From: a virus
DNA length: 36,483 bases
Strand: one strand, 5' to 3'
Virus record (IMG/VR): IMGVR_UViG_3300042475_000600
Coordinates: 1-36,483 of that record
Notes under the pieces: generated by a model
What the model was told of the DNA's origin: nothing
Database searches by the model: none
The model's input: the letters and a program-made list of their open reading frames with translations, nothing else
Shown here: one piece after another, positions 1-36,483 of the stretch
How positions within the stretch are numbered: position 1 is the stretch's first letter
How the letters are laid out: each line of letters opens with the position of its first letter
Program-made: the position numbers and the translations under genes

Positions 1-276
1 TTCGCGTTTATGGTGACAAGTTGCCCGTTTACTTATGTAGTAATAATTTGGGATTATGGGCTAGAGCAAGAGAAATCACAGAAAACCTTATCTACCGACC
101 CAATCCTGCTACCAATTTTGGAGATGCTTATAACGCAGCCGTTGACTACGCCTTTGAGCATGGAAAGTTTGACTCATTGATTTTAGCTAACGATGATGTG
201 GTTCTTAATCCAAATACGCTATCGTTAATGAGAGAAGATACTGAGGTTTTGAGAGAAAGAGGCTTCAAAGTCGGAT
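1..276. repeat. Left copy of a terminal near-repeat
   Basis: Bases 1-276 align without gaps to bases 36208-36483. I count 17 mismatches by eye. Fifteen of them fall in the first 83 bases, two more are at 143 and 149, and 150-276 (127 bp) is identical. The repeat lies inside a glycosyltransferase gene that is open in the same frame in both copies. The likely meaning is that the contig closes on itself (circular or terminally redundant map of about 36,207 bp) and the left end carries a diverged allele. Two tandem gene copies are the alternative. Confidence 0.9.
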
Positions 277-647
277 TTTTGGGGGCTAGGAGCGACTATG
301 TATTGCCGGATCAGAACATACGGTTCCCGGTCGATGGGGATAGACGCAGTGCGCTAGGGTGGGAAAGTGAGCAGCAGATAAAGGTTGCTCCGGTGATTGC
401 GCCTATTTTCGCGTCGATAAGCCGGGAAGCATGGGAAGTCGCTAAGTTTCCAAGTACTAATTGGTATTCAGATAATATAATATGCCATGACTTGAACGTG
501 GCGGGTTATCAGCATTTCGTCAGTAGGGCTTATGTGCATCACGCAGGGAGCCAGACGATAGGTGTTGATTTCAAGAAAAGCCATGAGGAACCGAGGGCGT
601 GGATAATGAAGAACCGCCCAGATATGTACGAGGCTATCTATGGCTAA
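3..647 (+). CDS. Glycosyltransferase-like protein, 5' end missing
   Basis: The frame is open from base 3, so the true start lies outside the window; the matching gene at 36147 shows what the missing N-terminus looks like. The protein resembles a small GT2-type (GT-A fold) glycosyltransferase. It has an N-terminal nucleotide-sugar-binding half and an acidic metal-binding motif in LILANDDVV, in the position where GT2 enzymes carry DxD. A C-terminal half rich in aromatic residues and His follows (for example ICHDLNVAGYQHF). It overlaps the next gene by 8 bases. The predicted role is transfer of a sugar to a virion or host-surface component; the acceptor is unknown. The nearby acyltransferase and methyltransferase (35139-36162, just before the wrap-around) fit a small sugar-decoration cassette. 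Confidence 0.7.
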   Translation, partial: RVYGDKLPVYLCSNNLGLWARAREITENLIYRPNPATNFGDAYNAAVDYAFEHGKFDSLILANDDVVLNPNTLSLMREDTEVLRERGFKVGFLGARSDYVLPDQNIRFPVDGDRRSALGWESEQQIKVAPVIAPIFASISREAWEVAKFPSTNWYSDNIICHDLNVAGYQHFVSRAYVHHAGSQTIGVDFKKSHEEPRAWIMKNRPDMYEAIYG

Positions 648-1695
648 CGGTCTTTTATCTCCTGTCGAGCGTCAAACGAGAGATGTCTTTGGCATGGTTC
701 CGATGGAGGAACGTCTATCTTTGTTGCCAAGATACAGCAAATCTCAAGGATTGATTGCGCCACAATTTATTTACGAATTAGCAAAAGCTGTAGCCGCACC
801 AATAACTGCGGCAAAAGGTTATTCGGTTAGCCCAGAGGAAGCGATTAACGTAAGCATGGCTGGCATGGGTGGCGGCGCATTTGGCTCTGCTCCTAAAGGA
901 TCGCTAAGAACATTTATCGGAAGAAATGCGAAGACTTGGGATAAAGCCGCAGAAACTAAATTCTTAGAATTAGAAAAAAAAGGTATAAATCCAGTTGAAC
1001 TTTGGCAACAAACTGGCACGTTTAGGGGTGTTGATAAAAAGCTAAGACAAGAAGTTTCTGACGATTTGTCGCAACTAACGCAGGTCGGCAAAGAATCATT
1101 TACGCCCGGGGTAATTGATGCGACTAAGCCAAAATTCAAAGGAAATTTACAGTCAGTATTTGAGCATCAAAAAATATATGATGCCTACCCAACAGCAAGA
1201 AACATAGATGTAACAGCAAGCCCTATGTTAGAAGGCGGCGCATACAGGGAGCGTGAAAGTCCGTTTTTACCGAAAGGGCAAAAAGCTGAATTCATGGAAA
1301 TAAGCCAATCAGGTGCTAATCCTAAATCCTCAATATTGCATGAATTACAACACTCTATTCAAATGCAAGAAGGGTTTACAAGAGGAGGAAGCCCGGAAGG
1401 GATAAGACGAAATTTCATGGAGCTTGCGCCGACGGAGTGGATTGAATATGCAAAATCATTGCCAAACTATCAAAACAAAAAAACTCCAGAAGAAAAAAAA
1501 GCATTTATTGAAAGTTTCGTGCAAATGAGGCTTGGAAGTCCTGATGAAGCATACTGGAAGCTAGCGGGAGAGGCTGAAGCAAGAGCAGTTCAGGCAAGAA
1601 TGAATATGACTCCAGCACAGAGGTCGCAAACCTTTCCACTGCAATCATACGACGTTCCGGTTAATCAACTAATTATTAAAGGTTTGATAGAGTAG
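640..1695 (+). CDS. HExxH metallopeptidase-like protein (LPD23-type domain)
   Basis: This 351-residue protein has a zinc-peptidase-like signature HELQH at residues 234-238, followed by a Gly-rich EGFTRGG turn. A second conserved-looking block, GEAEARAVQAR, lies at about 310-320. This pairing is what I recall for the LPD23 'large polyvalent protein associated' domain, usually found inside big phage or conjugative-element polyproteins. Here it is a stand-alone gene beside the packaging genes. The N-terminal 90 residues are Gly/Ala-rich and look like those of internal virion proteins. Possible roles are a head-maturation protease or an ejected protein; neither is shown by the sequence. The start overlaps the upstream gene by 8 bases. 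Confidence 0.6.
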   Translation: MANGLLSPVERQTRDVFGMVPMEERLSLLPRYSKSQGLIAPQFIYELAKAVAAPITAAKGYSVSPEEAINVSMAGMGGGAFGSAPKGSLRTFIGRNAKTWDKAAETKFLELEKKGINPVELWQQTGTFRGVDKKLRQEVSDDLSQLTQVGKESFTPGVIDATKPKFKGNLQSVFEHQKIYDAYPTARNIDVTASPMLEGGAYRERESPFLPKGQKAEFMEISQSGANPKSSILHELQHSIQMQEGFTRGGSPEGIRRNFMELAPTEWIEYAKSLPNYQNKKTPEEKKAFIESFVQMRLGSPDEAYWKLAGEAEARAVQARMNMTPAQRSQTFPLQSYDVPVNQLIIKGLIE

Positions 1696-1721
1696 CATGA
1701 CATCCAGAGGATAATGCAAAA

Positions 1722-2057
1722 ATGGAAACAGAAATCACTAAAGATGAAGAAAATAAATATCCCGGCTTAACTAACGCAGGGAAGGGCAGACCAGCAGGAA
1801 GCCTTAATAAGTCCACTACAGTAGTGCGTAACGCTATAGCCACTTTGCTAGAGAAGAACGTGCCTTATATGGACAGGTGGCTACAGAGGGTAGCTGAAGG
1901 CGATGAGGTGCTAGGGTTGAAGCCTGATCCGGCTAAGGCGCTAGACTTAATGCAGAAGTTGAGTGAGTACCACATACCTAAGCTGGCAAGGACTGAGGTG
2001 ACAGGTAAGGACGGGGAAGCTCAGGAGATGGTTATCAGATGGGGAGGGAAGAAATGA
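1722..2057 (+). CDS. Small basic protein, candidate terminase small subunit
   Basis: This 111-residue protein has an N-terminal Gly/Pro/Arg-rich segment (KGRPAGSLNKST) of the type seen at the start of many phage and mobile-element DNA-binding proteins, then a mostly helical body. It sits directly upstream of the large terminase, separated only by a tiny zinc-ribbon gene with ATGA coupling. That is the usual place of the small terminase subunit, which recognises packaging sites on the DNA. No clear helix-turn-helix can be read by eye, so the assignment rests mainly on position and size. Confidence 0.5.
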   Translation: METEITKDEENKYPGLTNAGKGRPAGSLNKSTTVVRNAIATLLEKNVPYMDRWLQRVAEGDEVLGLKPDPAKALDLMQKLSEYHIPKLARTEVTGKDGEAQEMVIRWGGKK

Positions 2058-2137
2058 GTTACAAGCCAGTAAATTGCCCAAGTTGCAGCGCGTTCCTAGT
2101 GAACAACAAGTGCCTGAACTGCGGATACGTTAAGTGA
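2054..2137 (+). CDS. 27-residue zinc-ribbon mini-protein
   Basis: A short frame of 27 codons plus stop, with two CxxC knuckles (CPSC at residues 8-11 and CLNC at 20-23) spaced as in a minimal zinc ribbon. Its ATG overlaps the stop of the upstream gene (ATGA) and its TGA overlaps the GTG start of the large terminase (GTGA). Translation of the three genes is therefore probably coupled. Almost nothing but the metal-binding motif is encoded. It may bind DNA or the terminase complex; this is inference. Confidence 0.65.
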   Translation: MSYKPVNCPSCSAFLVNNKCLNCGYVK

Positions 2138-3390
2138 CAGAGATTGTCATTCCTTACGAGCCGCGAGATCAGCAGCTAGAGATACATGATGCGATTGAGC
2201 AGCATCGTTTTACTGTGGTGGTTGCCCATCGTCGCATGGGAAAGACTGTTTCGGCTATCAACCATCTCATCAAGTCCGCTATCGAGTGCGACAAGCCAGA
2301 CCCACGATTTGCCTACATTGCGCCTACCTACGGACAAGCCAAAAGGGTAGCGTGGGATTACCTTCAGAAGTACACACGGTCATTAGGAGCTACCTACAAT
2401 GTCTCTGAGTTACGCGCTGATTTTTATGGGCGTCGGGTTAGTCTATATGGGTCTGATAATCCTGACAGTCTTAGGGGGCAGTATTTTGATGGCGTGGTTA
2501 TCGACGAAGTTGGCGATCAGAACCCACGCATTTGGAACGAAATCGTCCGACCTGCTCTTGCCGACCGTATTGGGTGGGCTTGTTTCATTGGCACTCCTAA
2601 AGGTAATAACCATTTCGCTGAGTTAGCGGACAGGGCTAAGACCGAAGAAGGCTGGCGATTCCTAGAGTTCAAGGCTAGTCAGACAGGAGTCTTGCCGGAC
2701 TCAGAGCTAAAGGCTGCCTATCGAGAGATGGGTGAGGACAGATATAACCAAGAGTTCGAATGTTCCTTTAACGCAGCGGTCGAAGGGTCTTACTATGGCA
2801 AAATTATTAACGACCTTGAAAGGGATAGTCATATTACTGACTTTCCTCGCGACGATCTGTGTCGTAGCTTTGTTGCATGGGATCTTGGCATGGGTGACTC
2901 AACTGCTATATGGGTTGCTCAACTGGCTGGAAAAGAGGTTAGATTACTCGATTGCGTCGAAAACCATGGACAGGGATTAGATTGGTACGTCCGCTGGCTT
3001 AAAGAGAACGACTACGCAGGGTTTACCCAAATCCTGCCCCATGACGTACAGGTGAGAGAGCTAGGCACAGGCAAGAGCCGTAAGGAAGTCTTAGAGGAAG
3101 CAGGGCTATCAATAACGGTTGCGCCTAGACTGTCGGTGGCTGACGGGATACAGGCTGTTAGACGATTGCTACCTAGATGCTGGTTCCATCCGAGGGTTAA
3201 GCCGGGGTTAGATGCGCTGAGGAACTACCGTCGGGAGCATGACGAGCGTAGGCAGATATTCTATGAGAAGCCGCTACATGACTGGTCTAGCCATATGAGT
3301 GACGCTTTCCGCTATCTGGCTATAGGTCTTGACGAATCAGATAGTTCATGGCAGACAACGTTGCCAATTTCGACCAAATGGATTGTATAA
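2134..3390 (+). CDS. terL: Terminase large subunit
   Basis: This 418-residue protein is the packaging motor ATPase plus nuclease. Visible motifs are Walker A AHRRMGKT (31-38), Walker B VVIDE (121-125) and the coupling motif FIGTPKG (151-157). The RNase H-like nuclease domain has Asp in FVAWDLG (250), LPHD (304) and the HDWSSHMSDAF block (382-391). Length is normal for podovirus terminases. The start is GTG, overlapping the stop of the zinc-ribbon gene. It pumps DNA through the portal encoded next and cuts the concatemer. Confidence 0.95.
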   Translation: MTEIVIPYEPRDQQLEIHDAIEQHRFTVVVAHRRMGKTVSAINHLIKSAIECDKPDPRFAYIAPTYGQAKRVAWDYLQKYTRSLGATYNVSELRADFYGRRVSLYGSDNPDSLRGQYFDGVVIDEVGDQNPRIWNEIVRPALADRIGWACFIGTPKGNNHFAELADRAKTEEGWRFLEFKASQTGVLPDSELKAAYREMGEDRYNQEFECSFNAAVEGSYYGKIINDLERDSHITDFPRDDLCRSFVAWDLGMGDSTAIWVAQLAGKEVRLLDCVENHGQGLDWYVRWLKENDYAGFTQILPHDVQVRELGTGKSRKEVLEEAGLSITVAPRLSVADGIQAVRRLLPRCWFHPRVKPGLDALRNYRREHDERRQIFYEKPLHDWSSHMSDAFRYLAIGLDESDSSWQTTLPISTKWIV

Positions 3391-3391
3391 T
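3361..3391 (+). promoter_or_regulatory. Candidate promoter before the portal gene
   Basis: A perfect TATAAT hexamer lies at 3386-3391, over the end of the terminase gene. It is preceded by TTGCCA at 3361-3366 with a long 19-base spacer. The short gap before the portal start would give an ordinary leader. The spacer is longer than the preferred 17, so this is a weak candidate. Confidence 0.3.
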
Positions 3392-3416
3392 CAGCAAAAC
3401 CCGTTAAGGATTTGCT

Positions 3417-5543
3417 ATGAAGATGGATGACGGTCAGATCAAGAGTATTATCGAAAATGAAATCGATAACTCTATTGGGTACATTGATACCGAGACAACA
3501 GATCAACGGGCTAAAGCCCTAGAGTATTACCTACGTTATCCCTATGGTAACGAGATTGAAGGACGCAGCCAGATCGTCACTGGCGAGGTAGCTGAGGCTA
3601 TTGATGGTGCGTTACCGCAACTTATCCGAGTCTTTACGACTACCGAGGATATTGTCTCTTTTGAGCCGCAGACTCCAGAAGATGAGCAGTCTGCTAGACA
3701 GGCTACAGATTACTGTAACTGGGTCTTTTACCGCGAGAATGAGGGTCTAATCCTCCTGCATAACTGGTTCAAGGACGCGCTGATGATGAAGGTCGGTGTA
3801 GTCAAGGCTTATTGGGATGCTAAGGAAGATGTCAATAAGGAATCTTACAAGAACCTGACAGAGGATGAGCTAGCCATGTTGCTATCTGATCCTGCCATTG
3901 AGGTGGTCAGCCAGAACGTTGAGTTTGTTGACGGTGGCGTTGACCCGATGGGTTTCCCGATCCAGATTCCTTACTTTGATGTCAAGGTCAAGAAGGTCAA
4001 GAAATACGGCTGCGTAAAGATTGAGAACGTACCGCCAGAAGAATTCCTGATTAGCAAATCGGCAAGAACTATTGAGGATAGCCCGTTCGTGGCTCATCGT
4101 CGCTTGTTGACTCGTAGTGAGTTGGTGGCGATGGGCTTTGACAAGGATGTGGTCGAGGGATTGCCTTCTTACGATGACTTGCAGTACACCACAGAGCGAG
4201 TAGCCCGATTCTCTCAGGGTGAGCAGCCGGATGAGAATATTAGTCTCGATCCTACGATGCAGGTTTGCGAGGTCTACGAGTGCTATATCAAGATCGACGT
4301 TAATGGTGACGGTATCGCTGAACTGCGTAAGATCGTCTATGCCGGTAGCGAAATCTTGGATGACGAGGAATGTGACCTAGTTCCGTTCCATAGCCTGTGT
4401 CCGATCCCTATCCCGCACAAGTTCTTTGGGCAAAGCTTGGCTGACCGGACGATGGACATCCAGCTAATTAAGTCCACTGTAACCCGTCAGATGCTCGATA
4501 ACCTGTACCTAACGAACAATGCTCGTATCGGGGTTGTGGATGGTCAGGTGAATCTCGATGACGTGCTGAACGCTACTCCGGGTGGCGTTGTCCGTATGAA
4601 GTCTCAGGGTGCGATTATGCCGATTGAGGTTCCTGCGGTAACGGCTCAGGCTTTCCCGATGCTTGAGTACATGGATCAGGTTCAGGCTAAACGGACAGGC
4701 GTTAGCGACCAGCAACAGGGTCTTGATCCTGACGTGCTGAATAACGTGAGTGCTACGGCTATTGCCGCGATGATGAAGTCGAACTCTGGCAAGCTGGAAC
4801 TGATCGCTAGAATCTTTGCTGAAACGGGCGTTAAGTCGTTGTTTAAGGGCATTTTGCACCTATTGGGCAAATACCAAGACCAAGCCAAGATTGTCCGTAT
4901 GCGTGGCAAGTTTGTGGCGTTTGATCCTCGTACATGGACGAATCAGTACGACGTTGCCATTAACGTCGGCTTGGGCTCAGGTGACCGGGATCAGAAACTA
5001 GCCATGCTCCAGATGATTCTAGGCAAGCAGGAACAAGCCCTGACTCAGTTCGGTCCGAGTAATCCTCTGGTATCTGTGGCTCAGTACCGCGATACCTTGG
5101 CTAGATTGATTGAGTCGGCTGGCTTTAAGGATGCTAAGGCTTTCCTTAACGAGATCACCCCTGAGCAGAACGCAGCATTGTCTCAGCCAAAAGAGCCTGA
5201 ACCAGATATGCAAGCAGAGGCTACTCGTCTAATCGCAGAGGTAGAGCGTGAGAAGACCGAGGCTAAGGCGCAAATCGAGGCTGCAAAGCTCCAGCTAGAG
5301 AAGCAGTCGCTCGAGGCTGAATATACTCGTAAGGGTATTGAGATCGCTATGAAAGCCGAGCAGAACGCAGCAGATATGCGGATTCGTGAGGCAGAGTTGG
5401 CGGTCAAGCAGTTGCAAGCGATTCTAGCGATGGACTTGGCTGACGAGGATAGCCGTAACAAACAGGCTGATATTGTCCTGAAGGCTATCAGGGAACTTGG
5501 CAATCTGACTAAGGGTTCAAATGGACAAATCTCTTTGGGCTGA
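3417..5543 (+). CDS. Portal protein
   Basis: This large 708-residue protein follows the terminase directly, as portals do. The N-terminal 450 residues have the look of the podovirus portal family used by BPP-1-like and P22-like phages: an early YLRYPYGNE segment, a DALMMKVGVVKAYWD stretch, and LCPIPIPHKFFGQSLAD followed by a long helix ending in QRTGVSDQQQG-like sequence. The C-terminal 130 residues are a Glu/Lys/Ala-rich helical barrel with coiled-coil character, built of AEVEREKTEAKAQIEAAK-like repeats. Twelve copies are expected at the head vertex, contacting terminase and later the adaptor. It overlaps the next small gene by 23 bases. Confidence 0.92.
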   Translation: MKMDDGQIKSIIENEIDNSIGYIDTETTDQRAKALEYYLRYPYGNEIEGRSQIVTGEVAEAIDGALPQLIRVFTTTEDIVSFEPQTPEDEQSARQATDYCNWVFYRENEGLILLHNWFKDALMMKVGVVKAYWDAKEDVNKESYKNLTEDELAMLLSDPAIEVVSQNVEFVDGGVDPMGFPIQIPYFDVKVKKVKKYGCVKIENVPPEEFLISKSARTIEDSPFVAHRRLLTRSELVAMGFDKDVVEGLPSYDDLQYTTERVARFSQGEQPDENISLDPTMQVCEVYECYIKIDVNGDGIAELRKIVYAGSEILDDEECDLVPFHSLCPIPIPHKFFGQSLADRTMDIQLIKSTVTRQMLDNLYLTNNARIGVVDGQVNLDDVLNATPGGVVRMKSQGAIMPIEVPAVTAQAFPMLEYMDQVQAKRTGVSDQQQGLDPDVLNNVSATAIAAMMKSNSGKLELIARIFAETGVKSLFKGILHLLGKYQDQAKIVRMRGKFVAFDPRTWTNQYDVAINVGLGSGDRDQKLAMLQMILGKQEQALTQFGPSNPLVSVAQYRDTLARLIESAGFKDAKAFLNEITPEQNAALSQPKEPEPDMQAEATRLIAEVEREKTEAKAQIEAAKLQLEKQSLEAEYTRKGIEIAMKAEQNAADMRIREAELAVKQLQAILAMDLADEDSRNKQADIVLKAIRELGNLTKGSNGQISLG

Positions 5544-5751
5544 GAATCTGCTGAAAGATGAGTGGTTCCAGCAAATGATGTCGGAACTAAAGACAGCAGA
5601 ACTTAACAAGTTTGCATTGAGCCAGTATGATGACATCTCGACCAGAGAACAAGCATACATGACGCTTAGGACGCTAGATATTGTCGAAACGTACCTTGAA
5701 GGGCTATCGGCACAGAAGAAGATTGATGCTAAAAAACTAAAGATTTTGTAA
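5521..5751 (+). CDS. Small helical protein downstream of portal
   Basis: This 76-residue, mostly helical and charged protein has no cysteine or membrane segment. Its start overlaps the portal's 3' end, so it is probably translated with it. Its place between portal and scaffold suggests a minor head-assembly role. I do not recognise a family. Confidence 0.65.
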   Translation: MDKSLWAENLLKDEWFQQMMSELKTAELNKFALSQYDDISTREQAYMTLRTLDIVETYLEGLSAQKKIDAKKLKIL

Positions 5752-5757
5752 TCCGAG

Positions 5758-5778
5758 TCGGGCGGTTCCCGATATAAT
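5758..5778 (+). promoter_or_regulatory. Hairpin and TATAAT in the gap before the scaffold gene
   Basis: TCGGG (5758-5762) and CCCGA (5768-5772) can form a 5-bp stem over a five-base loop, and a perfect TATAAT (5773-5778) follows at once. No good -35 box is at 17 bases. It could be a small RNA hairpin or a weak internal promoter raising scaffold and capsid expression. Confidence 0.25.
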
Positions 5779-5791
5779 TTAGGAAATATAT

Positions 5792-6760
5792 ATGAGCGAT
5801 ACTGGAAGTATGACCCCGGAAGGGAATACTCAGTTAGACGTAGGTGGTGCAGCCGACGCTATCATGGGTCTTATGGGTGGGCAAGAAGGCTCCGAACAGG
5901 AACAACCGGAAACTCAACTCGAAGCCAATGATAGCGAAGCCGAATCCGAGGAGTCTTATGACGAATCGGAGGTAGAACAAGATGAAGGCGAAGAAGAAGC
6001 CGAGGAGCCTCCTAAATACAGGGTGAAAGCCGCTGGTGAGGAAAAAGAGGTAACCCTTGATGAGCTTATCAAGTCTTATCAACTTGGCACAGACTATACG
6101 AAGAAATCGCAAGCCGTAGCAGAAGAACGCAAAGCCGTAGAAGCAGAGAGGCAGCGTATCGAGGAAGCTAGGTATCTGCGTGACCAATACGCAGAACGGT
6201 TGCAGGTAATTGAGCAGATGCTTAACCAGCAGCCGGAAACTGAGAATCTGGAGTATCTGAAGGAAACCGACCCTATTGGGTACGCAGTTAAGGTTGCAGA
6301 ACTATCACAGCGGGAAAAGCAGTTAGCTCAAGTTCAGGCTGAACGACAGCGAATTGCACAGCAACAGGATCAGGAACGTCAGGAGCAACTCGGTCATGTA
6401 ATACAGGCTGAAGCTCGTAAGCTGGCAGAGGCAATACCTGAGTATGCTGACCCACAGAAGGGTGAGGTAGCTCGTCGAGAACTGCGTGAGTTTGGTCAGA
6501 AGCTAGGATTCACAGAGCAGGAATTATCGGGGGTCTATGACTCTCGTCAGGTTTTAACGCTATGGAAGGCAATGCAGTACGACAAATTACAGTCTGCAAA
6601 GCCGGGAATCACGAAGAAGGTAAACGAAGCTCCGAAGGTAATGAAATCGGGCGTTTCTCAGCCTCGTGATGGTAGCGATGAAATGAAAAAACTTAAGGCT
6701 CGGGCAAAGCAGACCGGAAGGGTTGCTGATGCCGCTAAAGCATTTGAACGTTTCTTATGA
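5792..6760 (+). CDS. Capsid scaffolding protein
   Basis: This 322-residue protein lies directly before the capsid gene. Residues 20-75 are extremely acidic (runs of Glu/Asp such as EQDEGEEEAEEPP). Residues 110-210 are Gln/Glu/Arg-rich coiled coil, and the C-terminal 60 residues are basic. Acidic N-terminus, long helix and basic tail are typical of podovirus scaffolds, whose basic C-terminus contacts the coat protein. No protease motif is seen. Confidence 0.8.
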   Translation: MSDTGSMTPEGNTQLDVGGAADAIMGLMGGQEGSEQEQPETQLEANDSEAESEESYDESEVEQDEGEEEAEEPPKYRVKAAGEEKEVTLDELIKSYQLGTDYTKKSQAVAEERKAVEAERQRIEEARYLRDQYAERLQVIEQMLNQQPETENLEYLKETDPIGYAVKVAELSQREKQLAQVQAERQRIAQQQDQERQEQLGHVIQAEARKLAEAIPEYADPQKGEVARRELREFGQKLGFTEQELSGVYDSRQVLTLWKAMQYDKLQSAKPGITKKVNEAPKVMKSGVSQPRDGSDEMKKLKARAKQTGRVADAAKAFERFL

Positions 6761-6771
6761 GGAATTAAATC

Positions 6772-7716
6772 ATGCCTACATTTACAGCACATAGCGCAAT
6801 TGGTCAGCGCGAAGATTTGACCGACATCATCTATGATATCTCGCCAACTGAGACACCATTTATGTCTTCTATTGGCAAGACCAAGGCTACAGCCGTTTAC
6901 CATGAGTGGCAGACTGACTCGCTGGCTGCGGCTACTACGGCTAACGCTGCGATTGAAGGTGCTGACGCTACATCGGCAACTCTGTCTCCTACCGTCCGTC
7001 TTGGTAACTACACTCAGATCATTCAGAAGACCGTTCAGGTTTCGGGTACTCTGGACACAGTGAACAAGGCTGGTCGTAAGTCGGAAAAGGCTTATCAGTT
7101 GGCTAAAGCATCTGCTGAACTGAAGCGCGATCTAGAAACTATCCTGTTGGCTAACCAAGGTCGTTCGGCTGGCACATCGACTGTTGCTCGTAAACTCGGC
7201 TCGATCCTGTCATGGATCAAGACTAACTCGGACGTTGGTTCGGGTGGTTCTGACCCTGCGACTATCGGTGTTTCGACCCGTACCGATGGCACACAGCGTA
7301 CCTTCACTGAGACTCTGCTGAAGACCGTTGTTTCCGAGGTGTTCGTATCGGGCGGTTCTCCGAAGATTCTGATGGTTGGTGCTGCTGGTAAGCAGAAGGT
7401 ATCGTCGTTTGCTGGTATCGCTGCTCAGCGTTACATGGCTCCGGGCAATACTCCAACCACCATTATCGGTGCGGCTGACGTTTATATGTCGGACTTTGGC
7501 ACGATGTCGGTTGTTCCTAACCGCTTCATGCGTACCCGTGATGCTCTGATCCTTGATCCTGAGTACGCAGCACTTGCTTACCTGCGTCCATTCCAGACCA
7601 ATGATCTGGCTAAGACCGGCGATAGCGAGAACACTCAGCTCTTGGCTGAAGTAACGCTCGAGGTTAAGAACGAAGCCGCACATGGCATCGTTGCTGACCT
7701 TGATATGTCTCTGTAA
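6772..7716 (+). CDS. Major capsid protein (SU10 / DUF5309 type)
   Basis: This 314-residue protein begins with a segment typical of the SU10-like major head protein family: an early DLTDIIYDISPTETPFMSSIG, then an AxYHEWQTDSL strand. It continues with HK97-fold-like strands and a middle domain containing SPKILMVGAAGKQKVS and DVYMSDFGTM. It is expected to form the icosahedral shell around the scaffold. Codons are more regular than in neighbouring genes (many CTG/GGT/CGT), consistent with high expression. Confidence 0.92.
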   Translation: MPTFTAHSAIGQREDLTDIIYDISPTETPFMSSIGKTKATAVYHEWQTDSLAAATTANAAIEGADATSATLSPTVRLGNYTQIIQKTVQVSGTLDTVNKAGRKSEKAYQLAKASAELKRDLETILLANQGRSAGTSTVARKLGSILSWIKTNSDVGSGGSDPATIGVSTRTDGTQRTFTETLLKTVVSEVFVSGGSPKILMVGAAGKQKVSSFAGIAAQRYMAPGNTPTTIIGAADVYMSDFGTMSVVPNRFMRTRDALILDPEYAALAYLRPFQTNDLAKTGDSENTQLLAEVTLEVKNEAAHGIVADLDMSL

Positions 7717-7727
7717 TAAGTAGCAAA

Positions 7728-7753
7728 TAGCCCCTGCCTAACGGTGGGGGCTA
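7728..7753 (+). terminator. Hairpin after the capsid gene
   Basis: TAGCCCC (7728-7734) and GGGGCTA (7747-7753) can form a 7-bp GC-rich stem with a 12-base loop just after the capsid stop. No run of T follows, so it is more likely an attenuator or mRNA-protecting hairpin that keeps capsid message high than a full terminator. Confidence 0.5.
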
Positions 7754-7769
7754 CCTACAAAAGGAATTT

Positions 7770-8072
7770 ATGAGTAAACCTATACGGACTCAAACAGCAT
7801 TTGAAGACGGTGATGGCGGGATTGTCATCGAGACTAAGCAGGATGTAACAGAGATTATCGAAGCCAATAAGAAGCAACTGGATTACGATAAATCTCGGCA
7901 AGGACACCTAAACGAACTGCATCACGTTGCTCGAATACCCTTTACGGTCATAGATGTACTGAACCAGAAAGGTATTATGAAGGGCTTTAACGTGGTCGAT
8001 GACGTTGGTTTTGCTAGGTGGCTGAACGATCCTGATAATGCTGTTTGGAAAACGTATAGGGGTACTGTATGA
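7770..8072 (+). CDS. Hypothetical protein after capsid
   Basis: This 100-residue soluble protein has a charged N-terminus (about 50 residues with ETKQDVTEIIEANKKQ) and a folded-looking C-terminal half ending in FARWLNDPDNAVWKTYRG. It overlaps the next gene by 4 bases. Position between capsid and adaptor suggests a minor head or connector component. The family was not recognised. Confidence 0.7.
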   Translation: MSKPIRTQTAFEDGDGGIVIETKQDVTEIIEANKKQLDYDKSRQGHLNELHHVARIPFTVIDVLNQKGIMKGFNVVDDVGFARWLNDPDNAVWKTYRGTV

Positions 8073-8722
8073 GAGTTGGTGTTTGCGTCCCATGCCGGGA
8101 TGAGGTGCATACTGGTTTTGCTTTTGACTTTGCAAGAATGACAGCGCATGATGCGTCAGTACGTTGCAAGGATGGCAAAGGCGGTCTGAGTATGTACACA
8201 ATGCCGGGAACGCTGATATTTGACCAGCGTGAGAAGTTGGCAGAGGTAGCATTGAAAGAGGGTTGTGACGCGCTATTGTTTATTGATAGCGATATGCGAT
8301 TCCCTCACGATATGATTACCATAATGCTAAGTAGGGAAGTGCCGATAGTTGGTGTTAATGCTACGACCAGAAGAAAGCCTGTTACGCCTACGGCAAAACT
8401 GCTGACTAAGCGTATGGATGGCGAGACATTGGTGCATCACTGGTCGAATGTTGACTCTCGCGGCAAGGAAGGCATTGAGGAGGTTACAGCGGTTGGGTTT
8501 GGTGCTGTGATGATCCGTCGAGAAGTATTCGAAAAGACGGGCAGACCTTGGTTTGATGCTGGATGGGGTGCTAATGGTGTGTGTGGTGAGGATGTGTATT
8601 TCTGCGTCAAGGCTGGTTCTGAGGGCTTTCAGACGTATGTAGATCACGAATTATCGATGCACATTCGTCATATTGGCACTTACGAATATGGCTGGAAAGA
8701 TTTTGAACAATTAGAGGAATAG
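8069..8722 (+). CDS. Glycosyltransferase family 2-like protein in the head operon
   Basis: This 217-residue protein starts with VGVCVPCRDEVHTGF, the usual GT-A N-terminal strand and loop. It carries DSD within LLFIDSDMRFP (residues 73-75), the metal/nucleotide-sugar motif. Later it has GAVMIRREVFEKTGRPWF and a GEDVYFC segment, matching the GAxxxxR and (E/D)D motifs of GT2 enzymes. It lies between capsid and adaptor genes in the same operon (ATGA overlap upstream, one base before the next gene). It therefore probably acts late, possibly glycosylating a virion protein; the acceptor is not known. Confidence 0.8.
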   Translation: MRVGVCVPCRDEVHTGFAFDFARMTAHDASVRCKDGKGGLSMYTMPGTLIFDQREKLAEVALKEGCDALLFIDSDMRFPHDMITIMLSREVPIVGVNATTRRKPVTPTAKLLTKRMDGETLVHHWSNVDSRGKEGIEEVTAVGFGAVMIRREVFEKTGRPWFDAGWGANGVCGEDVYFCVKAGSEGFQTYVDHELSMHIRHIGTYEYGWKDFEQLEE

Positions 8723-8723
8723 C

Positions 8724-9344
8724 ATGGCACTTACGACCTATAGCGAGCTAAAAACAACGATAGCTAACTATCTGGCTCGTAGCGATCTTACTTCAGTTAT
8801 TCCGGACTTTATCCGTCTGGCTGAGACTAGGCTGCAAAGAGACCTAAGAATCCGTCAGATGTTGGTTGTAGCTACAGCAAGCACAACGGGAGGCGATTCA
8901 ACACTTGGATTGCCTACCGATTTCTTAGAGATGAGAGACATTCATCTCAATACGACTCCGATCACTACGCTCCGTTACAAGGCTCCTAACTCGTTTTATC
9001 AGGAATCTAGGGTAACGGATGGCGGCAAGCCTGTTGATTACACTATTCTAGGTGCGGAGATGCAGTTAGCTCCGGTTCCAGATTCGTCTTATACGGCGCA
9101 GATGTTGTATTACGCCAAGCCTCCTGTATTATCAGATTCGACAGCTAGTAACGTATTCTTGGCTTATGTGCCTGATGCGTTGCTCTATGCGTCATTAACA
9201 GAGGCAGAACCGTATTTGATGAATGATGCAAGGGTGCAGACTTGGGCTTCCTTGTATTCTAGGGCGATTGATTCTATCTCTACGTCCGACCAAGCAAGTG
9301 AGTACAGTGGTCAACCAATGTCTATGTCTTATAACGTGAGGTAA
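8724..9344 (+). CDS. Head-tail adaptor (SU10 adaptor-like)
   Basis: This 206-residue protein has TYSELKTTIANYLARSDL near its start, a helix LAETRLQRDLRIR, and the pattern LPTDFLEMRDIHL followed by a GAEMQLAPVPD strand. This is characteristic of the SU10-like adaptor proteins that form the ring below the portal. The C-terminal part (LTEAEPYLMNDARVQTWASLYSRAI) is helical as in that family. Its position two genes after the capsid agrees. Confidence 0.82.
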   Translation: MALTTYSELKTTIANYLARSDLTSVIPDFIRLAETRLQRDLRIRQMLVVATASTTGGDSTLGLPTDFLEMRDIHLNTTPITTLRYKAPNSFYQESRVTDGGKPVDYTILGAEMQLAPVPDSSYTAQMLYYAKPPVLSDSTASNVFLAYVPDALLYASLTEAEPYLMNDARVQTWASLYSRAIDSISTSDQASEYSGQPMSMSYNVR

Positions 9345-9347
9345 ATC

Positions 9348-9734
9348 ATGGCTGAGATGTCCAATTATCTGGAGAACGCGCTAATTAACGCTACTCTCCG
9401 CAATACAAGCTACACAAGCCCTACAACGGTTTATGTAGGTCTGTACACAAGTGATCCGGGTGATGGCAATACAGGAACGGAAGTTTCTGGTGGTTCGTAT
9501 GCTCGTACATCGGTTACTTTTGGTGCGCCTAGCAACGGTGTATCAACAAATAGTGCAGCAGTAACATTCCCAACAGCAACAGGTACATGGGGAACTGTGA
9601 CGCATATCGGTATTCTGGATGCCTCGACTAGCGGCAACCTGCTGTATCACACGCCATTAGACTCGTCTAAGTCGATTGCTTCTGGTGATGTGTTTACAAT
9701 CTCGTCTGGTAACCTTTCTGTGACTCTGGAGTAA
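9348..9734 (+). CDS. Small tail/head surface protein
   Basis: This 128-residue protein has the pattern of a common phage structural family: LENALINATLRNT, then VYVGLYTSDP, a Thr/Ser/Gly-rich beta domain and THIGILDASTSGNLLYHTPL. It is predicted all-beta, with no membrane segment. It probably sits on the virion as a short fibre or decoration protein. A clear Shine-Dalgarno (GTGAGG) precedes its ATG. Confidence 0.65.
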   Translation: MAEMSNYLENALINATLRNTSYTSPTTVYVGLYTSDPGDGNTGTEVSGGSYARTSVTFGAPSNGVSTNSAAVTFPTATGTWGTVTHIGILDASTSGNLLYHTPLDSSKSIASGDVFTISSGNLSVTLE

Positions 9735-9736
9735 TC

Positions 9737-10417
9737 ATGCCTTTAATAATTGCTGACCGAGTTCGGGAAACGTCCACCACGACCGGCACAGGCACTCTCA
9801 CACTGGGCGGCGCGGTAACTGGGTTTCGTACTTTTGGGTCGGCGATTGGCGATGGTAATACTTGCTATTACACGATTACTCTCGGTGCTGCTTGGGAGAT
9901 TGGTATTGGTACTGTTGGGACGGGTACGTTAGCTCGAACTACGGTACTGAAATCATCAAACAGCAATAGCGCGGTTGATTTTGCTGCTGGCACTAAAGAT
10001 GTGTTTGTTACTTATACCGCTGAACGCGCAGTTACAACAGACGGTTCAGAAACTTTAACGAACAAGACGCTAACAGACCCTACGATTGTTGGAACGATCA
10101 TTGAGGACGTTTTCACTATTACAGACGGTGCAGCGTTTGAGATCAATCCCGCTAACGGTTCTATACAGTTGATTACTTTGGGTGCAAGTCGTACACCAAA
10201 GGGAACTAACTTTGTTGCTGGAGAGGCTGTTACGTTGATGGTTGACGATGGAACGTCGTATTCATTGACGTGGACAGATGCGACGTGGGGTGGTTCTGGT
10301 GTTGTTTGGAAAACCGATGCTGGTGTCGCTCCTGCGTTGGTCTCTACAGGGTATACAGCAATTGTTCTTTGGAAAGTTGGCAGTCAAGTCTATGGCGCGA
10401 GAGTAGGAAACGCATAA
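9737..10417 (+). CDS. Virion beta-rich protein, tail-fibre-like
   Basis: This 226-residue, all-beta, Thr/Gly-rich protein has a start like those of fibre-like proteins in marine and freshwater podoviruses (LIIADRVRETSTTTGTGTLT). Residues 85-110 contain the ETLTNKTLTDPTI linker often found in phage fibre proteins. Its stop overlaps the start of the next gene (TAATG). It is probably a component of the tail tip or fibre base. Confidence 0.65.
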   Translation: MPLIIADRVRETSTTTGTGTLTLGGAVTGFRTFGSAIGDGNTCYYTITLGAAWEIGIGTVGTGTLARTTVLKSSNSNSAVDFAAGTKDVFVTYTAERAVTTDGSETLTNKTLTDPTIVGTIIEDVFTITDGAAFEINPANGSIQLITLGASRTPKGTNFVAGEAVTLMVDDGTSYSLTWTDATWGGSGVVWKTDAGVAPALVSTGYTAIVLWKVGSQVYGARVGNA

Positions 10418-12330
10418 TGCTTGCTAAAAAGTTACAAAGTGCTGCCTCTGCCGCTGAACCTGCATTTATTGAGGATGTGTTTTCTACATATCTTTACACT
10501 GGTACAGGCTCAAGTCAGTCGATAGTCAATAATATTGACCTTAGCGGCGAAGGTGGCATGGTCTGGATAAAAGGGCGATCTGGAGCTACTAGCAATGCGC
10601 TATACGACACAGTAAGAGGAACGACTAAAGACTTAGCATCTGATTCAACTGCTGCTCAAACGACACAAGCTACTGGTTTAACTGCGTTTAACAGCGACGG
10701 GTTTACTATTGGCGCACTGGCAAAGCTAAATACCAGTACAGCTACCTATGCTTCTTGGGCATTTAGAAAGCAAGATAAATTCTTTGATGTCCGTAGCATT
10801 TCGCATACAAACGGCACTGCTGATACCGTTGATTTCTCAAATCTTGGGACAATTGGTTGTGTAATTCTAAAAGATACAGGCTCCACAAGTAACTGGTTTG
10901 TTTGGTATAAGGATATGAGTAATACCCAAAAGTTACTATTAAATTCGACTGATTCTCCTATAACAAGTTCAACATTTACTGTTTCTGGAACAACAGTAAC
11001 AATTTCAAGTGCAGCAACAACTGGCACAAAATTGTTATATGTGTTTGCCCATAATGCTGCTGGATTTGGTGAGCAAGGACTAGATAATGCGATCAGTTTC
11101 GGCACATATACTGGTAACGGCAGCGCAACTGGAACTACTGTAACGCTAGATTATGAGCCTCAGTTCTTGATGATAAAAAGAACTGATACTACGGGTGATT
11201 GGCACATAATTGACAATATGCGTGGCTTTATTGTCGGCGGCACTGATTCTGAACTAAACCCAAACCTTGCCAATGCTGAATCAACGGGTACGTTTGTAAC
11301 CCCAACAGCAACAGGATTCCAATTAAATACGACTGACGCTAGTTATAACGCAAGTGCAGGGACGTATTTTTATATGGCAATACGTCGAGGCTTAATGAGA
11401 GAGCCTACAACGGGTACATCTGTATTAGGCATAACTGCAAGAAGCGGCACAGGAGCTAACGCTACCGTTTCTGGTGGCAATGTTGCCGACTTTGCGATTA
11501 TCAAAAACAGAGGTTCGGCTGTTGGTTGGCTTCAAACGCAGCGATTGACTAGCACAAACTATCTTGTATCAAATACGACTGCTGCTCAGGTAGCCGCTGG
11601 CGTGACTATTTTGCAAGCTAGTCCTTGGGACGTTATGAATGGTGTCAAGGTTGGCACTACATCAACAATTACAAATGCGTCTGCGAATACATATATCAAT
11701 TATCTGTTTAGTCGTGCTGCTGGCTTCTTTGATGTGGTTTGCTATACCGGAACTGGTGCAAATAGAACCGTATCCCATAATTTGGGTGTTGTTCCAGAGT
11801 TGATGATTGTTAAGTGCCGCAGTGCAGCTAACGATTGGGCTGTTTATGCTAACAATGACAATACAGATTATTTGTTACTGAACTCGAATGCTGCAACTGC
11901 TGACGATGCTACGTTTTGGAACGACACCAGCCCAACATCTAGCGTCTTTACAGTTGGCACAAATGCAGATGTAAATACGAATACAGCGACTTACGTTGCG
12001 TATTTGTTCGCATCAGTAACAGGTGTATCTAAGGTAGGCACATATACTGGCACAGGAACAACAAATCAGATCAACTGCGGCTTTACTAGCGGTGCAAGAT
12101 TTGTAATGATTAAGCGGCTTTCTGGTTCAACTGGTGATTGGTACGTTTACGATACAGCGCGAGGCATTATTGCTGGAAACGATCCGTTTATGCTTATCAA
12201 TACAACAGCGGCAGACGTTACAAATACTGACTACATTGACGCTTTTTCGTCTGGTTTCGAGTTAAGCAGTACAGCACCAGCGGCGATTAACGCAAATGGC
12301 GCAACATTTATCTTCTTAGCGATTGCATAG
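10417..12330 (+). CDS. Repetitive virion surface protein (DUF7483-like)
   Basis: This 637-residue all-beta protein is built of degenerate units of roughly 90-110 residues. They carry a YTGTG turn, a strand pair ending in a (V/M)(W/M)IK motif, a W-Y/W-V strand and an FxVG or GF segment; examples are YTGTGANRTVSHNLGVVP and YTGTGTTNQINCGFTSG. This is what I recall for the DUF7483 domain of phage structural proteins. The in-frame ATG at 10417 overlaps the previous stop (TAATG) and is preferred to a longer upstream frame. It is likely a fibre or decoration protein; receptor binding is possible but not shown. Confidence 0.7.
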   Translation: MLAKKLQSAASAAEPAFIEDVFSTYLYTGTGSSQSIVNNIDLSGEGGMVWIKGRSGATSNALYDTVRGTTKDLASDSTAAQTTQATGLTAFNSDGFTIGALAKLNTSTATYASWAFRKQDKFFDVRSISHTNGTADTVDFSNLGTIGCVILKDTGSTSNWFVWYKDMSNTQKLLLNSTDSPITSSTFTVSGTTVTISSAATTGTKLLYVFAHNAAGFGEQGLDNAISFGTYTGNGSATGTTVTLDYEPQFLMIKRTDTTGDWHIIDNMRGFIVGGTDSELNPNLANAESTGTFVTPTATGFQLNTTDASYNASAGTYFYMAIRRGLMREPTTGTSVLGITARSGTGANATVSGGNVADFAIIKNRGSAVGWLQTQRLTSTNYLVSNTTAAQVAAGVTILQASPWDVMNGVKVGTTSTITNASANTYINYLFSRAAGFFDVVCYTGTGANRTVSHNLGVVPELMIVKCRSAANDWAVYANNDNTDYLLLNSNAATADDATFWNDTSPTSSVFTVGTNADVNTNTATYVAYLFASVTGVSKVGTYTGTGTTNQINCGFTSGARFVMIKRLSGSTGDWYVYDTARGIIAGNDPFMLINTTAADVTNTDYIDAFSSGFELSSTAPAAINANGATFIFLAIA

Positions 12331-12338
12331 AGGTAATC

Positions 12339-12776
12339 ATGGAAATTAGGATTAGAGAAACAGGGCAAGTAGTTACCGAAGCGGATTTTCGGTCGCTTCA
12401 TCGGAATACTAGCTTCCCTATGCAATTGAATGAGCAGCTACTAAACGAATTTGGAGCCGATCCAGTATTGAATAGCCCTGAGCCACAGGCTACTCGGTAT
12501 CAGAGTGTCATTAGAGATGGCGTTCAAGAAATTAATGGTAAGTGGTTTACCAAGTTTTCCGTTGTAGATATGGACGCACAGGCTATTGCGGAAGTTGATG
12601 CCAATCAAGCTGAAGCCGTAAGAAATGAGCGTAACCGTCGATTGTCAGAGACAGATTGGCGTTTCCGTAGTGATATGTCACCATCTCAGGCATGGATAGA
12701 TTATTGCCAAGCCTTGAGAGATATTCCTTTGCAGCAGGGGTTCCCTTGGGAAGTTAACTGGGCAGTGGAGCCGTAA
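12339..12776 (+). CDS. Tail assembly chaperone-like protein
   Basis: This 145-residue protein ends with the pattern NERNRRLSETDW, then WIDYCQALRDIPLQQGFPWEVNW. This is the signature of the phage tail assembly chaperone (APC) family, which helps fold or attach tail fibres and often follows a fibre gene. Here it follows the repetitive surface protein, so that protein is the natural client. A good Shine-Dalgarno (AGAGG) precedes the ATG. Confidence 0.75.
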   Translation: MEIRIRETGQVVTEADFRSLHRNTSFPMQLNEQLLNEFGADPVLNSPEPQATRYQSVIRDGVQEINGKWFTKFSVVDMDAQAIAEVDANQAEAVRNERNRRLSETDWRFRSDMSPSQAWIDYCQALRDIPLQQGFPWEVNWAVEP

Positions 12777-13196
12777 ATGTTAGGGATATTGCCATTATCG
12801 TCTGCGCCCTTATCTGAAAGCAATATTGCCTCGTTGGTAGTTGCCTCGGCAGCAATAAATGGCAATGCTGTTGTAACGTCTGGTAGTACGGTCTATAAGT
12901 ATGGCTCTGGCTCGATTAACGGTCTTGCTACGGTAACGGCTAACGGTGGCTATGGTGTATTGGCAAGCGCAAGCATCTTAGGTAGGTCTTTAGTTACCGC
13001 TGCGGCAAACAATGACGTTAGTGCGAGTGCGTCGGTTACTGCTAAAGCTGAAGTCGTGGCATTTGGTGGTATTCAGCGGCTTAGTGGGACGATATCTGTT
13101 TTAGGTCGTGCTGTGGTAACGACAAAAGGCATGATTTACGGTGAAGAATGGACGAAAGTCTCTCCGGTGGGTGATACATGGCTACGACAAGAATAA
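12777..13196 (+). CDS. Short beta-repeat protein
   Basis: This 139-residue protein consists of about five tandem units of about 20 residues, such as [40 protein letters not shown] and [16 protein letters not shown]. Each has alternating small hydrophobic residues, typical of a beta-solenoid or fibre shaft. The start follows the previous stop directly and the 3' end overlaps the next gene by 19 bases. It is probably a short fibre or spike component. Confidence 0.6.
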
Positions 13197-14815
13197 ATTT
13201 CGGGGAATGGACACCAGACCAGCCTAGTATCATGGGCGGGGTAACTGATGCAAAGAATTGCTATCCGGTAATGAATGGGTATGCTCCTGTTAGGGATGCA
13301 GCCGATTATTCCTCTAACGCTGGTCAGTCATTGCTATTGGCTTTTGCTGGCAAGTACGCTAGTACAAATAACCTGTTTGCGGCTGGTGCTACTCAGGTCT
13401 TTAAGTTTGACCCTACTGATACGACACTCGACCCGCTGACAACTTCTGGTTATTCGCCTATTGAATCGTGGGATATTACCCAGTTCGGTTCGAAGATAAT
13501 CATGGCTAATGGTCTAACGAAATTGCAGTCGTTTGACATTAGTGGCGGGGCATACGTCTATGGTCTTGATGATGCTGGACTAACTGGCTCGATCGCTGGC
13601 ACAACCCTAACGGTTACTAACGTCAGTTACGGCACGATTGTCGTAGGGCAGACATTAAGCGGAACTGGCGTTACTGGTGGCACGACGATTACAGGCTACG
13701 GCACAGGCACAGGTGGCAATGGCACTTATTCCGTAAGCTCAAGCCAGACGGTATCTAGCACTAACATTACTGCAACTGGCAATGCTCCACCAGCTAAGTA
13801 TGTGACGGTTGTGCGTGATTTTGTGGTGGCTGCTTACATTGCTGGCGAGGAGTCTAAGGTCTTCTGGTCTGACATTAACAACGAAGTTAATTGGGTTCCT
13901 AGCCTTTTTAGTCAGTCTGATTCTCAGTATTTGCCTGATGGTGGCAATATTACAGGTCTTGCAGGTGGTGAATACGGTCTGATCTTCCTAGAAAGAGCGA
14001 TCTACCGAATGACTTATTCGGGAAGTCCGTTCTTCTTCCAATTCGATGCTATTTCGAGAACATTGGGCGGCATTTCCTCTGGTTCGATTATTCAGTTTGG
14101 TGGGTTGACTTACTTCCTATCTGACGATGGCTTTTATGCTTGCGATGGTCAGAATGTCATTCCTATTGGTGCTGAAAAGGTAAATCGTTGGTTTTTTGAT
14201 AATGCTGTTTTGACCAATATTGCCAACACAATGTCATCGACGGTTGACCCGATTAAGGGTCTTGTCTTTTGGTGCTTCCCGGCTAAAGAGGGTGGTAGCT
14301 TGATGTTGATTTATAACATCCAGCTAAAGAAATGGTCTTACGCATCAACGGACATAACGTCTATTTCGTACATTTTGACTCCTTCATCAACATTGGAGCA
14401 GGTTGATAATTACGATAACAATCTGGATACGCTGGATATTCCGCTAGATTCTCCTGTTTGGGCTGGCGGTTTGCAGTTATTCGCAGGTGTCAGAGCGCAG
14501 AAAATCATTGTGTTTGATGGCGCGGTAATGCCAGCAACAGTGTCTAGCGGTGACGTTGATATTGGGCAAAGTATGATAACGATGGCACGACCTTACGTTG
14601 ATAATTCAACGGGATTGGTAGCTATTGCCTCTCGGCAAGCCTTATCTGAGCCTCCTCAGTTCACAAGTTACACAACTGCTAACGGTGATGGTCGTGTTCC
14701 ATTGAGGTCTAACGGAAGGTTCCATAGATTATCGGTCAAGACTAATGCTGGAGATACTAGCTGGAGTACGATTGTCGGTGTAGAGGTTGATGTGCAAAAG
14801 GCTGGTGCAAGATGA
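13178..14815 (+). CDS. Tail hub / DNA-stabilisation protein (P22 gp10-like role)
   Basis: This 545-residue protein starts with [26 protein letters not shown]. In podoviruses this start marks a conserved beta-propeller-like protein below the adaptor, comparable in place to P22 gp10. Repeated [15 protein letters not shown] segments support a propeller-like fold. Residues 134-202 look like an inserted Thr/Gly-rich Ig-like or fibre module ([20 protein letters not shown]). It overlaps neighbours on both sides. The specific gp10 comparison is inference. Confidence 0.65.
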
Positions 14816-15600
14816 CGAAATTTCGGACATTACCGCCATTTGGGGGAGATGAACGAGCCGTTGCCGAGGTAATTCGCGGCATTATGGACGGTAAGACCAA
14901 TAATTCGGGTAGTCTGACACTAGCGACAGGAAATGCGGTCACAACGACCCTTTACGACGAGCGTATAGGCTACGACAGTCTTATTTTCTTTGTCCCTACA
15001 TCTGATGCTGCTGAGGCTGATTCGGCTCCTTACGGGGCGTTTCAGGACTCCACAGACCAAACGGCTGCGAACACGACTACAGCCTATGCAGTTACCTTTA
15101 ACACAACAGATTATTCCAATGGAGTTTACATTTCTGATAGTTCTAGGCTAAACGTCAGGAATTATGGAATTTACAACATCCAGTTTTCTTTCCAATTTAA
15201 GAATACGTCAAATGATGGTCAAGACGTAGATATTTGGTTCCGTAAGAATGGAACCGACGTAGCTGGTTCTAATAGTAAGTTTTATTTGCCAGCGAGAAAG
15301 AGTACGGGTGACCCTAGTCACTTGATTTCCGCGATGAACTATTTTTTAGAGATGAACGCTAATGACTATGTTCAGGTAATGTGGAGGGTGAGTAATACTA
15401 GCGTTTCTTTGGAGCAGTACCCAACTGACACAAACCCAACTAGACCGGCAACACCATCGACTATTATTACAATGTCTTACGTTGCACCATCAGCAACAAC
15501 GAATCTTTACGTTTCAAGTCAGCAACAAGGGCAAGCAACTGTCAGTCATTGGGCTAACAGTACGGCAAACAAAACTTATGGGTACATTATCGTCGGATGA
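14812..15600 (+). CDS. Virion protein with C1q/TNF-like beta domain
   Basis: This 262-residue protein has an N-terminal 60-residue segment ([19 protein letters not shown]) that is probably the attachment helix. A jelly-roll-like domain covers about residues 80-225, with the strand order [39 protein letters not shown] and [11 protein letters not shown] seen in C1q/TNF-like phage tail proteins. It probably assembles as a trimer on the virion. ATGA overlaps link it to the genes on both sides. Confidence 0.65.
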
Positions 15601-15998
15601 TTGAATTCAAATTTATCGAGCCTGACCAACTTAGAGATTGGTGGAAAAGCGTCAAGCCCGGACTAGAGGAAATAAAAAAGAGAAGCCCTGAAAACTGGAT
15701 ACCAGAGGATGTGTACGCAGACTGCTGGAATCGAAGGTCATTTTTGTATGTTGCTTTAAAAAATAGTCACTTTGTGGGCTATTTTGTATTGCAGCCGATC
15801 AACCAAAAACTCCATGTTTGGGCGGCTTGGACGTTAGAAAATGATTATCAACTGGTGGAAAAAGGTTTACAATTTACCAAAGATGTGGCAAGAGAAGCTA
15901 ATATCAAATATTTAAGTTTCTCTAGTCATCGTCCGGGGTGGAGTCGAAGGGCTAAGGCTTACGGCTTCCGTCCTAGAGAATGGATTAGCGAGGTGTAA
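15597..15998 (+). CDS. GNAT-like protein
   Basis: This 133-residue protein follows the pattern of a GNAT acyltransferase: strands SFLYVALKNSHFVGYFVLQPI and KLHVWAAWT, a helix, then IKYLSFSSHRPGWSRRAKAYGF. That end resembles the late YxxxGF motif of GNATs. Proteins of this type sit beside the internal virion genes in many podoviruses, and T7 gp13 is comparable in place. The canonical Q/RxxGxG/A loop is not obvious, so it may be non-catalytic and act in virion assembly. Confidence 0.6.
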   Translation: MIEFKFIEPDQLRDWWKSVKPGLEEIKKRSPENWIPEDVYADCWNRRSFLYVALKNSHFVGYFVLQPINQKLHVWAAWTLENDYQLVEKGLQFTKDVAREANIKYLSFSSHRPGWSRRAKAYGFRPREWISEV

Positions 15999-15999
15999 T

Positions 16000-16998
16000 A
16001 TGGGTGGCGGTGGAAGCGAAACTAAGACAGAAATTGACCCAGCGTTTAAACCATATATTACCTATGGTTTAGAGGAAGCAAAGCGGCTTTATCAAAATAT
16101 GCCGCAAGCTCCGTCAACCTTGGCGGTTGGTCCATCTGCTCAGACGTTACAAGCGATGCAACTAGCGCAACAGAGAGCTATGGCTGGTTCTCCGCTACTT
16201 GCTCAAGCTCAAAACACAATATCTCAGCAAATGGGCTACATGAACCCATATGCGTCAAAGATAGAGTCATTGGCGATGGGTGCTAATGACCCATCTTCTG
16301 CTTTTTATCGTTCCATGATGGAAGGTCAGCCGGAATCTGAGGCTGCTCGACTAACGAAATCGACTGCTGGCGGTGCTTACTTAGGTGGTGGTAGTGAGTA
16401 TCTTCAGGGTGCTTTGTCACAGGCTAATCGTTTAGCTGGTGAATCATTTGGCGAGAGCATGAAGAACCTGCAAGCTCAAGCCGCTGCTGCTGGTCGTTAC
16501 GGTTCTGGTGCGATGGCACAGCAAACAGCTAAATCACAAGATGTATTAGCTCGCGCATTATCGGAACAAAACCAAAAGGCTTATCTTCAGAATTACCAGT
16601 TGGAGCGTCAGGCTCAAGAGGCTGCTATGGGTCGCTTGGGGTCACTTGAGCAACAGGCTATAGCGAATAGATTTGCTGGCGCACAAGGTCTAACGGCTGG
16701 CGAGCAATTTGCGCTACAGACTCAGCTAGGTGCTTTGGGCAATGCTGCAAACATTACGGCTCAGGACTTGGCTAGACAGCAACAAGCTGCGGCAATGGCT
16801 CCGGGATTGGCTGCTCAGGATTACGCAGATATTCAGCGATTGCTACAAGTTGGGCAAGGTTATGAGGCTTACGACAAGAACGCGATTATGGGTCAATTGC
16901 AAGCCCAACAACTACCGCTAGATTGGCTGAGACAGGCAACCAACATCTTCTATGGTGCGCCAATGGAAACTAAGACAGCGACATCGGGAGGTAAATAA
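16000..16998 (+). CDS. Internal virion (ejection) protein A
   Basis: This 332-residue protein is rich in Ala, Gln and Gly, mostly helical, and has a Gly-rich start. Central segments such as AAAAGRYGSGAMAQQTAKSQD lead into a long helix with Gln/Ala heptads. It starts a block of four such genes before the fibre, the position of the P22 gp7/gp20/gp16 or T7 gp14-16 ejection proteins. These enter the cell with the DNA and form a channel across the envelope. Confidence 0.65.
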   Translation: MGGGGSETKTEIDPAFKPYITYGLEEAKRLYQNMPQAPSTLAVGPSAQTLQAMQLAQQRAMAGSPLLAQAQNTISQQMGYMNPYASKIESLAMGANDPSSAFYRSMMEGQPESEAARLTKSTAGGAYLGGGSEYLQGALSQANRLAGESFGESMKNLQAQAAAAGRYGSGAMAQQTAKSQDVLARALSEQNQKAYLQNYQLERQAQEAAMGRLGSLEQQAIANRFAGAQGLTAGEQFALQTQLGALGNAANITAQDLARQQQAAAMAPGLAAQDYADIQRLLQVGQGYEAYDKNAIMGQLQAQQLPLDWLRQATNIFYGAPMETKTATSGGK

Positions 16999-17441
16999 TG
17001 GGTGCGCCAATGATGATCGGTGCTGCGTTAGGAGGCGGTCTCTCTGCGGCTAGAGGTGGTAATCCGCTGCTAGGTGCATTACTTGGTGGCGTTGGTGGCG
17101 GTGTATTTGGTGCTGCTAGTGGCGCGGCTAGTGGGGCGGCTGGTGCTGCTCAGGCTGCGAATATAGCTGCTGCTCCTGCGGCTAGCATGGGTGCTATCAA
17201 TACGGCTGCTGGTCAAGCGATGGCTGCTCCTAGCCTGATGTCAACTTTGCAGCAAGTCCCTAAGTCGTTTATGCAGTTTGGGCAAGAAAACCCTATGGCG
17301 ATGAATCTTGCGTCTAATGCGGCACAAGAAGAATTTAGGCAAAAGCAAATCCCGACACCCGGACTTCTGCGAGGGAGCCCCGGTCAACCTGAGCCATCGG
17401 TTCTGTCTCAATTGGCAGCACCACAAATCAGTCTGTTATAG
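16998..17441 (+). CDS. Internal virion protein B, Gly/Ala-rich
   Basis: This 147-residue protein has an N-terminal 70 residues almost wholly Gly, Ala and Leu (GAALGGGLSAARGG, LLGALLGGVGGGVFGAASG). Such glycine-zipper stretches can insert into membranes. The C-terminal half is polar and Gln/Pro-rich. The start overlaps the previous stop (TAATG). The likely role is a membrane-inserting ejection protein. Confidence 0.6.
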   Translation: MGAPMMIGAALGGGLSAARGGNPLLGALLGGVGGGVFGAASGAASGAAGAAQAANIAAAPAASMGAINTAAGQAMAAPSLMSTLQQVPKSFMQFGQENPMAMNLASNAAQEEFRQKQIPTPGLLRGSPGQPEPSVLSQLAAPQISLL

Positions 17442-17448
17442 GTGATCT

Positions 17449-19035
17449 ATGGCACTAGAAGACTATATTCCTAATATCTTTGGTGGTACTCCGACCGTTT
17501 ATCAGGGGTTGTTGAGTCCACAGGAACAGGCTGCATTAGAGAAACGTTCTAATATGGCTGGCTTGCTAGGTTTTGGTGCTGCCTTGGCTCAAGGAATGGG
17601 TGGTGGTGGCTATCCACGTTCTGCGCTACAGAACATCTTAACGGCTGCTGCTCAAGGGTTTTCAGGTGCAGGTCAGACGTATCAGGCTGGTATCGGTCAG
17701 ATGGCAGAGGTTCAGAAGTTGCAGCAATCCAGATCGCAACTTGAGGCTATCAATAAGGTTCTGCAAGACCCAAGAGTAGCTAGCGATCCGATGATGCAAG
17801 CGTACATCCGGGCTAATCCTGCTGAGGCTATTAAATACTTTGCTGAAATGGCTCCGTTGCAACAGGCATTGACTGGTGCGCCTAGTGCTGCTCCTGCTCC
17901 TGCTGCTCCGACTCCTGCGGCTGCTATGGCTGCACCACAAACGGAAATAACTGAGGCGGCTCCTGAAGAAAATGTTTTGCCGGGGGTTACAGTAACAGCG
18001 CCTCCACTTAAGCCTGATCCATTAATGTCAAGAAAGCAGGAGTTGCTTTCTCAAAATAATCGTTTATCTGCGCTTCCTTCAAAATCTGCTAGAGACATCA
18101 TTGCTAACAATTTGCAACAGATTGAGACTCTTGATAAGCAAATCGCAAGACGCGCTGTAGAAGAATTTGATTTTGGTGGAATCAAGGCTGGCGTTCCAGA
18201 TCAGTTCAAACTAGAAGTTGATGATTTGCAGCAATTAGCTTTAAGCGGTGGTATTAGCGGAAATGATTTAAGGCAAGGATTGCAGGATATTAATAAACGA
18301 GCAACTGAGTTTGTTTCCAAAGAAAAAGACTATACGAATGAAGATCGTCGTGTAGCTGCAAAATTGTTCCCAAATAAGAGCATTAGAGAACTTAGTTCCG
18401 AGGAAATTGGTCGGTTAGATGAGGTGTTATATAACCGAGAAATCCAAAAAAGGACTGCTGGTGCTACTCGTATCGATATGGGTACGAGAGAGATGGAAAA
18501 GGAATTTGCTAAAGGTGTCGTTGAAGATACGAGAGCATCTTTCCAGCAAGCTAAATCTGCCGTTAATACTGTTAAAACAATTCAGAGTATTCAGCCATTG
18601 TTAGATAAGGGTGTTTACTCAGGTTTCCAAGCTGGTGCGCCTCGCGCTGTTGACCAATTTGCTACTGCTTTGGGTGTGTCTGGAAAGAATACTCAAGAAA
18701 AACTAGCAAATACTGCTGTTGCAATGCAAAGACTTGCCTCATTAGAGTTGAGTGCGGCTGAGGCAATGAAGGGTCAAGGGGCAATTACAGAGAATGAACG
18801 TAGTTTGATTGCTAGGGCTGCTGCTGGTAACTTGCGTGACTTTACTGATGTTGAAGTTAGGTCATTGCTTTCGTCGCTTGAGAAAATTGCTCAACAAAAG
18901 ATAGCTTCTCATCAGCAGAATTACGAAATAATGAGTAACGATCCTGTTGGCAGAAAATATTCTAAGTATTACAAGATAGAGGCTCCTGCTGCACCTACAA
19001 AGAAATATAACCCTGCTACCGGAAGGATTGAGTAA
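17449..19035 (+). CDS. Internal virion (ejection) protein C
   Basis: This 528-residue protein has an N-terminus with LSPQEQAALEKRSNMAGLLGFGAALAQG, of the kind found in podovirus ejection proteins. An Ala/Pro-rich linker lies at about residues 140-165, then come long helical stretches (residues 220-500) with heptad character. No enzymatic motif is seen. It overlaps the next start by one base (TAATG), and is likely delivered into the periplasm during DNA entry. Confidence 0.65.
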   Translation: MALEDYIPNIFGGTPTVYQGLLSPQEQAALEKRSNMAGLLGFGAALAQGMGGGGYPRSALQNILTAAAQGFSGAGQTYQAGIGQMAEVQKLQQSRSQLEAINKVLQDPRVASDPMMQAYIRANPAEAIKYFAEMAPLQQALTGAPSAAPAPAAPTPAAAMAAPQTEITEAAPEENVLPGVTVTAPPLKPDPLMSRKQELLSQNNRLSALPSKSARDIIANNLQQIETLDKQIARRAVEEFDFGGIKAGVPDQFKLEVDDLQQLALSGGISGNDLRQGLQDINKRATEFVSKEKDYTNEDRRVAAKLFPNKSIRELSSEEIGRLDEVLYNREIQKRTAGATRIDMGTREMEKEFAKGVVEDTRASFQQAKSAVNTVKTIQSIQPLLDKGVYSGFQAGAPRAVDQFATALGVSGKNTQEKLANTAVAMQRLASLELSAAEAMKGQGAITENERSLIARAAAGNLRDFTDVEVRSLLSSLEKIAQQKIASHQQNYEIMSNDPVGRKYSKYYKIEAPAAPTKKYNPATGRIE

Positions 19036-20942
19036 TGGCAAAGGTTATTGAGGTTCCCGGCATGGGGAGAGTAGAGTTTCCTGATTACATGACAGATCAG
19101 GAAATTTCTTCCGCTATCCAGAGAAATATGCAGGGTTCCGTAATGGAGCCAAAGATTCCATTTTCTCCTAGAGTAGAAGCGGCTAGGTCTGCTGCTCAAG
19201 GCGCGACTTTTGGATTTGCTGAGGAACTAGAGGCTGCTTTGCGGTCTGGTGCTGTATCTGGCAAACAATACGAGCAACTTAGAGACCGTCTTAGAGCGCA
19301 GCAGGGTGCATTTCAGGCTGAATACCCTGTTACGGGCGGTGTAACAGAGTTTGGTGGGGCTTTATTGGCTCCATTGGCTGCATTTAAGACGCTTGGGAAG
19401 GCTGCTCCAGTTGTCCAAGAGGCGGTAACTGGAAGAACACTTCCGGGTCAGATAGCTAGGGGTGCTGGTGTTGGCGGGGTTACTGGTGCATTAACTGGCG
19501 TTGGTACTGCGACTGATGATGTTTCTGGTAAAGCCTTAGAAACTGGTGTTTTTGGTGCTACTGCTGGTGCTGTTGTACCTGCCGCAATTCGTGGTGCTGG
19601 TAGCGTAATCAAAAATATTCTAGTGGCTTCAGGTGTTGGCGATCAGCCTACAGCAGCGTCAAAACTCATTGCTGATGCCCTAAAGAAAGACAACCTAACG
19701 CCTAACGAAGCTCAAGCCGTATTACAGGAGATGGAGCGTCTTAACGTGCCTCGTCCTGTATTGGCAGACATTAGCAAAAGCCTTCAGGACTTGGCTTATT
19801 CGGCTTATGTGGTTCCTTCTGCTCGTAAAGATGCGACATTGCGTTTCCTTGAGTCTCGCATGATTGACCAGCCTAACGATATTGTTAAGGGTTTGGTTCA
19901 ACGTGCTGGTCTTGGTAAAAATGCGAACGGTTACGAATACCTGCAATTCTTAGCAGAAAACCAGCAAGCGATGGCTAGTGCTAAGTATCCTAAAGCATAT
20001 TCTATTTCTGTAGATGCTCGTGACTTTAGGAAATACGTCGATCGTCCGGTATTCCAACAGGCTTACGAAGAAGCGCAGAAACGTGCTGGTGTTTACGGTG
20101 ATACATTGCCTGACTTAGAGCAAGTTAGAAACGCTCAGTTTGTTCCTACGAAGATTTTGCATCAAATCAAGATTGGCTTAGATCGTATCGTTGAATCAAA
20201 TACTGACTCTATTACTGGAAAAGTTACTTCTTACGGAAGGGATGTATCTAACGTAAGACGCGAGTTCAACGATTTAATTAAGGCTAAGAATCCAGATTAC
20301 GCAAGGGCAAACAAAGAGTTTGCTGACAATGAGCGTATTCGTTCATCTTTTGAGGCTGGTCAGGATTACCAGAAACTTGAATTTAAAGAAGCCTACGACA
20401 AGCTAAAGAAGATGAATGACTCTGAGAAAGAGGCTTTCCGTCTTGGTATGATGGCTGACGTAAACAAGCGTTTGGAAAACTTCAAAGGCGGTGACTTTAC
20501 TCGCCAAATCTTTAAGAGTGACAAGCAGAAATCCTTGATGCGTTATGCGTTTACTGACGAGAATCAGTATAAGGATTTTGTTCAGTATGTAGATGCGTTA
20601 GAGCGTCAGACAAAGACAGCTAAGGGCATTATTGGCGGTTCTCAAACTGGTGAGCGTTTAGCGACTAGCGAGGGTGTTGGCAAAGCTGCTGGATTGGCTC
20701 AAAGTTATGCAACTGGTGGCATCGGTGGTGCTGCTATGGAACTACTGCGCCAAGGTGCTGCTAGGACTAAAGGGATTAGCGGTGAAACATCGGCAGAATT
20801 GCAGAAGCGTCTATTTGCGTCTGATCCGATTGAGCAGAGAGCGATACTGCAAGAATTACGCAAAAGGATGCAACAAAGGGCTGTGGGTAATGTTCCTATG
20901 GCTGCTGGTTTAGGTACTGTAACTGGGCTATTGGGTCAGTAA
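19035..20942 (+). CDS. Internal virion (ejection) protein D
   Basis: This is the largest ejection protein (635 residues). The first 40 residues (VIEVPGMGRVEFPDYMTDQE) form a short domain seen at the start of many podovirus internal proteins. A Gly/Ala-rich membrane-like segment follows at about 140-190 (ARGAGVGGVTGALTGVG), then a long charged helical region. No lytic transglycosylase motif was found. It is the last gene before the tail fibre. Confidence 0.65.
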   Translation: MAKVIEVPGMGRVEFPDYMTDQEISSAIQRNMQGSVMEPKIPFSPRVEAARSAAQGATFGFAEELEAALRSGAVSGKQYEQLRDRLRAQQGAFQAEYPVTGGVTEFGGALLAPLAAFKTLGKAAPVVQEAVTGRTLPGQIARGAGVGGVTGALTGVGTATDDVSGKALETGVFGATAGAVVPAAIRGAGSVIKNILVASGVGDQPTAASKLIADALKKDNLTPNEAQAVLQEMERLNVPRPVLADISKSLQDLAYSAYVVPSARKDATLRFLESRMIDQPNDIVKGLVQRAGLGKNANGYEYLQFLAENQQAMASAKYPKAYSISVDARDFRKYVDRPVFQQAYEEAQKRAGVYGDTLPDLEQVRNAQFVPTKILHQIKIGLDRIVESNTDSITGKVTSYGRDVSNVRREFNDLIKAKNPDYARANKEFADNERIRSSFEAGQDYQKLEFKEAYDKLKKMNDSEKEAFRLGMMADVNKRLENFKGGDFTRQIFKSDKQKSLMRYAFTDENQYKDFVQYVDALERQTKTAKGIIGGSQTGERLATSEGVGKAAGLAQSYATGGIGGAAMELLRQGAARTKGISGETSAELQKRLFASDPIEQRAILQELRKRMQQRAVGNVPMAAGLGTVTGLLGQ

Positions 20943-20950
20943 GGATAATC

Positions 20951-22156
20951 ATGGCAAAGACAAAGATTAGCGAATTTAGCTCAACTCCGGCAAACAATAC
21001 TGATATTGACGGTATTAACATTGCTGAAGGTTGCCCACCATCGGCAATTAACAATGCAATTCGTGAGCTAATGGCACAGCTAAAGGATCAGCAAGCTGGT
21101 CTAGCTGGAGATAACTTTACTGTCGGTGGTGATTTATCTGTATCTGGTAACGTGACATTGACGAACGCTTTGCCGATAGCTCAAGGTGGTACTGGCAAAA
21201 CTACGGCAGCAGACGCTATTAACGCATTGATGCCGACTCAAACAAATAATTCAGGTAAGTACCTAACAACTAACGGCGTTAGTGTTTCTTGGGGTACTGT
21301 GACATCTGGCTCTGGCAATGTTTCTAGTGTTGCATTGTCTGGTGGTACAACAGGGCTATCGGTTACTGGTTCCCCTATCACAACGTCTGGAACTATCACA
21401 CTAGGTGGGACATTAGCCGTTGCCAATGGCGGCACTGGTGTTGCGACAATCCCAACTGGTGCAGTCATAGTTGGAAATGGAACTGGTGCTGTATCTGCAG
21501 TATCCGCTAGTACGGCTGGGAATGTGTTAACTGTTAGCGGTAATGCTTGGACTTCATCTGCTCTACCTGCTGCTACAAGTACAGCGTCAGGGGTTGTTAG
21601 CACTGCTGCTCAAACATTTGCAGGAGTTAAGACGTTTAACTCTGGTATTAGAAGTGCTACTGGTTTGAATTTTGATACTTACAACTCGCTTTTTTGGAAT
21701 AGCAGCGGCACGACCAGACAAGCAGAGCTAAGAATACAAAATCCTTCTGAAGTCGGTGCAAATGACCCCGGTAGTTTAAGATTTTTTGTAAATGGCACTA
21801 CTGCTGGTTTTACGATGTCAGATGTTCAAAAACAAGGTGGTGGCTCATTTAACAGCTATTCAGATTCTCGTTACAAACAAGACATTACTTCCTACAATAA
21901 GGGTCTAGCGGAACTAAAACAGATTGAACCTAAGAACTACCGTTATACCGCTGAGTTCATGAAGTCTGATAGCCCATCACAGCAGTTTGTTGGGGTTATT
22001 GCTCAGGAACTTGAAGGTACTGCCTTTTCTAATTGTGTAAAAACTGACAACAATGGGTTTAAGATTGTAGATACTTCAGAACTCACGTTTGCTCTGATTA
22101 ACGCAGTAAAAGAGATGAGCCAGCGTATCGAACAACTTGAGGCTAGAAATGGTTGA
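20951..22156 (+). CDS. Tail fibre with S74 intramolecular chaperone
   Basis: This 401-residue protein has an N-terminal virion-attachment segment (TDIDGINIAEGCPPSAINNAIREL) followed by a Thr/Gly/Ser-rich fibre shaft (residues 70-230). The C-terminal peptidase S74 chaperone has the self-cleavage motif SDSRYKQDI (304-312), GVIAQEL (348-354) and a terminal coiled coil (KEMSQRIEQLEARN). S74 domains trimerise the fibre and cut themselves off at the Ser of SDSR. It is the likely receptor-binding fibre. The 3' end overlaps the holin start by 8 bases. Confidence 0.85.
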   Translation: MAKTKISEFSSTPANNTDIDGINIAEGCPPSAINNAIRELMAQLKDQQAGLAGDNFTVGGDLSVSGNVTLTNALPIAQGGTGKTTAADAINALMPTQTNNSGKYLTTNGVSVSWGTVTSGSGNVSSVALSGGTTGLSVTGSPITTSGTITLGGTLAVANGGTGVATIPTGAVIVGNGTGAVSAVSASTAGNVLTVSGNAWTSSALPAATSTASGVVSTAAQTFAGVKTFNSGIRSATGLNFDTYNSLFWNSSGTTRQAELRIQNPSEVGANDPGSLRFFVNGTTAGFTMSDVQKQGGGSFNSYSDSRYKQDITSYNKGLAELKQIEPKNYRYTAEFMKSDSPSQQFVGVIAQELEGTAFSNCVKTDNNGFKIVDTSELTFALINAVKEMSQRIEQLEARNG

Positions 22157-22349
22157 CATAGGTAAAGCATCTACTGCGGCAACTTACGGCGGTTCTGCGA
22201 CTGCCGTTTTTTTTGGTCTTACAGCTAATGAATTCGCTGCGCTTGGTGGTCTAGCAATCGGTGTTATAGGCTTGTTAATTGGTACTTGGTTTAAGCACCA
22301 GCATTTACAGATTGCTAAGAAGAATCAGAAGCCTGATCTAGAGGAATAA
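22149..22349 (+). CDS. Holin
   Basis: This 66-residue protein has a Gly/Ser-rich start (STAATYGGSATAVFFG), one clear hydrophobic helix (AALGGLAIGVIGLLIGTWF) and a basic, polar tail. This matches small holins of the HP1/P2-like holin family (Phage_holin_2_3 as I recall). The ATG at 22149 gives the natural N-terminus; an upstream in-frame TTG lies inside the fibre gene. It forms membrane holes that release the lysin. Confidence 0.72.
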   Translation: MVDIGKASTAATYGGSATAVFFGLTANEFAALGGLAIGVIGLLIGTWFKHQHLQIAKKNQKPDLEE

Positions 22350-23045
22350 ATCGATCCGCTAACGCTACTTGCTGCTGCTAATGCTACGGTCAGTGCCGTT
22401 AAAGCCGGTTGCAAACTTTACAAGGATATTAAGAACGCAGCCGGGGAAGTCAAGGACGTATTAGACGATCTGAAGGTTCAGTATGACAAGGTAACAGGTG
22501 GGAATCCAACCCCGGCTCAGAAAGCGCAATACGTTGCTGAAGTCCAGAGGGTTCAGGAGATAGCCAAGGCTGACCCTAACGATGTGTTTACAGACATCGG
22601 CAACCAGCTAGGCGCATTGATGGATGCTTATGACTCTATCAGTAAGCTATTCCTCAAGGAGCAGTTAGAAGCCAAACAGGTCTATAAGGGTGAAGAATCG
22701 ATAGGTAGGAGAGCATTAAAGCGGATATTGATTACTTCTCGGCTTGATGCGATGTTAGCTGAGATACGCGAAACGATGGTTTATAAGGCTCCACCAGAGT
22801 TAGGATCATTGTGGAGCAAGTTTGAGGAAATGTGGCAGAGGATTGTCGCAGAGCAAGAGGAAGCTCATGCGGAAGAACTTAGGCTAGCTCAGATAGCATC
22901 ATGGAGACGAAGAAAAAGGATAGCGGAAATCAAGTCAAAAGTGGCGTGGGTTTCCGGAGTAATTTTCGTGGTGATTTGGGCGGTGGGTCTAATGTGGCTG
23001 ACAACAAGAAGCGCGATGATGAAAACATCCCTTGGACTTTATTGA
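22350..23045 (+). CDS. Lysis-cassette membrane protein with a probable ATC start
   Basis: From 22350 the frame runs 231 codons with good coding character: IDPLTLLAAANATVSAVKAG, then charged helices, and a C-terminal membrane segment (VSGVIFVVIWAVGLMWLTT). No ATG, GTG or TTG occurs in its first 78 codons; the first is a GTG at 22584 without a ribosome site. GAGG at 22341-22344 sits five bases before ATC at 22350, directly after the holin stop in the same frame. ATC initiation is the simplest reading. Stop read-through from the holin, or a base error, are alternatives. Function unknown. Confidence 0.65.
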   Translation: MDPLTLLAAANATVSAVKAGCKLYKDIKNAAGEVKDVLDDLKVQYDKVTGGNPTPAQKAQYVAEVQRVQEIAKADPNDVFTDIGNQLGALMDAYDSISKLFLKEQLEAKQVYKGEESIGRRALKRILITSRLDAMLAEIRETMVYKAPPELGSLWSKFEEMWQRIVAEQEEAHAEELRLAQIASWRRRKRIAEIKSKVAWVSGVIFVVIWAVGLMWLTTRSAMMKTSLGLY

Positions 23046-23206
23046 TTACTGTCATGGCGGTGTTATTAACTTTCTTTATCGTAATGCCTATTCTGGCTTT
23101 CATGTACTACGATATGTACTATGCTCATCAAGCTGCCATCATCGAGATTAGGAAGATGAAAGAACTCCGGCGAGAGATACTGATAGAGAGGATGTATCGT
23201 GATTGA
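22994..23206 (+). CDS. Small membrane protein
   Basis: This 70-residue protein has a polar start (ADNKKRDDENIP), one or two membrane helices (WTLLITVMAVLLTFFIVMPILAF) and a charged C-terminal helix. I chose GTG 22994 because an upstream ATG at 22901 would add only out-of-frame translation of the previous gene's coding region. It overlaps the previous gene by 52 bases and the lysin gene by 8. It is possibly a second holin or an antiholin; this is inference from place and topology. Confidence 0.55.
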   Translation: MADNKKRDDENIPWTLLITVMAVLLTFFIVMPILAFMYYDMYYAHQAAIIEIRKMKELRREILIERMYRD

Positions 23207-23837
23207 CCGCAATGCTTTCAGGAAATTTATTCCTCACTCTAAGTACTCGGATCAATGGCATGACGCTTTATTCAGCCAGCAGACCGAACTAGGTGGTAAG
23301 TCGCTCCTAGAAGAATACGAAATAACGACTCCAAACCGTATAGCGGCTTTCCTAGCCCAATGTCATCATGAATCAGGTGGGTTCGTATGGCTAACGGAAA
23401 ACCTGAACTACTCTGCTTCAGGACTCCTTAAAGTTTTCCCTAAGTATTTCTCTACAGATTCACAGGCTAAGGCTTACGCTAAACAGCCGGATAAGATCGC
23501 TAACCATGTTTATGCTAACCGCATGGGCAACGGTGACGAGGCTAGCGGAGATGGGGCTAGATACAAGGGCAGAGGACTGATCCAGCTAACTGGCAAGGAT
23601 AACTATTTTTGGTTCGCTGCTAGCCTAGAGATGACTCCAGAACAAGCCTCAGAGTACACACAGACGTTTGAAGGAGCCGCCCAATCTGCTTGCTGGTTCT
23701 GGGAGACTAACAAGCTCAATCGATTCGCTGATGCCACAGACTTACGAGGCATGACTAAGGTCATTAACGGTGGTTACAAGGGTATGGAAGATAGAGAGGC
23801 TCAGTATGCGCGTGCTTTGGCTGTTGTTCATTCTTAG
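23199..23837 (+). CDS. Endolysin, glycoside hydrolase family 19
   Basis: This 212-residue protein is a GH19 chitinase-like lysozyme that cuts peptidoglycan. Visible signs are AFLAQCHHESGGF with catalytic Glu 58, LKVFPKYF, YKGRGLIQLTGKDNY (122-136, the family's substrate-binding stretch) and the helix DREAQYARAL near the end. There is no signal peptide, so export depends on the holin. The start is GTG with a strong upstream GAGAGGA. Confidence 0.92.
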   Translation: MIDRNAFRKFIPHSKYSDQWHDALFSQQTELGGKSLLEEYEITTPNRIAAFLAQCHHESGGFVWLTENLNYSASGLLKVFPKYFSTDSQAKAYAKQPDKIANHVYANRMGNGDEASGDGARYKGRGLIQLTGKDNYFWFAASLEMTPEQASEYTQTFEGAAQSACWFWETNKLNRFADATDLRGMTKVINGGYKGMEDREAQYARALAVVHS

Positions 23838-23988
23838 TCTCGTAGGCTGTGAGGATAGGTTCCGTTATCCTTGCCAAGACAACAAAAACTGGAATAAGCC
23901 TGAGTGCCAGCGTCCTACTTGTGCTGTAACTGGTACTTGTCCAGATCAATTAGTACCTGCTGCCGACTTTAAGCCGGAGGAAAAATGA
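23806..23988 (+). CDS. Small Cys-rich lipoprotein
   Basis: This 60-residue protein has a short signal peptide (MRVLWLLFILSLVGC) with lipobox LVGC, making Cys 15 the lipidated residue. Four more Cys lie in the mature part, probably in disulfides. The ATG at 23806, preceded by GAGAGG, lies within the lysin's 3' end and is preferred to a start at 23770 that would bury the signal. It sits between lysin and spanins. An outer-membrane lysis or superinfection function is possible but unproven. Confidence 0.7.
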   Translation: MRVLWLLFILSLVGCEDRFRYPCQDNKNWNKPECQRPTCAVTGTCPDQLVPAADFKPEEK

Positions 23989-24407
23989 AGTGGAGTCCTG
24001 ACCAGATTGATTCAGTCATTAAGCTAGTCATTGGCACTACCTTTTGTATGGTGCTTTTGATGATGTCTAGCCTAGCGATGTATTCGGTTGTTTTCGTCAC
24101 TCAGCCGATGAACGCTATAGCACCAGCAGATAAGCAGTTCTTTATGCTGCTGTCTGATATGTCCAAGTACATACTAGGCGCATTAGCGACATTGCTTGCC
24201 ATTAAAGGTAAAGACGGGGTTGCTAAGTTGATCGATCCACCACCCGGAGTATCTAAGGCGAGTGACTGGACTGATCCACCTAAAGCACCACCACCTTCAC
24301 CTACACAGGCTCCTGTTCGTATGGAGCCAACGATTGCACCAATAGCCTCAGCAGGTTATAACGGTAAAGCAGCACCCGAACAACCACCACACCCGGAGAT
24401 CACATGA
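23985..24407 (+). CDS. Two-helix membrane protein with Pro-rich tail
   Basis: This 140-residue protein has helices at about residues 12-38 (LVIGTTFCMVLLMMSS) and 62-78 (YILGALATLLAIKG). The last 55 residues are Pro/Ala-rich and disordered (PPKAPPPSPTQAPV). It is coupled to both neighbours by ATGA overlaps. It may act as a holin-like or antiholin protein; the family is not recognised. Confidence 0.6.
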   Translation: MKWSPDQIDSVIKLVIGTTFCMVLLMMSSLAMYSVVFVTQPMNAIAPADKQFFMLLSDMSKYILGALATLLAIKGKDGVAKLIDPPPGVSKASDWTDPPKAPPPSPTQAPVRMEPTIAPIASAGYNGKAAPEQPPHPEIT

Positions 24408-24583
24408 TTGCGATACGAATGGTTGGAACTGTCGTTCTTAGTCTTCTACTTGTGTTTAACATTCACGCTGGCGAGACAAAGAAGGTCTGTCACGCTGAGA
24501 AAAGACAGGGTAAAGAGGTACAGGTCTGTCGTGAGGTCAAGATTCACAAGAAACTTGATGGCACAAAAGTACCGCCGAAATGA
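24404..24583 (+). CDS. Small secreted protein in the lysis cassette
   Basis: This 59-residue frame has a signal peptide (MVGTVVLSLLLVFNIHAGE) and a basic mature part with two Cys (KKVCHAEK and VCREVKIHKK), probably one disulfide. ATGA overlaps at both ends place it in the operon. It is probably periplasmic. Its function is not known; it is distinct from the spanins, which follow. Confidence 0.6.
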   Translation: MIAIRMVGTVVLSLLLVFNIHAGETKKVCHAEKRQGKEVQVCREVKIHKKLDGTKVPPK

Positions 24584-25041
24584 ACCCTTACGTCATCATT
24601 GGCGTTGTAGCAGCCATAGGCGTTGCAGGAGCCGGAGGTCTGTATCAAGGACACCAGCTAGGCAAGGCTGAGGTTCAACAGGCTTGGGATAAAGAGAAAG
24701 CCGAGCAATATGCCCAGTACGCTAAGGCTCAGGAAGAAGCTAGGGCTAAGGAGCAGGAATTACAGGCTAACGCTGACCAGTTAAGGAAAGAGAAAGATGC
24801 GGAAATCAGGAATATTAACGCTCGGGCTAATGCTCTCTCTAACAGCCTGCAGCAGCGTCAAACCCGCCCCACCGAAACAAGTTCCTTGCCCAGTTCCTCC
24901 GGCACTAGACCAACATCCTGTAGCGGAAAAGAGCTTTACCGAGAGGATGGAGAGTTTCTTGTCAGGGTCGCTAGAGAAGCCGACGAACTCAGGTCAGCCC
25001 TCAAGCAGTGTTACACCCAATACGAAGCCCTAAGAAAGTGA
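24580..25041 (+). CDS. Rz: Rz-like i-spanin
   Basis: This 153-residue protein has an N-terminal inner-membrane helix (YVIIGVVAAIGVAGAGGLY). A long Ala/Glu/Lys/Gln coiled coil follows at about residues 25-90, then a Pro/Ser-rich stretch and a C-terminal helix with two Cys. That is the i-spanin plan. It carries the Rz1-like gene fully nested in another frame, the classic Rz/Rz1 layout. The pair fuses inner and outer membranes at lysis. Confidence 0.85.
   Translation: MNPYVIIGVVAAIGVAGAGGLYQGHQLGKAEVQQAWDKEKAEQYAQYAKAQEEARAKEQELQANADQLRKEKDAEIRNINARANALSNSLQQRQTRPTETSSLPSSSGTRPTSCSGKELYREDGEFLVRVAREADELRSALKQCYTQYEALRK
24797..25033 (+). CDS. Rz1: Rz1-like o-spanin nested in Rz
   Basis: This 78-residue protein has a signal peptide and lipobox (LGLMLSLTACSS) that would anchor it in the outer membrane at Cys 19. 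The mature part is Pro-rich (KPAPPKQVPCPVPP), as in Rz1 proteins. It lies entirely inside the Rz gene in a different frame, so both proteins constrain the same DNA. Confidence 0.85.
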   Translation: MRKSGILTLGLMLSLTACSSVKPAPPKQVPCPVPPALDQHPVAEKSFTERMESFLSGSLEKPTNSGQPSSSVTPNTKP

Positions 25042-25224
25042 CTTCTGAGCCTCTGTAGCGATCTCTGAGGCTGTTTTTATCATCTGGTCATAGGTCTGAC
25101 CACTACCCCTAGCAATTAAGCCTCCTAGAGCCGCTGCGAAGAAGATACGCCAATCGTCATTAGCGGGGCTTTCTTTTGGCTCTTGCCACTTAGGATCGTC
25201 AGGATTCTTTCTAGGTCTACCCAT
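25030..25224 (-). CDS. Small hypothetical protein
   Basis: This 64-residue protein has a basic start (GRPRKNPDDPKW), then DDWRIFFAAALGGLIARGS and a short C-terminal helix. I recall similar small proteins with the DWRxFFAAALxGLLA motif in many phages, of unknown role. The hydrophobic stretch is too short for a certain membrane helix. It is last in the minus-strand operon and overlaps Rz tail to tail by 12 bases. Confidence 0.65.
   Translation of the reverse strand: MGRPRKNPDDPKWQEPKESPANDDWRIFFAAALGGLIARGSGQTYDQMIKTASEIATEAQKSLS
25048..25078 (+). terminator. Terminator after the lysis cassette
   Basis: AGCCTC (25048-25053) pairs with GAGGCT (25067-25072), and a run of five T follows at 25074-25078. 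It ends the plus-strand late operon seven bases after the Rz stop. It lies inside the 3' end of the convergent minus-strand gene, whose codons share the DNA. Confidence 0.6.
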
Positions 25225-25420
25225 TGTGTTCCCTTAATTGTCTGACAAGTCGGTTAATGTGGTTTACTGGAGTCGGCTTCCCGGATAGGTTCCGATAAAT
25301 GCTCGGAGATTTCTTCTCGATACAGGATTTACATATCCAGCGAGTAGTTCCCCTAGTCGGTCTGGTAACTCCACCTTCTATGTCTCTAATGGCTTGGCAA
25401 CTGGTACAAAATTTAGTCAT
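25217..25420 (-). CDS. Zinc-ribbon protein
   Basis: This 67-residue protein has CTSC near the N-terminus (residues 5-8) and CKSC about 23 residues later, a zinc ribbon. A basic C-terminal part follows (NHINRLVRQLREHNG). The ATG at 25420 overlaps the upstream stop (ATGA) and replaces a slightly longer start. It is likely a small DNA- or protein-binding factor. Confidence 0.65.
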   Translation of the reverse strand: MTKFCTSCQAIRDIEGGVTRPTRGTTRWICKSCIEKKSPSIYRNLSGKPTPVNHINRLVRQLREHNG

Positions 25421-25611
25421 AGTCTGCGCTGGCAAGTAAATGCTTGGATGTCTACGCGAAATGCCCCTGCAAACTTACAATCAGAAGCGATCCTAGATTC
25501 GGTCTGTATTCCACCGACATACCATCCGATCACGCAGAGCAGGATAGCGACGATAGACTTAGCCCACCAGCCATTGACCATATCGATAGCGTTTTTAAGG
25601 TCATTTGTCAT
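25417..25611 (-). CDS. Small membrane protein
   Basis: This 64-residue protein has one strong membrane helix (SIVAILLCVIGWYVGGI) after an amphipathic N-terminus. Its C-terminal part, with two Cys, ends in QAFTCQRRL. It overlaps neighbours on both sides. It is an early-operon inner-membrane protein of unknown role, possibly superinfection exclusion. Confidence 0.6.
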   Translation of the reverse strand: MTNDLKNAIDMVNGWWAKSIVAILLCVIGWYVGGIQTESRIASDCKFAGAFRVDIQAFTCQRRL

Positions 25612-25909
25612 CTTTAACGAATACTCCTTCTTTGTTCAGAAAGCCCTTGCGATCCTTGATCTGCTCGTATGCTGACTGAAAACAGTGTTTTAGATCGACA
25701 TCTTCAATAGCAGCCACCATAGTAAGACATACAAGAACGTCTCCAAGTCCATCGATAACTGCGTCACGGTCTCGTTTGGTAATCGCATCCGCTAATTCCC
25801 CCATCTCAGAAAAAGCCTTCAATAACTGCGTTTTAGCGTCTGAGTTCTGGATGATTCCTCTAGCCTCACCCCAACGGACAACTAATAGTTCGGTTGCTTC
25901 ATAGCTCAT
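25601..25909 (-). CDS. mazG: MazG-like nucleotide pyrophosphohydrolase
   Basis: This 102-residue protein has the all-alpha NTP pyrophosphohydrolase signature: EMGELADAI at 35-43 (ExxE-type metal ligands) and DGLGDVLVCL at 53-62. The length is right for a single-domain phage MazG. Such enzymes hydrolyse (d)NTPs, or ppGpp in some proposals. It overlaps the repressor's stop by 4 bases. Confidence 0.8.
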   Translation of the reverse strand: MSYEATELLVVRWGEARGIIQNSDAKTQLLKAFSEMGELADAITKRDRDAVIDGLGDVLVCLTMVAAIEDVDLKHCFQSAYEQIKDRKGFLNKEGVFVKDDK

Positions 25910-26097
25910 AGGAAACTTTCAATTTCTTCAATAGGCATGGCAAAGGTCTTGTGAATGGCAATCATCATGCTAGCCGATACGCCATATCGCTCGTTACGAA
26001 TCTTGCTTATCGTAGGTGTTGATACGCCTAGCGTTAGGGCTAATTGGCGGTCATTCTTGATGTCGTAGGTCTTAAGTAAATAGTCCAGCAGTTCCAT
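25906..26097 (-). CDS. Cro/CI-type helix-turn-helix regulator
   Basis: This 63-residue protein is almost wholly one HTH domain. The recognition segment is RQLALTLGVSTPTISKIRNE (residues 17-36), followed by a short C-terminal helix pair. There is no peptidase or effector domain, so it is Cro-like. A good Shine-Dalgarno (AGGAG) precedes the ATG. A promoter candidate with a palindrome in its spacer lies just upstream, suggesting self-regulation. Confidence 0.85.
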   Translation of the reverse strand: MELLDYLLKTYDIKNDRQLALTLGVSTPTISKIRNERYGVSASMMIAIHKTFAMPIEEIESFL

Positions 26098-26302
26098 GTT
26101 TTCTCCTGAGTTAATGCCCGTCTTTCCGGGCTGTCAACATACTCACACAGAGGGGAGAAACCTACCTGATAGGAGACTGTGCGTATGCTGCGTAGGTTAT
26201 GTGCGCCACCTATCGCTAGGCTTAAGGGTGGAGTACTCGCTTCACCAGTTCTATCCTTGACGATTTGTTAATCGAAAAGCTGGCATCCGCTTTCCTCCAT
26301 AG
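26098..26302 (-). other. Structured non-coding segment
   Basis: I find no usable reading frame in these 205 bases on either strand, yet they hold several inverted repeats. These are CCTA-5-TAGG (26161-26173), CCTA-4-TAGG (26209-26220, a GCGA loop when read on the minus strand) and AACCTAC/GTAGGTT (26159-26165 with 26192-26198). CCACC/GGTGG (26206-26210 with 26227-26231) and GGTG/CACC (26227-26230 with 26243-26246) also occur. CGATT-4-AATCG lies at about 26261-26274. It could be a small RNA, a long regulated leader or a multi-operator region. It lies between the Cys-rich peptide gene and the repressor. Confidence 0.5.
26109..26137 (-). promoter_or_regulatory. Candidate promoter and operator of the repressor gene
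   Basis: Read on the minus strand, a perfect TTGACA (26137-26132) is followed after exactly 17 bases by TTAACT (26114-26109), a weak -10 box. The spacer contains the inverted repeat GCCCG-6-CGGGC (26131-26116), which could bind the repressor encoded directly downstream. Transcripts would start almost at the Shine-Dalgarno. Confidence 0.45.
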
Positions 26303-26449
26303 TCAAAAGCAACTTGTATTGCAGTTGCCACCATAACAGCAGGTTGTACAGGTCACATACCGACCATCGTAGTAATAGCTATGTGTCGAGCAGCTAGCCC
26401 AAACGAGAGGGGCTGTGAGAGCTAACCAGAGTGCGAATAAGTATTTCAT
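26303..26449 (-). CDS. Secreted Cys-rich micro-peptide
   Basis: This 48-residue frame has a Shine-Dalgarno GAGGGG five to six bases before the ATG. The first 18 residues (MKYLFALWLALTAPLVWA) form a clear Sec signal peptide with an AxA-like cut site. The 30-residue mature part has six Cys in the pattern C-x13-C-x2-CC-x4-C-x3-C and is rich in Ser, Thr, Tyr and Gly. It is probably oxidised in the periplasm. Its function is unknown. Confidence 0.7.
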   Translation of the reverse strand: MKYLFALWLALTAPLVWASCSTHSYYYDGRYVTCTTCCYGGNCNTSCF

Positions 26450-26458
26450 AGTTTCCCC

Positions 26459-26698
26459 TCAGAATGGTGCGTCACTAAGATCATCATCTTGAAACTCTAC
26501 TTTCTTTGCTGGCTTCTTGGTTTCCTTCTCCTTAACCGCTAGAGAGAAAAACTTACCGTTCTTGCCTTCTTTAAGCCACCCAGAGAGCCAGTAATCCTTG
26601 CCATCGATATTGATCGTGCCGGAGTAGTCTGGGTGCTTGTCAGACTGCTTGTTAGTGTTTCGCCCTAACATACCGCGATTAGTATTATCGTATTCCAT
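26459..26698 (-). CDS. SSB-like small protein
   Basis: This 79-residue protein has a body resembling the small phage family with YSGTINIDGKDYWLSGWLKE, a single beta sheet. It ends in an acidic tail with a terminal hydrophobic pair (DDDLSDAPF), like the C-terminal tip of single-strand DNA-binding proteins that recruits partners. It lies directly downstream of the ERF recombinase, which would use single-stranded DNA. The SSB role is inference. Confidence 0.55.
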   Translation of the reverse strand: MEYDNTNRGMLGRNTNKQSDKHPDYSGTINIDGKDYWLSGWLKEGKNGKFFSLAVKEKETKKPAKKVEFQDDDLSDAPF

Positions 26699-26700
26699 GA

Positions 26701-27354
26701 TTATCCTTTAGTGAATTTCTTAATTGCTGATCGTTGCTTGCTATCCAACTGGCTCCAGAGTGCAGTCTTCCAATCCGCATCTAGCTCCAGAGAATTGATG
26801 TACTCCACAGCCTCAGACACTTGGTCTTTATGAATCAGCATAATGACATCGGCTGCATAACTGCGAATCTCGTCTTGAGATTCTGAATCTAGCTCGTCAA
26901 ATACCGACTTAGTGATAGGCTTTGCAGACTTAGGTTCTTCTGATCCGGTAGTCGCATCTAGTGCGTCATGCTCACAGATAGCCAAAGCCATTACCAGCAG
27001 ATACCGAGTAATGTAGGTAATCGATGCGCCTAGATTCTGGACTTCATGGCAACCCTTAAGTTGAGCAGAAGCCATAGGGCAGGTGAACTTAGCGCAGCCA
27101 CCATCAACCGTATCAATGACACGCATTGTCGCTAGATCGCTGGTGAACTCTAACGTATGGCAAAGACCTAGTTCAGCGAATATCGAGTTGACGGTAGGCA
27201 GGAAGTCGGTCAGTTCAAAGTAGCGATACCCTGCAAACTTGTTATGTCCTGACTTCTTGAGTTCTACGTTCTGGAGCTTGACTCTGGCTTTCTGTAGCTT
27301 CTCATACACAAGCCATTGCTGCTGTTCTTCTTGCTCCTGTTGACGGTTATCCAT
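26701..27354 (-). CDS. erf: ERF-family single-strand annealing recombinase
   Basis: This 217-residue protein contains KSGHNKFAGYRYFELTDFLP (residues 34-53) and NLGASITYITRYLLVMAL (107-124). These are the two best-known signatures of ERF proteins such as P22 Erf. The N-terminus is Gln/Glu-rich. The C-terminal 80 residues are acidic and helical. ERF rings anneal single strands during recombination or genome circularisation. Confidence 0.85.
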   Translation of the reverse strand: MDNRQQEQEEQQQWLVYEKLQKARVKLQNVELKKSGHNKFAGYRYFELTDFLPTVNSIFAELGLCHTLEFTSDLATMRVIDTVDGGCAKFTCPMASAQLKGCHEVQNLGASITYITRYLLVMALAICEHDALDATTGSEEPKSAKPITKSVFDELDSESQDEIRSYAADVIMLIHKDQVSEAVEYINSLELDADWKTALWSQLDSKQRSAIKKFTKG

Positions 27355-27357
27355 TAT

Positions 27358-27528
27358 TTATCCTTTAGCGAATTTTTTATTGAAGATGATATTGTTAGGT
27401 TGTGCTTTCTCATTAGCTTGTATCTTTGCAGCCTCCTTTTGCTCTTTGCGAATACGGTCAAAAGTCTTACGAATGTTTGTTTTGCCAGACGAGACATATT
27501 TGAATGATGGGTCTAGGATTGATGTCAT
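27358..27528 (-). CDS. Small basic hypothetical protein
   Basis: This 56-residue Lys-rich protein (FDRIRKEQKEAAKIQANEK is its helical centre) ends in FNKKFAKG. The start overlaps the upstream stop (ATGA) and the erf start is a few bases downstream. No family was recognised; being basic and beside recombination genes, it may bind nucleic acid. Confidence 0.6.
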   Translation of the reverse strand: MTSILDPSFKYVSSGKTNIRKTFDRIRKEQKEAAKIQANEKAQPNNIIFNKKFAKG

Positions 27529-27635
27529 ACGCTATCCAATAACAATGCCAGTAGAAACATGAGAAAGATGACTTTACCAGAATGACGGTCAATGAAGTCA
27601 GCTAGCTTATCGTCTGTCCTGAATAGTTTGTTCAT
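27525..27635 (-). CDS. 36-residue membrane micro-protein
   Basis: A frame of 36 codons with a charged start (NKLFRTDDKLADF) and a single membrane-like helix at the end (VIFLMFLLALLLDSV). ATGA overlaps join it to both neighbours, and a GGGGAAAG purine stretch precedes the ATG. It is a plausible small membrane protein of unknown role. Confidence 0.55.
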   Translation of the reverse strand: MNKLFRTDDKLADFIDRHSGKVIFLMFLLALLLDSV

Positions 27636-27961
27636 GCTTCTTTCCCCTTAAAGTAGTTTTCTGCTTCCCGGTCTTTGTGTTCCTGATACAGCCTGTCTTG
27701 ATGCTCAAAATGACGATCCTCGTCCGTCTCATCGTATTCAGGCAAGTTCTTAGACTTCACAGTACGGTTAATCATGTTGATAATGAACCGTTGCATACTG
27801 TCTCTCAATTGGATAGGATTTTGGTGATGCTGCGACCAAACCCATAACATCTGTGAGAATTCCTCGCCAATATCTGCGGCTGTCATGTGGCAAAGTACGT
27901 CATCTGGATGACCCTCAAGTAGCTCGTAAAGTAGAAACTGCTCGAATTCTTGTGCGTTCAT
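27632..27961 (-). CDS. Hypothetical early protein
   Basis: This 109-residue acidic, helical protein starts with NAQEFEQFLLYELLEGHPDD and has a charged C-terminal third (DRHFEHQDRLYQEHKDREAE). No motif is recognised. It is part of the coupled early operon. Confidence 0.65.
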   Translation of the reverse strand: MNAQEFEQFLLYELLEGHPDDVLCHMTAADIGEEFSQMLWVWSQHHQNPIQLRDSMQRFIINMINRTVKSKNLPEYDETDEDRHFEHQDRLYQEHKDREAENYFKGKEA

Positions 27962-27978
27962 ATTTATCCCCTAATAAG

Positions 27979-28182
27979 TTACCGCCAGCGCGGAGCCCAA
28001 GTCCCTAATGCTTTTGCTGCTTCAATTTGATTGCGGATTTGACGATGACCACACTTATCATCTTTTCTGCAAATGACTGTACCATCACTAAGTTTCCAGC
28101 CATGATCGTTCCAAAGAGATACGCCACATTTAGCGCAGTTATAAATTGATTCAGAGTTAGTATCCCCGGTCATCGTTTTCAT
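27979..28182 (-). CDS. Zinc-finger protein, first gene of the minus-strand operon
   Basis: This 67-residue protein has CAKC near residue 17 and a second pair (CRKDDKC) with a following His, a likely zinc finger. The ATG at 28182 is preferred to a TTG at 28206 because AGGGG lies six bases before it. The TTG overlaps a perfect palindrome that is probably an operator. It may be an early regulator. Confidence 0.6.
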   Translation of the reverse strand: MKTMTGDTNSESIYNCAKCGVSLWNDHGWKLSDGTVICRKDDKCGHRQIRNQIEAAKALGTWAPRWR

Positions 28183-28317
28183 GTTTGCCCCTAGTTGATT
28201 AATCAATTGCCACGTCGAAATAATGCCATACCTTAACAGATAGGTGTAAAAACATTTCTATAGATAAATCAAATCCTATAGGAACATTCTATTACCAAAC
28301 AACAACATTATGAGACA
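28183..28317. promoter_or_regulatory. Divergent early control region
   Basis: About 135 AT-rich bases separate the leftward early operon from the rightward replication genes. It holds a perfect 12-bp palindrome TTGATTAATCAA (28195-28206). Two copies of the palindrome CTATAG (28258-28263 and 28276-28281) are 18 bp apart within TTCTATAGA and CCTATAGGA. Several AT-rich -10-like hexamers occur, with no perfect -35. Promoters for both directions and repressor sites are expected here. CTATAG also occurs by chance elsewhere in the window. Confidence 0.5.
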
Positions 28318-28476
28318 ATGAAATACGAGAAAACATTAAAAAGATTGCAAGAAACGCAACCTAAGCTAGAGAAGTACCCTGAACCTAGAAAGACAACTCC
28401 TAGAGGGCAACCAGTTGAAAGAAGAACCTTCAAAACTCTCAGTTCCAACGTTAAGCGACAAAACTGGAACGATTAA
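28318..28476 (+). CDS. Small basic protein
   Basis: This 52-residue frame is rich in Lys, Arg, Gln and Pro (YEKTLKRLQETQPKLEKYPE) and is the first after the divergent control region. The ribosome site is weak. It overlaps the next frame by 62 bases in another register, which lowers confidence. It may be a small DNA-binding protein. Confidence 0.4.
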   Translation: MKYEKTLKRLQETQPKLEKYPEPRKTTPRGQPVERRTFKTLSSNVKRQNWND

Positions 28477-28591
28477 GAAATACCACCACGGTCTGAGATA
28501 TTGTGCTGGCTGCAAGAAGTCCAGATCGTCAATGCAGTTCAAGGAACACAATGTTTGTAAGATTTGTCAGTTAAGAAACGTTCAGGTATAG
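28415..28591 (+). CDS. Zinc-ribbon mini-protein with TTG start
   Basis: This 58-residue frame starts at TTG, with AGAGGG seven bases before it. It has two knuckles, CAGC (YCAGCKKS) and CKIC (VCKICQLRN), in a clear zinc ribbon. The N-terminus overlaps the upstream small frame. It resembles other tiny zinc proteins in this genome and may regulate replication or early transcription. Confidence 0.55.
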   Translation: MKEEPSKLSVPTLSDKTGTIKKYHHGLRYCAGCKKSRSSMQFKEHNVCKICQLRNVQV

Positions 28592-28601
28592 TTCACAGGG
28601 A

Positions 28602-28679
28602 ATGGCTAGGGTAGCTCCTGAAAAGACGATTCGTTACCGTCCTGCCAAACCCACCCTTTTAAGTAACGACAGCCAATAA
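28602..28679 (+). CDS. Possible 25-residue peptide
   Basis: A short basic frame (KTIRYRPAKPTLLSN) with AGGG too close to its ATG. It lies alone in the gap before the replication gene. There is no other support. Confidence 0.2.
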   Translation: MARVAPEKTIRYRPAKPTLLSNDSQ

Positions 28680-28691
28680 CGTGAGGCTAAT

Positions 28692-29366
28692 ATGCACTAC
28701 TACCAGCACCATATCGGTGACTTCATTAAGGCTACTTCACGCCTAACAGATTCTCAGGCAATGGCATATTTGCGCCTGATCTGGATGTACTACGACTCTG
28801 AAAAACCCCTTCCTAACGATATAGACGTTCTTGCTTTGCAAGTCGGGTTACCAGCCGATCAAGTCGAGCTACTGCTTAGAGCCTATTTCCGGCTTGAAAA
28901 TGGTGTCTGGAGGCAGTCACGTTGTGATGCAGAACTTGAGGAATATCGTAGCTTTGTTAGCAAGAAATCACTAGCTGGCAAAGCATCTGCTGAACAACGG
29001 AAGAACAAACGCTTAACGTCTGCTGAACAGGTGTTGAACGAGTGTTCAACGGACGTTCAACTAACCAATAACCATAAACCAATAACTAATAACCAAATAA
29101 AAGAAAGGAAACCTGTCGTTCCTTTGGAACTCCCTGATTGGTTGAATAAAACTGATTGGAACGACTTTGTTGAAATGCGGAAAAAGTTAAAGAAGCCGAT
29201 GACAGATCGAGCCGTAAAGTTAATGATTTCTAAATTGGAAACAATGAAGAATAAAGGCATCGATACGTCAGCGGTATTGCAAAAAAGCATCGTTAGCGAT
29301 TGGATAGATGTTTACGAACCTAAAGTCCAGACTCAACAAAATTCTATGGGGAGACGGGTTCTATGA
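28692..29366 (+). CDS. DUF1376-type replication protein
   Basis: This 224-residue protein has an N-terminal 90 residues typical of DUF1376 (YdaU-like) phage replication proteins: MHYYQHHIGDFIKATSRLTD, then AYLRLIWMYYDSEKPLP and a winged-helix-like remainder. A variable middle linker follows (residues 110-145), then a DnaT/helicase-loader-like C-terminal domain with DWNDFVEMRKKLKKPMTDRA and LQKSIVSDWIDVY. It probably binds the origin and loads the DnaB-type helicase encoded downstream. Its linker DNA holds 14-bp iterons. Confidence 0.78.
   Translation: MHYYQHHIGDFIKATSRLTDSQAMAYLRLIWMYYDSEKPLPNDIDVLALQVGLPADQVELLLRAYFRLENGVWRQSRCDAELEEYRSFVSKKSLAGKASAEQRKNKRLTSAEQVLNECSTDVQLTNNHKPITNNQIKERKPVVPLELPDWLNKTDWNDFVEMRKKLKKPMTDRAVKLMISKLETMKNKGIDTSAVLQKSIVSDWIDVYEPKVQTQQNSMGRRVL
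29063..29100. repeat. 14-bp iterons inside the replication gene
   Basis: AACCAATAAC starts at 29063 and 29077, and an imperfect copy, AACCAAATAA, starts at 29091. The three copies are exactly 14 bp apart. As 14 is not a multiple of three, the repeats are read in different frames, so the protein sequence itself is not repeated. This looks like an initiator-binding origin inside the initiator gene, as in lambda O. Confidence 0.55.
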
Positions 29367-29791
29367 TTGGCTATTTACTAAACAAACTTGAAAAGGTCAA
29401 AGGCTCTAAAGGTCGATGGACTGCTTGTTGCCCTGCTCATGGCGATAAATCACCAAGCCTTGCCATAACGGAAACAGATGACGGTCGAATCTTGCTCAAG
29501 TGCTTTGCCGGATGTTCAGCGCATCAAGTGGTTGAAGCCGTAGGAATGGACTTGACAGACCTATTTCCTAACGACAACAATATCAATTACCTTAAAGAAC
29601 AACATTTCAATAAACCAGTACGCAGACCGTTTTACGCAACAGACCTGCTGAAAATAATCCAATTTGAGGCACTTATTACGTCGATAGCGGCGTTTGACGT
29701 AAGCGAGGGTAGGGAAGTATCAGCCGAGGATAGAAAACGGCTTAAAACGGCTGTATCCAGAATCAACGAAGCGGTTTCTTACATTCAATAA
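29363..29791 (+). CDS. Primase zinc-finger-like protein
   Basis: This 142-residue protein has the CHC2-type primase zinc motif: CPAHGDKSPSL (Cys 23, His 26) and CFAGCS (Cys 47, Cys 51). The spacing is as in bacterial and T7 primases. The Toprim catalytic core is absent, since the protein ends about 70 residues after the zinc domain in a helical tail. It may guide a host primase or act as a DNA-binding part beside the helicase. It overlaps the previous gene (ATGA). Confidence 0.82.
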   Translation: MIGYLLNKLEKVKGSKGRWTACCPAHGDKSPSLAITETDDGRILLKCFAGCSAHQVVEAVGMDLTDLFPNDNNINYLKEQHFNKPVRRPFYATDLLKIIQFEALITSIAAFDVSEGREVSAEDRKRLKTAVSRINEAVSYIQ

Positions 29792-29794
29792 TTT

Positions 29795-30196
29795 ATGGAA
29801 ATTTCCCAAACTTTTACGTTCGAAGCTGCGCATACGTTAGCTCGGTTAGTTCCATTAGTTGAATATGAGCCAAGCATGAGGATTCACGGTCATTCGTATG
29901 TTGCTACAGTAGCCGTTAGGGGCGAGATGGGGGCTGATGGGATTTTGCAATTCTTCCGGCTTCCCAAAAACAAGCGGCAAAAAGTTGACTTGTTTTATCT
30001 ACGGAAAGAAATCCAAGAGGTAAAAGCAAAATTAGATCATCGTTTCCTAAATGAAATAGAGGATTTGCCACACCAGACGCTAGAGGCATTGTGTGTATTT
30101 ATATTCACCCACATAAATAAATATTTCCCTGTGGCTTGGGTAAAGGTTGAGCGACCGTTAAGCGGAGATGCTTGTCTTTACGATGGTGTCAAATGA
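29795..30196 (+). CDS. queD: QueD-like 6-carboxytetrahydropterin synthase homologue
   Basis: This 133-residue protein has the PTPS/QueD fold markers: FEAAH with zinc ligand His 13, IHGHS with His 31 and His 33, LDHRFLN (Asp 81, His 82) and a late VERPLSG with Glu 119. QueD makes the precursor of 7-deazaguanines such as preQ0. The residue four before the HGH motif, normally the catalytic Cys, is Ser 27 here (EPSMRIHGH). Activity may therefore be altered, or this may be a paralogous subfamily. It is coupled by ATGA to the DpdA-like gene. Confidence 0.82.
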   Translation: MEISQTFTFEAAHTLARLVPLVEYEPSMRIHGHSYVATVAVRGEMGADGILQFFRLPKNKRQKVDLFYLRKEIQEVKAKLDHRFLNEIEDLPHQTLEALCVFIFTHINKYFPVAWVKVERPLSGDACLYDGVK

Positions 30197-30933
30197 TTCA
30201 CTATCACGGGCTTCCGATTACCCCGGCAACAGCAGCTCTAAGGGCTATAAGTGGCGGTCATGCGTTTGTTTCCTTTAGACATTCAGACCAACTAACGATA
30301 GCGTTGGAGGCTTCTCAGTCCTTTGCTGTGGATAACGGGGCTTTTAGCGCGTGGAAATCTGGAAACCCTGTAGAAGATTGGAACCCATTTTATGAATGGG
30401 TGGATAGATTGAGGCGTTATCCAGCGTTTGATTTTGCTGTAATACCCGACGTTATTGACGGTGATGAAAAGGCAAATGATGATCTATTAGAGCAATTTCC
30501 GTTTGCTGTTTACGTTGGCGCACCAGTATGGCATTTGCATGAGAGTCTAGAAAGATTGGACAGGTTAGCAACAAAGTATCCAAGGATTTGCTTAGGATCA
30601 TCTGGTGATTTCGCAAACATAGGAATAACGGCTTGGTGGAGTCGCATGGCTGAGGCAATGGATGTTATTTGCGACGATGAAGGATTGCCAAAGACCAAGA
30701 TTCACGGTTTGAGGATGCTAAACCCGGATGTGTTTACGAGATTTCCATTTGCTTCTGCTGACAGTACAAACATAGGTCAAAACGTAGGAATTGATAGCGC
30801 ATGGCGAGGAACTTATACGCCACCAACAAAGGAGGCAAGAGCTGCTCTTATGCGAGAGCGTATCGAATCACACCAAAGCGCACAGGTATGGGATAGAAAA
30901 ATTGCGCCTATTCAGGTAAATTTATTTGATTAA
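30193..30933 (+). CDS. dpdA: DpdA-like DNA-guanine transglycosylase
   Basis: This 246-residue protein resembles the phage TGT-like family linked to 7-deazaguanine in DNA. Visible blocks are FAVDNGAFSAW (residues 45-55), AVIPDVIDGD (82-91), VWHLHESLERL (112-122), CLGSSGDF (133-140), KIHGLRMLNP (169-178) and ASADSTN (187-193). These suit a TIM-barrel transglycosylase with acidic catalytic residues. It would exchange guanine in phage DNA for a deazaguanine and so block host restriction. Assignment to a DpdA subtype is from memory. The ATG at 30193 overlaps the queD stop. Confidence 0.72.
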   Translation: MIHYHGLPITPATAALRAISGGHAFVSFRHSDQLTIALEASQSFAVDNGAFSAWKSGNPVEDWNPFYEWVDRLRRYPAFDFAVIPDVIDGDEKANDDLLEQFPFAVYVGAPVWHLHESLERLDRLATKYPRICLGSSGDFANIGITAWWSRMAEAMDVICDDEGLPKTKIHGLRMLNPDVFTRFPFASADSTNIGQNVGIDSAWRGTYTPPTKEARAALMRERIESHQSAQVWDRKIAPIQVNLFD

Positions 30934-30945
30934 CGAGGGGAGATT

Positions 30946-31248
30946 ATGACGATTGAGCTTACACGACAGGAAGCGGAGGAAGTGGTTAAGATTTTAAGAA
31001 TGATGTACACAAACCATGCCCTAACGAAAGCCATTGCTGACCGACTAGCCGGAGAGCCGCTGATTGAGTTCCCGAAAGAGCCTGAGCCAGAGGAAGTTGT
31101 TGATGCTATTTGGAAAGTCGTTGATGCTGGATGGAAAGACTTATCTACCGCAGAGATTAAGGCTATCTGGAACCTAACGAAAAAGCCTAGCGAGTTCTCT
31201 ACGATGCTCTTGGCAAAGATCAAGGAGAGAAATGACATTTCACGATGA
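30946..31248 (+). CDS. Hypothetical helical protein
   Basis: This 100-residue acidic, mostly helical protein has a Pro/Glu linker (FPKEPEPEEVV) between an N-terminal helix pair and a C-terminal WKDLSTAEIKAIWNLTKKP region. No family was recognised. It overlaps the nuclease gene by 17 bases. Confidence 0.65.
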   Translation: MTIELTRQEAEEVVKILRMMYTNHALTKAIADRLAGEPLIEFPKEPEPEEVVDAIWKVVDAGWKDLSTAEIKAIWNLTKKPSEFSTMLLAKIKERNDISR

Positions 31249-31651
31249 CCTTAGCCGAGGCGTAGCCATTGAAATGCAGGTGCTTTCGAATATTCGGAAG
31301 AAATATCCATGCGCTACGTTGATTGAGGGCTACAAGGGCTATGACATTTGGATACCGGAGACAGGCACAGGCGTTGAGGTGAAGTACGACCCGATGTCCA
31401 AAGAGACAGGCAATCTGGTTGTTGAAGTTGAGATGTCTGGCAACCCATCGGCATTGTTGGCAACCGAGGCTAAGTGGTGGGTTTTTTATGATGGTGACGT
31501 TTTTTTATGGGTCAGACCTAGAGACATTATTCACTGCATTATCGAGAATAAATTGGTATATGTAGAGTTTGTAGGTGCTGGCGATAGGAACAAAAAGAAA
31601 GCGTTTTTGATTAAAAAAGAACTGCTGTTCAAATATGGGGAGAAACGATGA
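31232..31651 (+). CDS. PD-(D/E)xK-type nuclease
   Basis: This 139-residue protein shows GYDIWIP (Asp 38) followed by GVEVKYD (Glu 49, Lys 51), the D-x(n)-ExK catalytic core of PD-(D/E)xK nucleases. An upstream Glu 14 and a following beta strand (NLVVEVEM) fit the fold. A role as a resolvase or recombination nuclease is likely given its neighbours; host-DNA degradation is also possible. Confidence 0.7.
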   Translation: MTFHDDLSRGVAIEMQVLSNIRKKYPCATLIEGYKGYDIWIPETGTGVEVKYDPMSKETGNLVVEVEMSGNPSALLATEAKWWVFYDGDVFLWVRPRDIIHCIIENKLVYVEFVGAGDRNKKKAFLIKKELLFKYGEKR

Positions 31652-32646
31652 GCATTGAAGCAAGGGCGATAGAGCTAGACGAGGCTAGGAAAGCCCGAAT
31701 CCTGAAATCCGAGACTATTGACGTAGAGAAGTACCTTCATGCCAACGATGTGACGATTCGGGTAAGGAAGGCTAGGGATTGGCTGGAGTCGGTCAAAGAG
31801 TCCTACCTGTCGGAAACAGTAGAGCGAAAAGTTGTTATGCCTTGGACTAAGACGCATGATTCCTTTGCCTATCGTGAGGGTGAGGTTACTGTTTACGCTG
31901 GTTCTAACGGTGGCGGCAAGTCGCTCATTACAGGTCAGATTGCCTTGCACTTGGTCAAGCAGAATCAGTCGGTCTGCATAGCGTCATTCGAGATGAAGCC
32001 AGAGAGGACGTTACAGCGGATGCTCCGACAGTTCTCCGGTGAATCGCTGGATGATCCGCTAACCCATGACAGGGCAGGATTCATCACGAAGATGGTTGAC
32101 CGGATGGACAAGTTTCTAGGTAGTAATATGTACCTTTACGACCAGCAGGGAACTACTTCACCAGAGAAGGTGATAGCCATGACTCGGTATTGCGCCACTG
32201 AGCTAGGCGTTAAGCACATCATCATCGACAGCCTAATGAAGTGCGTTAAGAATGAAGATGACTTTAACGGTCAGAAGTCTTTTATTGACGAGCTAACGGC
32301 ACTAGCGAGAGATCATAACGTTCATGTTCACCTAGTCCACCATATCCGCAAACAACAGACCGACGAGACTCAGCCGAACAAGAACGACCTTAAAGGATCG
32401 GGTTCTATATCGGATCAGGTGGATAACGTCTTTTTGGTGTGGCGCAACAAGAAGAAGGAAAACGCTAAGAACCGGGGTGAGCAGATAGACGAGACACAGC
32501 CGGATACCTACCTAATGTGCGAGAAGCAGCGGAACGGTGACGGTCAGGAGTGGTACGGACTTTGGTACGACAGTCTAAGCCAGCAGTTTGTGGAAAGAAT
32601 AGGGGCGAGAATTGACTTTGATAACCGAGGAAGTTTTAGAGCATAG
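31648..32646 (+). CDS. DnaB/RecA-type replicative helicase
   Basis: This 332-residue protein has Walker A GSNGGGKS (85-92) and Walker B HIIIDSLMK (190-198). Its VHLVHHIRKQQ segment (motif H3-like) and GSGSISDQVDNVFLVWRN (DnaB motif H4-like) are typical of phage DnaB-family helicases. It lacks the large N-terminal DnaB collar, so it is short, like the T7 gp4 helicase domain without primase. It probably works with the primase zinc protein and the DUF1376 loader. It is coupled to the nuclease by ATGA. Confidence 0.85.
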   Translation: MSIEARAIELDEARKARILKSETIDVEKYLHANDVTIRVRKARDWLESVKESYLSETVERKVVMPWTKTHDSFAYREGEVTVYAGSNGGGKSLITGQIALHLVKQNQSVCIASFEMKPERTLQRMLRQFSGESLDDPLTHDRAGFITKMVDRMDKFLGSNMYLYDQQGTTSPEKVIAMTRYCATELGVKHIIIDSLMKCVKNEDDFNGQKSFIDELTALARDHNVHVHLVHHIRKQQTDETQPNKNDLKGSGSISDQVDNVFLVWRNKKKENAKNRGEQIDETQPDTYLMCEKQRNGDGQEWYGLWYDSLSQQFVERIGARIDFDNRGSFRA

Positions 32647-32830
32647 GCACAGGTGCGAGGTCAGGCAGGTTTTGGCTTGGAGAGTAGAGGACAGGGGTAA
32701 GGCAATGGAATATCTATCGAAGGTAAGGCAGAAACGAGGCGATCAAGCTGCGGATAGATTAGAGAAGGATTGCCGAACTCAGTGGGAACGTGGGAACAGG
32801 GGTGAGAAAGGGGATTGGCGTGGTCTATAA
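32612..32830 (+). CDS. Small conserved phage protein (DUF7696-like)
   Basis: This 72-residue protein follows the pattern EHRHRCEVRQVLAWRVEDRG and ends in QWERGNRGEKGDWRG. I recall these from a family of small phage proteins (DUF7696) of unknown role. The start is TTG with AGGGG six bases upstream, inside the helicase 3' end. Confidence 0.55.
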   Translation: MTLITEEVLEHRHRCEVRQVLAWRVEDRGKAMEYLSKVRQKRGDQAADRLEKDCRTQWERGNRGEKGDWRGL

Positions 32831-33098
32831 ACGGGTGGATTCCAATCAGGTCGAGATCGTCAAAGAGCTAAGACGCTTAGGGATGGAAGTCGAGCATCTC
32901 CATGCGGTAGGCAAGGGTTGCCCGGATATTCTCGTTGGCTACAAGGGCAAAAACGTCCTGCTGGAGATAAAACGAGATGAGAAAGCCAAGCTAACCCCGG
33001 ATCAGGTCTTATGGCATCACAGTTGGAAAGGGCAGGTAACTGTTGTCAGTAACGTAATTGACGCAGTTAAAGCGGTAAAAGAGGTGTGCCGAGAATAG
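32820..33098 (+). CDS. VRR-NUC nuclease
   Basis: This 92-residue protein has GCPDILVG (Asp 36) and NVLLEIKRDEKAKLTPDQ (Glu 49, Lys 51, Gln 62), the core of the VRR-NUC family of PD-(D/E)xK nucleases. The start at GTG 32820 is supported by AGGGG-like sequence six bases upstream; a longer frame from 32790 lacks it. It probably works on branched DNA during replication or packaging. Confidence 0.8.
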   Translation: MVYKRVDSNQVEIVKELRRLGMEVEHLHAVGKGCPDILVGYKGKNVLLEIKRDEKAKLTPDQVLWHHSWKGQVTVVSNVIDAVKAVKEVCRE

Positions 33099-33203
33099 GA
33101 TTTGCCTATAGCGATAGTGTTTACCGATAGAAATAAATGTGTTGACGCTCCGAAACAGTTTTGGGAAGATACGTCCATTGACAACGCAACACAGGGGAAT
33201 GAG

Positions 33204-33404
33204 ATGAACAAAGCCAAATTGATCGAACTGTTAGAAACAGGCGCAACTTTTAACTGGTTGGAGCAAAAGTTATGTCACCCAAGTTTCCGTAAGGGTTGGA
33301 GAAAAATGAAAATTAGCGATATTTCTTGGCAAGCTGTTGATCGTGAGCATGGAATTTTGGGAACGAAAAGACTTAAAGAAACAGAAAATGTTTATTCGTT
33401 TTAA
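33204..33404 (+). CDS. Hypothetical protein
   Basis: This 66-residue basic protein starts NKAKLIELLETGATFNWLEQ and carries a KLCHPSFRKGWRKMK segment. The ATG at 33204 has a strong AGGGG site and is preferred to an upstream in-frame TTG at 33102. The 105 bases before it hold no other gene. It may be a small HTH-like DNA-binding protein; the family is unknown. A terminator follows. Confidence 0.6.
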   Translation: MNKAKLIELLETGATFNWLEQKLCHPSFRKGWRKMKISDISWQAVDREHGILGTKRLKETENVYSF

Positions 33405-33410
33405 TCAACC

Positions 33411-33432
33411 ACCGGGGGAAACCCCGGTTTTT
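33411..33432 (+). terminator. Rho-independent terminator
   Basis: ACCGGGG (33411-33417) and CCCCGGT (33422-33428) form a 7-bp GC-rich stem around GAAA, followed by TTTTT. It lies just after the stop at 33404. It should end most transcription from the replication block, so the genes from 33444 on may have their own promoter or rely on read-through. Confidence 0.85.
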
Positions 33433-33443
33433 AGGGGGGAAAT

Positions 33444-33632
33444 ATGGAATCAGTAAAAATTGATGGGGTAGAGGAGCATAGTGGCATTTACGTTGACACT
33501 ATAGGCGAGGATGTTTGGATCGACATCATAGTAAGAAACGGTAGTGCCAATCTCTGCATAACGCCTGAAAACGCTGAGAAGTTGATTGAGGCTATCCGTA
33601 CCGCTATCGGTGAGGTTGAGTATGCAGGTTAA
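33444..33632 (+). CDS. Small acidic hypothetical protein
   Basis: This 62-residue protein, after a GGGGGG-type ribosome site, has a strand-rich start (SVKIDGVEEHSGIYVDTIG) and a helix at the end (PENAEKLIEAIRTAI). No motif is recognised. It overlaps the next gene by 11 bases. Confidence 0.6.
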   Translation: MESVKIDGVEEHSGIYVDTIGEDVWIDIIVRNGSANLCITPENAEKLIEAIRTAIGEVEYAG

Positions 33633-33948
33633 CCCACACGATGCCATTGATTTTATTTATCAAAATTCTATGGCTTACGCCAAGGCTAAAGCCGAGGTTA
33701 CTTACCTAGAGGAGTTTCGGAAAAGCAAGAAGGCGATCTTATTCTCACAGGCAATAGGGAATACGGTCGCTGACAGGGAGAATCAGGCTTATGCGCATCC
33801 AGAGTACCAAGCATTACTAAAAGGGCTTCAGGCGGCTGTAGAGGCTGCTGAAGAACTTAGGTGGAAGCTGATAGCGGCACAGGCTAGGATCGATGTCTGG
33901 CGGTCTCAGGAGGCTTCTAATCGAACAATGGATAGGGTGACACAATGA
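33622..33948 (+). CDS. Helical hypothetical protein
   Basis: This 108-residue Ala/Glu/Lys-rich helical protein (KAKAEVTYLEEFRKSKKAI) has a coiled-coil-like second half. The ATG at 33622 with GAGG upstream is chosen instead of an earlier start at 33586 that lies inside the previous gene. The function is unknown; similar small proteins occur in phage replication regions. Confidence 0.65.
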   Translation: MQVNPHDAIDFIYQNSMAYAKAKAEVTYLEEFRKSKKAILFSQAIGNTVADRENQAYAHPEYQALLKGLQAAVEAAEELRWKLIAAQARIDVWRSQEASNRTMDRVTQ

Positions 33949-34127
33949 ACGAGATCGATGATAGCAATTTAGCACAATGTGAGTATTGCGGTTGGGTAGT
34001 AGATTGGGATGAGGTTCCGAGGGCTAGGGATATATCTGGCGAGATCGTTACCTGCTGCGAGGAATGTAACGAGGGTGAATCGTTTGTAAATTATCCGTCT
34101 AAGAGGTTTGCTATTGCGGAAAAATGA
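33945..34127 (+). CDS. Zinc-ribbon protein
   Basis: This 60-residue acidic protein has CEYC (residues 12-15) and CCEEC (37-41), giving a zinc ribbon. An ATGA overlap links it to the previous gene. It is one of several tiny zinc proteins in this genome, with no specific function visible. Confidence 0.65.
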   Translation: MNEIDDSNLAQCEYCGWVVDWDEVPRARDISGEIVTCCEECNEGESFVNYPSKRFAIAEK

Positions 34128-34407
34128 ACGTAAGTTTTTATCCGAGATTGCTGACATAGGTTGCATATTATGTTACAAACTTGGATACGCAGGCACACCT
34201 GCTGAGATTCACCACATAAGGGGGATAGGGTTAGGACTGGGAGTCAGGAATTCTCATTCTAATGCTATTCCCCTTTGTCCTGAGCATCATAGAGGTAATA
34301 CTGGGTATCACGGTTTAGGTCGTAAGGCATTTGAGCGGCGGTATTCCGTGACTGAATCTGAACTGCAAGACTTAGTTATGGAGTTGCTAAATGAAAAAGA
34401 TGTCTAA
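34114..34407 (+). CDS. HNH-type nuclease (Ref/DUF968-like)
   Basis: This 97-residue protein has CILC (17-20), EIHHIRG (31-37) and PLCPEHHRG (53-61). This is the zinc-bound HNH-like layout of phage Ref-type RecA-dependent nucleases and DUF968 proteins. The start is TTG 34114, seven bases after AGAGG; a TTG two codons upstream sits too close to that site. It may cut recombination intermediates or damaged DNA. Confidence 0.75.
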   Translation: MRKNERKFLSEIADIGCILCYKLGYAGTPAEIHHIRGIGLGLGVRNSHSNAIPLCPEHHRGNTGYHGLGRKAFERRYSVTESELQDLVMELLNEKDV

Positions 34408-34558
34408 GGCTCAAAAAAAGGTCGGTAAGGTCATGGGCGAGTTTAAGGAGGGTACTTTGCACAGCGGTAAGGGTGGCAAGGTGGTCAAATCCAAGGATCA
34501 AGCGATTGCCATTGCTCTGAGCGAGGCTGGTATGACTAAAAAGGGTAAGAAGAAATGA
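34391..34558 (+). CDS. Small Lys-rich protein (DUF6496-like)
   Basis: This 55-residue basic protein follows the pattern KVMGEFKEGTLHSGKGGK, then QAIAIALSEAGM and a KKGKKK end. It matches what I recall of DUF6496, small proteins of unknown role found in bacteria and phages. It overlaps the HNH gene and the next gene (ATGA). Confidence 0.65.
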   Translation: MKKMSKAQKKVGKVMGEFKEGTLHSGKGGKVVKSKDQAIAIALSEAGMTKKGKKK

Positions 34559-34707
34559 AGCCCGGACTCTACGCAAATATCAATGCCAAGCGCAAACGTA
34601 TTGCCGAGGGTAGTGGCGAGAAGATGCGTAAGGTCGGTTCAAAAGGTGCGCCAACTGCTCAGGCGTTTAAAGAATCAGCTAAGACAGCCAAGCCGAGGAA
34701 GAAATGA
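34555..34707 (+). CDS. Small basic protein
   Basis: This 50-residue basic protein contains KPGLYANINAKRKRIAEGS and GAPTAQAFKESAKTAKPRKK. I recall very similar small proteins in many environmental phages, without known function. It is likely unstructured and DNA- or RNA-binding. ATGA overlaps occur on both sides. Confidence 0.65.
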   Translation: MKPGLYANINAKRKRIAEGSGEKMRKVGSKGAPTAQAFKESAKTAKPRKK

Positions 34708-34862
34708 AGAACGGAAAGAAGAAATCTGACAAAGAGTTGCTAAAAGAGTATCTCGACGAAGAAAAAGAAAAAAAGAAAAATGGCGTTAATGAAATAGAAA
34801 TCGAGATCAAGATTCCTATGGGCAAGCAAAAACGGGGCAAAAATGGGCGCAGCATGGACTAA
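34704..34862 (+). CDS. Small Lys/Glu-rich protein
   Basis: This 52-residue protein is almost wholly Lys, Glu, Asp and Gly (SDKELLKEYLDEEKEKKK), with a short strand (NEIEIEIKIPMG) and a basic end. The frame is supported by ATGA coupling and by the two similar genes around it. Function unknown. Confidence 0.5.
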   Translation: MKNGKKKSDKELLKEYLDEEKEKKKNGVNEIEIEIKIPMGKQKRGKNGRSMD

Positions 34863-35142
34863 GAAGGCTGGCAAGAACCCTAAAGGCGGCTTAAATGAGA
34901 AGGGTCGAAAGTCTTACGAGGCTGCAAATCCCGGCTCTGATCTTAAGCCTCCTGTTAAATCTGGCGATAATCCTCGTCGTGCTTCATTTCTAGCCCGGAT
35001 GGGTAATATGCCGGGAGCAGAGCGTAAGCCTAACGGTGAGCCTACTAGATTGCTCCTAAGCCTGAAGGCATGGGGAGCCAGTTCTAAGGCTGATGCAAAG
35101 TCCAAAGCAGCCGCTATATCCGCAAGAAACAAGAAAAAATGA
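34843..35142 (+). CDS. Small basic protein (DUF6321-like)
   Basis: This 99-residue protein has the pattern AAWTKKAGKNPKGGLNEKGR, then DLKPPVKSGDNPRRASFLAR and an end of SLKAWG plus a Lys-rich tail (SARNKKK). It matches what I recall of DUF6321. It is highly basic and probably binds nucleic acid. It is the last and largest of four such genes. Confidence 0.65.
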   Translation: MGAAWTKKAGKNPKGGLNEKGRKSYEAANPGSDLKPPVKSGDNPRRASFLARMGNMPGAERKPNGEPTRLLLSLKAWGASSKADAKSKAAAISARNKKK

Positions 35143-35648
35143 GATACAGCTACGGGCTGGAAAACATTACTGTCCGGCATTGGGGCGAAAAGGCTGACGT
35201 TTTAATCGGGGCTTTTTGCTCAATTGGCGATAACGTCGAGATATTTCTAGGTGGGAATCATCGGACGGATTGGGTGACAACCTACCCTTTCGGGCATATC
35301 AATGAGGAAATATTCCCTTGGCATGGTGACGGACATCCAGCGACTAAGGGTGATGTAATCATCGGGAATGATGTCTGGATCGGCTCAGGCTGCACGATTA
35401 TGTCCGGGGTGACGATAGGCGATGGTGCTGTTTTAGCGGCTAGGTCTGTGGTGAGCAAGGATGTTCCTGCGTATGCAGTGGTCGGTGGAAACCCTGCTAA
35501 AGTCTTAAAGTACCGTTTTAACGGTGATCAGATAGAGAAGCTGCTAAAGAATCCTTGGTGGGAGCTTCCAGAAGCCCGTATAAACGAGTTAATTCCGTTA
35601 TTGTGTTCAGACAAGGTAGAGGACTTAATTGCAGCCCTTAACGCTTAA
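35139..35648 (+). CDS. Hexapeptide-repeat O-acyltransferase
   Basis: This 169-residue protein is a left-handed beta-helix acyltransferase of the CatB/Vat (LbH_XAT) type. It shows GGNHRTDWVTTYPF with catalytic His 41, the hexapeptide run GDVIIGNDVWIGSGCTIMSG (residues 71-90) with VTIGDGAVLAARSVVSKDV after it, and GGNPAKVLKYRF. It transfers an acetyl group from acetyl-CoA to a sugar hydroxyl or a drug. Beside methyl- and glycosyltransferase genes it more likely decorates a sugar. ATGA overlap upstream. Confidence 0.88.
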   Translation: MRYSYGLENITVRHWGEKADVLIGAFCSIGDNVEIFLGGNHRTDWVTTYPFGHINEEIFPWHGDGHPATKGDVIIGNDVWIGSGCTIMSGVTIGDGAVLAARSVVSKDVPAYAVVGGNPAKVLKYRFNGDQIEKLLKNPWWELPEARINELIPLLCSDKVEDLIAALNA

Positions 35649-36162
35649 TTTAGGCTCTGGTAAGGATTGGCGGGATGACTGCCTAAACGCTGACATTCAG
35701 GCTAGGGTTAAGCCGGATTGGGAGGTGGATATCTCAAAAGTGAGATATGGGGCGATAGTCCAGACCAGATTTGGTGAGGTTGAGATTAAGCCAGAGATGT
35801 TCGATAAAATCATTGCTAACGATGTTCTGGAGCATATCCCGGACTTGGTAGGGGCGATGACGAATTGCAAGAATCTGCTAAAACCGGGAGGCGAGTTCCA
35901 TATTCACGTTCCCTATGAGCTAAGTCTAGGGGCATGGCAAGACCCGACTCATGTACGGGCGTTTAACGAGAATAGTTGGCTGTACTACACTGATTGGCAC
36001 TGGTACTTAGGCTGGGAAGATCGGTTTTACCTGAAGCAAATGGCGTTTAACCTGTCTGAGTACGGAAATGAGTTGGCAGAAAAGAAATTAACTGACGCAG
36101 AAATCCTGAGAACTCCGAGGGCTGTAGATTCGATGAGTGTCATTTTATGCAAGCAATCGTAA
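35629..36162 (+). CDS. SAM-dependent methyltransferase
   Basis: This 177-residue class I methyltransferase shows motif I LNLGSGKDW (6-14), Asp 22 at the end of the second strand, IIANDVLEHIPD (61-72) and LKPGGEF (84-90). That is the pattern of small-molecule or sugar methyltransferases, not DNA methylases (no DPPY/NPPY). The start is TTG, overlapping the acyltransferase end by 20 bases. Its 3' end overlaps the glycosyltransferase start by 16 bases. Confidence 0.82.
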   Translation: MQPLTLNLGSGKDWRDDCLNADIQARVKPDWEVDISKVRYGAIVQTRFGEVEIKPEMFDKIIANDVLEHIPDLVGAMTNCKNLLKPGGEFHIHVPYELSLGAWQDPTHVRAFNENSWLYYTDWHWYLGWEDRFYLKQMAFNLSEYGNELAEKKLTDAEILRTPRAVDSMSVILCKQS

Positions 36163-36483
36163 TCTGTACGGTAAACAACCCCGGCATAACGGTGCTGTTG
36201 GAGTCTATTCGTTGCTATGGTGACAAGCTGCCCATATACATTTGTAGTAATAATCTGGGATTATGGGCAAGAGCAAGAGAAATCTGCGACAACCTTATCT
36301 ACCGACCCAATCCTGCTACCAATTTTGGAGATGCTTATAACGCAGCCGTCGACTATGCCTTTGAGCATGGAAAGTTTGACTCATTGATTTTAGCTAACGA
36401 TGATGTGGTTCTTAATCCAAATACGCTATCGTTAATGAGAGAAGATACTGAGGTTTTGAGAGAAAGAGGCTTCAAAGTCGGAT
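36147..36483 (+). CDS. Glycosyltransferase, 3' end beyond the window
   Basis: The ATG at 36147 begins QAIVICTVNNPGITVLLESI, a GT-A-type start. The reading then matches the partial gene at base 3 to the end of the window. Differences between the two copies are mostly conservative (for example Val/Ile, Leu/Ile, Glu/Asp), so both frames look functional. Joined to the left end, it would give a glycosyltransferase of about 235-240 residues. Confidence 0.75.
   Translation, partial: MQAIVICTVNNPGITVLLESIRCYGDKLPIYICSNNLGLWARAREICDNLIYRPNPATNFGDAYNAAVDYAFEHGKFDSLILANDDVVLNPNTLSLMREDTEVLRERGFKVG
36208..36483. repeat. Right copy of the terminal near-repeat
   Basis: This is the partner of bases 1-276. 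The last 127 bases (36357-36483) are identical to 150-276, and the 149 bases before them carry all 17 differences. A sharp 127-bp identical block at a contig end is typical of an assembly k-mer overlap. Confidence 0.9.

Follow-up and report, generated by a model that had tools for sequence, protein, structure and literature searches.

Location and sequence of the peptide gene

The window, by which we mean the whole 36,483-nucleotide stretch of DNA analysed here, belongs to an uncultured, podovirus-like aquatic phage with portal (phrog_1216), head, scaffold, endolysin and Rz-like spanin genes; the spanin implies a Gram-negative host. No integrase was found in the 36,483 bases. On the minus strand lies a gene for a small six-Cys protein of 48 residues, predicted to be secreted (26303-26449, stop codon included), whose translated product is MKYLFALWLALTAPLVWA followed by SCSTHSYYYDGRYVTCTTCCYGGNCNTSCF. 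Immediately upstream on the same strand is a gene for an SSB-like protein (26459-26698; phrog_7364, E 2.5e-18), itself preceded by a gene for an Erf-type ssDNA annealing protein (26701-27354, minus strand; phrog_155, E 4.3e-24; PF04404, E 9.5e-14). The ribosome-binding site of the peptide gene, GAGGGG (26456-26461, minus strand), overlaps the stop codon of the SSB-like gene. The next gene of the operon encodes a CI/Cro-type HTH regulator (25906-26097, minus strand; PF07022, E 8.7e-07), and the endolysin (23199-23837) and Rz-like spanin (24580-25041) genes are on the opposite strand. Elsewhere in the window, QueD-like and queuine tRNA-ribosyltransferase-like genes lie side by side (29795-30933, plus strand), which suggests 7-deazaguanine modification of DNA or tRNA by this phage.

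An earlier note on this DNA had described a phage-encoded gene of 48 residues with a ribosome site, a signal peptide and a 30-residue mature part with the spacing C-x13-C-x2-CC-x4-C-x3-C, in an early operon. Each of these elements stood: the open reading frame is present with GAGGGG before its start codon, the Cys spacing is exactly as given, and the signal peptide and early-operon location recur across the family described below. The roles that the note gave as examples (exclusion, envelope stress or inhibition of a host factor) are candidates. What the note had missed is that the family is large, that the gene is optional and that a structured RNA follows it.

Export and location in the envelope

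Residues 1-18 (26396-26449, minus strand) have the features of a signal peptide, with a lysine at position 2, a hydrophobic core and a predicted type-I cleavage site after V-W-A; the same arrangement, A/V-x-A before mature S/A-C, is found across the family. Between the cleavage site and the first Cys the spacing differs among members (A-C, AS-C, AQ-C and AQQ-C), which argues against a lipobox. For the window protein a bacterial lipoprotein was rejected, since its sequence here is V-W-A-S-C, with W at -3 and an A-x-A site before the S. One exception in the family, L265, has its own lipobox (LLSGC) ahead of the same terminal domain, and three further members (L225, L227 and L252) carry this domain on a long hydrophobic N-terminus. 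Cleaved or tethered, every localisation read from these sequences would place the domain in the envelope. The periplasmic action proposed earlier is backed by these membrane-anchored variants and by the paired gain of two extra Cys described below, and it is very probable that the peptide acts in the periplasm or envelope, whatever its role there. The lipoprotein-anchored version (L265:2484-2762, plus strand) adjoins a tyrosine integrase gene, an arrangement that hints at a role in prophage exclusion or conversion.

A large family with a constrained cysteine scaffold

A tblastn scan of IMG/VR gave 522 relatives of the peptide at E<=1e-3, the E-values being relative to the candidate stretches. 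The best 80 of these all have an intact reading frame and the Cys pattern; neither frameshifted homologues nor loss of the pattern, which the earlier note had named as evidence against the gene, was seen. The family was then enlarged by DNA-pattern scans, some of which placed no constraint on what follows the second or last Cys. The core C[TQS]TCCxGxxCxTxC hardly varies among phages that are otherwise very diverse, and T18 and T27 (mature numbering) are almost always Thr, even in the scan that left both positions free. Among copies carrying the core, 367 of 369 end exactly one residue past the last Cys. This final residue is often aromatic, and since it can also be N, I, S, T, M, L or V a terminal aromatic is not universal. 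The window gene has all the features by which the family is defined, namely an export signal or anchor, the pattern C-x12-15-C[TQS]xCC-x-G-x2-C-x3-C and a single residue after the last Cys.

The dN/dS of the mature part was 0.049 (1,938 close pairs), a value that is low partly because the search patterns fix the core and Cys codons and because dS is saturated; changes in the N-terminal half, which the patterns leave unconstrained, are mostly silent too, and the mature domain appears to be under purifying selection. Judged by sequence, the six-Cys gene is confirmed as real, far beyond chance, and belongs to a large family with relatives in hundreds of environmental phages.

The gene has been overlooked in annotation, as had been anticipated. 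Pfam, PHROGs and NCBIfam hold no family for it, giving only weak sub-threshold matches with none over the library cut-off, and the copies in GenBank are unannotated. A profile search of the PDB by sequence gave no significant match. Among GenBank phages members were found only in two duplicate Manatee Spring records (MW202462 and MW202544); the BLAST low-complexity filter probably masks the Cys region (one match at E 0.5 was a true member), so absence by tblastn in GenBank is only moderate evidence. In MW202462.1 the unannotated member is at 33818-33958 (minus strand), where the record instead has a hypothetical CDS on the other strand. No match was found in 84,980 cellular genomes, searched with peptide patterns and a DNA pattern, nor in plasmids. 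The nearest portal protein among phages of cultured hosts, at 53%, is that of Methylophilales phage Venkman, in which no such peptide was found.

The BFVD contains one family member, UniProt A0A6J5M8Q5 from an uncultured Caudovirales phage, which is 73% identical to the window peptide with a TM-score of 0.98 across all 30 mature residues. Its name, 'Lipoprotein', is automatic and is unsupported for the window protein, which has no lipobox at the Cys.

Predicted fold and disulfide pairing

The mature domain of 30 amino acids (26306-26395, minus strand) was modelled with AlphaFold2 from 110 mature sequences and is predicted to form a three-stranded antiparallel sheet (strands 2-9, 12-21 and 24-29) with a pLDDT of 91, to be read with a pTM of 0.40 and the fact that small Cys-rich models can be over-confident. 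An 8-Cys relative gave the same strands (pLDDT 90). The two-residue turns, at 10-11 and 22-23, contain the conserved G11 and G22, and residues facing each other across them satisfy i+j=21 and i+j=45. Since the output gave strands without S-S distances, the disulfides were derived from the strand register; the predicted pairs are C2-C19, C16-C29 and C20-C25, that is Cys 1-3, 2-6 and 4-5. Cross-strand disulfides are favoured at non-hydrogen-bonded positions, and in this register all six Cys occupy facing positions of that kind. Only 35 of 134,596 Cys placements have such facing, and only 1 of 184 choices of turn fits.

A branch of the family has two further Cys, at 8 and 13 (8+13=21), which would also face each other at non-hydrogen-bonded positions. 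Among 205 distinct sequences, 146 have neither extra Cys and 58 have both, with one odd member; a single extra Cys was absent from all 205. This all-or-none pattern supports an oxidised scaffold, and it may also be explained by a single ancestral gain that was then inherited. In L052 (2856-3002, plus strand) and also in L380-L393, a second ORF lies just upstream of the peptide gene. It has all 8 Cys at identical spacing, but its signal peptide is poor and almost every other residue differs; it occurs in 14 identical copies and is a diverged tandem paralogue of the peptide gene.

Searches with the predicted fold gave a best Foldseek match at E 0.17 and a best VIA match at Z 3.5, the latter a common three-strand meander; the hits to polymerases and a Ralstonia lectin are probably background for such a meander. 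A Thr-rich ice-binding surface was considered and rejected, as several of the residues concerned are not always Thr (Y at mature 4, Q at 17).

An optional cassette in an early operon

The early-operon location holds family-wide. A same-strand upstream gene was present in 142 of 159 cases (162 distinct loci), separated by 10 nt at the median; most frequent were SSB-like (58+9) and Cro-like (18) genes. Recombination or replication genes (Erf, SSB-like, RecT, YqaJ, RusA or DnaT-like) neighbour the peptide gene at 86 of 91 well-flanked loci, where the cluster names rest partly on inspection of the cluster sequences.

The peptide is carried at 24 of the 64 distinct loci that have relatives of the window's SSB gene. 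Furthermore, where the SSB proteins are 97-100% identical, the peptide behind them may be of the 6-Cys or the 8-Cys form or may be missing, and in the peptide-less loci the RNA element stands 18 nt from the end of the SSB gene. Since both the form and the presence of the peptide vary behind a near-identical SSB gene, it is an exchangeable and optional cassette. Such presence and absence, with exchange of 6-Cys and 8-Cys forms, is the sequence pattern expected of an accessory interaction gene.

A structured RNA element after the gene

Starting 3 nt past the stop codon of the peptide gene is a structured RNA element (26226-26299, minus strand), identified by covariation, a strict-pattern scan and folding. 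Its architecture is GGGGGAAAGCGGAUGCUG, a variable hairpin and then CAGACGCAGCGAGUACCCC. In the closing stem two positions covary without a broken pair (GC36/AU5/UA1 and GC38/AU3/GU1), and there is covariation in the inner stem too. Folded as a single sequence, the element has an energy within the ordinary range (z -1.5), and the case for the RNA therefore rests on covariation. Rfam 15 gave no match.

At least 120 strict-pattern copies are present in IMG/VR, mostly without the peptide, and the peptide is absent from 105 of 106 newly fetched stretches that carry the element; the RNA is far commoner than the peptide. It is about 65-140 nt long and lies between early genes of many uncultured phages, mostly 0-8 nt past one early gene and often 6-30 nt ahead of the next. 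Examples include the window, L033, L169, L335, L396 and others, and MW202879 (L502:1768-1846). Found mostly between other early genes and without the peptide, the element is independent of it. It may be a cis-acting RNA of the early operon, possibly a new class of cis-regulatory RNA; one idea is protein-independent antitermination of the HK022 put type.

Behind related SSB genes in L568, L573, L518 and their relatives, a shorter RNA keeps only GGGGGAAAG...GAGTACCCC. These shorter variants suggest that the core of the element is the closing stem with its GAAA/GAGUA internal loop. In two copies (L356:1345-1434 and L088:1056-1145) the variable hairpin includes a stretch like a tRNA T-arm (GGTTCAACTCC and GGTTCGATTCC), which may be chance.

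Discussion

Comparison of the sequences establishes a real gene with an export signal, carried in an early operon as an optional element and encoding a constrained Cys scaffold; the fold and the disulfide pairing are predicted. From these we propose the following. Translation would be coupled behind the SSB-like gene, so that the peptide is made early in infection. It would be exported and its signal peptide cleaved, and in the oxidising periplasm the 30 residues would form an antiparallel sheet of three strands, held by three cross-strand disulfides, or four in the 8-Cys branch. Its most likely role there would be to bind an envelope component or the entry machinery of an incoming phage, and such binding would shut out superinfecting phages or give the infected cell protection of another kind. 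This reading as a whole, of an exported disulfide sheet encoded by an optional early cassette and binding the envelope for exclusion or cell protection, is put forward tentatively; a role in superinfection exclusion, taken alone and argued from analogy, is possible, though somewhat less likely than not.

The CTTCC-x-G segment is more invariant than would be expected of an exclusion protein in an arms race. That might rather indicate a conserved host target, which is the main rival to exclusion. The peptide would then inhibit a conserved envelope factor of the host (a protease, the Bam or Dsb machinery or a peptidoglycan enzyme are candidates) and so aid the infecting phage itself rather than exclude others. 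A core that is nearly invariant in very diverse phages suits such a target, as does the early operon, but the gene is optional among close relatives, and we regard host-factor inhibition as rather unlikely.

A role in timing lysis from the periplasm, like that of T4 antiholin RI or as a Spackle-like by-product, would suit a small, exported, phage-coded peptide, and mutants of Spackle do alter lysis timing as well (PMC7677548). However, the gene sits in an early recombination operon with the endolysin and Rz-like spanin genes on the other strand, and a lysis role is improbable. Slightly worse placed is a thiol peptide active in metal binding or CxxC-type redox exchange, with no structural disulfides. 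Six Cys within 30 residues, among them CxxC and CC motifs, might be read in this way, but export would be into an oxidising periplasm, every Cys fits a cross-strand disulfide site and the two extra Cys were gained as a pair. Action outside the infected cell, as a signal or as a toxin against competitors, is highly improbable, for a disulfide-stapled, exported peptide might in principle be small enough to leave the cell but has no route past the outer membrane, and the tethered variants indicate the envelope.

More broadly, the family might be an undescribed and very widespread class of periplasmic phage mini-proteins with a new minimal fold, targeting a conserved envelope function of aquatic bacteria. 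The fold would be a sheet of three strands and 30 residues that carries disulfides on each of its faces; this broader reading is doubtful. Exclusion and host takeover are decided by small exported proteins of phages, yet annotation mostly overlooks them. Hundreds of aquatic phages carry members of the present family. Its strict scaffold, a candidate for one of the smallest phage-coded disulfide-stapled protein scaffolds, is small enough for chemical synthesis, and otherwise near-identical loci exist with and without the gene; with these features the function is directly testable.

Inhibitor cystine knots (knottins) have the Cys order C-C-CC-C-C with disulfides 1-4, 2-5 and 3-6. The window peptide shares this order, but its first loop is of 13 residues and its predicted pairing is 1-3, 2-6 and 4-5.

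T4 Spackle (gp61.3) is an early, periplasmic, disulfide-containing superinfection exclusion protein of 75 amino acids, a helical bundle with one disulfide (PMC7677548). The window peptide, from its sequence and predictions, would likewise be early, exported, small and disulfide-containing, whereas its 30 residues are predicted to form a sheet with three disulfides. Membership of the Spackle family, a helical bundle that binds the gp5 lysozyme, was rejected, since the window peptide is predicted to be all-beta; no sequence relation was found between the two. The small envelope protein Llp of phage T5 has a disulfide between Cys11 and Cys58 and acts from the periplasmic side to block the receptor FhuA (PMC9586334). 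Unlike the window peptide it is a lipoprotein, and it is larger and of another fold, and here too no sequence relation was found. The peptide may be analogous to T4 Spackle or T5 Llp in role, and not in fold.
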